A DNA stretch of 64,000 bases from Clostridiales bacterium (lineage in GTDB: Bacteria; Bacillota; Desulfotomaculia; Desulfotomaculales; VENG01): positions 1-64,000 of the forward strand of contig JAIPEW010000002.1 in the NCBI GenBank assembly GCA_021736985.1, given 5' to 3'. Within the stretch, counting starts at the first letter, position 1; every line of letters begins with the position of its first letter. Shown here piece after piece: positions 1 to 64,000 of this stretch. The notes under the pieces are model-generated. The model searched no databases, was not told where the DNA came from, and saw only the letters and a list, made by a program, of their open reading frames with translations. The translations under genes were made by a program, and so were the position numbers.

Positions 1-87
1 AACATAGATACTGAGGACCAGGAAGCTCTGGATGAGTTACTCCCCTGGTCAACCACATTACCCAGCAATTGCAAGATAACAAAATAA
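1..87 (+). pseudogene. IS66-family transposase, C-terminal end (cut by window edge)
   Basis: The first 28 codons read in frame to TAA at 85-87 and end in a tail containing EALDELLPWS, which resembles the usual C-terminus of IS66 transposases (an acidic helix followed by LPWS). The rest lies outside the window, so integrity cannot be judged. An IS66-like terminal repeat just downstream supports the assignment. Confidence 0.6.
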
Positions 88-96
88 GTTTACTAT

Positions 97-126
97 AAAC
101 CCCACCCGGTCCGAAAGGTGGGGTTT
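97..126 (+). terminator. hairpin after IS66 transposase
   Basis: A 10-bp perfect stem, AAACCCCACC (97-106) with GGTGGGGTTT (117-126), follows the transposase stop and ends in T residues. It probably terminates the IS66 transcript. Confidence 0.6.
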
Positions 127-139
127 ATTTGACGCTTAC
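127..139 (+). mobile_element. right inverted-repeat end of IS66 element
   Basis: The sequence TTTGACGCTTAC ends at 139. Its complement begins GTAAGCG, the hallmark start of IS66-family terminal repeats. The element therefore ends here, 52 bp past the transposase stop. The partner end lies outside the window. Confidence 0.55.
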
Positions 140-205
140 TTACTAACTTTATTTAGGGAAAAAGCATTTACATAAAATTATATATACTTCCAAATTTCTA
201 AAAAC

Positions 206-1969
206 TTATTTAAGATTATACTTTTTTAAACGATAATGTAAACGTTGCCTACTCATACCTAAGTCTGCTGCCGCTTTAGCAGCATTTCCATAATTTCGCT
301 TAAGGGCGATAACAATTTTTTCTTTTTCCTGTTGTTTTATTTCATCCAAAATACTATTATTTTTTTTATCTATATTATAAGTTGTAATATTGTCATTTTC
401 ATTATTAATTTTGACTTCATCATTAGAGAATATTTTTAAATATTTAGGTATATGCTCTGCTTTAATAATAGTTTCATCATTTGAAACCAGATTCATTGCA
501 CATTCAAAACAATGCTTCAACTCCCTGATATTCCCATGCCAATAATAATTATATAGGTCTTCCAAAACATGAAGACTAACTTTTTTAATATTTTTATTTA
601 TTTTATTATTAAATTGACTAATAAAATATTCTATAAGAAGTTCCAGATCATCCAAACGTTCACGTAAGGGAGGAATAACCAAATAAATTACTGCTAACCT
701 ATAAAATAAATCACTTCGCAATTGTCCTTTTTTAATAGCTTCTGAAGGCTCTATATTACAAGTACTAATAAATCGCACATCAACAGAAATTTCCTTTTTA
801 CCACCTAAACGTATTACTTTTTTTTCTTCTATAACTCTAAGCAATTTACTTTGTAAGGTTAGGGGCATCGAATTAATTTCATCCAAAAGCAAAGTTCCTC
901 CATTAACTTGCTCAAGTTGTCCCTCTTTGTCAATAGCTCCCGTAAAAACACCTTTAGTAGTACCAAAAAGGATCCCTTCTAAAAGACTTTCAGGAATAGC
1001 TGCACAATTTATTGCCAAAAATGGTCCCTTAGAACGTTTACTATTTTTATGAATACTTTGAGCAAACATTTCTTTGCCTGTTCCTGTTTCACCATAAATC
1101 AAAACTGATGATTCACTTTTAGCAGCAGCTTTTCCCCATTCAATACTTTCTAATAGTTTTTTATTCTTCCCCCAAATATCATTAAAAGAGTAGTATTTCT
1201 CTTTTCCTTCTTGTTTATTATTTTTATCAAGTTTTTCTTCATTGAGATTTAATATTTTTTCTGCAGTTCTTTTAAACTTAACATAATCACTTGTAATAGC
1301 GGCTGCGCCAATAATTTTACCTTCGGAATACAAAGGTAAACAACTACATACTATACTAACGTACTTCCCATCATGAGTAACATAGTTTTGATACCTATTT
1401 TTAATTGGTTTACCTTCTTTTAGTACGTTTAAAACTAAAGATGTTTTTTCATCTAATGAATATATATCGAGCCAGTGTTTTCCTAAAACGTCCTTAGCTT
1501 TTAAATCATCCAGTTTTTCCTGTGCAGGGTTAATAAAACGTAAATTCTCATTTTTATCTGCAACATGTATTCCTTCATCAATAGAGTTTATTATATTTTC
1601 ATATGTTTCTTTTAAAAGTTTTACCTCTTTATACTTGTTTTCCAATTCATAATTTAAATGATTTTCTGATACAAATAAGATTTTAAAATTAGCATTATTT
1701 TGGGAAATTATTATTTTTCTTACAATCACTTTTTTTTTCAAAACTTGCATTTTATAACTTATAGATTCCCTATTATCTGTTTTTAGACCAGGCATTATGT
1801 TTTCTATTTTGGAACCTATGATTTCTTCTTTTAACAAATTTAAGATATTTTGTAATTTTTCATTACATTTTATAATAATTCCTTGACTGTTCAAAATAAC
1901 TATACCTTCTTGAACACCCTCCAAAATTGTATCAAACAGATGTTTATCAAGTGATTTTTCCCTGTCCAT
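206..1969 (-). CDS. sigma-54-dependent transcriptional activator (PAS, AAA+, Fis HTH)
   Basis: This is an enhancer-binding protein of 587 aa. Two PAS-like sensor regions (about residues 10-75 and 115-230) precede an AAA+ domain with Walker A GETGTGKE and Walker B LLLDEI, and a C-terminal Fis-type helix-turn-helix (AAADLGMSRQRLHYRLKK). The sigma-54 contact loop reads GVFTGA rather than the canonical GAFTGA, a conservative change. There is no receiver domain, so it probably senses a small ligand through PAS. RBS GGAGG precedes the ATG. The only sigma-54 promoter I see in the window is upstream of the symporter/OCD operon (12481-12497), the likely target. Mobile DNA now separates the two. Confidence 0.9.
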   Translation of the reverse strand: MDREKSLDKHLFDTILEGVQEGIVILNSQGIIIKCNEKLQNILNLLKEEIIGSKIENIMPGLKTDNRESISYKMQVLKKKVIVRKIIISQNNANFKILFVSENHLNYELENKYKEVKLLKETYENIINSIDEGIHVADKNENLRFINPAQEKLDDLKAKDVLGKHWLDIYSLDEKTSLVLNVLKEGKPIKNRYQNYVTHDGKYVSIVCSCLPLYSEGKIIGAAAITSDYVKFKRTAEKILNLNEEKLDKNNKQEGKEKYYSFNDIWGKNKKLLESIEWGKAAAKSESSVLIYGETGTGKEMFAQSIHKNSKRSKGPFLAINCAAIPESLLEGILFGTTKGVFTGAIDKEGQLEQVNGGTLLLDEINSMPLTLQSKLLRVIEEKKVIRLGGKKEISVDVRFISTCNIEPSEAIKKGQLRSDLFYRLAVIYLVIPPLRERLDDLELLIEYFISQFNNKINKNIKKVSLHVLEDLYNYYWHGNIRELKHCFECAMNLVSNDETIIKAEHIPKYLKIFSNDEVKINNENDNITTYNIDKKNNSILDEIKQQEKEKIVIALKRNYGNAAKAAADLGMSRQRLHYRLKKYNLK

Positions 1970-2199
1970 GATAGTTTCCTCCTTACTTTATAACAATGCT
2001 AAACTATATAATAAAATAAATTTAACCTGAAATATTCATAAAACAACCAAGAAAAGCTTACAAACCCAAGCAAATCACTACTTTAAAAAAATTAACAAAA
2101 TCACCTATTAAGTGAAGTCAAATGTATAGAAAAAGAGCCCAATCTTTGGTAATGTTAAAGGTGACCAATCCTAAAAACATACCAAGGAGGACTCTTTCT

Positions 2200-2545
2200 A
2201 TGAATAGTGTACAGGATTACAACATGAACTTCAACTCCCGAATGAAAGTAAATTTTGAAAGTGGCAACTAACCTTAGACGCAGGCTTATTATTATACAAA
2301 GAATTTGACCATAAAATCGGTCTTTCCGAGGCAGTTAAGGAAATGTTAGTTGTGCACAATCCTATTTGTCAGCACTGATTTTGAATCGAATGCAGTGAAA
2401 CTGCAGTTAGCAATGTTGGCATATAACTTTAACAATTGGTTTCGCAGATTATGCTTACCGGAACAAATGAAACCGAACCGGATGGAGACGCTGCGATCAA
2501 AATTGATCAAAATACTTGCCTCGTTTTGGCTAAGATTATAGGGAG
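2200..2545 (+). pseudogene. IS1380-type transposase remnant with internal deletion
   Basis: RBS AAGGAGG leads to an ATG at 2200 that opens an IS1380-like N-terminus; after a frameshift it continues with a segment resembling LTSDAGLLLYKEFDHKIGLS. From about 2365 a second segment, ADFESNAVKLQLAMLAYN in sense, matches the C-terminal part of the same family. The catalytic core between them is missing, so this is a non-functional deletion derivative of roughly 110 codons instead of more than 400. Element ends were not identified. Confidence 0.7.
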
Positions 2546-2959
2546 AAAATGGAAAATTTTAAAAAATAAATGTCACATTGGTAGTTTGCAACCTAACATT
2601 ATCCATATTTATGTAGGATTTATATTAAACCTTCCATTTAAGGTGAAGTAACTTATGCAGTTATATCTGCTAAAGTGTAGAGGAAAATATACATAAAAAA
2701 ACTTTTTTATGTATATTTTCCCATCACCTTTAAGTGGCTGTGAATATTTCAAGTTTAATTATTTTTAGTATATATTTTAACAGGTAAGCTAAATATTTGA
2801 ACAAACATTTACTGGATCTTTTTATAATCCGTAACTTACTGTTAGGGACAGCAATTATTAATTTCTTATTTTAGCAAACATATGCTAGAACACACAAAAA
2901 AGAGCAGTTAATAACTGCTCCAGAAATAATTATGTAAATATAATATATAAATATTTAAC
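2546..2959. other. intergenic region with two palindromes
   Basis: No convincing gene is present. The stretch holds a 19-bp perfect inverted repeat (2682-2700 with 2703-2721, 2-nt spacer) and a shorter palindrome at about 2902-2920 (GAGCAGTTA/TAACTGCTC). Both could act as bidirectional terminators at the junction of the IS1380 remnant and the next mobile element. Confidence 0.5.
2682..2721. terminator. perfect 19-bp inverted repeat, likely bidirectional terminator
   Basis: Arms 2682-2700 and 2703-2721 are exact reverse complements with an A/T-rich inner end. On either strand the folded RNA has a U-rich side. It lies downstream of the IS1380 remnant. Confidence 0.45.
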
Positions 2960-3366
2960 TCAACTTTCGCAGCCCAAATTAGGCAATAAATCCTTGATAT
3001 AAACGGGTAGACCGTCAATCCATTCCTGCAGTTGATAAATGATTTCTGTTTGTTTTTTAGTAACGCCTAAAACAAATTAGCATTAATTGCCTTAATGCTA
3101 ATTTAATATCGATATCTTTAACATCATCACAACATATAAAAAACAAACCACCCAGAGACCTATCATCTCGGTTTTGCCTGCGTTCCCACTCAAGAACCAG
3201 ATATCGACTAAAGACAATGGTAGTGTGGCTAATGAGCATATCAAATGAACGGCCCTGGAACTCAGTTCCGAGTTTAAGATGGGATTTGGCAAATTTAAAG
3301 AAAGTTTGTCGGGTAAAAGACTGGCGCGGTATCGAACCACGACCCGTTTCCAGCCCCTCCCCATAA

Positions 3367-3399
3367 GAACTGCTCGTGAGGTTTTCCCTCAAGCAGCTC
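3367..3399 (-). ncRNA. group II intron domain V
   Basis: The 33-nt hairpin starts GAGCTGCTTGAGG and ends CGAGCAGTTC. It has the AGC catalytic triad region, a GAAA-type terminal loop and the bulged distal helix expected of domain V. It lies 53 nt downstream of the maturase stop codon. Confidence 0.8.
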
Positions 3400-3452
3400 A
3401 CCCAGTAAACTTAGTCAGAAGGGTTATGAGACCTATCGAATGGTAGACACTT

Positions 3453-4130
3453 TCATCGGTATCCCTCTACGTTTTTAAGGGGATGGATTTTCCAGTCCCA
3501 GTAAAGTCCAAGCACATTGTAGAGATACTCATTACTCCACCTCCGCCACCCGATACTACACTTTCGTCGCCGTTTCCTTCTTGTCAGCAGAGTTCGGATT
3601 TTCATTTCCGTATAGTCGCGCACTTCACTAAATGCACGGCTGGAATTCCCGACCCGAAAGTAATTGACCCATCCGGACAATATAGCATTAACTTGTTTCA
3701 CTATGTCCTTTGCTGGTTTTGCGCCCCCGTTTTTAATCAATTCACGAATTCGCGTCTTTACCGCAACACGGGCTTTCTTTTTCGGTGTCATAAGGATGAA
3801 ATACCCGGTTTTGCTCCGGTTCTGAACTCGCCTAAAGTCAAACCCGAGAAAGGAGAATGATTCGCCCTTTAGTACGTTAACCATCCGGGTCTTTTCTAAG
3901 TTAAGCTCTACTCCCAAGGGTTCCAGTCTTTCCCGCAGTCGCTGTAGTGCTAGTTTAGCCCATCCGCGTTTACTGGAGTGTCCGCTTACTGTGACCACTA
4001 TATCATCGGCAAACCGATGATAGTTCACCGCCTCGTAGTTGCCTTCCGCTGTTTTGCGCCGGATGGCATCGAGTGTCCAGTCAACCTCATTTAGGTAGAT
4101 ATTAGCAGCAAGTGGAGAAAACGGGCCGCC
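3453..4130 (-). pseudogene. ltrA: group II intron reverse transcriptase/maturase, C-terminal part
   Basis: This is the C-terminal half of the intron-encoded protein. From the insertion junction it reads GGPFSPLAANIYLNEVDW, then the RT active-site box RFADDIVV (a variant of YADD), the rest of the RT thumb, and a maturase X domain ending near GLYWDWKIHPLK. There is no HNH endonuclease domain. It would join the 7620-8254 fragment to give about 437 aa. It has no start of its own and cannot make an active enzyme while the recombinase element is in place. Confidence 0.85.
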
Positions 4131-4174
4131 TTATGCAAAGAAAGTTATTATGCAAAGAAAGTTATTATGCAAAG
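4131..4174 (+). repeat. left-end direct repeats of RIT element
   Basis: TTATGCAAAG occurs at 4131, 4148 and 4165 with an exact 17-bp period (unit TTATGCAAAGAAAGTTA). An inverted copy, CTTTGCATAA, lies further in at 4220-4229. These are probable recombinase binding sites at the element end. Confidence 0.8.
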
Positions 4175-4288
4175 TAAGGAGCTGAAAAGCTGACAAATCC
4201 TGAAATATTTTTTGATTATCTTTGCATAATCCCCCATGATAAAGGTAAGAGCAACTCGCTCAAATCATTATTTAAGGGGGATGCATCT

Positions 4289-5524
4289 ATGCGCCACCAA
4301 CCATTAGCAGAACTGCTTAAAGACGTTGAACAGGAAATGGTTAAGCTTCATTACAACAAAGGGACACTGAATTTTTACCGCAGACGTTGGAAAATGCTAA
4401 TAGAATTTGCGAGAGAACGGGGTGAAACCGAGTATTCAGAACAACTAGGGCTTGACTTTGTTGAACACCATTTTGGCTTGTTAAAAAAAGACAGTGAACG
4501 AAGACTTAAAACATCTGAAGTGCAAGAACTACGTGTCATCCGCATGATAGGTGGGTTCCAACTCCACCGAACCATCTTACGCCGGTACTATAACCATAAA
4601 CAAATTCTAACTGACCCGTATTGGATTGAAATCAGTAACCATTTTAAACAGTACTGCAAAGAAAAAGATTATTCCAGTGTGACCCTTGATCATTATGTGA
4701 AGCAGTCTATGCGCTTTATGGATTACTTGAGGGCACAGGGCATTACCTCCTGTAAGGGGATAACTATTGACCTTATCAACAACTACATCAAAACTCTGGC
4801 AGGATATTCTTACAAAACTGTGGAGCAGATTATTTGTTCCCTGAGAGCTTTTTTCCGATTTCTCTTGGAAACGGGAAAAGTCACCATCGATTTTGCGGCT
4901 AAAACACCCATGGTCCAGGCAAGAAAACAAACCAGGATTCCGTCGGTATGGACCAAGGAAGAATTGCAAAAGCTATTTGATGCTATTGACAGGGCAAATC
5001 CAAAAGGCAAACGAGACTATGCTATTATCCTGCTGGCATGCTGTCTAGGAATGCGCTGTACAGACATCAAAAACCTGCGGTTTAACAATTTTTATTGGGA
5101 AGATAAAAAGCTGATATTCATACAGTCAAAAACGAAAGAAACAGTGAGCCTACCATTACCTTCTGAAGTTGGCTGGGCCATAATTGACTATCTAAAGTAC
5201 GGTCGTCCCCAATTTAAAAGCCCCTATGTGTTCTTAAGGCATCTAGCACCTTTTGGTCCCTTTTCGGAAAGCGATCATCTTCATCAGATAATTGTTAGTT
5301 ACATGAGGCAAGCTCATTTGCCCACACTGAAAAAAAGAAGAGGAATGCATTCCCTGCGCCATACCTTAGCCAGCATGCTACTGGAAAAAGAACCCCCCTT
5401 ATCTGTCATAAGTGACATTCTTGGCCATGCCGATCCCGACTCAACTAAAGTCTATCTAAAGGTAGATATTGGCAAACTAAAGGAATGTGCATTAGATCTC
5501 GAAGAGGGAAAAGGCAATGTGTAA
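4289..5524 (+). CDS. tyrosine recombinase, first of the trio
   Basis: This 411-aa site-specific recombinase has an N-terminal SAM-like DNA-binding domain and a C-terminal catalytic domain. Catalytic residues are visible as Arg in GMRCTDI, His-x-x-Arg in HSLRHTLAS, the late His in ILGHAD and the nucleophile Tyr in KVYLKVD. It also carries a ~110-aa N-terminal extension that the other two lack. RBS AGGGGG lies upstream of the ATG. Its stop overlaps the next start by 8 nt, implying translational coupling. It probably acts with its two neighbours to move the element. Confidence 0.85.
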   Translation: MRHQPLAELLKDVEQEMVKLHYNKGTLNFYRRRWKMLIEFARERGETEYSEQLGLDFVEHHFGLLKKDSERRLKTSEVQELRVIRMIGGFQLHRTILRRYYNHKQILTDPYWIEISNHFKQYCKEKDYSSVTLDHYVKQSMRFMDYLRAQGITSCKGITIDLINNYIKTLAGYSYKTVEQIICSLRAFFRFLLETGKVTIDFAAKTPMVQARKQTRIPSVWTKEELQKLFDAIDRANPKGKRDYAIILLACCLGMRCTDIKNLRFNNFYWEDKKLIFIQSKTKETVSLPLPSEVGWAIIDYLKYGRPQFKSPYVFLRHLAPFGPFSESDHLHQIIVSYMRQAHLPTLKKRRGMHSLRHTLASMLLEKEPPLSVISDILGHADPDSTKVYLKVDIGKLKECALDLEEGKGNV

Positions 5525-6503
5525 GCTCGAGTATGCTGGTCCCTTCAGAAAATACATCAAAGAACACATTGAACTAAAACAGGCTATTGGATACAAATAT
5601 GTGGTTGAGGCCATGCATCTAAAACGTTTTGACCAGTTTACCCTGGGAAAATATCCGAATGCCACCTGCCTGAACAAAGAGATCGTTTTGGATTGGTGTA
5701 GCAAACGGCCACATGAAGCGCAGGCAAACCAAAGTGCTCGAGCATCTGTACTCCGCCAGTTTTCAAAATATCTTGATGTGTTGGGCTTAGAGCCCTACAT
5801 CTTGCCTAAAGGGTACTACCCGAAGGAACCACAGTATACACCTTACATTTTTTCAAAGAAAGAACTGCTCCATTTCTTTACACAGACTGAGCAGTGCCAT
5901 TATTCTCCTGAATGTCCCTGCCGACACCTTATTATGCCGGTATTCTTCCGAATGATCTATTTGTGCGGACTTCGAGTTACTGAAGCAAGACTGTTAACCG
6001 TTGGTGATGTTGATTTAACCAGTGGAGTGCTATCTATTCATCATTCTAAAAAAGATAACAGCCGGTTTGTACCCATGTCGAATAGTCTTGTGCAACGATG
6101 TCGTGATTATTCAACTAAAGTTCATGGATTTGCTACACCTGAAGAATACTATTTTCCTGCTCTGGGCGGTAAACCCATGACAAATACTAATGTGTATCAT
6201 AATTTCCGCCGGTTCCTGTGGCAGGCTAGGATTTCTCATGGAGGCAGGGGAGTTGGCCCAAGAATCATGGATTTTCGCCACACCTATGCGGTTCACTGCC
6301 TCAAAAAATGGACCGAGCAAGATAAGGATTTGGCTGTTTACTTGCCGATGCTCAGGACCTACATGGGCCATGATTCTTTTCAGGATACGGCTTATTACCT
6401 GAGACTGACCGCCGATGTTTTCCCAAGCATCATCCTCAAACTACAAAACCGGTATCCAGATGTTATTCCTGAATTGGAAGGTGATTTCAGTGAAACCAAC
6501 TGA
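5517..6503 (+). CDS. tyrosine recombinase, second of the trio
   Basis: This 328-aa member of the lambda integrase family retains its catalytic residues: Arg in CGLRVTEARLL, HxxR in DFRHTYAV, late His in YMGHDSFQ and Tyr in DTAYYLR. A cysteine cluster (CHYSPECPCRH, about residue 124) just before the catalytic domain is unusual and might bind metal; that is inference. It overlaps both neighbouring genes, so the three are made from one transcript. Confidence 0.85.
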   Translation: MCKLEYAGPFRKYIKEHIELKQAIGYKYVVEAMHLKRFDQFTLGKYPNATCLNKEIVLDWCSKRPHEAQANQSARASVLRQFSKYLDVLGLEPYILPKGYYPKEPQYTPYIFSKKELLHFFTQTEQCHYSPECPCRHLIMPVFFRMIYLCGLRVTEARLLTVGDVDLTSGVLSIHHSKKDNSRFVPMSNSLVQRCRDYSTKVHGFATPEEYYFPALGGKPMTNTNVYHNFRRFLWQARISHGGRGVGPRIMDFRHTYAVHCLKKWTEQDKDLAVYLPMLRTYMGHDSFQDTAYYLRLTADVFPSIILKLQNRYPDVIPELEGDFSETN

Positions 6504-7503
6504 TTTCGCCAAACACTTAACGGCCTTTTTATCCAACTGGTTAATAAAACAGCGTAACGCCAGCCCCAAAACGGTTCAGTCCTATCGCGATACTTTCAAA
6601 TTGTTGTTGAAATATTGCCAGGAGAAAGAACACATTTCGCCGGAACAGATCACCATGTCAAATTTAACAGTGGATGTGATCAAAAACTTTCTTTCTTGGT
6701 TGGAAACAGAAAGAAAGTGCAGTATCTCAACCAGAAACCAGCGACTGGCAGCAATTCATTCATTTTTTCGGTATGTGCAGATGGAAGAACCTTCAGGACT
6801 TTATCATTTTCAAAAAGTTACTGCTATCCCGGTGAAAAAGGCCAGCAAACCAGTTGTGGAGCACCTGACACCGGAAGCTATGAAATTGCTGCTTGACCAA
6901 CCTGACAAAAACCATCCGTGGGGTCGGCGGGACTTAACCCTGATGAGTGTGCTGTATGATACTGGTGCAAGGGTTCAGGAACTGATTGATGTCAAAGTTG
7001 GGGATGTGTTGCTTTCACCACCTCCAGTCATAATTCTTACCGGCAAAGGGAACAAGATTAGGCGTGTTCCCCTCATGAAAAACACAGCGTTTCTTCTCCA
7101 AAACTACTTGGCAGAAAACCGACTTAATAACCAGCACAAAAGACAGTATCCACTTTTCACCAATCGCCAGCATCATCAACTGACAAAAGAAGGGGTTGCT
7201 TATATTATTGGCAAGCATGCTAATGTTGCTAGGAACCAATCATTCATTGTTCCACAAAAGGTTACCCCACATATGTTTCGTCATAGCAAAGCCATGCATC
7301 TGCTCCAAGCAGGCGTTAATCTTATCTACATCCGTGATTTTTTAGGGCATGTCGATATTAAAACTACCGACATCTATGCCCGGATGGATACGGAAATCAA
7401 GCGTAAGGCCATTGAAAATACTTATCCCGATCTCATTGCAAACAATCTACCGGACTGGAACAAAGATCAGGCTCTGCTCTCGTGGTTGTCTGAATTAAAA
7501 TAG
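6490..7503 (+). CDS. tyrosine recombinase, third of the trio
   Basis: This recombinase is about 337 aa, with an N-terminal SAM-like domain (residues about 5-90) and a catalytic domain holding Arg in TGARVQELIDV, HxxR in HMFRHSKAM, late His in FLGHVDIKTT and Tyr in DIYARMD. An upstream ATG in frame (6415) lies deep inside the preceding gene. I prefer the GTG at 6490, which follows GGAAGG by a normal distance; GTG 6481 is an alternative. The right-end repeats begin 60 nt after its stop. Confidence 0.85.
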   Translation: MKPTDFAKHLTAFLSNWLIKQRNASPKTVQSYRDTFKLLLKYCQEKEHISPEQITMSNLTVDVIKNFLSWLETERKCSISTRNQRLAAIHSFFRYVQMEEPSGLYHFQKVTAIPVKKASKPVVEHLTPEAMKLLLDQPDKNHPWGRRDLTLMSVLYDTGARVQELIDVKVGDVLLSPPPVIILTGKGNKIRRVPLMKNTAFLLQNYLAENRLNNQHKRQYPLFTNRQHHQLTKEGVAYIIGKHANVARNQSFIVPQKVTPHMFRHSKAMHLLQAGVNLIYIRDFLGHVDIKTTDIYARMDTEIKRKAIENTYPDLIANNLPDWNKDQALLSWLSELK

Positions 7504-7565
7504 TTTGAGGTTATGCGAAGTAAACGGAGTGGGCATCACTTATTTTAGCGGCTTTACAAAGTTTA

Positions 7566-7618
7566 CTTTGCATAACGTTTTACTTTGCATAAGGCGGATT
7601 ATGCTAAGCTTTGCATAA
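7566..7618 (-). repeat. right-end repeats of RIT element with a terminal palindrome
   Basis: CTTTGCATAA occurs at 7566, 7583 (again 17 bp apart) and 7609, with a one-mismatch direct copy TTATGCTAAG at 7599 and TTATGCGAAG at 7511. At the very edge, AAGGCGGATTATGC (7591-7604) and its exact inverse (7613-7626) flank an 8-bp spacer, joining element sequence to target sequence. Confidence 0.75.
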
Positions 7619-7619
7619 T

Positions 7620-8254
7620 CCGCCTTGCGGAACGCCGATTTTTCCTGTTACCTTTATTATCTGTTTTACGAAGTGCATGACTTTTGGGTCGCAGACACGT
7701 TTCGCAATTTTCCCCAGTAGTATGTTGTGCCGTATCGTGTCGAAGTAGCGGGTCAAATCAACATCAATCACTGTAGTCATACGACGTAACACACTGCGCC
7801 GTACTCCCGCCAATGCTTGATGTGGGGAACGCTTCGGCCGAAATCCATATGAGTTCGAACAGAAATCAGCTTCAAAGATTGCTTCCAGTATGAGTTTCAA
7901 CGCCCCTTGTACCACTCGATCCCGAATGGTCGGTATTTGTAGTGTTCGCATTTTACCGTTTGCCTTCGGGATATCAACTTTGCGGTTGGCTTTTGGACGA
8001 TATGTTCCAGCGTGCAATTCTGCCTGGATACTTTTTAGAAACGGGATGACACCCTCTTTTTCCACATCAGCGAAACTTTGTCCGTCGATACCGGAGGCAC
8101 CGCCGTTTTTCTTTGCACGTTGATATGCTTCATGAAGAGTTGTCATCTTTGTAATGTGGGTGAATATTCCCCAAAAACGATGTGTAGGTTCGGACTTCGC
8201 CTTTTGATAGATTCGCCGCCTCAGTTCCTGCAAGTTAATGGGTGTTATTGTCAA
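7620..8254 (-). pseudogene. ltrA: group II intron reverse transcriptase/maturase, N-terminal part
   Basis: This is the N-terminal ~212 aa of the intron-encoded protein, with RT blocks 0-4: NGGASGIDGQS, KANGKMRTLQIPTIRDRVVQ, SYGFRPKRSPHQAL and a block ending KIGVPQGG. The reading frame is cut immediately after VPQGG by the recombinase element; the remaining residues in frame come from the element's end. It is complementary to the fragment at 3453-4130 with no apparent loss of coding sequence. Confidence 0.85.
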
Positions 8255-8800
8255 AGCACCCTTGCCTCCTTTGGTCGTGCGAAATGTTTACAGGTTCGGA
8301 CCCTTTCCTCCCCGTGTGTTTTGCTGCACACGGATCTCCGGTACTACGATCCGTTCCGCCACCCTGACACCTGCCTTCCCATTTCCCGCTCACGGTTATA
8401 GGGAAGACCTCCTCGATGAGGTTTCTTCACCGGGTGTCGAGGGTTTCTCCAGTTTCCACAGCATCTTTCCCTCCATGTCGCCGCTGATACCCCGCCGGTG
8501 AGCACTGCCGTTTCAGACTCTTTTCGGTCAGCACTTGTTGCTTTCGCGCGTTATCGACCGTCTCAGCCACCGAATTTGCGTGTAACGAGGCTACATCTGC
8601 GTTCACTGTGCGTTACAACCTGGAGTTTTGCTCACGTTCCTTGAACGTGTTGTCAGAGGGCTTCACCGTCTCGTTTTCACTTCACGGTGCCTCTCAAGCT
8701 ACAGGAGTAGAGTCTTTTCTCCCGGTCGGACTTTCACCGATTAGATGCTATGTCCTTAGCTGGACACGCCAATACTCCAACGCATACCGTAGATACGCAC
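8255..8800 (-). ncRNA. group II intron 5' ribozyme domains (I to part of IV)
   Basis: About 550 nt lie between the intron's GTGCG start and the maturase start codon. Short open frames here are not credible genes. The length and the stretch resembling CGGTGAAAGTCCGACCGGG near 8740 are as expected for group II domain I-III sequence. Confidence 0.6.
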
Positions 8801-9768
8801 AATTTCAGCGTCCGCCAAACTAAGGTCAGTGCTTAAAATGGCTAACCACTGGCGGTGGTGGTTACAGTTTTGCATGAATACACAATTTTTAATGGCAGAC
8901 CGCAGGTTGTTTGGACTTTGACGAAACCTAAAATCTCTGCTTTTTGCTGCTTTGGAATTTTGGCATATAGTTCACTGAGTGTAAGATGCTCGCCGTTTAG
9001 AATATACTTTTGCTTAAGTTCTTTAACCATGCCGATAGTATAAAACCCTTCATCGCTTAAAGACCGAAGTAAAGGGGCATGAGTAAACCAGCTATCCATT
9101 AGTACGTAATTCGCAGAAAATCCTGCTGATAATACGTTTTGCAACATCTGCACAACGGTATCTGGCTTTCTTTGCAAAGCTTCGGCACAGCGTTTATACC
9201 CGTGAGTTCTTTTATCCAGGTTTTCTTGCATTTCACAATGCCTGTTCTCTGCTTTGGCTGAACTGTGTATTGTAAAATCTATAGGAGCAAAACTAAAACC
9301 ATCAGACCAACCGAGGGTTAACATGCTGTAACCACGTATAAAGCGACCAACTGTATGGTCATGAACCCGGGCCAATAGCTCAACTTTTTTGCTGCGCTCT
9401 CGGCGTAGTACAGAATCATCAATTATAAATACTTGAACCCGGTCTGATGAAGTGAGTTTCTCAAAATACTTCACCACGGTCAGGCTTAATCCATGTAAAA
9501 AGCGGCGCCAAGCATATTTCGGGTAATTAAGAAAGCGGTAAATAACGTCTTTGCCAAGCAAATGACTGGCCACATCCACTTTGTAGTATGCGATATAAGT
9601 TGCGGCCTTCAAAAACCAGGGTGAAGATAATCTTGAACACCACTAGGCTCGACAAGCCAAAGGATTTCTTTATTCCCACGGTACAAAGTAGGTTACCTAT
9701 TTGTAAGGTAGAAAAATTTGAGTAAAACGCTGTTCTTGCTTCTCAAGCAGAGGGTTTTGTTGTATCAT

Positions 9769-9942
9769 TGTTTCAAGACACCTTTCTGTTTGGGATGGAT
9801 TTGTGGTGATTTCCATTATTATACCAAACTAGAGAGGTGTCTTTTGTCAATATAGATAATTCTTTGCTAAAAAATCTGCGTATTACAGTGTTTCAACATT
9901 ATTACTAAGGTGAGAAAGTTGAGTATTTAATTAACTATATTT
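9769..9942. other. intergenic, upstream flank of the IS4-like element
   Basis: No gene is seen. The element's outer end probably lies here; paired terminal repeats could not be identified with confidence. Confidence 0.4.
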
Positions 9943-10977
9943 TTATAGTTCTAACCTGGTACCTACATTATTCACTAAAGCGCGATTTAATATTTCTCTA
10001 CCTACAACTACATCGCATACTGCCATTCCTATATTACTGCACACAATCAATTCCTCTTTATTTTCTCTGCCTTTATTTACGCCTGCTAGCATTTCTCCTG
10101 TTTCACAACTTATCTTAGGTAATCCATCTGGAAAATATCCCATATTATTAAATAATTCAAATTCTTCAATACTATCTACTATATACTTATCAGCTCTTTT
10201 CGAAGTTACTGGATCCCAAAATGTATTCAAATCGCAAGGTAAAATAGTTTGCCCTTTTGATACCCATTCATCCTTAACTACAGCATGTGGCTCTTTCAAG
10301 ATAATAGTCGCAGAACTTAAAACTTCACAACTTTTTGTAACCTGTTCTGGATTTTTCCCTTTAATAATTTCAACACCAATTTTAGGTTGAACTTCTCTGA
10401 TTAAATTATCCATAGCTTCTTCTTTAGTATCATAAACATATATTTTTTTAAGTTTTTTCAATGTACGAACTGAATATTTGACATGCTCAATTCCTTGTAT
10501 TCCACATCCAAACATTCCAAATGTTTCTGCATCAGGATGCAAAGCTTCAGCAGCTAACATAGTAACCGCAGGCGTCCTCATTGCTGTTATCCATGTAGAA
10601 TCCATTAATGCTATAGGACAACCTGATGATATATCATTTAATATAAGTAATCCTGTAGTTTGGGGTAAACTAAACTTACTGGGATTAAAAGGATAACATT
10701 CTATCCATTTCGCACCAACTGCTTTTTTGGATGGTATATATGCAGGCATGGCATGGAAAAACACTTCTTCAAATGGATGTACACCAATTTTAGCTGGCAT
10801 TTCATATTCTTTTTTTCCATGTTCAATCAAAGCATCTTTAGTAAGATTAAGTACATCTTCTTCTGTGATCCCCATATCAATCACTTCTTTTTTAGTTAAA
10901 TATACCATTTCTTTTCCAATTTCAAGTTTTTCTAAAATCCAATTCCGATCAGCTATAATATCAGCGTTAATTTTCAT
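9943..10977 (-). CDS. ornithine cyclodeaminase / mu-crystallin family protein
   Basis: This 344-aa NAD(P)-dependent enzyme of the OCD/mu-crystallin family has a Rossmann motif GMFGCGIQGIEH (about residue 154) and the family's substrate-site Lys/Arg region (KWIECYPFNP, TAMRTPAVT). Family members cyclise ornithine to proline, deaminate alanine or reduce imines, so the substrate cannot be read from sequence. RBS AGGAGG precedes the ATG. It lies 66 nt downstream of a sodium-amino acid symporter gene, and the pair look co-transcribed from the sigma-54 promoter. The likely role is catabolism of the imported amino acid. Confidence 0.8.
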   Translation of the reverse strand: MKINADIIADRNWILEKLEIGKEMVYLTKKEVIDMGITEEDVLNLTKDALIEHGKKEYEMPAKIGVHPFEEVFFHAMPAYIPSKKAVGAKWIECYPFNPSKFSLPQTTGLLILNDISSGCPIALMDSTWITAMRTPAVTMLAAEALHPDAETFGMFGCGIQGIEHVKYSVRTLKKLKKIYVYDTKEEAMDNLIREVQPKIGVEIIKGKNPEQVTKSCEVLSSATIILKEPHAVVKDEWVSKGQTILPCDLNTFWDPVTSKRADKYIVDSIEEFELFNNMGYFPDGLPKISCETGEMLAGVNKGRENKEELIVCSNIGMAVCDVVVGREILNRALVNNVGTRLEL

Positions 10978-11043
10978 TATAGATCCTCCTCTTTATATTT
11001 TTTAATAATAATTATCTAATAATTAAATTTGCATCTTTATATT

Positions 11044-12393
11044 TTAAACCAAACCTGTTATGAGAATAATCGTAACCACTACTGGAATTACATAGCATAC
11101 AAGCACTTTCCATGATTTAGAGATTTTAAAATTACTGGCACCCATATTTGTATCTTCCATAAAATTTTCAAATTTCCATACAAACGCAGTGTATAAAGAT
11201 AATAATAATGCACCTGAAGTCAATAAGACATTACCTGAAATATAGTCTACAAGGTCAAATATATTTTTACCAAATATTAATACATGTGCCCATGGCCCCT
11301 GTGATAAAATAGATGGTATCCCTAAAATTAACATTACTCCTATAGTTACCCAAACTGCTTTTTTACGTTTAATATTACATAACTCTGAAGTAGTTGATGC
11401 TAATGCTTCTATAAAGCCTACTCCTGTACTAAAGGAAGCTAATATTAGTAAGAAAAAGAATATTGCCCCAAAGAAATTTCCTCCTGGAAGTTGAGCAAAT
11501 AACTTTGGCATTGTTAAAAAGATCAAACCAGGTCCTGCATCTGGCATCATCTTAAATGCAAATAATGCAGGAAATATTACCAAACCAGCTATAATTGCTA
11601 TTAACATATCAAATAATATAACTAAAATACCATCTTTAGGTATATCTGATTCTTTAGGTTTTAAATAACTACCATACATAAATGCTGCAGCCATACCTAT
11701 CCCTACTGAAAAAAACGCTTGTCCAAGTGCTGCTAAGATTGTGGAACTGTTTATTTTTGAAAAATCAGGAGTAAAATACCATTGTATACCTTCCCAAGCT
11801 CCTGGTAAAGTTATAGATCTTATTGCTAATATAATTAACATGATAAATAATGTTGGCATCATAATTTTACAAGCTTTTTCAACGCCGTCTTTTAGCCCTC
11901 TTGTCACTATTAATCCCAATATTATAGCTGGCGGTATTGTATACATGAACACTTCTATTGGGCTTGACACAAGGGTATCAAATATATTAGATATCTCTGC
12001 TGCTGATGCTCCATTAAATGTACCTAATGCTACTTTAAATAGATACGCAAAGATCCATCCAATAATCATTAGATAATAAGACATGATAAGCAATGCTGCA
12101 ATTGAACCAAACCATCCTATCAATACCCATGGACTACCTTTTTTAGTTGCCTTACGCATACCTGATACAGGATTTAATTGCATTTTTCTTCCCAAACTAA
12201 CTTCTTCGATAAATAAAGGCACACAAATTACTGCACAAATTAAAACATAAGTTAATAAAAATGCTCCACCACCATTCTCTCCAACCATGTAAGGAAATCT
12301 CCAAACGTTACCTAAACCAATGGCAAATCCAGCAGTTGCCATTATAAACCCAAATCTGCTTCCCCAACTTTCTCTTTTTTTACTATCTTCCAT
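11044..12393 (-). CDS. sodium-dependent amino acid transporter (NSS/SNF family)
   Basis: This 449-aa LeuT-fold symporter carries the NSS signature GLGNVWRFPY in the first membrane helix (about residues 25-38) and about 11-12 hydrophobic segments, typical of bacterial members. It should import an amino acid with Na+ across the cytoplasmic membrane. It is the first gene of a two-gene operon with the OCD-family enzyme. RBS GAGGTG precedes the ATG. A -24/-12 promoter lies about 90-105 bp upstream of the start. Confidence 0.9.
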   Translation of the reverse strand: MEDSKKRESWGSRFGFIMATAGFAIGLGNVWRFPYMVGENGGGAFLLTYVLICAVICVPLFIEEVSLGRKMQLNPVSGMRKATKKGSPWVLIGWFGSIAALLIMSYYLMIIGWIFAYLFKVALGTFNGASAAEISNIFDTLVSSPIEVFMYTIPPAIILGLIVTRGLKDGVEKACKIMMPTLFIMLIILAIRSITLPGAWEGIQWYFTPDFSKINSSTILAALGQAFFSVGIGMAAAFMYGSYLKPKESDIPKDGILVILFDMLIAIIAGLVIFPALFAFKMMPDAGPGLIFLTMPKLFAQLPGGNFFGAIFFFLLILASFSTGVGFIEALASTTSELCNIKRKKAVWVTIGVMLILGIPSILSQGPWAHVLIFGKNIFDLVDYISGNVLLTSGALLLSLYTAFVWKFENFMEDTNMGASNFKISKSWKVLVCYVIPVVVTIILITGLV

Positions 12394-12480
12394 TTACAGA
12401 TTCACCTCTTTCATTATTTATTTAATTAATAAAATACGATGCGAATTAACCCTCCTTTGCATTAGTTTCTAATTTTACAG

Positions 12481-12497
12481 TGCAACTTCTATGCCAA
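12481..12497 (-). promoter_or_regulatory. sigma-54 (-24/-12) promoter
   Basis: On the minus strand the sequence reads TTGGCATAGAAGTTGCA. It has the invariant GG and GC dinucleotides separated by exactly 10 nt, and an overall close match to TGGCAC-N5-TTGC. Transcription should start near 12470, giving a leader of about 75 nt before the symporter. Confidence 0.8.
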
Positions 12498-12664
12498 GAA
12501 TTAAAATATCTATATTTATTACACTAAATTTCATTTATCTATGAGTATAAAGTTCAGATATTTCAATATAAAAAACAATTGAAGTTTTATGATAATTTTT
12601 ATTTTTTTTACTAACAATTTATAAATATTTTACTTTTTTGAATTTTACTTTTTTTAACGTCATT

Positions 12665-12688
12665 TGTACATTTTGTACATTTTGGACA
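12665..12688. promoter_or_regulatory. triple TGTACA array, candidate activator binding site
   Basis: TGTACA at 12665 and 12674 and TGGACA at 12683 are spaced exactly 9 bp apart, separated by TTT. The array lies about 170-215 bp upstream of the -24/-12 promoter, a usual distance for enhancer sites of sigma-54 activators. Confidence 0.5.
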
Positions 12689-13032
12689 TAGTGTTACTTC
12701 AAAAGAATAATCCTTTAAGTTTCCGGGAACTAAAAATTTTGATTGAAAGCAGAAGATTTAGTAGCAACAAAAGGGATACAAAGGGAGAAAATACCCACAA
12801 TCACCAAAGAGAATCCTTGATGCATTTTACATATTGAAATTACTGTACCAATAAAATTAAAACTAAAATTAAAGATTTAACAAGATGTATCAGGACTTTA
12901 CCTCAAGAGTTTAGTACTTTTATTCTTCAAGGATAGGTTATTTAATATTGATAAAGGACACGTGTAACGTAAAATAAACTTAACAATTTTCAGCAAATAA
13001 CAATGAACACTATTTACCATAAAGTACCTTTT
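12689..13032. other. intergenic, no gene seen
   Basis: AT-rich sequence between the enhancer-like array and the IS21 remnant. No ORF with a plausible RBS and no clear structure. The left end of the IS21 element probably lies in here. Confidence 0.4.
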
Positions 13033-13068
13033 CCGGTATGATTGAGCCGGAATAATCAATCATACCGG
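13033..13068. repeat. 13-bp inverted repeat in front of istA remnant
   Basis: CCGGTATGATTGA (13033-13045) and its exact inverse (13056-13068) enclose a 10-nt loop and end 10 nt before the probable istA ATG. Such hairpins upstream of transposase genes can block read-through expression. Confidence 0.5.
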
Positions 13069-13077
13069 GAGAGGTAT

Positions 13078-13867
13078 ATGAAACAAATAGAAAGGTGGCA
13101 AATGTACTTAAAAATTCAAGAATTAAAAAGATTGAATTTGAAAATTTTTCAAATCGCAGGGCATGTTGGAGTTAGTAGAAACACCGTCTACAAATATATT
13201 GATATGACACCAGAAGAATTTCAGCAATCCTTGGAGAGGCGAGACTTATCAAGAGTTTTTATACAAATTAATCAAGCATGAGGTTAAAAGGCGTGATGAA
13301 AAGTCTCTGGAAAGGCGACTTAAACAGGCTGCCTTTCCAGAACACAAGACACTTGAAGAGTTTAATGTAAATGAACAAGAGGTTTTGAGCAAAAAACAGC
13401 TCAAACAGCTGAAAGAGCTGCAATGGCTGGAACAGGCATACAATCTAGTACTGCTGGGACCACCTGGCGTTGGCAAAACTCTCATTGCTACCGGCCTTGG
13501 GTTGAAGGCAGTGCATCGTGGCTATGACCTGGTGCAGGTCCTTAAAACTCAGGAAATTACGCGTAGCTCTAAAACAAAACTGAAACGCATTATTGCTTCA
13601 GACCTTGTAATAATTGATGACTTAATGTTTTTAGCCATGGACCGTAATGAAGGCAATCAATTCTTTCAATTAATTAATAAGCTTTATGACTAGTCTTCAG
13701 TGATAATAACTTCTAACAAAGGCCCAGAAGATTGGGGTGAATTGCTTGGTGATCAGGCAATAGCTACTGCCATATTGGATAGGCTCATCCACAGGTGTGA
13801 GGTTATAAACTTTACTGGTGACAGCCATAGAATGACGCACAAGAAAACCACTTCTGGTAATAACTAG
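13078..13867 (+). pseudogene. IS21-family remnant: istA start fused to istB, with internal stop
   Basis: From an ATG at 13078 the first ~55 codons match the IstA N-terminus, including a helix-turn-helix (GHVGVSRNTVYKYI). Around 13240 the reading switches frame to an IstB N-terminus (ETYQEFLYKLIKHEVKRRDE). IstB continues with Walker A GPPGVGKT and Walker B LVIIDDL, then a premature TAG at 13691-13693. In-frame coding (SSVIITSNKGPEDWGELLGD) continues to a stop near 13867. Most of istA, including the DDE domain, is deleted, so the element cannot move on its own. Confidence 0.8.
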
Positions 13868-14119
13868 GTTTTAAAAATTATTTTCTAAGAATTGTTCAAA
13901 GTTACTTGACAGTCACAACACTTTAATAGTACCCTTGCTATCTTGTCCCCACCTCTATTTTTACTTTACTAAATTTAGCAAGTGCTCTACCCCTAATAGC
14001 TTGCTGCGGGACAACCCCTGAACTTTTACGATAGAGCTTTCTAACAATAATTCTGCATAGATTTTGTATTTATCAGAAAAACTATAAGAAGATTCGCCCC
14101 AGGCATAGGAGGTGAAACA

Positions 14120-14332
14120 TTGAAACCGGAGGTAGAAGAAATTATGATAAACCGTGAAGTGGAGAGAAAATTAAACAATGCTGAAAACTACTTGTTTGAA
14201 CTTGGAAAATTAGCCGACGAAATGAAAGGAAAATATGAATTCTCTGCTGAAGTAGCAAATGTTGATAAAATGAGGAAGCTGGCTAATGATGCTAAAACAG
14301 AAATAACAAATGCTAAATCCAAAAATGACTAA
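14120..14332 (+). CDS. small protein of unknown function, 70 aa
   Basis: A charged, soluble, probably helical 70-aa protein starting with TTG behind a strong RBS (AGGAGGTG). A perfect-stem terminator follows directly, so it looks like a real single-gene unit. It has no membrane segment and only a single type of pattern: heptad-like Leu/Ile/Val spacing suggesting a short coiled coil. I do not recognise a family. Confidence 0.6.
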   Translation: MKPEVEEIMINREVERKLNNAENYLFELGKLADEMKGKYEFSAEVANVDKMRKLANDAKTEITNAKSKND

Positions 14333-14363
14333 AAAATACAAGAGGCAGTGCCTCTTGTATTTT
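14333..14363 (+). terminator. intrinsic terminator
   Basis: A 15-bp perfect stem (14333-14347 with 14349-14363) includes AAGAGGCA/TGCCTCTT and ends in TTTT. It directly follows the 70-aa gene. Confidence 0.8.
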
Positions 14364-14399
14364 AATCCCTTTTTAATAAGAAAACTATAGTTTTTGCCA

Positions 14400-14573
14400 G
14401 GCCGGTGGTACTCTCCGCTCCCTACTCCGCACATAAAATTGTCCGAGCTCAATCGGCCTCAGGCACCGGAGATCTCGCTCCCTCCGGTCGCTCAGACATG
14501 TACCGGCGCTTTTCCTCGGCCTCTTTCGCTCTCTGAATGCGCCTCCGTACGTCCGTTCCGAGCACCACTGGCC
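14400..14573 (+). repeat. MITE-like dispersed repeat, copy A
   Basis: A 174-bp GC-richer block begins GGCCGGTGGTAC and ends GCACCACTGGCC (near-perfect 12-bp terminal inverted repeats). It has no coding capacity. A copy of similar length in the opposite orientation is at 23630-23804, and a 35-bp deletion form is at 56692-56726. Confidence 0.75.
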
Positions 14574-14586
14574 TTAACACGGCTGC

Positions 14587-14615
14587 TGAAAGAACTTTCA
14601 TTCTCCGCTGTGAAG
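14587..14615 (+). repeat. dispersed motif TTTCATNCTCCGTTGTGA, divergent copy
   Basis: TGAAAGAACTTTCATTCTCC followed by GCTGTGAAG is a diverged copy of a motif also found at 23871, 25852, 46003, 53547 and 56741. Here and at 56741 it follows the MITE-like block by the same short distance. Confidence 0.55.
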
Positions 14616-15662
14616 TTTAATTATATTATCTAAGTCCCTGGCAGCAGTTTCTACATTTTCCGCACCGGCTATTTCTGTAATCACTGCTATAGAATTTGCC
14701 CCTGCATCCACAGCATCAGCAGCATTGTAAGCTTTAATTCCGCCTATGCCCACTTTAGGTATTTTTATTGTTTTGGAAACTTCCCTCATGAGTTCTAATC
14801 CCACGGGAGACATTACATCACTTTTACTCTCGGTAAAAAAGAGGGGCCCTACTCCTATATAATCCGCACCCTGTTCCTGCGCAGATTTTGCCTGTTCTAT
14901 ACTGTGTGTTGAAATACCGATTAATTTACCGGGCCCTAAAATTTTTTTAGCACTCTCTACAGGCAAGTCATCTTGCCCAAGGTGCACACCATCAGCATCA
15001 ACAGCATAAGCTACATCGACCCTGTCATTTACAATAAAAACTGCATTGTATTTCGCAGTTAGCTCTCTAATCTTTCTGCCAGTAGAAATAAGCTGGCATA
15101 CACTAAAACTTTTTTCTCTTAACTGAATAATTTTAGCGCCTCCCAGCAGCGCCTGGTGCACTACTTCTTCCACCGGCCTTCCAAGTGAGAACTCTTCACC
15201 TGTAATAAAATACAAGCCAGAATTAAAATGTGTTATTTTTTCTTTTGTACCAAGTTTATCAGTACTTGCCTGTAATTTTTTTTCTAAACTATAACTTTGA
15301 AAGCGCAACACCTTGGCTTCAAAACCAAGATCTGCAGACACAAGCTTTCCGTATTCCTCAAGTACCCTGGCAGCTTCTTCTATTCTTTTTAGATTAGCAG
15401 TTACAACTTTTGAATAATCGTCCCGGTGCATTTCCGTAGGTAGTTTAGTATTTTTACCAATATCACAACTGCTGTCCCGGTACGTTATAAGGGTATTATT
15501 TCCACCAGGAATAAACTCCATAATCCGGGAAAGTTGATGGCGCATTTCCTTGGCCTGGCTCATAATATTAGCATCATTCAACAAAAAACGCCCTGCATCC
15601 TCTACCACCCTCAAACCTTCCCGGAGCCTGTTTAAATTTGCATCTATAATCCTGTACGGCAT
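14598..15662 (-). CDS. thiE: ThiD2-ThiE fusion: HMP-P kinase / thiamine phosphate synthase
   Basis: The protein is 354 aa. Residues about 1-135 (RIIDANLNRLREGLRVVEDA) match the ThiD2 domain, reported as an alternative HMP-P kinase. Residues about 145-350 are a ThiE TIM barrel with GLYFITG, IIQLREK, VNDRVDVA and GVHLGQDD, followed by the phosphate-binding region GVGPLF and VGIGGI. It would phosphorylate HMP-P and join HMP-PP to the thiazole phosphate to make thiamine phosphate. It is the last gene of the riboswitch-controlled operon, 25 nt after thiC. The fusion explains why no classical thiD is seen nearby. Confidence 0.9.
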   Translation of the reverse strand: MPYRIIDANLNRLREGLRVVEDAGRFLLNDANIMSQAKEMRHQLSRIMEFIPGGNNTLITYRDSSCDIGKNTKLPTEMHRDDYSKVVTANLKRIEEAARVLEEYGKLVSADLGFEAKVLRFQSYSLEKKLQASTDKLGTKEKITHFNSGLYFITGEEFSLGRPVEEVVHQALLGGAKIIQLREKSFSVCQLISTGRKIRELTAKYNAVFIVNDRVDVAYAVDADGVHLGQDDLPVESAKKILGPGKLIGISTHSIEQAKSAQEQGADYIGVGPLFFTESKSDVMSPVGLELMREVSKTIKIPKVGIGGIKAYNAADAVDAGANSIAVITEIAGAENVETAARDLDNIIKLHSGE

Positions 15663-15687
15663 ATATGCCGCTCCTTTTTACAGTTTT

Positions 15688-16968
15688 TTACTTTAGATAC
15701 TGCTCTATAATTTTTAATGCACAGTACTCGCCGCACATAGTACAAGCTTCATTATCTTCAGGATTACGGTCCTGGCGATACTTATCAAATTTTTCCGGGT
15801 CCAGGGCCAGCTCCTTTTGCTTTTTCCAGTTTAATTCTTTACGTGCAGTGGACATTGATTCATCCCATTTTTTAGCACCAGGAATATTTTGAACTATATC
15901 TGCAGCATGCCCTGCCAGCCTGGATGCCATTACTCCTTCCCGGACGTCTTCAGCCGTAGGAAGGCCTAAATGCTCGGCCGGGGTAACGTAACACAGGAAA
16001 TCCGCTCCTGTCATTGCTGCTACTGCTCCACCTATTGAAGCATTTATATGATCATATCCCGGGCAAACATCTGTCACAAGGGGACCGAGCACATAAAAAG
16101 GTGCTCCTTTACAGATGCTTTTTTGCATCTGTACATTAGCTGCAACTTCGTTCAGGGGTACATGGCCCGGTCCCTCAACCATCACCTGTACACCAGCTCT
16201 GCGAGCCCTTTCCACCAGTTCTCCCAGGACTACCAATTCTGCAATCTGGGATTGATCTGAAGCATCATTTATACATCCCGGACGGAGCCCATCACCCAAA
16301 CTTAACGTAACATCATGCTCAATGCACATTTCCAACAAGCGGTCATAATGCTGGTACAAGGGATTTTCGTGTCCGTGATGTACCATCCATCCTGCTAAAA
16401 ACGCTCCGCCTCTGCTGACTATATCAGTTACGCGTCCTTCTTTTTTTAATATTTCAACTACATTCCTGGTTACTCCGCAGTGCACGGTTAAAAAATCAAC
16501 ACCATCTTCAATATGCTTTTCGATAACTTTAAACAGATCATCACCTGTTAAATCTACTACTGCCCCGTATTTTTCACGTGCTTCAATCATGGCCTGGTAT
16601 ACCGGCACTGTCCCTACCATGACAGGACAATGACTTATTACAGCACGGCGGTTAGCATCAAGATCTCCACCTGTACTTAAATCCATTAAACTGTCTGCAC
16701 CGGCTTTCAACGCGGCATCCAGCTTGACTAATTCATTTTTAGTTTCCGGAAAATCAGTGGAAGTACCTATATTAGCATTTACTTTTGTTTTAAGACCTTT
16801 TCCAAGGGCAATAGGCTTTAAACCGCTATGCCTTATATTACCGGGAATAACAATGGTACCTTCTTCTATGCCGGCCCTAACAAATTCCGGGCTAACATTT
16901 TCTTTTTCTGCTACTTCTTTCATTTGTGCTGTTATTTGCCCTTTACGGGCTGCATCCATTTGGGTCAT
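15688..16968 (-). CDS. thiC: phosphomethylpyrimidine synthase ThiC
   Basis: ThiC, 426 aa, is a radical-SAM enzyme converting aminoimidazole ribotide to HMP-P, the pyrimidine half of thiamine. The C-terminal CTMCGEYC supplies the CxxCxxxxC iron-sulfur ligands. Other typical stretches are STGGDLDANR, HCGVTRN and MVEGPGHVPLNEV. The length fits the short bacterial/archaeal form that lacks the N-terminal extension of E. coli ThiC. It sits 18 nt downstream of thi4 in the same operon. Confidence 0.97.
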   Translation of the reverse strand: MTQMDAARKGQITAQMKEVAEKENVSPEFVRAGIEEGTIVIPGNIRHSGLKPIALGKGLKTKVNANIGTSTDFPETKNELVKLDAALKAGADSLMDLSTGGDLDANRRAVISHCPVMVGTVPVYQAMIEAREKYGAVVDLTGDDLFKVIEKHIEDGVDFLTVHCGVTRNVVEILKKEGRVTDIVSRGGAFLAGWMVHHGHENPLYQHYDRLLEMCIEHDVTLSLGDGLRPGCINDASDQSQIAELVVLGELVERARRAGVQVMVEGPGHVPLNEVAANVQMQKSICKGAPFYVLGPLVTDVCPGYDHINASIGGAVAAMTGADFLCYVTPAEHLGLPTAEDVREGVMASRLAGHAADIVQNIPGAKKWDESMSTARKELNWKKQKELALDPEKFDKYRQDRNPEDNEACTMCGEYCALKIIEQYLK

Positions 16969-16986
16969 TATACTACTCCTTTCTGA

Positions 16987-17760
16987 TTATAACCGTTCCA
17001 ACAGCTCACGGGCTACTTTACTCCCGGACAGAAGCATACCGCCAAATACCGGTCCCATTCTCTGGCCGCCGTAAGTAGCATTGGCTGCCATACCGCTTAC
17101 ATACAACCCTGGATATACCTCTCCGGTGTTAGCAACTACTTGTTCTTCCCCCCGGTCAGCCCACATAGGCTTTTCTCCTTCGGGCATACCATTTTTAGTC
17201 TTTAATACTGCACCCATTTTATTTACCAGTTGATTAACTATTACTGCATCATGTCCGGTAGCATCCAGAACAAACCTGGCATCAACCATAAGAGGATCTA
17301 CATGCAGACCTGCGGTATCTACCGGGGTCCAGTTAAGTACTAGCCCGGCCAGGTAATCGTCTTTTGTCATTACATCTTCAACAGAGACCAGGTTAAATAT
17401 CCTGGCACCAGCCTGCACAGCTTTTAATGAAAGTGCAGCAACGCATTCTACACAGTTTGCCACGTAGTATCCTTGATCATATTCTTTATAGTTTATGTTA
17501 AATTCATCAAATATCTCTTTAGCATCTTCCTGGAAGACTGCCTTATTCATCATCATGCCGCCTCCCCACATGCCGCCGCCTATACTCAGCTTACGTTCAA
17601 AAATAGCAACTTTTTTCCCTTTCCTGGCCAGGTAATAAGCTGCTGCCAACCCGGAAGGCCCGGCTCCAACTATAGCAACATCTGAGTGCAGCGCTTCTAT
17701 CAATTCCTCGTTATAAGTATTAATTATAGCCTTAGATATTTTAGTATCATCCAACAACAT
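16987..17760 (-). CDS. thi4: thiazole synthase Thi4, sulfide-dependent type
   Basis: Thi4, 257 aa, is the NAD-dependent enzyme that makes the adenylated thiazole moiety. It has a dinucleotide-binding motif [29 protein letters not shown], and the C-terminal [19 protein letters not shown]. In yeast a cysteine at the GxxCxDP position donates sulfur suicidally; here the equivalent reads GLHVDPL with histidine, as in Methanocaldococcus Thi4, which uses free sulfide with iron. It replaces the ThiG/ThiH/ThiS/ThiF route, none of which is seen here. First gene of the operon, directly under the TPP riboswitch. Confidence 0.92.
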
Positions 17761-17786
17761 TTTAACTACTCCTCTCTGTTTAAAAT

Positions 17787-17816
17787 AAAAAACACACCCG
17801 CAGGACAGGTGTGTTA
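17787..17816 (-). terminator. riboswitch-linked terminator
   Basis: On the minus strand AACACACC and GGGTGTGTT pair and are followed by a run of T. It lies between the TPP aptamer and the thi4 start, the normal place for an expression platform that ends transcription when TPP is bound. Confidence 0.8.
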
Positions 17817-17822
17817 TAAATA

Positions 17823-17922
17823 CTTAATCCCCTTCCCTACGCAGGCATTACCCCGGTCAGGTTCATGGGGTCAGACACTTACTAGCCTTTCTCAGCCTAT
17901 AACATAGGCTCCCCCTATTTGA
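17823..17922 (-). promoter_or_regulatory. TPP riboswitch (THI element)
   Basis: The minus strand shows the conserved GGGGAGCC, GGCTGAGA, a CCTGACC segment and GGTAATGCCTGCGTAGGGAA elements of the THI box in order. It precedes thi4-thiC-thiE and should shut the operon down when thiamine pyrophosphate is plentiful. Confidence 0.97.
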
Positions 17923-17975
17923 TATTTACTTTTCAGTAATTATACCATATAATTTATAATTTAGAAATATTATTT

Positions 17976-18248
17976 TTATCTCTCATGGTGAGGGTTCTTA
18001 CTAACTATTTCCACTGCTTTCATAACAGCCTGAGTTACATCTATCCTCATCTGTGCCTCTAATAAAGATACTCTTTTTTTTACTTCTCCTTCTTCTGTAG
18101 CAACATAATTAGCAGGCAAAGTATTTAAAGCAATAGCAGCAACATCTTTACGACAGCGTTCACACCCGCAAAAATTATCAACTTTGCTTAAAATATCATC
18201 CAACAATTCATCTAAAAGACGCTCAGTCACATTCACCAGACAGACCAT
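17976..18248 (-). CDS. ComFB-like late competence protein
   Basis: A 90-aa protein with the ComFB pattern: an acidic N-terminus (LLDELLDDIL), a CGCERCRKDVAAIALN cysteine cluster likely to bind metal, LPANYV, and a C-terminal helix. The family was named for a gene in the Bacillus comF operon and its biochemical role is unsettled. It is transcribed toward the TPP riboswitch region with its own leader, apparently monocistronic. Confidence 0.8.
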   Translation of the reverse strand: MVCLVNVTERLLDELLDDILSKVDNFCGCERCRKDVAAIALNTLPANYVATEEGEVKKRVSLLEAQMRIDVTQAVMKAVEIVSKNPHHER

Positions 18249-18387
18249 ATATAACGCTCCTTTAAAACTTTATTAATACAGTTTAAAATTTCTATAAAAA
18301 TATTTAGTATCCTCTTTAAAAAACATAAATAGACAATAATCTAACAAAATTTTCTTAAATCTTTAATTTATTATAATGGAGGTCAAC

Positions 18388-18933
18388 TTGCTTACACCAA
18401 AAGATTATGTACATTTATACAATATAACAAAAGATATTACACCTTTAAAGACTGACTGCGGCCAATTGTGCGGCAGTATATGCTGCCGCACTGACGAAAA
18501 AAATTCACTGGGAATATACCTTTTTCCGGGAGAAGAATGCATGTTTAATGGGGATGAAGAGTGGATTCAGTGGGAAATATGTGACCGTGATGAACAATTT
18601 TTCCCACCTTCATGGCCTCAAAAACTATATTTTATAAAATGCACATCCTTTTGCCAGCGTGAAAAACGCCCCCTGGCCTGTCGTTTTTTCCCGTTAACAC
18701 CTCATTTTAACAATCAAAACAACTTTTGCCTTATTTATGAAACTCTTGATCTACCTTACAGCTGCCCCCTGATAAGCAAAAAAATACCGCTGCAAGAAGA
18801 ATTTATAAAAACAGTTGCAGGTTGCTGGGAGATAATGTTGAAAGATTACAGGTTAGAAGATATAGTCAGAGAAGACTCGTTAGAAAGGGAAATTGAATAC
18901 TCACAGAATATAGAAATAGTCTGGCAAGGTTAA
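18388..18933 (+). CDS. cysteine-rich conserved protein, function unknown
   Basis: About 181 aa when started at the TTG at 18388, which follows GGAGG by a normal spacing; the in-frame ATG at 18376 overlaps that RBS and is less likely. Cysteine-rich patterns CGQLCGSICCR, GEECMF, CTSFCQREKRPLACRFFPLTP and SCPL recall YkgJ-type putative zinc or iron-sulfur proteins, but I cannot assign a function. It contains FPLTP after a CxxxC-like run, as in many Firmicute YkgJ-like proteins. No operon partner. Confidence 0.65.
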   Translation: MLTPKDYVHLYNITKDITPLKTDCGQLCGSICCRTDEKNSLGIYLFPGEECMFNGDEEWIQWEICDRDEQFFPPSWPQKLYFIKCTSFCQREKRPLACRFFPLTPHFNNQNNFCLIYETLDLPYSCPLISKKIPLQEEFIKTVAGCWEIMLKDYRLEDIVREDSLEREIEYSQNIEIVWQG

Positions 18934-19037
18934 CAATAAAAATTTATATTCCCACAATAAAGTTGCGTTTCATTATATTTGCACAAATTAAGATCAAAAA
19001 AGAAGTAAATAATAAGTAGTAAAAAGGAGGTCAGTTA

Positions 19038-19193
19038 ATGGGTATATTCAGACGCAGTTTGTGGGAAACAAATCCTAAGATAGACCCGGGTACTTTCAGC
19101 TTTCCTGAGCCGGGATGGATAGGCTGGCACATGGCAGCTATTCCGCTGATATTTATAGCCGGGCGAGTATCAAAACAAGATAGAGTGCATTAA
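19038..19193 (+). CDS. small putative membrane protein, 51 aa
   Basis: A 51-aa ORF with a strong RBS (AAGGAGG, 8 nt from the ATG) and a perfect terminator right after. The N-terminus is polar with PEPGWIGWH, and the second half carries a hydrophobic helix (MAAIPLIFIAG) ending in basic residues, so it probably spans or dips into the membrane. It is too short to assign. It lies between two convergent units. Confidence 0.6.
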   Translation: MGIFRRSLWETNPKIDPGTFSFPEPGWIGWHMAAIPLIFIAGRVSKQDRVH

Positions 19194-19196
19194 TAC

Positions 19197-19220
19197 AAAA
19201 CCGGGCTAAGGCCCGGTTTT
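19197..19220. terminator. bidirectional intrinsic terminator
   Basis: Perfect stem AAAACCGGGC (19197-19206) / GCCCGGTTTT (19211-19220). It ends the 51-aa gene on the plus strand and can also end the long end-resection operon arriving on the minus strand. Confidence 0.85.
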
Positions 19221-19255
19221 AATGATGTAAGTAATATAAATGGTAACTTACTTAT

Positions 19256-19960
19256 TTAAATTAAGTTTAGTAAGTTGTTAGGTACTTTGGGCCCCCCGTA
19301 AACACGAACATTACCTTTTTGCATTTCTACCCGGTTAATTTCAAAGTATTCGACTACTTTAACACCAAGCACTTTCCGAGAAAACATATCCTGTAAAACT
19401 GAAACTTGTACCAGATCCAGGTTTACAGTTTGATTCTCTACAGCCAGGCCCGGTATTTTTTTTACCATGTACCTGTAAATACGCTCGGAACCTAAAATTT
19501 TATGCGACAATGTTACTAGAGGACATATGATAAGACAAAAGAGAGAACAGGGAATTATTTCTGGAAACTCAAGTACATCGACTTTAACTTTCTGGTCATT
19601 TCGTAATAATTTTACTTGTATATTTCCCAGTTTAACAACTACTTGCAAATCAAGCGGGCCCTTTTTTATATGCAGCCAGCATAATATATATCCTTCTTCT
19701 ATCTCAACTCTATCACATTCTATAGAGGGATTATTTTCTAAAAAACTAGTTAAAATAAAGATCAATGTTGCTTCAGAAATAGTAACCCGGCTAGCTAGAA
19801 AATCTGCTAAATCATTATCTCTTTTAAAATTCTCAAATAGTGCAGCCCCCCAGAAAATATTTTCCAGGTATTTTTTCCATTTAATATCTTTAAACTTTGT
19901 AGTTATTTTTTCAAATTTGTTTCCAATTGATAAATCACCTAAAAAACTTTTAATTCTCAT
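19256..19960 (-). CDS. unknown protein at the end of the end-resection cluster, 234 aa
   Basis: A 234-aa protein with RBS GGAGGG, starting 18 nt after the Rad50 C-terminal gene and so very likely co-transcribed. It has an amphipathic beta-rich pattern (IECDRVEIEEGYILCWLHIKKG, LDLQVVVKLGNIQVKLL) and one hydrophobic stretch at about residue 131-155 (IIPCSLFCLIICPLV). The alternating pattern slightly recalls lipid-binding LmeA/DUF2993 proteins, but I do not claim that. Its position is the main clue. Confidence 0.55.
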   Translation of the reverse strand: MRIKSFLGDLSIGNKFEKITTKFKDIKWKKYLENIFWGAALFENFKRDNDLADFLASRVTISEATLIFILTSFLENNPSIECDRVEIEEGYILCWLHIKKGPLDLQVVVKLGNIQVKLLRNDQKVKVDVLEFPEIIPCSLFCLIICPLVTLSHKILGSERIYRYMVKKIPGLAVENQTVNLDLVQVSVLQDMFSRKVLGVKVVEYFEINRVEMQKGNVRVYGGPKVPNNLLNLI

Positions 19961-19978
19961 AAACCCTCCGCAGCATTA

Positions 19979-20629
19979 CTAATCCAAATGAACGCTACTT
20001 TTACCATTCACCAGCTCAACGTGGTATACCTTGTCTGCAGTTTCAGCAAAATGCCTGTTATGAGTGACCATCAACACCTGCCTGCTAAAGGCTTCTGAAA
20101 GACTTTTTATAAAATGAGCAAGATTAGGCGCAAATTGATCAGAGACATGTTTCCCCGGCTCATCAAGCAGTAAAGGCCCCGGCAGAGGGGGGATGGAAGT
20201 TTCTAGAAGAGACATGCGTAGAGCCATAGATATAACATCCACCACTCCCCCTCCTCTTGCATCATCAGGTCTTGTTTTAACAGATTCTGCACCGTAAATT
20301 GATACTACATAAAACTCAGCTTCTGGATTGCCTCTTTTTTCAACCAGCTCAACTTCAAAAGAAATTTCAGGACCAAAAGTATACTGCAGCGCCTGGGTAA
20401 CCATATGCTGTATTTGCTGGCGTGCCTGTTCCCGGGCATAATTAGACGATTCCTGGAATAATATTTTTACCTGCTGAAGCATTTCTTTACGGCTATGTAC
20501 TTTTTCCCGCTGTTCTTGCGCTTCTTTCCTTTGCTGCTGTAGTTGATTAACTTCACCCCTGCGCCTATTATAATAAGATTCGAACTCTTCAACTGCAGCT
20601 TGTAGTTTATCAACTTTTTCGGTATACAT
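19979..20629 (-). CDS. Rad50/SbcC-like ATPase, C-terminal subunit
   Basis: A 216-aa protein: a basic coiled-coil N-terminal third (residues about 1-75), then the C-terminal ABC ATPase lobe. The signature segment is DDARGGGVVDVISMALR, a GGG-type variant of LSGGE seen in phage-like SbcC proteins, followed by Walker B LLLDEPGKHV and the switch histidine in MVTHNRHF. No Walker A is present; that is on the 20936-22540 product. It starts 2 nt after the middle gene with RBS GAGAGAGG. The three products should assemble into one Rad50-type machine. Confidence 0.85.
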   Translation of the reverse strand: MYTEKVDKLQAAVEEFESYYNRRRGEVNQLQQQRKEAQEQREKVHSRKEMLQQVKILFQESSNYAREQARQQIQHMVTQALQYTFGPEISFEVELVEKRGNPEAEFYVVSIYGAESVKTRPDDARGGGVVDVISMALRMSLLETSIPPLPGPLLLDEPGKHVSDQFAPNLAHFIKSLSEAFSRQVLMVTHNRHFAETADKVYHVELVNGKSSVHLD

Positions 20630-20631
20630 AA

Positions 20632-20955
20632 TTATTCCTCTCTCTCAGAAAGCGGAGCAGAAGATTTTATCAGATCCCAGGGAATCGTTTGTTCTATTTC
20701 ACTAATTAACGATTCAATTTCTTCTTGAAGTCTTTCAATATAATTATCTAATTCATCTGGTTCTACACCGTAAGACTTGATTTGTTGTATTAATTCTTTT
20801 TCCTGTTTAGATAATTCCTCCAGCCTGGTTTCTGCCTGTATACGCAAATTATTAGCCTTATCCAGTCCTTCTTTTAACTTTTGTAGCTTTGCCGTATAAT
20901 CCTCTTGAGGGGAAAGGTCTGCAGAAGAATCTTTTTTACTCAATTTTTTGTTCAC
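20632..20955 (-). CDS. Rad50/SbcC-like coiled-coil middle subunit
   Basis: A 107-aa protein that is almost wholly predicted coiled coil (KLQKLKEGLDKANNLRIQAETRLEEL and later ELDNYIERLQEEIESLI, in heptads). It starts at a GTG inside the end of the upstream gene, overlapping by 20 nt in another frame, and ends 2 nt before the next. By position it supplies part of the coil returning from the zinc hook. The RBS (AAGGGA) sits unusually close to the GTG, so translation may depend on coupling. It could instead reflect an ancient frameshift that was kept. Confidence 0.7.
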   Translation of the reverse strand: MNKKLSKKDSSADLSPQEDYTAKLQKLKEGLDKANNLRIQAETRLEELSKQEKELIQQIKSYGVEPDELDNYIERLQEEIESLISEIEQTIPWDLIKSSAPLSEREE

Positions 20956-22540
20956 TCCCTTCTGTCAATTGCTGTATAATTCTTTCTAAAGTATCCTGGT
21001 CTACTTCATTAAAACATGTAGGGCAACGTCCCAATTCTTTTAACACCATGCTGTACTGCAGAGCGGAGTGCTTAAGCTCTGCTTTCCTTTCTTCAAGATA
21101 ATTTTGCCCCTTTATTAATCTTAACCTGGTATCCGAAATGCGATTTGAGTACTCCTGCAAATGAGTTATTTTACCAGCCTTTTTTATAAGATCATTAATT
21201 TCCTGACTTCTGCCCGAAGATGGCATTACTTTGCATAAAAGATCTTTAATATTATTAATTTTTTGTTTTGTACTGTCTAAATGCCCTTTTAAAAAAATCA
21301 ATTCATTAAGCAAAGGTGCTTTCTTTTTTAAGATATTATACTTGTTATTACCATCTTGTACACGACTTGCGGAATCAAGCATATTACGGTAATAATTTAA
21401 ACTTTGTTTTCTATCATGCAGGCTTTCAGCAATTTTCTTTAAACTATACAGTTCTTCACAATAGTCTTTATTTTTTTGATACAGCTGTTTTGCCAGTATA
21501 GCTTTATTTAAATTTTCTTGTTTTTCTTTTAAAACTGCAGATGCATTATATATATAATTTAATTGTAAATATGTATTATAAAGGTTCTGATGGGTATGCA
21601 AATAATTTTCCAGCCTGCGTATAGACTCGAATTTTTGCCGTATATTGTAAGTTTTTTTAAAGGCATGGTCTACCTGTTTTAAGTCTTTTTGTATTAAATT
21701 AAGCTGCTGTTGAAGCTTTTGAATTGATTTTAACTTATCTACACTATTTTCCATGTATATAAAATTTTGATTGCATTTTTCCATGCCGTGTAAATTGTTA
21801 AAAATTCTTTCGGCATTTTCTTTATTAGTCTTAACCCGAGATAATTCTTTTTTTAATGAAACAAGTTCTGTTAACTTCTGCTTATATTTAGCCAACCGTC
21901 TCATTTCACGCTTGCATTTATCCATATCATTTTGCATAGAAGGTAAATCCTCATACTTTTCCAGGGACACATCGATTTTCTCCACCTGTTCTTCAAGCCG
22001 GTTGTCTTCTTTTTGCAGCGACAATATTTCCTGGTCCGCATCACGGGCAGCAGCATCAATAATATGTACTGAATGCAATCTCCCAATGGCCTTGGCTTTC
22101 AATGAACCCGGGCTAGATAATAAAAACGGCCCGGCAAGCTGGGGCGATATGTTTAATGAGACATGCAGATCTTCATCCAGCTTGACAGGAGATACGCCGT
22201 GTACAGCTTTTATTTCCGCAGGTACTCCCGTACCAAAACCTTCATAAATTTCTTTTTCTCCACCGGGGCCCCGCAATATATAACGATTTTTACCCGAAGT
22301 ACGCTCCCTGGTAATACTGGAACCGTCACTCATTATAACCGTTACTCTGGCCCCTGCGGAACCGGCCCTGATGAATCCGGTACCGCGCGGCTCATTTTCA
22401 AAAAGCCAGCGCAGGGCTCTTATAACAGCAGATTTGCCCTGATCTGATTCCCCTACCAGCACAGTCAAACCGGGAGAAAGTTCAAACTCGGTAAACTCAT
22501 GAGACTGAAAATTTTCAATTATAATCTTGGTTATAAACAA
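20936..22540 (-). CDS. Rad50/SbcC-like ATPase, N-terminal subunit with zinc hook
   Basis: A 534-aa protein. The N-terminal ATPase lobe has IIIENFQSHEFTEFEL and Walker A GESDQGKS (residues 30-37). A long coiled coil (about 170-490) follows, then a zinc-hook motif CPTC at residues 506-509, 25 residues before the end. The Walker B/signature lobe is encoded two genes downstream. Rad50 proteins are normally single chains of about 850-1000 aa; here the chain is broken just past the hook. It follows the Mre11-like gene by 14 nt. Confidence 0.88.
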   Translation of the reverse strand: MFITKIIIENFQSHEFTEFELSPGLTVLVGESDQGKSAVIRALRWLFENEPRGTGFIRAGSAGARVTVIMSDGSSITRERTSGKNRYILRGPGGEKEIYEGFGTGVPAEIKAVHGVSPVKLDEDLHVSLNISPQLAGPFLLSSPGSLKAKAIGRLHSVHIIDAAARDADQEILSLQKEDNRLEEQVEKIDVSLEKYEDLPSMQNDMDKCKREMRRLAKYKQKLTELVSLKKELSRVKTNKENAERIFNNLHGMEKCNQNFIYMENSVDKLKSIQKLQQQLNLIQKDLKQVDHAFKKTYNIRQKFESIRRLENYLHTHQNLYNTYLQLNYIYNASAVLKEKQENLNKAILAKQLYQKNKDYCEELYSLKKIAESLHDRKQSLNYYRNMLDSASRVQDGNNKYNILKKKAPLLNELIFLKGHLDSTKQKINNIKDLLCKVMPSSGRSQEINDLIKKAGKITHLQEYSNRISDTRLRLIKGQNYLEERKAELKHSALQYSMVLKELGRCPTCFNEVDQDTLERIIQQLTEGSEQKIE

Positions 22541-22554
22541 TATTATCGCTCCCG

Positions 22555-23538
22555 TTATTCAGTAAATTCTTCCTGTACCAGGGCCAGTTTCCTTAATGCT
22601 TCTTCCTTTATTTCTTTCTGCAACCCGTCCCTGCTGGCAATAATATTAATTATTTCTTCTAATCCAGTGATTTGATAATCCCCGCTCGACTGTATACCCT
22701 GCACGAACAAAGAAAACTTTTCCTTTTGAAATTCTAACTGCTCAATATGATCTCGGTTTAAGACCTGGCTTCCAGGAAGCGCTGATTCCAGTGGGATCTT
22801 TTTATATTGTGGAGGAGTTTTAGAAAAATCAATTATCACAATCGAGGGGATCCTCTTCATTTCTTCTTTTAATGCAGAAGTACGTACTAAAGCGCCGGGA
22901 TTAATAAAATATTTTTCTCCCCACTTAATATCCCGGAACCCCAGGTGAGCATGACCGGAGAGGGTAAAATCAGCTTCTGTTTTATCTGCAATACTTTCAA
23001 TCAAAGTATGTGCCACATCCGGATGAAACGGGCGTTCAAGGAGCATTCCATGCACTACATGTACTGCAGCATCACAACTTAAAGATGATACCGCATAGTC
23101 TAATTCCGGGTTTCTTTTATCTATATCGTAATGAAAGTGCTGTCCTGTCAATTGTATTACTATATTGCCGCTCCTTAAATAACAGGGAACGCCTGGATCT
23201 AAAAGATGAAAACACCCTAATTCTACAGCCAGACCCAGCATAGTTCTATGTATAGTTGCAGGATTTTGTCCAAAGAGGTCATGGTTTCCTGCAATTATGT
23301 ATACAGGAGCGGGCATTTTACTAAAAATGCTTAAAAACTGCCTGGAAACAGCTAAAGACGGGCCCGGGCTGTCAAAAAGATCTCCACCGTGAATAATAGC
23401 ATCAACACCGTGCTCTTCAGCCAGGCCGGCTACTTCCTTTAATTTATTAGCTACTGTTTCCGGGAAATTATCTGTACGCCCCCGGGGAGTATTGCCCCTT
23501 ATATGGGTATCCGTTAAGAACAACAATTTCAATGTCAT
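22555..23538 (-). CDS. Mre11/SbcD-like DNA nuclease
   Basis: This 327-aa calcineurin-like phosphoesterase has every metal-binding motif of the Mre11/SbcD family: FLTDTHIRG, IHGGDLFDS, AGNHDLFG, VHGML and LSGHAHLG. These bind two Mn ions for 3'-5' exonuclease and endonuclease activity at DNA ends. The C-terminal ~90 aa would be the Rad50-binding cap region. It is immediately upstream of the Rad50-like genes, the usual pairing, and downstream of herA after a 416-nt gap occupied by a repeat. Confidence 0.92.
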   Translation of the reverse strand: MTLKLLFLTDTHIRGNTPRGRTDNFPETVANKLKEVAGLAEEHGVDAIIHGGDLFDSPGPSLAVSRQFLSIFSKMPAPVYIIAGNHDLFGQNPATIHRTMLGLAVELGCFHLLDPGVPCYLRSGNIVIQLTGQHFHYDIDKRNPELDYAVSSLSCDAAVHVVHGMLLERPFHPDVAHTLIESIADKTEADFTLSGHAHLGFRDIKWGEKYFINPGALVRTSALKEEMKRIPSIVIIDFSKTPPQYKKIPLESALPGSQVLNRDHIEQLEFQKEKFSLFVQGIQSSGDYQITGLEEIINIIASRDGLQKEIKEEALRKLALVQEEFTE

Positions 23539-23629
23539 TCACTTCCTTTTTTTAATTAACTCCTCGTGCCAGCCAGGCACAACCAATAATGAAAATATAG
23601 CTTCGCTATTATCGTATTAACATGGTAAA

Positions 23630-23804
23630 GGCCGGTGGTACTTGGAGCGAACGTATGGAGGCGCATTCAAAGAGCGATTAAGGCCGAAGAAAAGCGCCGG
23701 TGCATGTCTGAGCTACCGAGGGGAGCGAGTTCTCCAGCGCCCGAGGCCGATTGAGCTCAGACAATTTTATGTGCCAAAGTAGGGAGCGGAGAGTTCCACC
23801 GGCC
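23630..23804 (-). repeat. MITE-like dispersed repeat, copy B
   Basis: A 175-bp block, inverse orientation to the copy at 14400-14573 and similar along its whole length by eye (roughly 80-85%). Terminal repeats GGCCGGTGGTAC and TTCCACCGGCC are kept, and the shared outer flank GGCAAAAAC lies next to one end of both copies. It sits in the gap between herA and the Mre11-like gene (23539-23954), in which I see no gene. Confidence 0.75.
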
Positions 23805-23870
23805 TGGCAAAAACAAAGTTTTCTAATCAACCTCTCATACCAGCTTTAACTATTTTTGTGTTAAACCCTC

Positions 23871-23920
23871 ACGAGCTTTTTGTTCACAACGGAGTATGAA
23901 AACTCTTCTGACAGCTGGGT
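23871..23920 (-). repeat. dispersed end motif, copy next to MITE-like block B
   Basis: On the minus strand this reads TCTTCTG..GTTTTCATACTCCGTTGTGA then AAAAAGCTCGTGAGG (positions given, split here). It matches copies at 25852, 46003 and 53547, with a small GAGC/GCTC hairpin at its end. Confidence 0.65.
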
Positions 23921-23954
23921 GGAAGGCAGTGGTTTCCTAGAAGATCCCAATGGT

Positions 23955-25808
23955 TTAAGAACTACGATGAAAGGTTGTACCAAAAGGATTCTTTTCAGCA
24001 TAGACTTTTCCATCTTCTTCAAGTTTATTCATCTGTTCAATCAGCTGGTCATGATCAATTAGTTTTCCCAATTCATCCGAGATAGTACCTAGCACCAAGT
24101 GCAGAGCATTAGTACTGAATGGAAGTTTATCCTTTATTATATTCCAGAACTGGTTTTCCTGCTGAAAATACACCTGTTCCAGTTCTTCAAAAGGATTTTG
24201 AGTATGCGGGCTTTGAGTACATGCACAGCGAATTTTTATAGGAATTGTTCTTCCAGTAATGGCAGATGACAAAAAAGCATTGCCGGAATTAAGATAAGGT
24301 AAACGCCTGGCCTCTTCAGAACCAATATCCGTTTCTTCTTTTATAACATTTATATCTGTGACCCGTACAGTTCTAAAAATAATTTTGGTATTTAACTGCG
24401 CAGTCACAGTATCATCTAAAAGAGCAGGACGTTGGGTTGCCATACACAAAATCACTCCGTATTTACGCCCTTCCTGCGATATTCCTCGGATAACCCTTTT
24501 ACTATACGAATCACGTTCGCCTTTCATAGAAAAGTTGTGTGCCTCGTCTGTTACAAAAACAAAAGGTGGAAACCATTTTGCAGGCTCTCCTTTTTGCCGC
24601 GCATCCTGGTAGTCCCTGCGATTCCGGTAAAGCCGATCCAAGAGATAAGCCCCGTAAACCTGCAGCAATTTTACCGGGCCGCGCACTACAGATAACCTTC
24701 CATCCATCACCGCACCTTCTACAGGAGAGGTCCCTGCAGTAAAAACACCTTCTCTTTCCAGTGCATTTAACCGCCAGGCAATACCTTTTAGGGAAGACAG
24801 GTGCCCTACCCTATCCTTGTATTTAGCAGCTAATTTGCTAAGATAATCTATTTTCTCTTTTTCACGCGGGTTATCTATCGCTGCAGAATCCTGGTTTAGT
24901 ATGGATTCATTCTCCATGACTGTAATCAGTCCATACAGCTTGGAAGAAAAAGAAGTGTACGAATCTTTATTTTCATGCAGAGTAAACACGGCATTTGACA
25001 TAGGTTCACTTAGAGACTCACCGGATCCTAAAAGGCTTACTAATTCTGCGGCCTTGAGATCTGTAAAGTCTACACCTACATCTACTCCAACTACAAATAA
25101 TTTATATTCTCCGCTAAAATCCCGGGCCCGTTCCTGCGGTAAACCTTTAAAGGATGTAGAAAAATCCATCTCCCAGTGCGGGTCAAGCACTACAACAGGC
25201 ACCCTTTTTTTCATAAATTCTTCCAAAAAAACACGTAACCCGAAAGACTTTCCGGAACCAGAACCTCCGAAAATACCAATGTGTGGATACTCGTTCATTG
25301 ACTTATAATCAAAAATAAAAGGTACACCGTCCTGGGGCATAATACCGGCGTTTTGCTCATAAATACACATTGTATCGCTTAATTCACCGGGCAGATCATC
25401 AAGCAGATTACCTGTACCGCGTATAGTTCCCAGCGTAAGAGCATAATCCGGGTAATTACTAACCAGTAAATCTTCTACTTCTTGAAAATCAGGTAACCGC
25501 ACCTGTTTTCCTACTCCAATAGGTGTTGATATTTCTCCTATGATACGGAGCTTGGCAATATTAATTTCTTCTTCATCAACACTATAGCCGACAGCCTTAA
25601 GCCCCGCCAGTACCTGTTCATCTATAAGCCCGTTAGTTTCCGTAGCCAGTGGAATATACCTGTTAAAACTATAAGTTTCTATTACTTCTCCCCGGGGACT
25701 GTTTCTGAGTTGATCTTCTACAAGCAATATTTCATTAATAATAAATTTTCTTTCCCGGGAAGCTACCCACACCTCCTGCTGAGTAGTAGCTCCTACTACC
25801 TGCACCAA
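23955..25808 (-). CDS. herA: HerA-type DNA translocase/helicase
   Basis: About 617 aa. I start it at the TTG/GTG pair (25808/25805) that follows GAGGTG; the longest open frame extends 43 codons further but runs through a repeat. The N-terminal HAS-barrel-like region (about 1-140) precedes an FtsK/HerA ATPase core with Walker A GGSGSGKSFG, PVVVLDPHWE, Walker B VFVTDEAHNF, sensor CMATQRP and an arginine-finger-like IIFRTVR. HerA hexamers pair with NurA to resect DNA ends; nurA is the gene directly upstream. The last few residues (GTTFHRSS) may come from the adjoining repeat. Confidence 0.9.
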   Translation of the reverse strand: MVQVVGATTQQEVWVASRERKFIINEILLVEDQLRNSPRGEVIETYSFNRYIPLATETNGLIDEQVLAGLKAVGYSVDEEEINIAKLRIIGEISTPIGVGKQVRLPDFQEVEDLLVSNYPDYALTLGTIRGTGNLLDDLPGELSDTMCIYEQNAGIMPQDGVPFIFDYKSMNEYPHIGIFGGSGSGKSFGLRVFLEEFMKKRVPVVVLDPHWEMDFSTSFKGLPQERARDFSGEYKLFVVGVDVGVDFTDLKAAELVSLLGSGESLSEPMSNAVFTLHENKDSYTSFSSKLYGLITVMENESILNQDSAAIDNPREKEKIDYLSKLAAKYKDRVGHLSSLKGIAWRLNALEREGVFTAGTSPVEGAVMDGRLSVVRGPVKLLQVYGAYLLDRLYRNRRDYQDARQKGEPAKWFPPFVFVTDEAHNFSMKGERDSYSKRVIRGISQEGRKYGVILCMATQRPALLDDTVTAQLNTKIIFRTVRVTDINVIKEETDIGSEEARRLPYLNSGNAFLSSAITGRTIPIKIRCACTQSPHTQNPFEELEQVYFQQENQFWNIIKDKLPFSTNALHLVLGTISDELGKLIDHDQLIEQMNKLEEDGKVYAEKNPFGTTFHRSS

Positions 25809-25851
25809 GCTCACCTCGCAGATAAATTTAAATTTAACGTTAATAAGCATC

Positions 25852-25955
25852 TGCTCACAACAAAGTACGAAAAATCTTCTGACAGCTAGGTGGAGAGCCG
25901 GAGCAAAGGGCAGAAGTGAGGGTCCGCTACCTTGCATAATCCACCGGCCCTTTTA
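25852..25955 (-). repeat. dispersed repeat D between nurA and herA
   Basis: A non-coding block of about 105 bp. Read on the minus strand it contains GGGCCGGTGGATTATGCAAG, GGTAGCGGACC, a CACTTCTGCCCTTT segment, and ends with TTTTTCGTACTTTGTTGTGA. The same elements in the same order recur at about 45797-46040. Confidence 0.6.
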
Positions 25956-26009
25956 ATTTGCAGATTGTTATCTACGTTCAGGATTACAGCCTTTTAATGA
26001 GTTTTCGTA

Positions 26010-26996
26010 TTAATAATCCCGCCTGTTGCGGTGTGAAATAAAGAACTTTTCCTTAATTCCAGTATCTAGATAAGCCGACAGCAATAATTCCATTTCACGC
26101 CTGGTTATTCTCACTTCAGAATCAACTATGTCCAGGATTAAAGGGATACCACGGGAACCGGACGGAGTAATTGTATACAGAAAGCACATAACATTAAAAA
26201 TAGTTTCCATATTAACTCCCGGCAAAAAATCGTAAGCCGTAGCCTGTGGATACCGGGAAAGGCGGGCAAATACTGTATAAAACTCTGACTTAATTTGTTT
26301 TTCACCGGGTAGCATAAGGCATTCCCCGGTTTCCATCCGCCCGAAAAGCATTTCTCGATCATATATAGTATTATTTTCACTGCGGCTTTCATTCAAAACA
26401 CGGTAAAGTCCATAAGATTCTGCTTCTTCGATTATACCTGCGGAAATTACCCCTTTCGACTCAGCTAAACGCAGGTATTCGTTCCATTCCTGCGAAGCAT
26501 GCCTGGAAAAACGCATAAACCCGCCATCAAAAAGTACTAGCCACGGGCTGTACTTTTTCACTGCATTAGCAGCTGCCTGCAATTCCATTGATGTTAAAAT
26601 ATGGTTTTTTACCCGCTCCAATGCCTGTACACCTGCCAAATTTTCTTCACGGGAAAGTTTTTCTAGACGTTTATAATGCTCAGGTAAAAGCGGCGAAAAA
26701 ATATCGGAGACTATTTCGCCGTCCCCTGCAGAAGACTTTGCATAAGCCTGAAACAAATAAAGTATATACGGCTGAAAAGAACCCGCCATATTAAAAGAAC
26801 CATCTACTGCTACTACAGGCCTTTTTCCACTTAATTCTTCTATTTTCCCCGGGCTTATAATTTTTAACGGTGTTATATTAGCTATTAACTGCTCCAATTC
26901 ATACCTGAGGTCTGACGGCATATTATTTATTGTCCGCTCGTGCAAACTTTTATTAACACCCTTTATTAACCCGGAAAGGTTTTCATCGGAAAGCAC
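26010..26996 (-). CDS. nurA: NurA-domain nuclease
   Basis: A 328-aa protein of the NurA family, a 5'-3' exonuclease/endonuclease that works with HerA. The first catalytic region reads RPVVAVDGSFN (about residue 60), followed by WLVLFDGGFMRF (about 180) and a C-terminal VDSEVRITRREMELLLSAYL helix region; the family needs such acidic residues for Mn binding. It lies upstream of herA and 26 nt after the DUF1232 gene. The fold assignment rests on these motifs and on the herA neighbour. Confidence 0.82.
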   Translation of the reverse strand: MLSDENLSGLIKGVNKSLHERTINNMPSDLRYELEQLIANITPLKIISPGKIEELSGKRPVVAVDGSFNMAGSFQPYILYLFQAYAKSSAGDGEIVSDIFSPLLPEHYKRLEKLSREENLAGVQALERVKNHILTSMELQAAANAVKKYSPWLVLFDGGFMRFSRHASQEWNEYLRLAESKGVISAGIIEEAESYGLYRVLNESRSENNTIYDREMLFGRMETGECLMLPGEKQIKSEFYTVFARLSRYPQATAYDFLPGVNMETIFNVMCFLYTITPSGSRGIPLILDIVDSEVRITRREMELLLSAYLDTGIKEKFFISHRNRRDY

Positions 26997-27022
26997 TCTA
27001 ATTCCACTCCTCTAGTGACACA

Positions 27023-27445
27023 CTAAAATCTTTTATTTACCCGCTGGTAAGCTTTTTTAGGTAGAATCTGGGCCGCTACTTTTAATATAGAATCAACAAT
27101 CGACAATAAACTATCCGGACCATCCCAGTATTCCAACACTATTTCTTCTCCTGCTGCATCAAATAATCCTTTTAAAACTAGGGCAACTGCAAGCAAGTCA
27201 TCTACCTGGCCTACAAGCGGTACAAAATCAGGAACTATATCAATAGGGGACAAGATATATGCTGCAACAGCTCCCAGGAGAACTTTATTTTGACTGGGAA
27301 CGCGGGAATCTTTCATGAGCCGGTAAATTAATTTTAAAAAATTGGGCAACAACATAATTAATTCCTTGGCCAGTTTTTCCTGGTTACTTACAAATTTGTC
27401 ACTTTTTGAATCATAATAATAAGTTTTCACACTTATCCCTCCCAT
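27023..27445 (-). CDS. YkvA/DUF1232 family membrane-associated protein
   Basis: A 140-aa protein with the DUF1232 core GAVAAYILSPIDIVPDFVPLVGQVDDLLAVALVL (about residues 60-95; only the SPIDIVPD part is diagnostic). That core is hydrophobic and probably associates with the membrane. The family has no settled function. It is the first gene of the nurA-herA group, but a functional link is only inferred from spacing. Confidence 0.8.
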   Translation of the reverse strand: MGGISVKTYYYDSKSDKFVSNQEKLAKELIMLLPNFLKLIYRLMKDSRVPSQNKVLLGAVAAYILSPIDIVPDFVPLVGQVDDLLAVALVLKGLFDAAGEEIVLEYWDGPDSLLSIVDSILKVAAQILPKKAYQRVNKRF

Positions 27446-27505
27446 GTATGATTACTATATTTCTTAAACATTACTTTTACTGTTTCCTGCTATTAAAAAT
27501 AAAAA

Positions 27506-27532
27506 AACCTGGCTTCTCGAGCCTGGTTTAAC
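27506..27532 (-). terminator. intrinsic terminator after the betaine transporter genes
   Basis: AAACCTGGCT and AGCCTGGTTT form a 10-bp stem with one mismatch, flanked by A/T runs. It lies downstream of the ATPase gene of the transporter. Next to it (27580-27640) is a segment TCTGCAAATTCAAAGGGCC resembling the ends of the dispersed repeats. Confidence 0.6.
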
Positions 27533-27652
27533 ACAAAAAACCTGTTAATTCACCGAGCCATCCCCGGTGCCAACCCAAAACCTGTAAAACGCAGATAAGA
27601 ATCTGCAAATTCAAAGGGCCAGTTGCCAGATAAGTTTTTATACTATACTTAC

Positions 27653-28828
27653 TTAAACTAACCCTGCAAGCACGGAAACACGTACAATAAGTCCCAATAA
27701 CTTGTTATTTTCACTTATAACAGCTATGGGAAACTTATTTTCTATAGCCTTAGGTATTAAATCATCTACATATGTATCAGGTGGTGTTGCATGGTAATCA
27801 TGCCTTAAAATATCTTCTACTGATTTATTTTCTTTCAATGCTCTTATTGTATCATCTATAGTAACAATCCCCTGCAACATTTGTTTATTATCCACTACAA
27901 AAACACTGGAAATACCATTTTCTTTCATAACATCTACTGCTTCTTTTAACCCTTGATCTATCGTTATTAGGGCCTTTGGCTCAAACATTATACTTCCAGC
28001 CTGCATAACTTTAGACCTGTCCATATCCTTAACAAAATTTTCTATGTATTCGTTGGCCGGCGAAGATATAATTTCTTCCGGCGTACCTACCTGTACTATT
28101 TTACCGTCTTTCATTACAGCAACCCTATCACCAAGCTGAAAAGCTTCGTTTATATCATGTGTTATAAATATAATAGTCTTTTTTAATTTAGACTCTATTT
28201 CAATCAATTCAGACTGCATTTCCCGCCGGATTAAAGGGTCGAGTGCGCTAAAAGGTTCATCCATCAAGAGAATGTCAGGATCATTTGCCAGTGCCCTAGC
28301 TAACCCCACGCGCTGCTGCATTCCCCCGCTTAACTCGCCAGGCATTTTGTTTTCCCAACCTTCCAGCCCTACAGAAGATAGTATTTTTTTTGCTTTATTA
28401 TAGCTTTGCTCTTGAGATACGCCCTTTACCTCCAGGCCAAAAACAACATTACCTATTACACTTTTGTGAGTCATAAGCCCAAAATGTTGAAAAACCATGG
28501 CTGCTTTATTTTGCCTATATTGCCTCAGCTTCTCTTTATTAAATTTAGCTATATCTTCATTATCAACATAGATTTTACCATCCGTTGGTAAATTAAGTAG
28601 ATTTAAACAGCGAATCAAGGTAGACTTGCCGCTTCCAGATAACCCCATAATAACAAAAATTTCTCTTTCTTTTACTTCAAAAGATACGTCAGCTACCCCG
28701 ACAGTATAACCAGTTTCCTCAAGTATTTTTTCCTTAGATATGCCGCTTTTAACTTTTTCTATAATTGTTTCCGGGTTAGGTCCAAAAATCTTGGACAGGT
28801 TCTCTACTTTCACTTTTATATTATCCAC
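27653..28828 (-). CDS. opuAA: glycine betaine/proline ABC transporter ATP-binding subunit
   Basis: A 391-aa ProV/OpuAA-type ATPase. Walker A is GLSGSGKST, Q-loop FQHFGLM, signature LSGGMQQRVGLARA, Walker B LLMDEPFSAL, followed by two CBS domains (about residues 275-391) that sense ionic strength in OpuA. It powers uptake of glycine betaine or related compatible solutes under osmotic stress. It is the third gene of the unit and lies 31 nt after the permease gene. Confidence 0.95.
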   Translation of the reverse strand: MDNIKVKVENLSKIFGPNPETIIEKVKSGISKEKILEETGYTVGVADVSFEVKEREIFVIMGLSGSGKSTLIRCLNLLNLPTDGKIYVDNEDIAKFNKEKLRQYRQNKAAMVFQHFGLMTHKSVIGNVVFGLEVKGVSQEQSYNKAKKILSSVGLEGWENKMPGELSGGMQQRVGLARALANDPDILLMDEPFSALDPLIRREMQSELIEIESKLKKTIIFITHDINEAFQLGDRVAVMKDGKIVQVGTPEEIISSPANEYIENFVKDMDRSKVMQAGSIMFEPKALITIDQGLKEAVDVMKENGISSVFVVDNKQMLQGIVTIDDTIRALKENKSVEDILRHDYHATPPDTYVDDLIPKAIENKFPIAVISENNKLLGLIVRVSVLAGLV

Positions 28829-28859
28829 TGCTTATTGACTCCTATCTTCATGCTCTCAT

Positions 28860-29711
28860 TCACTCGGTATACCTGTACCTATTAGCTATCCCCTGAGAAA
28901 GCCTGTCTATAATAACAGCCAGGATAACAACACCTATACCCGATTCAAAACCGCGTGCTATATCAATCCTGTTAATGGAAATTAATACTTCCAATCCCAA
29001 ACCTTTTGCCCCTATCATTGAAGCAATAACAACCATAGCCAGCGCCATCATGGTAGTTTGGTTAATCCCTGTCATAATAGTCGGCAGCGCCTGCGGCAGC
29101 TGCACTTTTGTCAAAAGTTGCCAGGTAGAAACTCCGAAAGAATTCGCAGCTTCTACCATGTCCTTGGATACACTGCTAATACCCAGGTCAGTCAACCTGA
29201 TTACCGGGGGAATAGCATAAATTATAGTAGCAAACACAGCGGGAACCATACCCAGGCCAAATAACATCATCGCAGGTATCAAGTATACAAAACTGGGCAT
29301 TGTCTGCATGGCGTCTAAAACAGGCTTCATTATTGTTTCTACGCGCGAGTTATAGGCCGTAAGTATACCCAGGGGAACTCCCAGTACCAGGGATATTATT
29401 ACTGCTGTTAAAACTACGGCCAGAGTTTGCATCATTTGATCCCATAAACCAAAGGTTCCTATTAGAAAAAGTAATAATGTAAAAACCACGGCACTAAGCA
29501 CGTTTCTTAAGCGTAAGGCTAGTACAGCTACAATAACTAAAACCAACCACCATGGAAGCCATAATAGAAATGCCTTCACATTAACCATGAACCATAAAAT
29601 GCCTTTGCTAACAGCATCGAAAAAATCACCGAAGTTATCCAGCAACCACATTATTAAATTTTCTACATATTGCCCCAGATCAAATGTAATAAAACTCGGG
29701 AAATCAAACAT
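28860..29711 (-). CDS. opuAB: glycine betaine/proline ABC transporter permease
   Basis: A 283-aa permease with about six membrane helices and the BPD_transp_1 pattern including the EAA loop (MVEAANSFGVSTWQLLTKVQLPQALP). It forms the membrane channel for the adjacent ATPase. Unlike Lactococcus OpuABC the binding protein is not fused and is encoded separately just upstream. Confidence 0.95.
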   Translation of the reverse strand: MFDFPSFITFDLGQYVENLIMWLLDNFGDFFDAVSKGILWFMVNVKAFLLWLPWWLVLVIVAVLALRLRNVLSAVVFTLLLFLIGTFGLWDQMMQTLAVVLTAVIISLVLGVPLGILTAYNSRVETIMKPVLDAMQTMPSFVYLIPAMMLFGLGMVPAVFATIIYAIPPVIRLTDLGISSVSKDMVEAANSFGVSTWQLLTKVQLPQALPTIMTGINQTTMMALAMVVIASMIGAKGLGLEVLISINRIDIARGFESGIGVVILAVIIDRLSQGIANRYRYTE

Positions 29712-29735
29712 AAGAGTTTACCATCCATATAATAT

Positions 29736-30749
29736 TTATTTTATTGCTTTTTTAACTTTTTCTTCTATATCATCCGGCACCCAGTTTGTCCACTGGTCCT
29801 CATAATTTTTTAGATACCACTTCGCTGCGTCGTCTACTTCTGCTTCATTTTCCTGCATATAAGCCAGGGCTAAGCTTATAATTTCACTGTTAGTTTTATA
29901 ATTCTTTAGAAATTTAGTTACTTCCGGGGCCCGGTCAGTAAAACCTTTAGTAACTGCAATTATACAATCCATGGAAGGAAACTCGCACTTGTACCCATCT
30001 TGCCACTTATCTTCACTAAAATTTGCTTCTTCTAAAAGCGTAAAATCATATAAACCCATTATCCAGGTAGGCTCAAAATAGTATCCTACCCATGGTTTCC
30101 CTCTTTCTACGGCTTTAGCCATTGACGTGGTCAGTGCTGCATCAGAGCCGGGACGAAAATATGTAAAATTTTCGTCAAGCCCGTAATATTCATATTTTGC
30201 ATACATTATTTTGTCTGCTGCCCACCCTGGTATAGCACCTACAATACGACCCTTTTTCGGACTTTCGGGGTCTTTAAATAATTCCGGGTACTTAGTAAGA
30301 TCTTTTACTGATTTTAAATCCGGAGCTATAGGTTCTATCCCCCTATCTTTGTCACCTTCGATTACAAAAGTAGGTACATAAAACCCCTGTTTATTATCAT
30401 CGAAATTAACTCCAATTTTTTTTATAATCCCGTTATCAATAGCATCAGATACTGTGTCACCAAATTGTTTGGCCCACAACTCCATATAAACATCAATATC
30501 TCCTTTTTTTAAGCCCTCAATTGTTGAAGGACTGGAACCTGTTGTAACTTTAGTTTCATAGTCATATCCATTTTCAATAATGATTTTAGCAACACTATTA
30601 TGAAAACGTAAACTATCCCAACCGGCATCTGCAAAAACTATCGGTTTTTTTTCATCTTTTTCCTGTCCGCCGCCCTGCGCACAACCAGACAGAACTATAA
30701 CAGATGTAATTAATAAAAAAGAAAATATATTTACAAATCTTTTAGACAT
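29736..30749 (-). CDS. opuAC: glycine betaine/proline-binding lipoprotein
   Basis: A 337-aa substrate-binding protein with a lipoprotein signal (LLITSVIVLSGC, Cys about residue 23) anchoring it outside the membrane. The OpuAC fold is seen in ADAGWDSLRFHNSVA and a Trp-rich pocket (PWVGYYFEPTWIMGLYDFT) that would form the aromatic cage for quaternary amines. First gene of the opuAC-opuAB-opuAA unit, RBS GGAG. Confidence 0.93.
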   Translation of the reverse strand: MSKRFVNIFSFLLITSVIVLSGCAQGGGQEKDEKKPIVFADAGWDSLRFHNSVAKIIIENGYDYETKVTTGSSPSTIEGLKKGDIDVYMELWAKQFGDTVSDAIDNGIIKKIGVNFDDNKQGFYVPTFVIEGDKDRGIEPIAPDLKSVKDLTKYPELFKDPESPKKGRIVGAIPGWAADKIMYAKYEYYGLDENFTYFRPGSDAALTTSMAKAVERGKPWVGYYFEPTWIMGLYDFTLLEEANFSEDKWQDGYKCEFPSMDCIIAVTKGFTDRAPEVTKFLKNYKTNSEIISLALAYMQENEAEVDDAAKWYLKNYEDQWTNWVPDDIEEKVKKAIK

Positions 30750-30826
30750 TAAAAAATCTCCTTTTTTATTCTAAAGAATAAATCTATAATTATTCTTAAA
30801 CGTTTTTCCTTAAATTATACAATAAA

Positions 30827-30852
30827 AAACCGGCCAGATAAGGCCGGCTAAG
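30827..30852 (-). terminator. terminator of RNase P RNA gene
   Basis: On the minus strand AGCCGGCC, a 6-nt loop and GGCCGGTTTTTTA form a strong hairpin plus T-run directly after the rnpB 3' end. Confidence 0.85.
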
Positions 30853-30871
30853 AACACTTTTGTTTTACCAC

Positions 30872-31225
30872 CGATTCAAAAGTATGGCTGTAAGCGAGAT
30901 TCTGTCGTGAGTAGCCATCTATCTAAGAGAAACCATTGTTTCTCCTCCTCCAAAGGAGGTGCCCCTACCCGCAGCTCAAGGCTGCCTATTTGGGTTGCAC
31001 GCTGGTGGAGTTTACCAGTTCCATTCCCCTGTTACCAGAAGACCTAGTTTCTGTGGCACTTTAAAGCTACTAGATACCCATAGGGCATTTTTCGCTGTCG
31101 TCGGGTCGCCCCGCCCCGGCTTACGCCGGGCACCGTTTTACGCTACTGCGTAAAAACGCAGCAGTGTGCGTGTCTCGACTTTCCTCTACCTACTTAAAAG
31201 CAAGCAGCGGCTACTTACCATGCTT
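30872..31225 (-). ncRNA. rnpB: RNase P RNA
   Basis: The catalytic RNA of RNase P, which trims the 5' ends of tRNA precursors. On the minus strand it has GAGGAAAGTCGAGAC near the 5' end, CAGAAACT.., AACTCCACCAGCGTGCAACC, CAAATAGGCAGCC, and the 3' GATAGATGGCTAC plus ACAGAATCTCGCTTAC, matching conserved CR-I/IV/V segments. Termini are approximate. It sits in the 640-nt gap between opuAC and a small gene and is followed by a terminator. Confidence 0.9.
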
Positions 31226-31392
31226 TTGAGTAATTTCGATGGTAATTTATTATTATATAACTTAATTATATATTTATCAACCCCTACACAGTAATTACCT
31301 TATAATTACCTGGCACGATAAGGATTGACTAATTAGTAATAATTTGATAAATTTCTTTATAAATATAAAGAAGCTGGGGAGGGAATATAAAA

Positions 31393-31554
31393 GTGGGAGA
31401 CTGGCAATTATTATGGGACGGGTTGATTATACTCGGAGCTATAGGAGTCATATCCGTATTATTTTTTGATAAGATTAATAAAATAACAGATAAAGTAGAA
31501 TACTATTCTACCGGACTTGTTACTGAACATCATGAAGTTATACCGTTTGACTAA
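31393..31554 (+). CDS. small membrane protein, 53 aa
   Basis: A GTG-start ORF with RBS GGGGAGGG and a terminator overlapping its stop. One hydrophobic helix (LIILGAIGVISVLFF, about residues 10-24) is followed by a charged tail (DKINKITDKVEYY), so it should be a single-span membrane peptide. Unrecognised family. Confidence 0.6.
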   Translation: MGDWQLLWDGLIILGAIGVISVLFFDKINKITDKVEYYSTGLVTEHHEVIPFD

Positions 31555-31577
31555 ATTTTCCCGTTTAGGGAAAATTT
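31553..31577 (+). terminator. intrinsic terminator
   Basis: AAATTTTCCC / GGGAAAATTT stem with a 5-nt loop followed by T-rich sequence, right after the 53-aa gene. Confidence 0.75.
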
Positions 31578-31745
31578 TTTGTTTTTTTTACATATTTATA
31601 TTTTAACAAATATAAACTATACATACTAGTTATACTTTTAAACAAATATTACATACAGGTAACATAAACTTTGTTAGCAACAAGGACAAATTAATGATAT
31701 ACTAATAAATAAACACAGGGGTGAATAGAGAGGAGTTAATTACGT

Positions 31746-32618
31746 ATGCATCCTTTTATACAGAAAAATATTTACATTATTTTTATTCTCTTATTTACAT
31801 TTTCTGCAATTATTTTTGGCTGTACTGAACAAGATAAAGGTCAAGATAATAAAGATCAGCCAAACGTTCAAAATAAAGAAGAAACACAAAAAATGCGCTT
31901 GGCTGCTTATTATTTAAAATACACACAGGATGATGCTTACCTAGTAAGAGAGATGCATGAAATAGTACAAACTGATAATCCGCTTCAAGCAGCAGTAGAA
32001 GAATTGATAAAAACCCAACCTTACACAGAAGGATGTGTAAATATTTTCCCTGACAACACACAAGTTTTGGATGTCAAGGTAAAAAATGCCATGGTTACCG
32101 TAGACTTCTCAAGCAATGTATTAAATGCTAATGTTGGGTCACAAGGAGAGATACTGGGCATTCAAAGTATTGTAAACACGTTAACTGAATTTCCTGATGT
32201 AGAAGCTGTATCATTCCAGGTAGAAGGAAAAGTTGATAACATTGTTCAAGACTGGTGGGGACATGTAGGATTATATAATCAACCCTTTAAGAGAGATTTA
32301 TCTAAGGTTTATAAGCCAGCCATATGGGTAACACACCCACAGCCAGAACAAGTAATTGGAATACCAATGCTGGTAAAAGGAAGCGCGCGCGTTTTTGAAG
32401 GAAATGTTAACACAAGATTAGTGGACAGCAATGGTAACATTATAGCTAAAAAATCAACAACTGCTGAACAAGGTGCACCTGAACGAGGAGATTTTGAAAC
32501 AAGTATAAAATTTGAACCACCGGAAACTAAAAAAGGTAGGTTAGAGGTGTTCTCAACAAGTGCAAAGGATGGTAGTGAACAAAATAAAGTTACTATACCT
32601 GTGATTTTTTCAAAATAA
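31746..32618 (+). CDS. GerMN-Gmad2 spore germination-type lipoprotein
   Basis: A 290-aa exported lipoprotein: signal with lipobox IIFGC (Cys about residue 27), a GerMN domain (about 65-175; NPLQAAVEELI, TVDFSSNVL, GIQSIVNTLTEFPDVEAVSFQVEG), and a C-terminal Gmad2 Ig-like domain (about 190-290; IWVTHPQPEQVIGIPMLVKG). GerM-type proteins help assemble spore or cell envelope complexes in sporulating Firmicutes. RBS GAGAGGAG. It stands alone with its own terminator. Confidence 0.88.
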   Translation: MHPFIQKNIYIIFILLFTFSAIIFGCTEQDKGQDNKDQPNVQNKEETQKMRLAAYYLKYTQDDAYLVREMHEIVQTDNPLQAAVEELIKTQPYTEGCVNIFPDNTQVLDVKVKNAMVTVDFSSNVLNANVGSQGEILGIQSIVNTLTEFPDVEAVSFQVEGKVDNIVQDWWGHVGLYNQPFKRDLSKVYKPAIWVTHPQPEQVIGIPMLVKGSARVFEGNVNTRLVDSNGNIIAKKSTTAEQGAPERGDFETSIKFEPPETKKGRLEVFSTSAKDGSEQNKVTIPVIFSK

Positions 32619-32645
32619 AAAAAGGCCTTGTAAGGCCTTTTTTTT
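32619..32645 (+). terminator. intrinsic terminator
   Basis: AAAAAGGCCTT and AAGGCCTTTTTTTTT form a tight hairpin with a 2-nt loop directly after the GerMN-Gmad2 gene. Confidence 0.85.
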
Positions 32646-32810
32646 TGCCCTTTAAGCTTGTGTATTGCCCTCTAAGATAAGTACCTTTTAACAGATTCAT
32701 CCATGGTTCATCTCTAATATAAATAAAAATTAGTATTATATATTAACTCCGCGTATAAGATTATCAATTCAGGTGAAGCTAAATATAGATAATATCAGGG
32801 GGGAAATAAT

Positions 32811-35504
32811 TTGTCCTGGCATACAATGGAACTAGATGATCTGGTATCTAATGTAAATACAAATCTTCAAAGTGGTATTACTCAAAAAGAAGCAGAAAAA
32901 CGTTTAAAAGAATACGGGCCCAACCAGTTAAAACAAAAAAAAGCAGTTTCTCCCTGGCAAATTTTTATCAACCAGTTTAAAAATATAATTATATTTCTTC
33001 TAATTGCTGCAACAATAATTTCAATATTACTAGGGGAAACAATAGAAGCTGCAGCAATTGCAGTTGTTATTGTTTTAAATGCAATTCTAGGCTTTATTAC
33101 TGAATACCGTGCAGAACAAGCCATGGATGCACTTAAAAAAATGGTCCCCACAAAAGCAAAAATTTTAAGAGATAATAAAATTATTAAAATAGAAGCTAAA
33201 AAAGTTATACCCGGTGACATACTTATTTTAGAAGAAGGAGACAAAGTAACTGCAGACGGTAGACTTGCTCAGGCTGATAACCTAACAGTAATTGAAGCAC
33301 CGCTTACCGGTGAATCAGAACCTGTATCCAAGAAAACCCAGAAACTAGATGACCCGGATGAAAACCTTGGAGACCGGGTTAACATGGTATACATGGGAAC
33401 TGCTGTAGCCAGGGGATCAGGCAAGGCTGTAGTTATAGCTACATCTAAACAAACAGAAATGGGCAATATAACCCAAATGCTGGAAGAAACCGAAGAAACG
33501 GAAACTCCATTAGAAAAGAAAATGGCACATTTAAGTCATACTTTAGTTTATATAACCCTGAGCATTGCTGCAATTGTAGCTGTACTCGGCCTTCTCACAG
33601 GAAAAGAAATCGTTTCCATGTTTTACACTGCACTCGCCCTGGCTATTTCTGCAGTTCCCGAAGGACTGCCTGCCGTGGCTACCATAACCCTGGCCATAGG
33701 TATGAATAGAATGGCTAAACAAAAAGCAATTATTAGAGTACTGCCGGCAGTTGAAACTCTTGGTTCAACTACTATCATCTGCAGTGATAAAACGGGCACA
33801 ATCACAGAAAATGAAATGACACTGGATAAAATCTGGCTGCCAGGTAAGCACATAAAAGTTACCGGAAAAGGATATAAACCAGAGGGAGAATTTCTGCATG
33901 ATAATAATCCAGTAAAACCTGGGAACGATGACGATTTAAAAAATCTTTTACGTGCTGGATTACTGTGCAGTACTGCTTCACTGCAAAAGAACGAAAAAGA
34001 TAAATGGGAAATCGCGGGAGATCCTACCGAAGGAGCTTTAATTGTTGCTGCTCGTAAGGCTGGGATAGAGCGCAACAGTCTTTTAGAAAACGGGTATAAA
34101 CAAATAAGAAAAATTCCTTTTTCTTCTGAAGAAAAACGCATGGCTATTTATTACGAATTGCCGGAAGGCAAACAAATAGTCTATGTCAAAGGAGCCTCTT
34201 CAGTTATCTTAAACAGCTGTAATAAAATACTACAAGAAGGCAAACAAAGCGATATCAATGATGATTTAAAAAAAGAAATAGAAAATAACAATAATAAGAT
34301 GGGAAAAACAGGCTTAAGAATCTTAGCTCTAGCCTACAAGGAAGTAACAGGTAAAAACGATGACCCTTATTCCAGGCTTACCTTTTTAGGCCTGGCTGGA
34401 ATGTTCGACCCGCCGCGTGAAGAAGCTACAGATGCTATTGCAGAAGCAAAAAAAGCTGGAATTCAAACTAAAATTATAACCGGTGACCAACCATCTACAG
34501 CTGCAGCAATAGGAAAACGTATTGGGCTGTTAAAGGACAAGAATGAAAATGCAATTCTGCACGGCAAAGAGCTAGCCCGAATATCACAGGAAGATTTAAT
34601 GCAAAAAATAAAAAACACTCGAATATTCGCCCGTGTATCCCCGGAGAATAAGCTGGATATAGTCAAAGCATTACAAAAAAAAGGTGAGATAGTAGCCATG
34701 ACCGGTGACGGGGTAAATGATGCCCCGGCATTAAAAAAGGCTAATATTGGTATATCAATGGGAATAAGCGGAACAATGGTAGCCCGGGAAGCATCGTCTA
34801 TGGTTTTGTCCGATGATAACTATGCTACTATCGTTAAAGCAGTAAAACAGGGCAGGGTCATATTCACTAATATTAAAAAATTCATTCATTACCTGTTTTC
34901 CTGCAATTTGAGTGAGATACTTGTTATATTTTTAAGTATTGTTGCAGGTTTTCCAGTGCCTCTCTTAGTATTACACCTTTTGTGGCTTAATCTCGTAACT
35001 GATGTCTTTCCGGCACTTTCCCTGGGATTTGAACCTCCTGAAAAAGGTGTAATGAGTACAGCTCCCAGAGATCCCGGAGAAAAGATATTAACCCGGCCTT
35101 TTCAATGGAAAATAGGAATTCAGGGAGTAATTCTATCACTGGCTGCATTTAGCGCATATATTTATTCATTTAATATTTTCTCACTGGAAGCGGCACGTAC
35201 AATTACTTTTCTAACACTGGCGTTTGGGCAAATAGTACATGTCTTGAACGTGCGAAAAGTAAACGGTTTCGGGCTGGACCGGAGTTTATTAAATAATAAG
35301 GTTATGCTTGGCGGCTTAACTATAACAATTATATTGCAATTATTTGCTGTATACGTACCTTTTTTAAATTACATTTTAACTACTGTGCCTCCAACATTGT
35401 CCATGTGGATTATTGTGATAACAGCATCTTTAGTGCCGGTAATTCTTATTCAAGCAGCAAACCTGCTGCCCTTCGTACAAGAAGGTGACCGGGGGGGGAA
35501 ATAA
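32811..35504 (+). CDS. cation-translocating P-type ATPase (Ca2+ type)
   Basis: An 897-aa P2-type ATPase of the SERCA/PMR1 kind, most likely exporting Ca2+. Seen in order: cation ATPase N-domain, actuator LTGES, TM4 ion site PEGLP (in ISAVPEGLPAVAT), phosphorylation motif DKTGTIT, nucleotide-domain KGA, hinge TGDGVNDAPALKKA, and ten hydrophobic segments. NLVTD in the sixth helix region is typical for Ca2+ pumps. Start is TTG behind GGGGGG. It is monocistronic and near sporulation-type genes but has no other functional context. Confidence 0.92.
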   Translation: MSWHTMELDDLVSNVNTNLQSGITQKEAEKRLKEYGPNQLKQKKAVSPWQIFINQFKNIIIFLLIAATIISILLGETIEAAAIAVVIVLNAILGFITEYRAEQAMDALKKMVPTKAKILRDNKIIKIEAKKVIPGDILILEEGDKVTADGRLAQADNLTVIEAPLTGESEPVSKKTQKLDDPDENLGDRVNMVYMGTAVARGSGKAVVIATSKQTEMGNITQMLEETEETETPLEKKMAHLSHTLVYITLSIAAIVAVLGLLTGKEIVSMFYTALALAISAVPEGLPAVATITLAIGMNRMAKQKAIIRVLPAVETLGSTTIICSDKTGTITENEMTLDKIWLPGKHIKVTGKGYKPEGEFLHDNNPVKPGNDDDLKNLLRAGLLCSTASLQKNEKDKWEIAGDPTEGALIVAARKAGIERNSLLENGYKQIRKIPFSSEEKRMAIYYELPEGKQIVYVKGASSVILNSCNKILQEGKQSDINDDLKKEIENNNNKMGKTGLRILALAYKEVTGKNDDPYSRLTFLGLAGMFDPPREEATDAIAEAKKAGIQTKIITGDQPSTAAAIGKRIGLLKDKNENAILHGKELARISQEDLMQKIKNTRIFARVSPENKLDIVKALQKKGEIVAMTGDGVNDAPALKKANIGISMGISGTMVAREASSMVLSDDNYATIVKAVKQGRVIFTNIKKFIHYLFSCNLSEILVIFLSIVAGFPVPLLVLHLLWLNLVTDVFPALSLGFEPPEKGVMSTAPRDPGEKILTRPFQWKIGIQGVILSLAAFSAYIYSFNIFSLEAARTITFLTLAFGQIVHVLNVRKVNGFGLDRSLLNNKVMLGGLTITIILQLFAVYVPFLNYILTTVPPTLSMWIIVITASLVPVILIQAANLLPFVQEGDRGGK

Positions 35505-35650
35505 TATTTCCGGTAACAACCCTGTATCAGCAGATACTTATGTTTTGACATCTCCTGGAACGAACCTTATAAGAAGTATACTTAATAAAATAAAAAAGTC
35601 ATTATCAAAAAATTAAGAAAATATGCTTATAAACCAAAACTAACCTAAAA

Positions 35651-35684
35651 AAGCGCAGCAAGAAATTAAAACTTGCTGCGCTTA
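35651..35684. terminator. bidirectional terminator
   Basis: AAGCGCAGCAAG and CTTGCTGCGCTT form a 12-bp perfect stem between the P-type ATPase and the convergent small genes. Confidence 0.8.
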
Positions 35685-35687
35685 AAT

Positions 35688-35837
35688 TTACTTAATGCTT
35701 ATAAAAATATTAGCAATTGATGCTATTCCAACAGAAATTACTGCGCTAATAAACAACCATATTAGATCCTTTTTTACCGTAGCCACTAAAGTTTCAATAT
35801 CCCTGGGATTAGTTTCGTTTTTAGCCAATATCTTCAT
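35688..35837 (-). CDS. small membrane protein, 49 aa
   Basis: A 49-aa ORF (ATG 35837, or TTG 35828, which gives better spacing to AAGGGAG). A polar N-terminus is followed by one hydrophobic helix (LIWLFISAVISVGIASIANIFI). It lies 8 nt downstream of another small membrane protein gene and ends at a strong terminator, so the two form a mini-operon. Function unknown. Confidence 0.5.
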   Translation of the reverse strand: MKILAKNETNPRDIETLVATVKKDLIWLFISAVISVGIASIANIFISIK

Positions 35838-35845
35838 CTCCCTTT

Positions 35846-36100
35846 TTATAGATAATACTGATACCATACTATACTTGCTCCAACAATCAAGATAAGCTTG
35901 CTTGTTATAACATTATTCTTAATTATTTTTTTATCTTTTAACAATTCCACTACAGCATGAGGAGTCACAAGAACTATAAAAATAAATTTTGCTGCCGGTA
36001 CTAACGAAGGATGCCCCCATGTAAACAGCCATAATATTCCCCCCCACATTACGAGAGCTAAAAATATCCTTGCCGGGCCCGTTAAATTTTTAAAGGGCAT
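35846..36100 (-). CDS. small membrane protein, 84 aa
   Basis: An 84-aa protein with RBS GAGGTG and about three hydrophobic helices (RIFLALVMWGGILWLF, AAKFIFIVLVTPHAVV, LILIVGASIVWYQ). Unrecognised family. It is the first gene of a two-gene unit with the 49-aa membrane peptide. Confidence 0.6.
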   Translation of the reverse strand: MPFKNLTGPARIFLALVMWGGILWLFTWGHPSLVPAAKFIFIVLVTPHAVVELLKDKKIIKNNVITSKLILIVGASIVWYQYYL

Positions 36101-36268
36101 CTTTATTCACCTCGTTATACATTTGTTTTACAGTCCTATATGTATTTTATAAAACCGGGGTCAATAATTTATTTCAAGCTGCTCAAGCGGTATAAATTAA
36201 ACCTGGTTTTCGAACTTAATACTTTATATTAAAATAATAATTAAAGATATATAATAGGAGGTTTAACT

Positions 36269-36406
36269 ATGGCCAATAAGATAGATTTATTAATTGAAGA
36301 AATAGAAAAAATGGATTTTGAAGAACAAAGAGAACTTTTTAATCGCCTGGCTGACACACTTGATTTATTAGGCTGGGTTAATTTTTTTGATATAAAAATT
36401 AAATAA
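36269..36406 (+). CDS. small acidic protein, 45 aa
   Basis: An ATG-start ORF 8 nt after TAGGAGG. The product is acidic and helical (LLIEEIEKMDFEEQRELFNRL in part) with an aromatic C-terminus. Helical Leu-rich peptides of this kind include antitoxins, but no toxin partner is beside it, so I give no function. It lies convergent to a lipoprotein gene. Confidence 0.5.
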   Translation: MANKIDLLIEEIEKMDFEEQRELFNRLADTLDLLGWVNFFDIKIK

Positions 36407-36421
36407 CCATCTAACTTTTAT

Positions 36422-37066
36422 TTACCTGTTTGAAGCTGTTTCACCTTTTCCCGAACGAGCATATTGAGCTACCTTTATAAACGAGCGGTTGAAGGAACCA
36501 AAATCAATAAACCATTCTCCTCCTTCTTTCTTCACAAAAAATTTATTTGCAGTAAATATGCGCCCGTTCGGCAATCGGTATTCCAGGGATACCATCACAA
36601 GCCCTTTTTTTACCAAATTTATGCTGGATATATGCCAGCGTACCGGGTTCACTTCCATAATTTTCTTGTTAAGCTCGCCTACTTTTTGCTTTATTTTATC
36701 ATTTTCCGTATTGTCACCTATTAAATAAGGGTTATCTTCAGTCTTGTTTTTTTCGTTATTTAAAACACTTGAAATATATTTATTTATAGTGCTCTTTTCT
36801 ATAGTAGAAACCAAACTGGTATAATCCGCGGGCCCGTAAGTAGTTAAATTATTTTGCCCCTCTATATTATCTGCAACAGCAATTGAAACCTCACGAGATT
36901 CTTTTTCACTGCCGGCTGCCAGCTCTTTTTCCTCTACCTGCTGCTGCCCGGAGGAATTAGTATTTCCCCCTGTAAATATCTTTTCTAATATTTTTCCATT
37001 GAAAGAACAACCTGAAATTACTGACAACAAAAAAAGCAGCCACAGAATAATTACAAATTTTTTCAA
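36422..37066 (-). CDS. lipoprotein of unknown function
   Basis: A 214-aa exported lipoprotein with signal LWLLFLLSVISGC (lipobox Cys about residue 20), a Ser/Gln/Glu-rich linker, and a C-terminal domain (about 120-200) that ends in a beta-strand pattern (WHISSINLVKKGLVMVSLEYRL, FFVKKEGGEWFIDFG) like NTF2-type or DUF4878-like folds. No specific function can be read. RBS GGGGGAG. Apparently monocistronic. Confidence 0.65.
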   Translation of the reverse strand: MKKFVIILWLLFLLSVISGCSFNGKILEKIFTGGNTNSSGQQQVEEKELAAGSEKESREVSIAVADNIEGQNNLTTYGPADYTSLVSTIEKSTINKYISSVLNNEKNKTEDNPYLIGDNTENDKIKQKVGELNKKIMEVNPVRWHISSINLVKKGLVMVSLEYRLPNGRIFTANKFFVKKEGGEWFIDFGSFNRSFIKVAQYARSGKGETASNR

Positions 37067-37252
37067 AATCTCCCCCCTCTCAGGATAAATTATACCACTG
37101 CTTACTTATAACAGCAATTTTATAGATTTAAACAAAAAAATTTTTATAAAAATAGTATAATCTATAACCAAATATTTGCTTTATGAATACATGTAGTATA
37201 AAGAAAACTATTTTTATTATTTGTAAAATTTTGTATTTACGGAGAGGATAAA

Positions 37253-37810
37253 GTGAATTTAGGAATAAGAATAAAAAAAATACGCTTAAATAATAATTTT
37301 AGCGTACGCAAGCTAGCCGGCAAAATTGGGGTTACAGCCAGTTTTATTTATCAACTAGAACAAAATAAAGTATCACCGTCTTTTACTACTTTAAAAAATA
37401 TTGCTACTAACTTAAACACAAGTATTAGCTTGCTGGTGGAAGAAAAACTGCCTGAAGAATGGATTATAACCCGGCATGATAACCGACGCCCGTATAATAA
37501 TAAACCTGGAAATGAGACTCTAACACCACTGGAAAACAGCAACAAAAAAATGCAGCCTGTTTTATTTCACATGGATCCCGGAGATGAAAATAAAGATATT
37601 AATTTATTTAATCAAGAAGAAGAAGAAGAAGAGCATTTTTTCTTTGTTTTAAAAGGGCAGATTAAAATAATGACAATAAATAACATGCACGCATTAGACC
37701 ACAATGACGCTGCATATTTTATTTTCGATAGTCCTATCAGTATTATAAATAACGGAAGTGAAACAGCCGAAGTATTATGGGTTATCAGCCCACCCCAGGA
37801 CCGTGAATAA
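37253..37810 (+). CDS. XRE-family regulator with cupin domain
   Basis: A 185-aa transcription factor: helix-turn-helix at residues about 6-60 (VRKLAGKIGVTASFIYQLE, VSPSFTTLKNIA), a linker, and a C-terminal cupin (about 105-182; EEHFFFVLKGQIKI, DAAYFIFDSPISIINNG). Such regulators bind a small ligand in the cupin and often control adjacent amino acid or polyamine genes. No obvious target adjoins it. GTG start behind GGAGAGG. Confidence 0.85.
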   Translation: MNLGIRIKKIRLNNNFSVRKLAGKIGVTASFIYQLEQNKVSPSFTTLKNIATNLNTSISLLVEEKLPEEWIITRHDNRRPYNNKPGNETLTPLENSNKKMQPVLFHMDPGDENKDINLFNQEEEEEEHFFFVLKGQIKIMTINNMHALDHNDAAYFIFDSPISIINNGSETAEVLWVISPPQDRE

Positions 37811-37897
37811 AACGCAGCACTTTTTTGGAAATAATTTACTTTGACAAGTTGTATATTCTTTGTTTTCTAAGGACAAAATATTTAACAACAAGGGTTC

Positions 37898-38285
37898 ATG
37901 ATGGCCGAGCCAAGATTGCTGCAGGGTCGCAAGGCTCTGTAGTAGTCGGCCAAAGATTAATACCGGGTTGTTTCTTCAGCTCTGTATTAGTCGGCGGGAA
38001 GATTGGTGAGCGTTCTTGTAATTCTTGTAATGGTCCTAAAGATCATTGCAGGAATGTAAAGGATGTTTATCAATCGAGCTAAGATTATTACAGGTATCGA
38101 ATATTGGATTAATTTTCAATAGGGTCTTTAGTAGCCGAGAGGCTACTACTGGCACGTAAGATATCTGTAATAGTCGAGCAAAGATCATTGCGGGTTCCGT
38201 AATGGTTTTTCGGCAGCCGAAAGGTTGTCGGGGGTTATGCAGGGATTCGTAATGGTTGTAGCGTAGGTCATTGTGGGCTCTTGAA
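37898..38285 (+). repeat. degenerate ~42-bp tandem repeat array
   Basis: About nine diverged units start near 37898, 37940, 37985, 38026, 38068, 38129, 38167, 38209 and 38256, mostly 41-47 bp apart. A rough consensus is TAGTAGTCGAGCAAAGATTA then TTGCAGGGTTCGTAATGG. The best-conserved core is GTCGAGCAAAGAT. There is no sustained reading frame. It fills the gap between the XRE-cupin gene and ileS. GC content is above the surrounding sequence. Confidence 0.6.
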
Positions 38286-38311
38286 AAGGCACCCTTTACG
38301 GGTGCCTTTTA
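38285..38311. terminator. bidirectional terminator
   Basis: AAAAGGCACC / GGGTGCCTTTT with a 6-nt loop. It ends ileS on the minus strand and could end any transcript across the repeat array on the plus strand. Confidence 0.8.
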
Positions 38312-38318
38312 TTTATTC

Positions 38319-41114
38319 CTAAACCTCTTTATATTTCATTTTTCTTAATACAGAGGCACAACGTGGGCAGACACCAGGATATTCTTCATCCGTACCTACA
38401 TCTACTTGATAATTCCAACAACGCTGGCATTTTTCCCCTTCTGCCTTATTTATAACTATATTGACATCCGGAAGCTCGTCAAAAGAAAATGCTCCTTGCG
38501 GCGCGTAATCCATGGTAAGCTGCACAGTAGATACAATAAATATCCCTGCTAAATCTTGCCTTAATGGTGCTAAAAAGTTATACATTTCGTTTGATAAATG
38601 CAAGGTTACAGCTGCTTCCAGCGAATTCCCTATCATTTTATCTTTACGAGCTATTTCCAGAGCCCCGTTTACTACAGACCGCACCTGGAGCAAGTCATGC
38701 CACTTTTCCTCTAACTCGGGATCAACCAGGTTCTCCTCTACCTCTGGCATATTTGTCATCTGCACACTCTCAGGTTCTCCATTGACCCTGGGTATATGAC
38801 TCCAGATTTCTTCAGATGTAAAAGTAAGTACCGGCGCAAGCATGCGTACTAGCGCGTGCAGCACATTATACAGCACTGTTTGTACTGATCTGCGCTCATA
38901 AGAATCAGCATGCTGGCAGTACAAGGTATCTTTAACAATATCTAAATAGCGAGCACTCATATCAACTGTACAAAAGTTATGAATGGAATGATATATTACA
39001 TGAAACTCGTAACTTTCATAAGCCTTTTGCACACGTTCAATAAGAGTGTTTAGCTCCAACATTGCCCACCGGTCTATTTCTCTTAATTCACTGCCTAGTA
39101 CTAAATGCTTAGACGGGTCAAAATCATTTATATTACCCAGCATAAAGCGAACAGTATTTCTTATTTTCCTATAAGTTTCTGATATCTGTTTTAAAATATC
39201 CTGAGATACAGCAAGATCCCCGCGATAATCTGCAGATGTAACCCATAAACGAAGTATATCTGCTCCACGCTGTTTAATAACTTTTAAAGGATCAATTACA
39301 TTTCCCATCGACTTACTCATCTTACGTCCATCTTCATCAACTACAAAGCCGTGAGTAAGTACTGACTTATACGGAGGTTTACCAGTTACAGCTACAGAAG
39401 TACTAAGAGAAGAATTAAACCATCCCCGGTGCTGATCACTACCTTCCAGGTATAAATCTGCCGGCCAGCATAAATCAGGCCATTTTTCTTCATCCAATAC
39501 TCCTAAGTGGCTGGAACCACTATCAAACCACACATCCATAATATCAGTTTCTTTGACAAATTCTGTGCTCCCACAATCAGGACAGCTAAGGCCTTCTGGT
39601 ATAAGATCTTTTACATCCCAGGAAAACCATGCATCAGAACCATATTCTTTAAATACCTTCTGTAAATATGCAATTGTATTATTGTTAATGATTTCTTTAT
39701 TACACCTGTTACAATAAAAGATAGGTATAGGAACTCCCCATGTACGTTGCCGGGATACACACCAATCGCCGCGGTTAGCAACCATATTATAAATTCTATC
39801 CTCACCCCAGGCCGGGTACCAGTTCACATTGCGTATAGCATCAAGCGCCTGCTGGCGAAATCCTTCTATAGATGCAAACCATTGCTCGGTAGCTCTAAAG
39901 AAAACTGGTTTTTTACAACGCCAGCAGTGAGGATACTGGTGGGTAATGTTTTGCTTTTTTATCAAACTGCTATTTTCATAAAGGTCATTAATAATGCTTT
40001 TGTTTGCATCAGTATAATGCTGCCCGGCATATTTTCCGCCTTCATCAGTAAACTTTCCCTTGCTATCAACAGGAGATAAAATATGCAGGTTATATTCCAA
40101 CCCCACTAAATAGTCTTCATGCCCATGCCCCGGAGCAGTATGCACACAACCAGTACCAGCTTCCAATGTTACATGCTCTCCTAATATCACAATTGAATCC
40201 CGGTCCATCAAAGGATTACTGCATATAACACCATTCATTTCCCGGCCTGTAAATTCTTTAATAACTTTTATCTGAAGGCCAGTTTCTTCTATAAATTGTT
40301 CCATTAATTCTTTAGCAAGCACATAATAGTCTCCCTCATCAACCTCTACCAGTACATATTGAAAATCAGGATGAACTGAAACAGCCATATTGGCAACCAG
40401 TGTCCAGGGGGTTGTCGTCCATATAACTACAAAAGAATTATCCTCAGGCAGTAAATCATTGCCTTTTTTTACTTCGAATTTAACATAAATAGAAGGTGAT
40501 TTTTTATTATTATATTCCACTTCAGCCTCAGCCAGGGCAGTCTCACAATTAGCACACCAATATACAGGTTTAAGTCCCTTGTAAATATAATTGCGCTGTG
40601 CCATTTCTCCAAATACACCTATCTGTCTTGACTCATAATTAGGCATCAGGGTAAGATAATAATTCTCCCAATCACCCCTTATTCCCAGGCGCTCAAATTC
40701 TTCTCTCTGAATATCTACAAACTTCATGGCATAATCTTTACAATAATTTCTAAATTCTACGACATCAGTTTCATGCCGGTTTATCTTTAAATTCTTAATA
40801 GCCTGCTGCTCAATAGGAAGCCCATGAGTATCCCACCCCGGAACATAAGGTGCATCATAACCTGCCATAGAATAATACTTCACAATTATATCTTTTAAAA
40901 CTTTATTTAATGTATGCCCCAGATGAATATGTCCGTTGGCATAAGGTGGTCCATCATGAAGAATAAACTTTTTTTTACCGGAATTCTTTCCCTTTACTTT
41001 GTGATAAATATCTTTTTCTTTCCAATAATTAATAATTTCCGGTTCTTTCTGCGGCAGATTTCCACGCATGGGGAATTTTGTTTTAGGAAGATTTAATGTA
41101 TTGCTGTAATCCAT
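38319..41114 (-). CDS. ileS: isoleucyl-tRNA synthetase
   Basis: IleRS, 931 aa, charges tRNA-Ile. The class I signature appears as GHIHLGH (HIGH variant), the KMSKS motif as GRKMSKSMGN, the editing domain with TTTPWTLVANMA, and the C-terminal zinc site CQRCWNY/CPRC. Length is usual for the bacterial type 1 enzyme. It is preceded by a T-box leader and so should be induced when uncharged tRNA-Ile accumulates. Confidence 0.98.
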   Translation of the reverse strand: MDYSNTLNLPKTKFPMRGNLPQKEPEIINYWKEKDIYHKVKGKNSGKKKFILHDGPPYANGHIHLGHTLNKVLKDIIVKYYSMAGYDAPYVPGWDTHGLPIEQQAIKNLKINRHETDVVEFRNYCKDYAMKFVDIQREEFERLGIRGDWENYYLTLMPNYESRQIGVFGEMAQRNYIYKGLKPVYWCANCETALAEAEVEYNNKKSPSIYVKFEVKKGNDLLPEDNSFVVIWTTTPWTLVANMAVSVHPDFQYVLVEVDEGDYYVLAKELMEQFIEETGLQIKVIKEFTGREMNGVICSNPLMDRDSIVILGEHVTLEAGTGCVHTAPGHGHEDYLVGLEYNLHILSPVDSKGKFTDEGGKYAGQHYTDANKSIINDLYENSSLIKKQNITHQYPHCWRCKKPVFFRATEQWFASIEGFRQQALDAIRNVNWYPAWGEDRIYNMVANRGDWCVSRQRTWGVPIPIFYCNRCNKEIINNNTIAYLQKVFKEYGSDAWFSWDVKDLIPEGLSCPDCGSTEFVKETDIMDVWFDSGSSHLGVLDEEKWPDLCWPADLYLEGSDQHRGWFNSSLSTSVAVTGKPPYKSVLTHGFVVDEDGRKMSKSMGNVIDPLKVIKQRGADILRLWVTSADYRGDLAVSQDILKQISETYRKIRNTVRFMLGNINDFDPSKHLVLGSELREIDRWAMLELNTLIERVQKAYESYEFHVIYHSIHNFCTVDMSARYLDIVKDTLYCQHADSYERRSVQTVLYNVLHALVRMLAPVLTFTSEEIWSHIPRVNGEPESVQMTNMPEVEENLVDPELEEKWHDLLQVRSVVNGALEIARKDKMIGNSLEAAVTLHLSNEMYNFLAPLRQDLAGIFIVSTVQLTMDYAPQGAFSFDELPDVNIVINKAEGEKCQRCWNYQVDVGTDEEYPGVCPRCASVLRKMKYKEV

Positions 41115-41159
41115 TTAAAACACCTCTCAGAACCCTATTTTAAAAGTAATACAATTATT

Positions 41160-41420
41160 AAAAACCCGCCCCATACACAAGGGACGGGTTCTCACCGCGG
41201 TACCACCCTAATAAGCAAAAAATTTTTGCCCTCTTTGCACCCTATAACGGGGGTTACCGTTCGACTTACTCTATTTTCAGTTCGACACCTCCCGGGTGAT
41301 TTTCCAATGAATGCCCTACCCGGTTTCCAGCTTCCCGGACTCTCTGTAAAGGCTGATCAATGTACTCGCCCCGATCTCAGGCAATTTTTTACGTTATACG
41401 AGTATATTTAACATCCATAA
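41160..41420 (-). promoter_or_regulatory. T-box leader of ileS
   Basis: On the minus strand the T-box core AGGGTGGTACCGCGG (antiterminator side) is followed by the terminator stem AACCCGTCCC / GGGGCGGGTT and a T-run. About 200 nt of upstream stem I-III sequence includes GGCGAGTACATTGATCAGCC. I did not assign the specifier codon with confidence. Confidence 0.92.
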
Positions 41421-41460
41421 TTATATTCAAAAGGTCTTAATACGTCAACACTAAGAAAAA

Positions 41461-41760
41461 TTATAATTCCAAAATTTTTAATAATTTATCCTTACTTATT
41501 CCGTACACCTTGATTAACTTGTTTTGACTTGACTGCCCGGATACTAATTCAACCTGTTTTTTAGGCACTTTGAATGTTTTAGCCAGGTATTCTAAACAAG
41601 CTTTGTTTGCCTCTCCCTCTACCGGCGGTGCCGTAATACGCAATTTCAGGGCATCACCCAGAAGTCCTGCAATTTTATTTTTAGATGACCGGGGTTGTAC
41701 TTTTACTTTAAAAGATACCCCATTTTCATCTTCCTGTATATTAAACAATACACTCTTCAC
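41461..41760 (-). CDS. DUF167 / YggU family protein
   Basis: A 99-aa protein with KVKVQPRSSKNKIAGL, ALKLRITAPPVEGEANKACLEYLAK and VELVSGQSSQNKLIKV, the DUF167 pattern. It is widely conserved without a settled role. Its GTG start overlaps the divIVA stop by 4 nt, so it is translationally coupled to the division cluster. Confidence 0.92.
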   Translation of the reverse strand: MKSVLFNIQEDENGVSFKVKVQPRSSKNKIAGLLGDALKLRITAPPVEGEANKACLEYLAKTFKVPKKQVELVSGQSSQNKLIKVYGISKDKLLKILEL

Positions 41761-42395
41761 TCCAGTTGCTGTGATGAATCCTCTTTTTCAGGTTCCTCTG
41801 GTAGATTATCTGTTTGCTCAGAAGCACCAGGATCTTCATAATAATAAGCTGATGCAATTTCCTGCTGGGGTTCTAATATTTCTTTTTCTTGTTTTTCCAT
41901 GAGATTTAATTGAGCTTCTAAAAAAGAGCGAAATTTTACCCTGAATACTTTTGCTTGCCTCTGCAACCACTGGTATTCTTGTAACGTAGATTCTACCTTT
42001 TGTTTTGCATCTTCTGTAATCTCTTCTGCTTTTTCTTCTGCCATACTAATAATCTTGTCAGCTTTTTCTTCTGCGTCCTTAACTGTTTGTTGTGCTTTTT
42101 GCCTTGCTTCATTTACCATTACTTCGGTTTCTTTTTGTGTATTTTCCCTGAGTTCATCTGAATTTTTCTGGGCCATCACCAGAGTATCCTTAATTGTCTG
42201 CTCCATTTCTTCATAACGTTTAATACCAGATTCTATATCTTCCAGCTTTTCTTTCAAACGCTCATTTTCCATATAGATCCATTCATAATCCTGCGCAAGC
42301 TGGTCAAGAAACTCGTCTACCTCTTCCTCATTATACCCCCGCAGCGCTCGACGGAATTCTTTATTTTGAACATCCAAAGGTGTTAACAATAACAA
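41757..42395 (-). CDS. divIVA: cell division protein DivIVA
   Basis: A 212-aa DivIVA: the N-terminal membrane-curvature domain (LTPLDVQNKEFRRALRGY then EEVDEFLDQLAQDYEWIY) is followed by a long coiled coil (about 45-180). It gathers at the septum and poles and recruits partners. It lies in the ylmD-H/divIVA neighbourhood, 9 nt after ylmH. Confidence 0.96.
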   Translation of the reverse strand: MLLLTPLDVQNKEFRRALRGYNEEEVDEFLDQLAQDYEWIYMENERLKEKLEDIESGIKRYEEMEQTIKDTLVMAQKNSDELRENTQKETEVMVNEARQKAQQTVKDAEEKADKIISMAEEKAEEITEDAKQKVESTLQEYQWLQRQAKVFRVKFRSFLEAQLNLMEKQEKEILEPQQEIASAYYYEDPGASEQTDNLPEEPEKEDSSQQLE

Positions 42396-42404
42396 TCACC
42401 TCTT

Positions 42405-43193
42405 TTAAATATAACGGTTTATTATAATAGCAATTCTTCCCTTTTTTGTATTACCGAGCACTTCGTCAATCTCTGCCCTACCCTTACCCTTTATTGAAAT
42501 CATATCCCCGGGTGAAACAGCAGCAGACTGCCGCGTACAAATATTCCAGTTTAAAGTCACTTTTTGAGCACTTATTTCCTTACTTATTTTGCCGCGGGAC
42601 TCAACAAATGCTGCCGCCGCCACTACATCAAGACGCAGCGAAGGTACCGTGCTTCTTATTTTTTTTATATTAGGCGGCAGCGGAGACAAATCATTCCTTG
42701 ATATTTCTCTTACCGCCACCCCTGTACTTCCAACACGAAACAAGTTTAAACAAATAAATTCTACCACTTCTCTCGCTACAACTACCTGTGCGCTCGCATC
42801 AAGCAGTAGAATATCTCCAACCTTTTCCCGCCGAACACCAAGTCCTAGAACAGCACCTAAAAAATCTCTATGATTCATACGTCCTAGTTTTACATTCCCC
42901 TCCAGGGATAGAAAACTGAGCTCACTGTCTTCTTGCCGGGAATCAATATAATCAGGAGAAATAACAAGTCTTTGTCTTTCCGCGTCTATATACCCACCAT
43001 CATATGTTAGTGAAAGACCAGGAATTGATTTAAGAGCTGAATTAATATGAGCAATATGCAAAGTATTATAAAAATCGCTCACCTGCACACAACAATATTT
43101 AAACGCTCTCTCAGCAAGATCAAGCCCTCTTGCTATTAATTCTTTATCATTTATATCCTTTGCTTTATTTAAAGATTTTTCCCGGTTTAACAA
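42405..43193 (-). CDS. ylmH: YlmH, S4-domain RNA-binding protein
   Basis: A 262-aa protein of the YlmH family: an N-terminal domain, a middle region GRMNHRDFLGAVLGLGVRRE, and a C-terminal S4 domain (about 185-262; RLDVVAAAAFVESRGKISKEI, GDMISIKGKGRAEI). In Bacillus and Streptococcus it affects division and binds ribosomal peptidyl-tRNA complexes. TTG start behind AGGTGA. Confidence 0.93.
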   Translation of the reverse strand: MLNREKSLNKAKDINDKELIARGLDLAERAFKYCCVQVSDFYNTLHIAHINSALKSIPGLSLTYDGGYIDAERQRLVISPDYIDSRQEDSELSFLSLEGNVKLGRMNHRDFLGAVLGLGVRREKVGDILLLDASAQVVVAREVVEFICLNLFRVGSTGVAVREISRNDLSPLPPNIKKIRSTVPSLRLDVVAAAAFVESRGKISKEISAQKVTLNWNICTRQSAAVSPGDMISIKGKGRAEIDEVLGNTKKGRIAIIINRYI

Positions 43194-43230
43194 TTGAGTA
43201 TTTCACCTACTGTGTAAATAAAAAAATATA

Positions 43231-43497
43231 TTAAATTATTAAGTATACTACTCGTATCACTATACTTCTCAATATTTCAATGGCAAGTACTGCAGCAATC
43301 GGCGATATATCAAGCATACCGATAGAAGGAATAATCCTGCGAAAGAAACCTAAGACAGGCTCGGTTAGTTCATATATAAATCTTATAGCTATATTTTCCG
43401 GGCTAACTTGTATCCAGGATAAAATAATACGTATTATAATAAGCCACGTATAAACTTCAAAAGCTATGTTTATAAAATCTATTAATATGTATTTCAA
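43231..43497 (-). CDS. YggT family membrane protein
   Basis: An 88-aa protein with two hydrophobic helices separated by the conserved loop ILSWIQVSPENI..RFIYELTEPVLGFFRRIIP. YggT proteins are linked to osmotic tolerance and division in some bacteria. Part of the sepF-proC-yggT-ylmH-divIVA string. Confidence 0.9.
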   Translation of the reverse strand: MKYILIDFINIAFEVYTWLIIIRIILSWIQVSPENIAIRFIYELTEPVLGFFRRIIPSIGMLDISPIAAVLAIEILRSIVIRVVYLII

Positions 43498-43514
43498 TTT
43501 TCACCCACCTAATT

Positions 43515-44327
43515 TTAATTACCAGATAATTCTCTTGATCGTATACATGCTGCCTCAACTGCCTCCATAAAAGCTGCTCTTACATTGGCATCCTCCAGGG
43601 CAAAAACACCTTCTATAGTAGTTCCACCGGGGGTAGTAACTTTATCCTTCAACTGGGACGGGTGTTCACCCGTTTCAATGATCATACGTGCAGCACCCAG
43701 CATGGTTTGTGCACCCATTTTTATCGCTGTATCTCTGGGCAATCCCATTCTCACACCGGCATCTGCAAGTGCTTCGACAATTAAATACATGTATGCCGGG
43801 CCGCTCCCACTGAGACCTGTAACAGCATCCATTAGAGACTCTTTTACTGATACTGCCATCCCAACGGACGAACATAGTTTTTCTACTATTCTACTGTGCT
43901 CATCACATGCATTTTTCCCTCTGGCTATTGCAACAGCTCCTTCTCTGACCAGACAAGGTGTATTGGGCATAACTCGTACTACCGGTACCTCGTTAACAAA
44001 ATTCTCAATAAAACTTGTAGGTATACCGGCAGCTATAGACACAAGCAACTGTCCCGGTTGTAATTTGGACCCCACTTCTTTTAGTACTTCTGGTAAAATA
44101 AACGGCTTAACAGCCAGTATCACTATATCTACGTGGTGTACTAAATCTGTATTATCTCTAATAATATTAATATCTAATTTTTCTTTTAAATGTACCAGTC
44201 TATCATCTTGTAGATCACTTACATAAATCGTTTCCGGTAATATTAAATTGCTGTTAACTATACCTGACATAAGGGCCTCTGCCATAGCACCCCCACCTAA
44301 AAAACCTATTTTTTGAGTTATAACCAT
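43515..44327 (-). CDS. proC: pyrroline-5-carboxylate reductase
   Basis: ProC, about 270 aa, reduces pyrroline-5-carboxylate to proline with NAD(P)H. N-terminal Rossmann motif KIGFLGGGAMAEALMSG; C-terminal dimer domain AVTGLSGSGPAYMYLIVEALADAG and PGGTTIEGV. I prefer the ATG at 44327 (6 nt from GAGGTG) over the in-frame GTG at 44336. The position between sepF and yggT is common in Firmicutes. Confidence 0.95.
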   Translation of the reverse strand: MVITQKIGFLGGGAMAEALMSGIVNSNLILPETIYVSDLQDDRLVHLKEKLDINIIRDNTDLVHHVDIVILAVKPFILPEVLKEVGSKLQPGQLLVSIAAGIPTSFIENFVNEVPVVRVMPNTPCLVREGAVAIARGKNACDEHSRIVEKLCSSVGMAVSVKESLMDAVTGLSGSGPAYMYLIVEALADAGVRMGLPRDTAIKMGAQTMLGAARMIIETGEHPSQLKDKVTTPGGTTIEGVFALEDANVRAAFMEAVEAACIRSRELSGN

Positions 44328-44339
44328 AAATTTCACCTC

Positions 44340-44786
44340 TTATCTACTGTTTATCCAATCAAAATTAGTCCTGTCAGTTAACTTCTCCTTCAATTCACTC
44401 GATATATCCATATTACTTGGCACACATAAAAAAATATTGCCCCCGACTTTTTGCATACTGCCGCTTAAAGCATACGTAGTACCACTAATAAAATCTATAA
44501 TACGCTGTGCTATTTCTGTATCAACGTTCTCCAGGTTAATAACAACCGGGCACCTGTTTTTTAGATTCTCAGAAATCCCCTGCACTTCATCATAAACTTT
44601 TGGCTCAGAAACAAATACTCTTACCTGGCGTTGAGAATGTAGTTTTACAACTTGTCCTTTATTGCGGGAAAAATTAGATCTCTGTTCTTCAGGCCCTAAA
44701 GATCCTTCTTCAAATTCTTCGTCTTCAACTGTTTCATCATCAAAACCTATGAACCCCATAACTTTGTCCATTAACCTTTTAGCCAT
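44340..44786 (-). CDS. sepF: cell division protein SepF
   Basis: SepF, 148 aa from the ATG at 44786 (RBS GGAGG); the longer open frame upstream is inside yggS territory and is not used. The N-terminal amphipathic membrane-binding helix (MAKRLMDKVMGFIGF) is followed by an acidic linker and the DUF552 core (VFVSEPKVYDEVQGI, VVINLENVDTEIAQRIIDF). It tethers FtsZ to the membrane. Confidence 0.95.
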   Translation of the reverse strand: MAKRLMDKVMGFIGFDDETVEDEEFEEGSLGPEEQRSNFSRNKGQVVKLHSQRQVRVFVSEPKVYDEVQGISENLKNRCPVVINLENVDTEIAQRIIDFISGTTYALSGSMQKVGGNIFLCVPSNMDISSELKEKLTDRTNFDWINSR

Positions 44787-44805
44787 TATTATCTCCTCCC
44801 TCGTA

Positions 44806-45492
44806 TTAGCGAGACCCGAAAATGGCAGAACCAATACGCACCATGTTAGCCCCTTCTTCAATGGCCACTTCGAAATCACCCGTCATGCCCATGGAAAGAT
44901 ACTCCATAGAAACTCCACTATATTTATTATCTACCCGGTTAAAGAGTTCGCGCATTCTTCTAAATACAGGCCTGACTTCCTCTGGATTATCCACAAAAGG
45001 AGCTATGTTCATTAACCCCTTTATCTTAATTCTATCCATGCCAGCAACTTCTAATATAAAATTTTCTACTTCACCCGGTTCAATTCCAAACTTACTGTTT
45101 TCACCTGAGGCATTAACTTGTATTAATACTGGAACATATACATTTTTCTGCTCTGCCTTTTTTTGTATTTCTTCTGCCAGGGATAACCTGTCCAATGAAT
45201 GTATCAAGGTTACTTTATCCACTATATACTTAACCTTGTTGCTTTGGAGATGGCCAATCATATGCCAGTTAATATCTCCATGTAAACAAGGGATTTTTTC
45301 TGCTAACTCCTGTACCTTATTTTCACCCAGGTTTTCTATTCCTAAGTTTACTAACTGCTCAATTCTGCTCGTTTTAATAGTCTTAGACACAGCAATTAAT
45401 TGTATTTCACTACTACTTCGTCCTGATCGCTCAGCTGCCTTTTTTATACGCTCATGTACTTCTAATAAGTTATTCCTTAATTCTTCACTCAC
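44806..45492 (-). CDS. yggS: YggS / PLPBP family PLP-binding protein
   Basis: A 228-aa TIM-barrel PLP-homeostasis protein. The PLP lysine lies in LIAVSKTIK; other family marks are GENKVQELAEK, WHMIGHLQSNK and LSMGMTGDFEVAIEEG. It binds pyridoxal phosphate and buffers its supply. First gene of the minus-strand sepF string, start GTG. Confidence 0.95.
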   Translation of the reverse strand: MSEELRNNLLEVHERIKKAAERSGRSSSEIQLIAVSKTIKTSRIEQLVNLGIENLGENKVQELAEKIPCLHGDINWHMIGHLQSNKVKYIVDKVTLIHSLDRLSLAEEIQKKAEQKNVYVPVLIQVNASGENSKFGIEPGEVENFILEVAGMDRIKIKGLMNIAPFVDNPEEVRPVFRRMRELFNRVDNKYSGVSMEYLSMGMTGDFEVAIEEGANMVRIGSAIFGSR

Positions 45493-45796
45493 ATTATCAT
45501 TCCACCTTACTGCTTTGTTTTAGAGCAATATGTTATTATATTCACCTGAATAAAGCTTATACAAATACTCTTTCTATAATACTGCTTGCTTCCCCTTCTC
45601 GATGATTTAAGTTGTGCATATTAAACATTTATAACCTTTCATCCATAAAATTACTATAACATTAAAATTACCTGTATAACATGAAATTCCTGCTTCATAT
45701 AAATATTTTTAACATAATTATAGTCTAAAACATATGTCGAAAATTAAAATTAGCTTAAATTTAATAAAAAAACTCTGGTTTAAACTGTAGTTATAA

Positions 45797-46040
45797 CCTG
45801 CAAACTCAAAGGGACGGTGAATTTCCAGAAGGTAGCGAAGTCTGAGTGCACTGCATAACTCGTCATTTGCGAAGTGTGATGTGGGAGGTGGGAAGTGTGA
45901 CAATCTGAGGAAGTCTGCTGCGTAAACTTTTTCTTTTTCCCACCTTTAATTTCCCACTTCTCACCTCTGCCCTTTACCCCGGACTTCCTATTTAATTATC
46001 AAAAGAATTTTCATACTCCGTTGCGAGCAAGAAACTCGTG
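45797..46040 (+). repeat. dispersed repeat E, partly palindromic
   Basis: A non-coding block in the 577-nt gap between yggS and pgeF. It opens TGCAAACTCAAAGGGACGGTG, has GGTAGCGAAGTC, a long imperfect inverted repeat built from GGGAGGTGGGAAGTGTGA and CCCACTTCTCACCTC, and ends TTTTCATACTCCGTTGCGAG plus CAAGAAACTCGTGGG. It shares order and motifs with the block at 25852-25955. The rest of the gap is AT-rich and shows no gene. Confidence 0.6.
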
Positions 46041-46069
46041 GGAATTCAATTTAACAACTCAGTTTAGTA

Positions 46070-46888
46070 TTAATTTATTTCAATTATAGAAGCCATCCGA
46101 CCAGTATTTCCTTTTGACCTGCGATAAGAATAAAACAGATCTTCGCAGCAGCAGGTACATAAATTTACATTTACAATGTTATGATATTTTAAACCTGAAT
46201 CCAGGAGTGCTTGCCGGTTAGCTGCAGATAAATCTAAATTCCACTGTCCATTTTCCTGATCCCGCACAAACTGCTCCCAGTTTAGATAAGCATGCTTTAA
46301 TTTATTAATTATTTTTGCATCTACCCTGTAACAGCACTGACCAATACAAGGTCCTATAACTGCTGTACAATTTAATGGTTTACAGTTAAAATCAGAAACC
46401 ATTACTTCAACAGTTTTTTGTGCAATACGCAGGACTGTGCCCTTCCATCCGGCATGAGCTAAAGCAGCAACTTTTTCCACCGGGTCAACTATAAACAGCG
46501 GCACACAATCAGCATAATAACTTGACAGGGGAACACCTGGAGTATTAGTAACTATGGCATCTATTCCTGGCAGTGAATCTTCGCTGGAAAAAGCACCCCT
46601 TCCCTGGGAATGATAATCTATTACTTGTACCTTGTCTCCGTGCACCTGGGCCCCGGAAACCAGATGTTCATAATTTATCCCTACTGCCCTGCATAAGCAT
46701 GCCCTGTTCTCCAAAACATTCTCAGCGTTATCACCAACATGCATTCCCAGGTTAAGGCTTTCATAGGGTTTCGAACTAACTCCGCCAGTCCGGGTACTAA
46801 AAACAGCTGTAAATAATCCCGCCTTTTCTATTACTGGAAAAGTCAAATACTTTAAACCTCCACAGTTTCTTAAAGTATAAACCTGCAT
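46070..46888 (-). CDS. pgeF: YfiH/PgeF multicopper-type peptidoglycan editing factor
   Basis: A 272-aa protein of the YfiH/YlmD/LACC1 family. The metal-binding site uses His in SGAQVHGDKV, Cys in SYYADCVPLF and His in AALAHAGWKGT, followed by IGPCIGQCCYRVD. Members act as purine nucleoside phosphorylase/adenosine deaminase-like enzymes in vitro and as a peptidoglycan precursor editing factor in E. coli. Stands alone, upstream of the sepF string. Confidence 0.92.
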   Translation of the reverse strand: MQVYTLRNCGGLKYLTFPVIEKAGLFTAVFSTRTGGVSSKPYESLNLGMHVGDNAENVLENRACLCRAVGINYEHLVSGAQVHGDKVQVIDYHSQGRGAFSSEDSLPGIDAIVTNTPGVPLSSYYADCVPLFIVDPVEKVAALAHAGWKGTVLRIAQKTVEVMVSDFNCKPLNCTAVIGPCIGQCCYRVDAKIINKLKHAYLNWEQFVRDQENGQWNLDLSAANRQALLDSGLKYHNIVNVNLCTCCCEDLFYSYRRSKGNTGRMASIIEIN

Positions 46889-47038
46889 ATATATTTCCCC
46901 TTAAATAAGAAATTTTTATAATAAAATTAATATATTATTACTATTGACAGGTACTTTTACAGCCAATACTCTATAGATGTATAAAAAGTTAATAATAAGT
47001 GCACGGGGAGGGGAAAACCCCTCCCTCAAAATATGTCA

Positions 47039-48172
47039 TTATCTTATACACTCCAGAGACACATCATCAATTAGTACAGTATTAGTATTATTTGACCCGG
47101 GTCTAAAAACAAAACGCAGTTCTGCCCGGGCAGTATTTTGAGGGGATAGTTCAGTCTTAACAGTATATCTTTGGTATGTATTCTGATTAATATTTTGGGG
47201 TGATAATAACGGATCAAATCTACCGACTAAGTTGCCCTCTTCATCATAAAAGTAAATAGCAATTTCGAGACGAAAATTAGATGTCTCTCCTCTGCGAGAT
47301 ATTTCTCGGGACCAAAACCTAATACGATAACTATACTCAGAAGCAGCATCTACTGTCTGGGACATTATGGCCCGCTGGTTACTATTTATCCCGCCCATTT
47401 CAACAGCATAATTTCCCGAATTCTCTATGCTAGAACGTAACACATTATCCTCCTGCCAGACCACAGGATTTCTCTCACTATACCAGCGCTCAATACCAGA
47501 ATCCTGCAGAAGATTACCTTCGGGACATTCTTCTTCAGCGGGAGGTAATTGCCGCTCTACACTAATAGAAGTAGAAACGTATTTAGAAGAATAATTTTGC
47601 GCGACATTGTAACCTCTTATTTCAACATTACCAGAGAACACAAAATCACCTGCGTTAGAGCGCAAATCCCATGTTGCTGAATAGTTTATACACTCTCCCG
47701 GTTGTAAAATTTCCCTTCCAACCTCTTGAGTGAAAAAACGTCCTTCAGACCAGCGCCATATCTCCCGGCCATCTCTCAGGGCTGCAAAATCATAACGCTG
47801 CCCCGTATTATAGCGCAGCTCAATATTACTTGAACTTACATTACACTTAATCAACTTAATAATAACATTATTTCTACCGGCTGCATAAGTTCTTTCATCT
47901 GTAAAAATAACATATAATAACCCGTTTATAAAATTAGTATTATAGGTTCTTCCCGGGACCGGTACTGGTTCCGGTTCTTCTGGTTCACCAGGTATTAACA
48001 ATACGTCTCCTATATTAATAAAATTAGGATTAGTGATATTATTAATGTCAATAATCCTTTCAACCGTTGTATTAAAAAGGTTAGCTATTTCATACAAAGT
48101 ATCGCCTGATTTAATCTCATATCTAAACAACTTTATATTCCTCCTAAAAACATTTATTACATTTCTATGCAC
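47039..48172 (-). CDS. LysM, BsuPI-like and carbohydrate-binding-like protein
   Basis: A 377-aa protein. LysM at about residues 14-61 (YEIKSGDTLYEIANLFN, VLLIPGEP) is followed by a BsuPI-like beta domain (about 75-205; LRYNTGQRYDFAALRDGREIWRWSEG) named after Bacillus intracellular protease inhibitor. A C-terminal jelly-roll (about 220-375; LLQDSGIERW, YSYRIRFWSREISRRGE, VLIDDVSLECI) resembles CBM_4_9 modules. There is no clear signal peptide, so location is uncertain; it might be a spore or mother-cell protein. Monocistronic. Confidence 0.8.
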   Translation of the reverse strand: MHRNVINVFRRNIKLFRYEIKSGDTLYEIANLFNTTVERIIDINNITNPNFINIGDVLLIPGEPEEPEPVPVPGRTYNTNFINGLLYVIFTDERTYAAGRNNVIIKLIKCNVSSSNIELRYNTGQRYDFAALRDGREIWRWSEGRFFTQEVGREILQPGECINYSATWDLRSNAGDFVFSGNVEIRGYNVAQNYSSKYVSTSISVERQLPPAEEECPEGNLLQDSGIERWYSERNPVVWQEDNVLRSSIENSGNYAVEMGGINSNQRAIMSQTVDAASEYSYRIRFWSREISRRGETSNFRLEIAIYFYDEEGNLVGRFDPLLSPQNINQNTYQRYTVKTELSPQNTARAELRFVFRPGSNNTNTVLIDDVSLECIR

Positions 48173-48309
48173 TAATTATAGTGGGTGTTCAATAGTTAAT
48201 AGAAAACTCCAACAAAAACAAAAATAAGGGATTGCAATTAATAATAAACTGGCATATACTTAGGAATTGTCTTAGGAATTAACTGATATGCCTTTCGGGG
48301 GGTGAAAAC

Positions 48310-49707
48310 ATGAAAGTAGCCATAATAGGAGCTGGTAAAGTCGGCACAGAGATCGCCGGAAAATTAAGTGAAGAAGGTCACGATATAGTAGTTATAGACC
48401 ATAAAGAAGCGCAACTTCAAAAAATAGAAGAAAAATTTGATTGTTTAACCATAAAAGGGAAAGGTCCATCTTCATCAATATTAAAATCTCCAACAGTAGC
48501 TGACAGCCAGCTCTTGGTATCAGTTACTGATAGCGATGAAGTAAACATGATCTCATGTATGACTGCCAAACGAATAGGAATATCGCGCACGATAGCGCGT
48601 ATACGGGATCCAGAGTATCACCAGGAATTAGTAATATCAAAGAAAGACCTGGGAATAGATCTGGTTATTAACCCCGAATGGGCAGCTGCAGAAGAAATTA
48701 ACAGGCTCTTAAGTATTGCTTTACCTATACATGCAGAGCCTCTTGCCCGGGGCAAAGTTCAATTAGTGGATTTTACAGTTGATGAAAACTCCACTACTTT
48801 TGCTAGAAAAAGGTTAAGCCAGTTGGAGCTCCCTCCATCGTGCCTGGTAGTTGCTATATCCCGGGGAGGAAACATGATTATTCCCGGTGGCCCGGACATC
48901 ATATTACCTGGCGATATCGTTTATATAATGGGACTACCAGAAAATATAAATAAGTTATGTATTAAAAGTAAAAAGAAAAAACAAAAAATACAAAAAGTAA
49001 TGATTTTAGGAGGCGGACGCATAGGTTATTACCTGGCAAAAAGACTGTGTTCCAGGGGTATGAATGTTAAAATAATTGAACAAGACCCTGGTAAATGCAG
49101 CGAACTAGCAGAACGCCTACCTACTGCCCTTGTTATAGAAGGCGACGGCTCAGACCTGGAAATATTAAAAAAAGAAGGTATTAAAGAAACTGACGCCTTC
49201 ATAGCAGTTACCGGGCTAGATGAAGAAAATTTGTTAATATCTCTTTTATCAAAACAGTTGGGTGCAAAAAGAGTAGTAGCTAAAATCAGCCGTTCCGGTT
49301 ATGCACCTCTGGTAGAACGATTGGGTGTGGACTCGGCTATAAGTCCTCGACTAATTACCGTAGGAGAGATTTTAAGATTTATAAGGGGAGGAAGGCTGCT
49401 TTCCCTTGTACTGCTTCTTAATGAAAAAGCTGAAGTTATAGAATTAATGGTTCAACCTCAAAGCAAAATAGTAGGGCGATATCTAAAAAAATCTAATTTA
49501 CCCAAGAGGACTATTATTGGTTCTATAATACGTAATGGTAAAACAATTATACCTAAGGGCAGCGACATGATTTTAGAAGGGGATCGCCTCGTTATATTTA
49601 CCATGGACCAAAATATTAAAGCTATAGAAAACTTGTGCGGCCTGGAGGGAAGATCCCTTGAACACACCTCTGATTTTGAGAACATTGGGTATAGTGCTTC
49701 TATGTGA
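48310..49707 (+). CDS. trkA: Trk potassium uptake regulator TrkA
   Basis: A 465-aa protein with two tandem RCK units: Rossmann motifs VAIIGAGKVGTEIAGKL (residue 3) and VMILGGGRIGYYLAKRL (about 230), each followed by a TrkA_C domain. It binds NAD(H)/nucleotide and gates the TrkH channel. RBS GGGGGG. It overlaps the trkH start by 50 nt. Confidence 0.95.
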   Translation: MKVAIIGAGKVGTEIAGKLSEEGHDIVVIDHKEAQLQKIEEKFDCLTIKGKGPSSSILKSPTVADSQLLVSVTDSDEVNMISCMTAKRIGISRTIARIRDPEYHQELVISKKDLGIDLVINPEWAAAEEINRLLSIALPIHAEPLARGKVQLVDFTVDENSTTFARKRLSQLELPPSCLVVAISRGGNMIIPGGPDIILPGDIVYIMGLPENINKLCIKSKKKKQKIQKVMILGGGRIGYYLAKRLCSRGMNVKIIEQDPGKCSELAERLPTALVIEGDGSDLEILKKEGIKETDAFIAVTGLDEENLLISLLSKQLGAKRVVAKISRSGYAPLVERLGVDSAISPRLITVGEILRFIRGGRLLSLVLLLNEKAEVIELMVQPQSKIVGRYLKKSNLPKRTIIGSIIRNGKTIIPKGSDMILEGDRLVIFTMDQNIKAIENLCGLEGRSLEHTSDFENIGYSASM

Positions 49708-51097
49708 AGCAGGTGCCCTGGTTCCTTCTTTGATTATATCTTTTTCCCTGGGGGAAGAAGATTATATGGCTTTTATAACCAGCATATTCATAATTACAAT
49801 TTTTGCAGTATTGTTAGTATGGAGACCTGTTGACACCAGGGATGTTGGTTATAAAGAAGGTTTTGTAATTGCTACTTTAAGCTGGATATTATTAGCTGTT
49901 TTTGGCGCCGTCCCTTATATGCTTTCGGGGGCGGTGCCCAGTTTTGTAAATGCCTTTTTTGAAACTATGTCAGGTTTTACAACCACTGGAGCGACCATAA
50001 TAGAAGATGTAGAAAGCTTGACGCACGGCATTCTTTTTTGGAGAAGCCTAACCCAGTGGATGGGGGGTATGGGGGTGATTGTGCTGACCCTGGCACTCAT
50101 TCCTTCTCTCAAAATTGCAGGCATGAAATTATTTAAAGCCGAGGTACCCGGACCTACCAAAGATAAAGTAGTTCCAGGAATAATAAAGACAGCTCGACAG
50201 CTGTATAAAGTTTATTTGCTTATTTCATTTTTAGAATTGATATCTCTTAAAATAGCCGGGCTTTCCTGGTTTGATTCCTTTATTCATACTTTTACAACAG
50301 TATCTACCGGTGGTTTTTCTAATCAAAACACGAGTATAGGAAGTTATAATGCACCTGCAGTAGAATATATTATAATATTTTTCATGTTTATCGGTGGTAT
50401 TAACTTTGCCCTTCACTACCATTTGTTAAAAAGAAATGCACAACCTGTACTGCAGGACCGTGAATTAAAACTTTATATTATTATAGCCGTATCAGCAATC
50501 TTACTAGTAGGAATTAATTTAAAACAATCTATGAATTTTGATAATATAATGTCTTTTCGCCATTCAGCCTTCCAGGTAATTTCTATAATGACTTCTACCG
50601 GTTATTCTACAGCAGACTTTAACCAGTGGCCCGCAATAAGTAAATCTATTTTAGTAGCTTTAATGTTTATTGGCGGGTGTGCTGGTTCAACTGCCGGAGG
50701 CATGAAACAAGCCAGGTTTTATATATTAAGTAAAACAGTATCCCGGCAGACGATTAAACTTATACACCCAAGAGCAGTAGTTCCTGTACGTGTTGGTGAT
50801 CATGTTGTAAACGAAAACATTGTAGAAAACGTGCAAGCATATTTTTTTATTTTCTTAGGCCTGCAAGCAACTACAACCATTGCCCTCTCTGCAATGGGTA
50901 TGGATTTAATAAGTGCATTTTCAGCATCGATAGCCTCACTTGGTAACATTGGCCCCGGTCTGGGAATGGTAGGACCGATATCTACTTTCACCTCTATTCC
51001 GGCTGCAGGAAAAATATTGCTGTCTATATGCATGCTGTTAGGACGTTTAGAAATTTACACGGTACTGGTAGTATTCACGGTTAAATTCTGGCGCTAA
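49658..51097 (+). CDS. trkH: Trk potassium channel subunit TrkH
   Basis: A 479-aa K+ translocating subunit with four M1-P-M2 repeats; pore-loop segments include SGFTTTGATII, TVSTGGFSNQN, MTSTGYSTADF and a fourth near SLGNIGPGLG. TTG start inside the trkA end. It works with the TrkA product at the membrane to import K+. Followed by a strong terminator. Confidence 0.95.
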   Translation: MNTPLILRTLGIVLLCEAGALVPSLIISFSLGEEDYMAFITSIFIITIFAVLLVWRPVDTRDVGYKEGFVIATLSWILLAVFGAVPYMLSGAVPSFVNAFFETMSGFTTTGATIIEDVESLTHGILFWRSLTQWMGGMGVIVLTLALIPSLKIAGMKLFKAEVPGPTKDKVVPGIIKTARQLYKVYLLISFLELISLKIAGLSWFDSFIHTFTTVSTGGFSNQNTSIGSYNAPAVEYIIIFFMFIGGINFALHYHLLKRNAQPVLQDRELKLYIIIAVSAILLVGINLKQSMNFDNIMSFRHSAFQVISIMTSTGYSTADFNQWPAISKSILVALMFIGGCAGSTAGGMKQARFYILSKTVSRQTIKLIHPRAVVPVRVGDHVVNENIVENVQAYFFIFLGLQATTTIALSAMGMDLISAFSASIASLGNIGPGLGMVGPISTFTSIPAAGKILLSICMLLGRLEIYTVLVVFTVKFWR

Positions 51098-51133
51098 AAA
51101 ACCGCCTGCTTATTAAGCAGGCGGTTTTTTTAT
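51098..51133 (+). terminator. intrinsic terminator of trkAH
   Basis: AAAACCGCCTGCTTA / TAAGCAGGCGGTTTTTTT, a 13-bp stem with a short loop and T-run. It also separates the convergent nrdG. Confidence 0.9.
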
Positions 51134-51138
51134 ATATG

Positions 51139-51663
51139 TTAATCGTCATTACGTTCCCATTCTACTACAGCACATGTATTTCTACTGGCCGGAATATCAA
51201 TAATGCGCTGGTTTTCAGATCCTTTAAACGGAAGAGTAATATCTTTTAATTCCTGTTCAAAGGGCCCGTCTACCAGTACATCAATTCCCTCCATTACCGA
51301 CAATTCTTTTACTTCTTCATATAAATACCCTGTATAGACCCATATGTCCAGCTCCGGAATACCTTTTCTTAATATTTTTATTGTTTCATGTAAAGGCCCG
51401 GGCTGCATTAAAGGATCTCCACCACTAAAAGTAACTCCATTAATAAGCGGAGTAATATTGTCTTCTACCCTTTCTGCCAGTTCTGCAGGACTTATTAATT
51501 CCCCGCCTTTTGCAGGTAACAATTCAGGGTTATGACATCCCGGGCAGTGCCTGGGACATCCCTGAGTAAAGACTACCGTACGAAAACCAGGACCATCTAC
51601 TACTGACTCCCCTATTATGCTGGCAATACGTATCTTTTCCACCGTTACCGCCTCTTTCATCAT
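51139..51663 (-). CDS. nrdG: anaerobic RNR-activating radical SAM protein NrdG
   Basis: About 174 aa when started at the ATG (51663) that overlaps the upstream stop as ATGA. CPRHCPGC gives the radical-SAM CxxxCxxC cluster site, followed by FSGGDPLMQPG. It generates the glycyl radical in NrdD. It is separated from nrdD by a VWA-domain gene to which it is translationally coupled. Confidence 0.93.
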   Translation of the reverse strand: MMKEAVTVEKIRIASIIGESVVDGPGFRTVVFTQGCPRHCPGCHNPELLPAKGGELISPAELAERVEDNITPLINGVTFSGGDPLMQPGPLHETIKILRKGIPELDIWVYTGYLYEEVKELSVMEGIDVLVDGPFEQELKDITLPFKGSENQRIIDIPASRNTCAVVEWERNDD

Positions 51664-53087
51664 AATAAATGCTTGACCAATATATCTTCCAGCTGAGCCA
51701 GTGTTCCACATTCCAGCATCGTAGATTTATCACTAAAAAGCTCAACAGTAAATATATTAGGCCACTCTTTTTCAGGCAGAGTATTCAACCAGATCAAGTC
51801 CTTAGCTTTTTCTCTAATATAACTTACTTTACGGGCAGCCTGTTCAGATTGCTGTGTTTTTGTATCACTCATTATAAAGAAATAAGTATCGCTGTTAAAA
51901 ATATGTTTATATTGAGTTTCTAATCCATCTAGAGCAGCATTAAGATTCGTTGTTTTCCCCCACTGCTCGCTTCCTGACATAATCCTGAACATGATTCTGG
52001 AAAAACCCTCATTGCTGCTAAAGTAAGGCGTAATCCGCTCCGTATTTTCTGAAAAAATAAAGATTTCTACATCTTTAATTACATCAGCCAGGCCGTATAC
52101 AAACTGAATTATAAATCGAGCATAGCGGGTCATAGAAGCAGAAACATCACAAAGCATTACCATTTTAGGTCTGTTTAACCTTCTGCTCTTGTAAACAAGA
52201 TGAACAGGAAGTCCACCATAGTTAATATTTTTACGTATTGTCTTGCGAATATCTATTTTATTACTGGCATTACTTATCTTATAACGACGAGATATACGAT
52301 TAGCCAGTTTACTTGAAAGCTTGTTTACGATAGCAGTAACCCGGGTAAGTTCTTCTTCAGCAATAGACTGCATATCTTTATATAAAAGTGACTCTTCCTG
52401 TTTCTGGCTGTATTGATCCAATGTTGAAGAAACTGTCTGATCTACTTCCTTCCTACCTGTATATTCAACATTCAAATTCTTCTTCTGAAAGCTTTCTTCT
52501 GCATCTTCTTGTTTCATCATATAGTAGCGCCAGTAATTTAGAGATGCTTCAATAACATTTGCAATTACTTGAGAAGGGTCGTTTACCGGGTTGCCTTCAA
52601 AACCCTCTATAGTCTGGTATAATCTTTCTCTATCGCCGGCATCCATTTGGGCAAGAGTTTCCTTTTGTTCTTTACTCACCTGGAGATAATCCTCTACTCC
52701 TCCCGCCCATTGCCCGCCACCGCTCCTTTGAATGCTTTCTTGAATTTCATTTTCCACTTTATTTTCTGCTCTTAAAACCTGTTCCTGCTGTATTTCATCT
52801 GCCTGCTGCGATTTAAGCTTCTTTTCTTCGGGAACAAAATAATTTTCAAATGCCAGTTCAAAAAGCTGCCTGTCAGACACTTTTTTTACCATGACAGCAG
52901 CTAAAACACTCTTAAATTGATCCCGGCATGCAATGTCAATTACAGACAATGCTTTAACAGCATCTAACACCTCTACTGTACTAACCCTTACTCCCAGGGC
53001 CCGCAATACTTCAGTAAATGTTACCAGGTGCTGCTGCACAACTTCCTTATAATCATTATTTTTGCTTGTAAACATGGAACATTCCAT
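51660..53087 (-). CDS. VWA-domain protein (CoxE-like) within the nrd cluster
   Basis: A 475-aa protein. The C-terminal von Willebrand A domain (about residues 265-470) starts RPKMVMLCDVSASMTRYARFI, with the MIDAS motif DVSAS, and includes FIMSDTKTQQSE. The N-terminal half (LGVRVSTVEVLDAVKAL, VMVKKVSDRQLFELAFENYF) matches CoxE/YeiV-type VWA proteins that usually partner a MoxR AAA ATPase; none is in the window. It overlaps nrdG by 4 nt, hinting at a metal- or radical-enzyme maturation role, which is inference. Confidence 0.8.
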   Translation of the reverse strand: MECSMFTSKNNDYKEVVQQHLVTFTEVLRALGVRVSTVEVLDAVKALSVIDIACRDQFKSVLAAVMVKKVSDRQLFELAFENYFVPEEKKLKSQQADEIQQEQVLRAENKVENEIQESIQRSGGGQWAGGVEDYLQVSKEQKETLAQMDAGDRERLYQTIEGFEGNPVNDPSQVIANVIEASLNYWRYYMMKQEDAEESFQKKNLNVEYTGRKEVDQTVSSTLDQYSQKQEESLLYKDMQSIAEEELTRVTAIVNKLSSKLANRISRRYKISNASNKIDIRKTIRKNINYGGLPVHLVYKSRRLNRPKMVMLCDVSASMTRYARFIIQFVYGLADVIKDVEIFIFSENTERITPYFSSNEGFSRIMFRIMSGSEQWGKTTNLNAALDGLETQYKHIFNSDTYFFIMSDTKTQQSEQAARKVSYIREKAKDLIWLNTLPEKEWPNIFTVELFSDKSTMLECGTLAQLEDILVKHLL

Positions 53088-53645
53088 CTATCGCACCTCG
53101 CGCAAACCACTTTTGCACCATCTGATATATTATACTCTTCAATTTTTTATTCACTTCAAGCAGCTTACAATTTAATAAATATTCGTAACAGTCCTATTAT
53201 AATTTTTTCACAGCTCTATTCAATGAATATTTATACTTTTTTCTGTAATTTCAATTATTGTTTTACATTTATTGGTTTAATATTTAAATGTGTTTGTGAC
53301 ACCTCAACAACACTCCAATATTTTCTAATTTTAACTGCTTACCGTTGCTTTCTTTCGCTCCATTCACCTCACAGGCCTAACGCTCAGGCTTAAACTTTTA
53401 AGGAAATTCACCACTAACTTGTTTTTGTTAAAGAAAAATTGTTCCTTAGTAGATTTTCCCTAAAATGGCGGGATCCCTCGCTTTCACCTTCATTAAGTTG
53501 GCAGCTGTTTGTTTCAAGTACTCTCTACGGGGCAACGGCAACTCAGTAATTTTCATGCTCCGTTTTGAGCCAGAGGCTCGTGAAAGTTTATTTCAAAACC
53601 ACATCTATTGTTTTTGCTTTTTTGTTAGTAAAATAGGTTGTTTTT
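53088..53645. other. 558-nt gap between nrdD and the VWA gene
   Basis: No gene is seen. The part near 53547-53585 carries a copy of the dispersed TTTTCATGCTCCGTTTTGAG motif and a GGCTCGTGAAAG tail. The remainder is AT-rich with an A/T-skewed stretch of degenerate sequence near 53400-53540. Confidence 0.5.
53547..53585 (+). repeat. dispersed end motif, copy F
   Basis: TAATTTTCATGCTCCGTTTT followed by GAGCCAGAGGCTCGTGAAAG, with the small GAGC/GCTC hairpin. It is related to copies at 23871, 25852, 46003 and 56741. Confidence 0.6.
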
Positions 53646-55664
53646 TTACTTGTAAACATGAGAAGTCCGATTACTTAGTTCTGATATCTTAGCTTCATTA
53701 AACCTGTCTATAGTACTAAGATATCCGGTAATTCTCCTTACTCTTTTTACATTAAAACTGCCGCATTTCGGACACCCGTCATCATCAATCAAGCCGCTGT
53801 GTCCGCACCCCTTGCAAAAATCAACCGGGTAATTTATAGCAGCGTATCCCATGTCGCATTTAGCCATATGCTTTACAATAGCTTCTACCGCTTGCGGGTT
53901 ATTAACTGGAGCCGCATCCATTTCCACATAGCTTATATGTCCTGCATTGCAATATTTATGATATGGGCCTTCAAGCGAAATTTTATCAAATGCAGATATA
54001 GGGTGATCTACCGGTACATGATATGAATTGGTATAATAATCCTTATCTGTAATTCCAGGGATTATGCCAAACTCTTCCTTGTCCATCTCGATAAATCTTC
54101 CACTGAGTCCCTCAGCCGGAGTAGCAAGAAATGTATAATTTAAGTCGTAGTTTTCACATGCCTCATCTATTCTTTTACGCATGTGAGCTACTATTTCCAA
54201 TCCTAGTTTCTGTGCTTCTTCACTTTGAGCATGATGTTTGCCCATTAAAGCTACAAGCGTTTCTGCCAAGCCTATAAAACCCATTGATAGTGTTCCGTTC
54301 ACCATAGCATCATATATAGGATCATCAGCATTCAGATGTTCTGAATTAAGATACAACTTTTGTCCCATAAGAAAAGGCATATCTTTTACTTTTAACTGTG
54401 CTTGAATTTTAAACCTTTCATAAAGCTGCCTTATTATCAAATCAGTATTTTCATCTAACAACTGATAAAATTTATCTATATTCCTTTCCGCCTTTACCCC
54501 TATTCTTGGTAAATTTAACGTTGTAAAAGATAAATTGCCCCGGCCATCAGTTACCTCAGACCCTCGGCGGTTAGCCATCACCCTAGTACGACATCCCATA
54601 TAGCTAACCTGGTCACCAAAAGATTTGTTAAAACTTGAATCCATGAAACTAAATGTCGGGTTAAGCCGCTTACTAGCTACTCTTATTGCTAACTGAAATA
54701 AATCGTAATTAGGATCTCCCGGCATCATATTGACTCCTTCTTGCAACCTGAATATTGCATTAGGGAAAATAGGATTCTCTCCGCGTCCTAATCCTGATTC
54801 AAAGGCCAGTAAAAAGTTCCTGGTCACTTTTCGTGCAGCTTCACTTGTTTCAGTGCCCAGGTTTAAATTACTAAAAGGCACTTGACTGCCCGCCCTGCTA
54901 TGCATACTGTTTAGATTATAAACCAGTGCTTCCATGGCCTGGTAAACTTCGTTTTCATCTGCATCTTCTACAAACCCTGCCATATCTCTATCAAAAAAAG
55001 CAAAAGACTGTCCCCCGTGCATATCATTTTGTGAACTTTGTAAAATAATCGCTGCTAACGCACTTGCTGAAGTTGGTCTCTGAGGAGGTCTAATAAAGCC
55101 GTGTCCAGTATCAAAACCTTCACTTAAAAGTCTACCCAGTGGAATATAAATACAAGTAAGAGTTTTTCCGTAAAACTCCAGATCATGTATATGTATATCG
55201 CCCTGCTTGTGAGCCTGGGACATTTCTTCCGGAATCATGCGGCTGAGATAATAATTTTTACTTGCTGCACTGGCAATTTGCAGCATTTTGGCAGACGGTG
55301 AATTGTTAACGTTGGCATTTTCCCTGCTTGTTTCAACCAAAATTTCTTCTACTGCATCCATAAGCTCGCTCTTGGCATCCCTTATACGGGTACGCCTGTC
55401 ACGGTGAAGTATATAAACTTTAGCTGTTTTAGCGTGCCCATTTTCAATTAACACTTTTTCTACAGCATCTTGTACATTTTCTACACTGAAAATCTGGCCG
55501 TTATACTTCTTTTTTAATAATTTAAGTACTTCAATTGTAAGTTCCATGGCCAGCTGGCGATCCTCTCCGCCAACAGCTTTGGCAGCTTCAAATATAGCAT
55601 CTGTTATTTTACTTTCCTCAAATGGTACTTCTCGCCCATCTCTCTTTTTAACAATACTAAACAT
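53646..55664 (-). CDS. nrdD: anaerobic ribonucleoside-triphosphate reductase NrdD
   Basis: A 672-aa class III RNR that makes dNTPs without oxygen. The N-terminal ATP-cone (about 1-90; SIVKKRDGREVPFEESKI) gives allosteric control. The catalytic domain includes SSQNDMHGGQSFAFFD, SLSTGFIGLAE-like MGFIGLAETLVAL, a CNAGHISYVE segment, the zinc site CKGCGHSGLIDDDGCPKC, and the glycyl-radical loop RRITGYLS near the C-terminus. It overlaps nrdR by 8 nt. Confidence 0.96.
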   Translation of the reverse strand: MFSIVKKRDGREVPFEESKITDAIFEAAKAVGGEDRQLAMELTIEVLKLLKKKYNGQIFSVENVQDAVEKVLIENGHAKTAKVYILHRDRRTRIRDAKSELMDAVEEILVETSRENANVNNSPSAKMLQIASAASKNYYLSRMIPEEMSQAHKQGDIHIHDLEFYGKTLTCIYIPLGRLLSEGFDTGHGFIRPPQRPTSASALAAIILQSSQNDMHGGQSFAFFDRDMAGFVEDADENEVYQAMEALVYNLNSMHSRAGSQVPFSNLNLGTETSEAARKVTRNFLLAFESGLGRGENPIFPNAIFRLQEGVNMMPGDPNYDLFQLAIRVASKRLNPTFSFMDSSFNKSFGDQVSYMGCRTRVMANRRGSEVTDGRGNLSFTTLNLPRIGVKAERNIDKFYQLLDENTDLIIRQLYERFKIQAQLKVKDMPFLMGQKLYLNSEHLNADDPIYDAMVNGTLSMGFIGLAETLVALMGKHHAQSEEAQKLGLEIVAHMRKRIDEACENYDLNYTFLATPAEGLSGRFIEMDKEEFGIIPGITDKDYYTNSYHVPVDHPISAFDKISLEGPYHKYCNAGHISYVEMDAAPVNNPQAVEAIVKHMAKCDMGYAAINYPVDFCKGCGHSGLIDDDGCPKCGSFNVKRVRRITGYLSTIDRFNEAKISELSNRTSHVYK

Positions 55665-56145
55665 GGTAACCCTCCTGTGATTGGTGCCTGTTAATTAATT
55701 GTTTTATTTCCTGCATAAAACTTTTAACGCTGTCAAAATCACGGTAGACTGAGGCAAATCTTACATACGCCACCTCATCAATATCACTCAAGTGTTTCAA
55801 TACTTTTTCTCCCACATCACTGCTAGTAGACTCCAGTTCAGGAGAAAACATTAACTCTTTTTCAATTTCTGTTATAATATCCTCCAATAGCTCAGTTGGT
55901 ATCTTGCGCTTTTTACACGCTTTAGCAAGTCCAGAAAGCAATTTAACTCGATCAAAAGGCTCCCGAGTTCCATCCTTCTTTACAACCATCAAAGGGGGCT
56001 CGTCCAACCTCTCATACGTAGTAAAGCGCCGCTCACAATTAATACATTCCCGGCGCCTTCTAATAGCTTCCCCTTTTTCTGCAGAACGAGAATCTAAAAC
56101 TTTACTTGTTTCATAATTACAATAAGGACATTTCATAACTTTCAT
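55657..56145 (-). CDS. nrdR: transcriptional repressor NrdR
   Basis: A 162-aa repressor of ribonucleotide reductase genes: N-terminal zinc ribbon (CPYCNYETSKVLDSR and CINCERRFTTYER) and an ATP-cone (about 49-139; MVVKKDGTREPFDRVKL) that reads the dATP/ATP ratio. It is first in an operon with nrdD, and paired NrdR boxes lie just upstream, so it should be autoregulated. Confidence 0.97.
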   Translation of the reverse strand: MKVMKCPYCNYETSKVLDSRSAEKGEAIRRRRECINCERRFTTYERLDEPPLMVVKKDGTREPFDRVKLLSGLAKACKKRKIPTELLEDIITEIEKELMFSPELESTSSDVGEKVLKHLSDIDEVAYVRFASVYRDFDSVKSFMQEIKQLINRHQSQEGYHV

Positions 56146-56154
56146 CCTTCAATC

Positions 56155-56195
56155 GTATATATTGTATATCTCTGATAGAATTATACTATATACTG
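56155..56195 (-). promoter_or_regulatory. paired NrdR boxes upstream of nrdR-nrdD
   Basis: Two near-consensus boxes lie 31 bp apart start to start: minus-strand CAATATATAC (56155-56164) and plus-strand CTATATACTG (56186-56195), each 9 of 10 to the core CWATATATWG. A spacing of three helical turns is typical for NrdR operators. Confidence 0.65.
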
Positions 56196-56307
56196 ATATT
56201 ATAAATCAAAAAACGGAAAGCAATTCCAGAACAAGCAATCATAATAAAATAAAATGTAATTTCTTTATATGAAGCAAACAAGAGTATAAAAAATTTATAC
56301 CATTTAA

Positions 56308-56601
56308 CTACCAAACATCACCCCTGTGAAGGCTTGCCCCCTTCTCCTGGCTGTTTTGATCGTTAAATGATAAATCAACTAGTATAACATCAATACCTAT
56401 TCTAACTATTTTATCCCAGGGAACAATTATCTCTTCTTCCTTACCTACAAGACCCATAAATTTTGCCTGATGACCGGGCAAAACCATAGAATGAAGTTTG
56501 CCCTCTACAACATCTATATCTATATCTTTTATAGGTCCCAAGCGTTTACCATCAACAATATTTATAACTTCTCTCATCCGCAGATCAGATATTTTAACCA
56601 T
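56308..56601 (-). CDS. ylmC: YlmC/YmxH family PRC-barrel sporulation protein
   Basis: A 97-aa PRC-barrel protein (MVKISDLRMREVINIVDGKRLGPIKDIDID) of the YlmC/YmxH family, found in endospore formers and induced during sporulation. It lies between nrdR and sigG, a conserved neighbourhood (sigE-sigG-ylmC). Confidence 0.93.
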   Translation of the reverse strand: MVKISDLRMREVINIVDGKRLGPIKDIDIDVVEGKLHSMVLPGHQAKFMGLVGKEEEIIVPWDKIVRIGIDVILVDLSFNDQNSQEKGASLHRGDVW

Positions 56602-56691
56602 TTTTACACCTCCTTAATCATGTATATGATAAATACTGTAAAAACATTAAAAGACTGCTTTCTTTTATAAAAGCAGCCATTGTTTTTGCTA

Positions 56692-56726
56692 AACTGGTGG
56701 TACTCTCCGCTCCGAGCACCACCAGC
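56692..56726 (+). repeat. MITE-like repeat, copy C (deletion form)
   Basis: AACTGGTGGTAC, CTCTCCGCTCC, then GAGCACCACCAGCC: both ends of the 175-bp repeat with about 140 bp of the middle missing. The join falls at a CTCC/TTCC pair present in copy A. It is followed by the TGAAAGATTTTTCATACTCC motif at 56741-56770. Confidence 0.7.
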
Positions 56727-56740
56727 CTTGATAATGTTAC

Positions 56741-56770
56741 TGAAAGATTTTTCATACTCCATTGTGAGCA
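56741..56770 (+). repeat. dispersed end motif, copy C
   Basis: TGAAAGATTTTTCATACTCC then ATTGTGAGCA, following the short MITE-like block with the same spacing as at 14573-14587. Confidence 0.65.
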
Positions 56771-56794
56771 TATTATAGGCGTTTAAACCAAAAA

Positions 56795-57580
56795 TTAAAT
56801 ATATTTTTGCATATATCCCAGGGCAGCTTTTTCCAAGCGAGAAACCTGAGCCTGGGATATACCTATTTCTTCTGCTACTTCCATTTGAGTTTTCCCTTCA
56901 AAAAACCTCAAGGTTAAAATATGTTTCTCCCTGTCTGTTAATTTACCCAGTGCATCTTTTATTGCAATACCTTCCAGCCATCCACTGTCTAGATTTTTAT
57001 CATCGCTTATCTGGTCTAAAACATAAATTGGATCCCCACCATCATGATATATGGGCTCAAATAAAGAAACCGGTTCTTGAATGGCATCTAGTGCAAAAAC
57101 TACATGTTCCCGGGGTATTTTTAACTCACCGGCTATCTCATTTACCGATGGTTCCCGGGAATACTTGTTGATAAGAGTATCTCTAACCTGTAAAGCTTTA
57201 TAAGCCACATCTCTCAATGACCTGCTTATTCTTATAGGATTGTTATCTCTTAAATATCTTCTAATTTCACCTACAATCATGGGAACGGCATATGTAGAGA
57301 ACTTGACATTTTGAGAAAGATCAAAATTATCTATAGCTTTCATTAAGCCTATACACCCTACTTGAAAAAGATCATCCACATATTCACCCCGGTTAGTAAA
57401 GCGCTGGATAACGCTTAGTACTAACCTTAGATTTCCATTAACAAGCTGAGTGCGGGCAGAATAATTTCCTTTTTGCATTGATTCAAACAATTCTCGCATT
57501 TGTGCTCCTGTTAATACAGGCAGCTTTGCCGTGTTTACTCCACAAATCTCTACCTTATTAGCGAGCAAAGGCGTTCCCAC
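56795..57580 (-). CDS. sigG: RNA polymerase sigma factor SigG (late forespore)
   Basis: A 261-aa sporulation sigma factor. N-terminal SigG-specific start (KVEICGVNTAKLPVLT) precedes region 2 (LVLSVIQRFTNRGEYVDDLFQVGCIGLMKAIDNFD), region 3 and region 4 HTH (QMEVAEEIGISQAQVSRLEKAAL). It drives late forespore genes. It lies downstream of spoIIGA-sigE as in Bacillus. Confidence 0.96.
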   Translation of the reverse strand: MGTPLLANKVEICGVNTAKLPVLTGAQMRELFESMQKGNYSARTQLVNGNLRLVLSVIQRFTNRGEYVDDLFQVGCIGLMKAIDNFDLSQNVKFSTYAVPMIVGEIRRYLRDNNPIRISRSLRDVAYKALQVRDTLINKYSREPSVNEIAGELKIPREHVVFALDAIQEPVSLFEPIYHDGGDPIYVLDQISDDKNLDSGWLEGIAIKDALGKLTDREKHILTLRFFEGKTQMEVAEEIGISQAQVSRLEKAALGYMQKYI

Positions 57581-57652
57581 CTCTTTTCTTTATATTTTTA
57601 GCTTTTGTCATTATTACCTTGCCTTATAATAAATATACATTATATTATACAA

Positions 57653-57675
57653 AAAACCCGTGAAATCACGGGTTG
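57653..57675 (-). terminator. intrinsic terminator after sigE
   Basis: On the minus strand ACCCGTGA / TCACGGGT with a 2-nt loop, followed by TTTTTT. It separates sigE from sigG. Confidence 0.8.
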
Positions 57676-57679
57676 ATAA

Positions 57680-58405
57680 TCATTGCATTTTATTTATTTC
57701 TCTTTTTAACCTTTTCATAATGCGCTTTTCCAGCCTGGAAATATAAGATTGTGATATCCCCAGCATATCTGCCACTTCTTTCTGTGTTTTTTCTTCCTTT
57801 TTGTTCAAACCAAAACGCAATTCCATGATCTTTCTTTCTCGACCACCCAGGCGCTGTAGAGCTATATGTAACAAGTTTTTTTCTACTTCTTCTTCAATGT
57901 GTTTATAAATTATATCATTATCAGTACCCAAAACATCTGATAAAAGAAGCTCATTGCCATCCAAATCAATGTTTAAAGGTTCTTCAAAAGAAACTTCTGT
58001 TTTTGTTTTATTGTTTCTTCGCAAGTACATAAGTATTTCATTTTCTATACAACGCGATGCATAAGTAGCCAGCTTTATATTTTTACTGGGATTAAACGTA
58101 TTTACTGCCTTTATTAACCCTATAGTACCTATAGAAACCAGATCCTCAATACCTACTCCCGTATTATCAAACTTTCGGGCAATATACACTACAAGGCGCA
58201 GATTGCGCTCAATAAGTACGCTTCTTACTTCCCCGTCCCCTGACTGTAATCTATTAATAAAGTATGATTCTTCATCTGTACTTAAGGGAGGGGGCAGGGC
58301 TTCACTGCTACCTACATAATGTATCTCATTTTCCATATCAAATAAATTTAAAAATTTTCCCCAGTAAATACATATTAAACTTTTAATTTTTTTAAAGTTT
58401 AACAA
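57680..58405 (-). CDS. sigE: RNA polymerase sigma factor SigE (early mother cell, pro-form)
   Basis: A 241-aa pro-sigma-E. The hydrophobic/basic N-terminal ~27 residues are the pro-sequence removed by SpoIIGA. Region 2 ([36 protein letters not shown]) and region 4 HTH ([20 protein letters not shown]) are clear. It turns on mother-cell genes after asymmetric division. It lies directly downstream of spoIIGA. Confidence 0.96.
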
Positions 58406-58516
58406 AATACTCCCTCCCCTAAAATAATCCTGTGTAAACCCCGTTTCTCAAACGCGAATTTATAACAACTATAAAAATAATCTAATCAAGACAGCCTGGA
58501 TAAATGATGGTTTAAT

Positions 58517-59440
58517 TTAAGATGCGAGGGAATACATCAAGTCAGGATGTACTAAGGCACAATAAGCATTGTCAGGACTCATCTCCTTATGATAAAGAGC
58601 TACAGTAATTCGCGCTAAACTTTTCACCTTATTATTCTGGCTTAATTTAACTTCATCCGGTCTGAATCCTAACAGCATCCCTGAATCCTCACCTATAGAC
58701 CTGAACGGTATTAGAGTAAACCTATCTTCAGATGTAGTATCTTTCACAATTTCCATTAACTTAATTGCATCATAATTATTGTACTTATTATTTTCCATGC
58801 AGTTAACAAGCTTGCCTGGCAGTATATCTTTTATTGCATTATACTGAACAATAATAGCAGGATTACCCGTTACTGGTTCTTTTAATTGATTTCCTGAATC
58901 TAAAAAGCCTTTTATAGTTATATTTTTATCGCGTACTTTTATGGTTAACTTTATTTTAAAAGAATGCAAAGAGTAACGTTTCTTAAACAAGGCTGCAGTT
59001 CCCCGGCTGCCCGCCCAAAAAATTATCAATGAAACCAGTAATGCATAACCAAAATATTTATCCAACAACGAAGGAAAAGCTTCAGACAGTGAATTTAAAC
59101 ATCCTCCTTCATTAAAAAAATACATCATACCTATAACACTTCCACCCAGAGCAAAAGAAACAAGATAGAAAAAAAACAGGCAAAAACACATACGAGCAGC
59201 AGGCAGGGGGAAAAAAGCAATAAATATTATTATTATAGAGACTATAATTTTAATCCAAATTATAAGTAGTGAAGAAAAAGCCGGAACAAAAACTGCTATA
59301 GAATATAAACCTCCAAATATTGCTGCACAAGCCAAACGCCATTTACTGGTTTTTACATCAACTAATTTACTAACCGACCATAATATAACGTAATCCATTA
59401 CTATACTGCCCAGTATAACCTGGTCGGCATATATAACCAT
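58517..59440 (-). CDS. spoIIGA: sigma-E processing protease SpoIIGA
   Basis: About 307 aa from the ATG at 59440 (RBS GGAG, MVIYADQVILGSIVMDYVIL); the longer open frame upstream is not used. Five membrane helices fill residues 1-155. A C-terminal aspartic protease domain carries the active-site motif GFLDSGNQL. It cuts pro-SigE when the forespore signal SpoIIR arrives. Confidence 0.93.
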   Translation of the reverse strand: MVIYADQVILGSIVMDYVILWSVSKLVDVKTSKWRLACAAIFGGLYSIAVFVPAFSSLLIIWIKIIVSIIIIFIAFFPLPAARMCFCLFFFYLVSFALGGSVIGMMYFFNEGGCLNSLSEAFPSLLDKYFGYALLVSLIIFWAGSRGTAALFKKRYSLHSFKIKLTIKVRDKNITIKGFLDSGNQLKEPVTGNPAIIVQYNAIKDILPGKLVNCMENNKYNNYDAIKLMEIVKDTTSEDRFTLIPFRSIGEDSGMLLGFRPDEVKLSQNNKVKSLARITVALYHKEMSPDNAYCALVHPDLMYSLAS

Positions 59441-59627
59441 GCGTATTCTCCTACCTTCCTGGAAAACCCGGACAAGGCATTCTTTACTATTATATGTGTA
59501 ATTTGTTTCCATTATGAAAAGTGCCGGTATTATTATATAACACCGGCACTGGCAAAATATGTCATTATATAAAGACAAAATACTAATTATACTCGACAAC
59601 TTTATCAAATATATTGCATAATTACTA

Positions 59628-59741
59628 CTATTTGTTTGTTGGACCTTTCTCAGGATCAATAAATAGTTGATTACCTCTAACGCGATTAAGATATTCTTTT
59701 CTATTCCGCCTTAATTTAATATTGTATTTTTTTGTTCTCAT
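59628..59741 (-). CDS. small basic protein, 37 aa
   Basis: A very basic 37-aa ORF (MRTKKYNIKLRRNRKEYL start) with RBS AGGAGG 7 nt before the ATG, lying between ftsZ and spoIIGA on the same strand. It looks too strongly signalled to be chance. Basic content suggests nucleic acid or membrane contact. No family recognised. Confidence 0.5.
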   Translation of the reverse strand: MRTKKYNIKLRRNRKEYLNRVRGNQLFIDPEKGPTNK

Positions 59742-59817
59742 AAAATTCCTCCTGATAAAAACATGCAAATAATTATGTATTTATCTTTTCCCTTTTTGTT
59801 TTGATTTATTAAATAAA

Positions 59818-59843
59818 AAAATCCCGTGCCAGCACGGGAAATC
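59818..59843 (-). terminator. intrinsic terminator after ftsZ
   Basis: TCCCGTGC / GCACGGGA with a 2-nt loop followed on the minus strand by a T-run. It closes the division operon before the small gene and spoIIGA. Confidence 0.85.
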
Positions 59844-59854
59844 TAAAACGCATC

Positions 59855-60910
59855 TCATCGACGCCTTAAAAAAGCAGGTATATCCAGGTCATCGTTATTA
59901 TTAGCAAATGGTTTTATTTCTACATCATTTTTATCATTTCTTTCTTGGCTCTTGTACTTCTGCTCAAAACCAGTAGCTATCACTGTTACTCTAACTTCGT
60001 CCTCCATCTGCTCATCTATAACCGCCCCAAAAATAATATTGGCCTCTGGATCAGCAGCCTGAGAAATAATCTCTGCCGCTTCGTTCACTTCAAGCAACCC
60101 CAGTGAACCTCCCCCGGTAATATTAAGCAAAACACCTTTTGCCCCTTCAATAGAAGTTTCCAATAAAGGACTGGATATAGCAATTCTTGAAGCTTCAACA
60201 GCACGGTTGTCACCACCACAGGAACCAATACCCATAAGAGCAGACCCTGTTTCTTTCATAACCGTTTTTACATCGGCAAAATCAAGGTTAATAAGGCCAG
60301 GAACAGCTATAAGATCAGATATACCCTGTACTCCCTGGCGCAGCACGTCATCAGCAATCCTAAATGCCTCTACAATAGAAGTATGTTTTTCCACTACTTG
60401 CAGCAGCCGGTCATTGGGTATAGTAATCAATGTATCAACGCTGTTTTTAAGATTTTCTATACCTGTATCAGCCTGGTTCATTCTTTTGCGTCCTTCAAAT
60501 GTAAATGGCTTAGTTACCACACCTACAGTAAGGGCACCTAGTTCTCTGGCAACTTCAGCTACTACTGGAGCAGCGCCTGACCCGGTACCACCACCCATGC
60601 CGGCAGTAACAAAAACCATGTCAGATCCCCTGAGCACTTGTTCAACTTCATCCCGGCTTTCTTCAGCAGCTTTTTGGCCAATTTCGGGATTTGCTCCTGC
60701 TCCTAATCCCTTAGTTAACTTCGTTCCTACTTGTATTTTGTTATTTGCCAGGGCCATTTGAAGTGCCTGGGCATCAGTATTTAAGGCTATAAACTCGACA
60801 CCCTTTAATCCAGCGTTAATCATTCTGTTTACAGCATTATTTCCTCCACCACCGACTCCAATAACCTTTATATTTGCAAATTGGTCCAGTTCCAATTCAA
60901 AATCCAACAT
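59855..60910 (-). CDS. ftsZ: cell division protein FtsZ
   Basis: A 351-aa tubulin homologue forming the division ring. GTP-binding motif [11 protein letters not shown] (about residue 105), T7-loop [11 protein letters not shown], and the C-terminal tail [11 protein letters not shown] that binds FtsA/SepF. Short for FtsZ because the linker is brief. RBS AGGAGG. Confidence 0.98.
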
Positions 60911-60986
60911 AAATGTCAGTCCTCCTTTATATTTATACCCGGCAGATTACCACCGTGACAGGAGAAATTATAATATTTAAAAACAG

Positions 60987-62091
60987 TTAAAAAAAGCAAG
61001 ACTGAGTGTGTAAACAGTTAACGAAATAACCTGCTAATTTTTCTGTACTTGAACAGCTATTGCTTTTTTGAATTGTACAATTTAATTCAGCATTAACATG
61101 ATTTGATATAAAAACATCAATTCCCTGCAACAAGCTCCCCCTACCAGTTAATTTAATACCACCTGGAATAAAATTATTTAAATTCATATAAATTATAGTT
61201 TGTTTGACTAGCTCGCAGATTTCCTCCAACCGCGCATTAATTATTGCAGATACCCTGCTGCTGTCAAGTTGCAAATTACTACTACCTTTTAAAGTGGTTT
61301 CACCATATAAAGATACTGAGTACAATATTTCAAAAGCGTAAGACATGCTTATATGCAGCCCAACTGCTAAATCACTAACCATGTGCTGCATACCCAGTGG
61401 AAGAACAATAGAATCTAATAATAACCCGTATTTGAATGCAGTGACCGTAATGGTCTCTGCTCCTAGATCCAACAAGACACAACCAAATTCTAATTCTGCC
61501 CAACTCAACAAGGAAGCTGATTGAGCCATAGGAACAAACGCCAACACGGGAATATCAAGACCGGCAATACAAAAACTTTCTATTGTACTTTCTTTTGTAC
61601 TAACCGGATAAATTATTAGACGTAAATCTGCTCTTAGTTCCAGCCCTGTGCGTTTTTCTGCACAATCAACTGCATGCCCGTCTACAAAGTACTGTACCGG
61701 AAAAATATGTACAACAGAAAAATCTTTTGATACTGCATTTTCATATGCCTGTTTTTTTAAATTTATAATATCGCTGTGCTTAAATTTATCAGCATATCTA
61801 CAGGTTATACATGAAGTATAATTAATTACCCGTGCACCAACTCCAGAAATACCAGCACAGGTAGAAGCATTGCTTCTATCAAATTTATCTTCTATTTTAT
61901 CAACCAGTTTCTTTATAACACTAGCACATGCATCAGCATCCACTACGACCCCTTTTTTAACACCTAAAGCAGGAGATTCTTCCCGGGCCAATATTACATA
62001 AGATTTTGGATTCACCACAGCCGCAGATACAGAAATCTGCGCCGATCCAATATCGAAAAAAATGTAAATCCTTTTTTTTTTGAAAGACCAA
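60987..62091 (-). CDS. ftsA: cell division protein FtsA, start out of frame across an A10 tract
   Basis: An actin-like FtsA. The main open frame starts at GTG 62018 and has 343 aa, but FtsA phosphate-1 motif FFDIGSAQISVSAAV lies in frame upstream of it without a start codon. A well-placed TTG at 62091 (RBS GAGGAG) is in the other frame, and the two join only if the A10 run (62072-62081) is read as nine A. The later FLDLGAE-type phosphate-2 (VLLDLGAETITV) and GGIKLTGRGS are present. It may be a sequence error, slippage-dependent expression or a mutation. It recruits FtsZ to the membrane. Confidence 0.8.
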
Positions 62092-62180
62092 GGTAATGCT
62101 CCTCTCTGCTATTTACTAAAGTTTACTAAACTGTAAAATTCAACGTTAGATGAAATATCCCTTTTATTGTATTATAAAAA

Positions 62181-62537
62181 TTATTTTCTATTTAATAAAT
62201 GCCTGCGTATTAAAGATACATTTTGGAAAATTCGTACACCGAATGCTACAACTGCAGCAAGATATAAGTCAATACCAAGCCTGTCACCAATAAATACTAA
62301 TCCTGCAGCCAGCATAGCATTAGTAAAGAACCCGGAGATAAATATCACGTGATCAAAACTATCGTCTACAGCAGCACGAATACCTCCTAGTACAGAATCA
62401 ACTGCTGCTAAAGCAGCTACTGAAGTATATACTGCATAATACTCCGGCAGCGATACTGGTATATTTAAACCTAAAAATATACCAACTAAGGTTCCCAGTA
62501 TAACAAGCACAATGCCGGCCCACATCATAATATACAC
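62181..62537 (-). CDS. sbp: Sbp / DUF1290 small basic membrane protein
   Basis: A 118-aa protein with three to four membrane helices and the DUF1290 pattern (LGTLVGIFLGLNIP, AALAAVDSVLGGIRA, FISGFFTNAMLAAGLVFIGDRLGIDLY). In Bacillus it lies just before ftsA, as here. Its role is unknown. Confidence 0.93.
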   Translation of the reverse strand: MYIMMWAGIVLVILGTLVGIFLGLNIPVSLPEYYAVYTSVAALAAVDSVLGGIRAAVDDSFDHVIFISGFFTNAMLAAGLVFIGDRLGIDLYLAAVVAFGVRIFQNVSLIRRHLLNRK

Positions 62538-62542
62538 CTTCT

Positions 62543-63244
62543 TTACATGGATTTAGCATATTTAAAGTTATTCTCTTTAAAATAAGCCGGAACCGTTAAC
62601 TCTTCATGTTTTTTTATTTTAACTTTTATACCCAAATTCCCCAGGTAATCACGAAGCCCACCGGGTATAGCCAGCGCGTGCTCCAATGCTTGCGGATCAC
62701 CTACAGCTAAAACCTGGTACGGGGGAACTATTCTTTTAGTATTAACATTTATAAATGAGCCGGCATACCTTACTTCACTGGTTGCAATAATACGTTCGCC
62801 GTTTATAGACAGCGCTTCAGCTCCAGCACCTCGTAATTCATTAATTACCTTTAATAGATCTTGATCCCTTATGATAAAAAGTGTGTTTGACTGCGAATGC
62901 TCTGAGCTCTTGGGATTATCAAGAATAACTTCCACGCCTGGACCAGTAACTGTTACCATACCAGCAGCCATACGTCCTTTTTTTAGTTCACTCTTTAAAG
63001 CTTGTACAGCCTGTGCTTGTCCTGCATTTACTTGTTTTAACTTTATCTTTAAGTCACTAAGCTCTGCTTGTAAGTTTTTGTTATTACTTTTAAGTTGTTT
63101 TAATTCTTGTGACAACTCCTGCGTGTTTTCTCTTGGGATACCAATATTATAATCCCCGGAAACGCGAAATTGAACAGCCATTAAAAATCCCAGCGTAATA
63201 GCTACCAGGGACAATGATATATATACATAATACTTTTGCGGCAT
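62543..63244 (-). CDS. DUF881 family protein (second of pair)
   Basis: A 233-aa protein with an N-terminal signal-anchor, a coiled-coil (about 35-70), and a DUF881 domain (VTVTGPGVEVILDN, ELRGAGAEALSINGERI, PPYQVLAVGDP). YlxW/YlxX-type proteins of this family sit before ftsA in Firmicutes. Five nt before sbp. Confidence 0.92.
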   Translation of the reverse strand: MPQKYYVYISLSLVAITLGFLMAVQFRVSGDYNIGIPRENTQELSQELKQLKSNNKNLQAELSDLKIKLKQVNAGQAQAVQALKSELKKGRMAAGMVTVTGPGVEVILDNPKSSEHSQSNTLFIIRDQDLLKVINELRGAGAEALSINGERIIATSEVRYAGSFINVNTKRIVPPYQVLAVGDPQALEHALAIPGGLRDYLGNLGIKVKIKKHEELTVPAYFKENNFKYAKSM

Positions 63245-63275
63245 GTAATCACCTCAACTATTAAAAACAAAACAA

Positions 63276-63983
63276 TCATTGTGTAGGTCTAGCATAATCA
63301 AAGTTCATTCCTCCCTCGTAAGGCGGAATTGCCAGGCTCGACTCTTTTTTTAAACTTATTTCTATACCCCAAAACTTGAGCTTGTCTATTACGCCTCCTT
63401 TCATAGTTAAGGAATTATAGAGAGTATTGGAATCTCCTATAGCCTTTATTACAAAAGGAGGACTTAACCTGACATTTTTATTTATCAACACTGTAGGCCC
63501 AATACAACGTACTTCTGTAAGGGCAGTAATTCTATGCTCGTTCATAGAAAGTGCTTCTGCACCGGCAGCCTTAAGCTCATTCAAAACTCTAAGTACATCT
63601 TCGTCATGCAGTATATATAGATTGGGGTTGTCGCCCGGGCTTAAGTTTTCTTGACTGTCATTCAATGTAACTTTTATTCCAGGCCCTTTCAGTTCAGTCA
63701 ATCCAGCAAACGCTCTTACTGTATCCACTTCCTGCTTTAAATTGGCAAGCTCGGGCCCGGCAGCAGCTTTATCAAGCTCACTGCGGTAATGCTTTACTTT
63801 TTCATGCAATTTATCATTTTCTTCCCGGGCTGATTCTATCTTTACTTTTAAGCTTTTAGGTCTGGCAAAATTTAATGATTCTTGCTGCATTTGTAATTCA
63901 GCAGATTCTTTGAATTGAGCTGATATAAAAAAACCTATAAGTACACAGGCTGCCGCCAGCGTAATAAAAGCAGTTTTTCTCAA
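63276..63983 (-). CDS. DUF881 family protein (first of pair)
   Basis: A 235-aa paralogue of the next gene: signal-anchor, coiled coil (about 40-80), DUF881 domain (TELKGPGIKVTLND, LKAAGAEALSMNEHRI, PPFVIKAIGDS). Start TTG. Tandem paralogues upstream of sbp-ftsA are common in clostridia. The window ends just upstream. Confidence 0.92.
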   Translation of the reverse strand: MRKTAFITLAAACVLIGFFISAQFKESAELQMQQESLNFARPKSLKVKIESAREENDKLHEKVKHYRSELDKAAAGPELANLKQEVDTVRAFAGLTELKGPGIKVTLNDSQENLSPGDNPNLYILHDEDVLRVLNELKAAGAEALSMNEHRITALTEVRCIGPTVLINKNVRLSPPFVIKAIGDSNTLYNSLTMKGGVIDKLKFWGIEISLKKESSLAIPPYEGGMNFDYARPTQ

Positions 63984-64000
63984 GTAATTCCACCCGCACT

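Follow-up and report, generated by a model that had tools for sequence, protein, structure and literature searches.

A Rad50 divided over three genes in a putative NurA-HerA-Mre11 DNA-end-resection system of Bacillota

We found an operon for NurA, HerA, Mre11 and a Rad50 divided over three genes (radN, CC and radC) in the genome of a bacterium of the class Desulfotomaculia (assembly GCA_021736985.1). Judged from its sequence and from those of its relatives, it probably represents a chromosomal DNA-end-resection machine of Bacillota that mostly replaces AddAB and SbcCD. In the literature searched we found no description of a Rad50 or SbcC split in such a way, and the architecture appears to be undescribed there so far. 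The window, which is the whole stretch of DNA that was analysed, comprises the first 64,000 nucleotides of one contig (JAIPEW010000002.1) of a genome of 2.84 Mb in 65 contigs, with a completeness of 100%.

The operon and its conserved parts

The original prediction had placed NurA, HerA, Mre11 and Rad50 next to each other on one strand. Family scans (Pfam NurA, DUF87, Metallophos and Rad50-type halves) confirmed this four-protein cluster, but showed that Rad50 consists of three genes, which had been overlooked. All the genes lie on the minus strand. nurA (26010-26996) encodes a nuclease of 328 aa (Pfam NurA, 76 bits against a cut-off of 21, 3e-21), herA (23955-25808) a hexameric-type translocase of about 616-617 aa (DUF87, 2e-15), and the third gene (22555-23538) a calcineurin-type Mre11/SbcD-like nuclease of 327 aa (Metallophos, 1.7e-13). 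These are followed by radN (20936-22540, 534 aa; phrog_16465, 1e-66), CC (20632-20943, about 103 aa; phrog_18563, 1e-9), with its start at TTG 20943 or GTG 20955, and radC (19979-20629, 216 aa; phrog_15167, 3e-64). RadN, CC and RadC each have a separate PHROGs family. The order NurA-HerA-Mre11-RadN-CC-RadC was identical in all 12 intact loci of the class, so the operon is more than a chance arrangement and the predicted linkage in relatives was borne out.

The herA reading frame opens to 25937, but the start is probably TTG 25808 or GTG 25805, because the homologous region sets in only at residue 45 and the additional N-terminal part falls on a 43-nt repeat. Two copies of this 43-nt element, 86% identical, flank herA (23881-23923 and 25852-25894); the one upstream overlaps the wrongly extended reading frame, and the other comes after herA. 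No LexA/SOS box was found in the operon (the window held 6 matches with ≤2 mismatches, fewer than chance), and the Rfam search gave no match within the operon.

The catalytic motifs, as had been claimed, were kept. Mre11 residues D10, H12, D53, N85, H86, H163, H196 and H198 were invariant, with the full metal-ligand set kept across 75 loci. The HerA Walker A (residues 224-231) and D464/E465 were invariant among relatives, as were NurA residues D65, E138, D157 and D213 across 29 loci. Among solved structures, the best match of HerA was archaeal HerA (4d2i, 3e-14) and those of Mre11 were Thermotoga and Pyrococcus Mre11; NurA had no sequence match among the solved structures searched and matched no curated NurA model of NCBIfam. 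FtsK proteins of clostridial loci, which the profile labelled HerA, were discarded as HerA.

The description of the cluster as archaeal-style held for its composition: as in the nurA-herA-mre11-rad50 cluster of Sulfolobus and Pyrococcus, the same four kinds of protein are encoded in one operon with their catalytic motifs kept. However, HerA, Mre11 and RadN fell far below the cut-offs of the curated archaeal models (HerA, 62 bits against 970; Mre11_Halo, 30 against 550; Rad50, 46 against 700), and unlike its archaeal counterpart, the Rad50 of the window is spread over three genes and has an arm of 47-residue repeats. Mre11 also stayed below the cut-off of the SbcD model (39 bits against 77.65).

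The two flanking genes, proposed earlier as head and tail of the cluster, were rejected as members. Neither the DUF1232 gene (27023-27445, minus strand; Pfam DUF1232) nor the 234-aa gene (19256-19960, minus strand; no family) had a relative in any of 154 related loci, and the best relative of the latter (40%) was in a sister genome without the cluster. Both are bystanders, and the other neighbours of the operon in the window are metabolic genes.

Distribution, AddAB and alternative roles

The protein search showed NurA of the window kind in 15 of 113 genomes of the class, and across the phylum 73 of the 398 genomes sampled had a NurA above the cut-off. The cluster, which had been thought notable for a Firmicute, is real, but NurA itself is not rare there. 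RadN, counted at E below 1e-40, was present in 62 of the 398 genomes, of which 53 had both proteins and 9 had RadN only; 20 had NurA only and 316 had neither (odds ratio 93, p about 1e-39 by Fisher's test with related genomes treated as independent). Where the split Rad50 had no adjacent NurA, 24 of 26 genomes carried NurA elsewhere.

Two kinds of NurA-HerA were present in Bacillota, separated with 100% branch support in both the HerA and the NurA tree. Type A has the same components as the window kind (type B) and is also often found without canonical AddB. It differs in its single-chain Rad50, which is about 855 aa long and has the CPxC hook at its centre, and in one extra gene (about 195 aa), and its other products are NurA of about 395 aa, HerA of about 535 aa and a normal SbcD-like Mre11 of about 415 aa (125 bits against the cut-off of 77.65). 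In six type A loci this extra gene, which is conserved and measures about 190-220 aa, lay between NurA and HerA. A subset of type B has NurA-HerA alone, with the split Rad50 elsewhere in the genome. Ten loci had NurA-HerA of the window kind without adjoining Mre11-Rad50, and most of these had neighbours in common, among them a gene of about 650 aa. In the RadC tree, the NurA-linked loci clustered together.

Canonical AddB was found in 3 of 53 genomes with both RadN and NurA, compared with 241 of 345 others (Fisher's test, related genomes treated as independent). Within the class it was present in 0 of 15 NurA-positive and 86 of 98 NurA-negative genomes. A lenient threshold gave an AddB-like match in 24 of the 73 NurA-positive genomes, and both systems occurred together in Carboxydothermus-type genomes and in Tumebacillus. 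No helicase-nuclease of AddAB size was seen in 12 of the 15 NurA-positive genomes of the class, and one of these 12 is a genome in a single contig with a completeness of 100%. The remaining three, the genome of the window among them, had an AdnAB-like helicase-nuclease pair. The searches for other end-processing enzymes that had been proposed for the window's genome found neither canonical AddB nor canonical SbcC. They did find a divergent AdnAB-like pair (L205:3207-9369), whose two proteins of 1077 and 989 aa have UvrD and PD-(D/E)XK domains. The statement that this genome lacks AddAB was therefore withdrawn, and any replacement of AddAB is incomplete there since the pair is retained. A sister genome contained SbcC and AddB and neither NurA nor RadC. 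Taken as a whole, the gene content of the genomes points to a housekeeping role for the module.

Two other roles were weighed against resection. The module could regulate or restrain recombination together with HerA-NurA and not be the main resection enzyme, as has been argued for haloarchaeal Mre11-Rad50. We consider this unlikely, although the AdnAB-like pair of the window's genome would fit it, as would the doubts over resection by archaeal HerA-NurA: the Thermococcus kodakarensis enzymes cut both strands, and the authors doubted a role in resection (PMC12977600). The scarcity of other AddAB-size enzymes in the NurA-positive genomes of the class, and the rarity of canonical AddB alongside the module across the phylum, speak for resection instead.

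A role in defence against phages or plasmids, with HerA-NurA degrading invading DNA and the SMC-like ATPase acting as sensor, in the manner of HerA-Sir2 and HerA-DUF4297, appeared slightly less probable again. HerA-nuclease defence systems do exist (PMC12977600), PADLOC HerA models matched weakly (70 bits), and RadN and RadC weakly resembled the ATPase lobes of GajA/LmuB. However, anti-phage HerA models gave 41-50 bits against cut-offs of 800-850, NurA had no PADLOC match, and the partner of HerA is NurA and not Sir2 or DUF4297. Many genera carry the module with its order kept, and the clustering of NurA-linked RadC, the co-occurrence with NurA even when unlinked and the rarity of canonical AddB all weigh against defence. 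So do the metabolic neighbours in the window, from which the original prediction had already judged defence to be unfavoured.

The split Rad50, its arm and its zinc hook

RadN and RadC carry the two Rad50-type ATPase lobes, with the Walker A and Q-loop in RadN and the signature (RGGG), Walker B (LLLDEP) and H-loop, after a short coil, in RadC. The Walker A of RadN (GESDQGKS) is encoded at 22430-22453 on the minus strand, and G29, G34 and K35 were invariant in 53 members of the RadN alignment. RadC matched the C-lobe of Pyrococcus Rad50 (9e-11), and Foldseek matched the RadN head to Rad50/SMC N-lobes. The calcineurin nuclease and the ABC/SMC-like ATPase with a zinc hook are shared with SbcCD and Mre11-Rad50. 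In contrast, the SbcCD layout of both ATPase lobes on one polypeptide, with an antiparallel coil and an apical hook, was not found; the window kind has its lobes on separate polypeptides, an extra CC subunit between them and a modular arm.

The split was the same well beyond the window. None of the 12 intact class loci had fused Rad50 reading frames. With RadC as the query, a public scan covering 84,980 species genomes found 247 relatives, and among the best 80 of these 247, nearly all titled Bacillota, RadN was present in 66. All 66 had the lobes on separate genes and CC present; CC lay between the lobes in 65 and overlapped RadC in the 66th, and Mre11 was upstream in 65. On viral contigs, RadN and RadC were both present as separate reading frames in 53 of 55 cases, with CC between them in 48 of the 53 and Mre11 usually downstream. 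Plasmids carry the same parts, with Mre11 fused to RadN in some. The reading-frame offset between neighbouring pieces took all three possible values among loci, which excludes a frameshift product and makes the pieces separate genes. Although the radN and CC genes of the window share a few bases, a single gene that fell apart through error or decay, or whose pieces are linked by programmed frameshifting, has next to no probability and was ruled out: over 100 independent loci show the identical break, the frames differ, foreign genes lie between the pieces in a phage, and the motifs are intact.

Three compact, unsplit relatives with almost no arm were found in the same class. One was an Mre11+RadN+RadC fusion of 700 aa directly upstream of addB (L210:9652-11754), another a RadN-RadC protein of 406 aa adjoining Mre11 (L212:5977-7197) and the third a version of 524 aa, likewise immediately upstream of addB (L215:9867-11441). 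By the natural fusion argument, such joining of both lobes supports RadN and RadC forming one ATPase head. Lone RadC genes were seen at 11 loci of a clostridial clade, with three more loci alongside, and one of them (L062) had folD on one side and the RNase Y gene on the other. This clade showed no RadN or CC within the flanks examined and no NurA in the three genomes tested.

The arms of Rad50 and SMC proteins are viewed as a single chain folded back on itself. The arm of RadN (21041-22018, minus strand) is built of 47-residue helical repeats and ends in a zinc hook of the CxxC type, which here lies at the C-end of the protein. The hook codons (CPTC, 21014-21025, minus strand) place it at residue 506. 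The CPxC was terminal in all 105 RadN compared, and the chain ended within some tens of residues past the motif. Autocorrelation of the arm gave a top peak at lag 47 in 72 of 108 sequences and at lag 94 in 18. Over 54 non-redundant sequences the mean z was 2.9, whereas six controls with an unsplit Rad50 gave -0.2 to -1.2. Hook positions clustered near 412, 459 and 506, a step of about 47 residues, and their circular concentration was best at a period of 47 (R 0.875, n 54); one long member had its hook at 694 in its own stop-to-stop numbering. AlphaFold2 placed helix breaks of RadN near 250, 297, 344 and 438, in a model whose pTM of 0.37 is too low to define the packing of the arm.

CC was predicted by AlphaFold2 as a hairpin (pLDDT 87) of helices 12-57 (46 residues) and 62-86 (25 residues), with an invariant proline in its GVxPE turn. 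The arm has about 240-520 aa, compared with the short coil of RadC plus CC. Because neither RadC nor CC becomes longer as the arm does, the pieces cannot form an antiparallel coil over its full length. The modules would run in line, since one added module in an up-down bundle would shift the hook to the opposite end.

Proposed mechanism and its meaning

The original prediction had the module acting on DNA ends, and the findings, at the level of sequence, support this. We propose that Mre11 and the ATP-driven Rad50 clamp would recognise and open a broken DNA end. The HerA ring would then pump the duplex into NurA, which would degrade the 5' strand and leave a 3' tail for RecA. Within the clamp, RadN would supply the N-terminal ATPase half and the rod of 47-residue modules, followed by the zinc hook as the last element of the chain, RadC would supply the C-terminal ATPase half on its short coil, and CC, as a separate helical hairpin, would most likely fasten the return strand and the arm together. 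In most carrier genomes the machine would stand in for AddAB and SbcCD. More tentatively, Rad50 may have evolved here into a three-subunit clamp, with separate half-ATPases, a ruler-like rod of 47-residue modules bearing the hook, and CC closing the clamp. Together with NurA-HerA it may form a widespread AddAB-replacing resection system in many Bacillota, whose Mre11-Rad50 part also occurs on phages and plasmids.

The split also bears on a known phage protein. In the Mre11/Rad50 fusion of Bacillus phage 0305phi8-36 (A7KV18), one P-loop segment was not observed (PMC3175470). Among viral proteins, this fusion was the best match to RadN by fold, and it belongs to the same RadN family. One viral contig of 218,948 bases had a 769-aa Mre11-RadN fusion, of the same length as the 0305phi8-36 fusion, with a separate CC and with RadC downstream. 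A separate RadC offers an explanation for the apparently missing half ATPase of the 0305phi8-36 protein (PMC3175470).

With a Rad50 cut at the hook, an arm that grows stepwise and a small extra subunit, the roles of the coil, the hook and the linkage of the lobes could be tested by mixing purified parts. Deinococcus NurA-HerA, like that of the window kind, is bacterial and occurs in genomes lacking RecBCD/AddAB (PMC9960219), and a split Rad50 is not described there; D. radiodurans is without Mre11-Rad50 (PMC12977600). Bacterial NurA-HerA has been regarded as confined to a small number of bacteria, Deinococcus-Thermus for example (PMC9960219). In contrast, the distribution found here suggests that much of Bacillota may resect DNA ends without AddAB.
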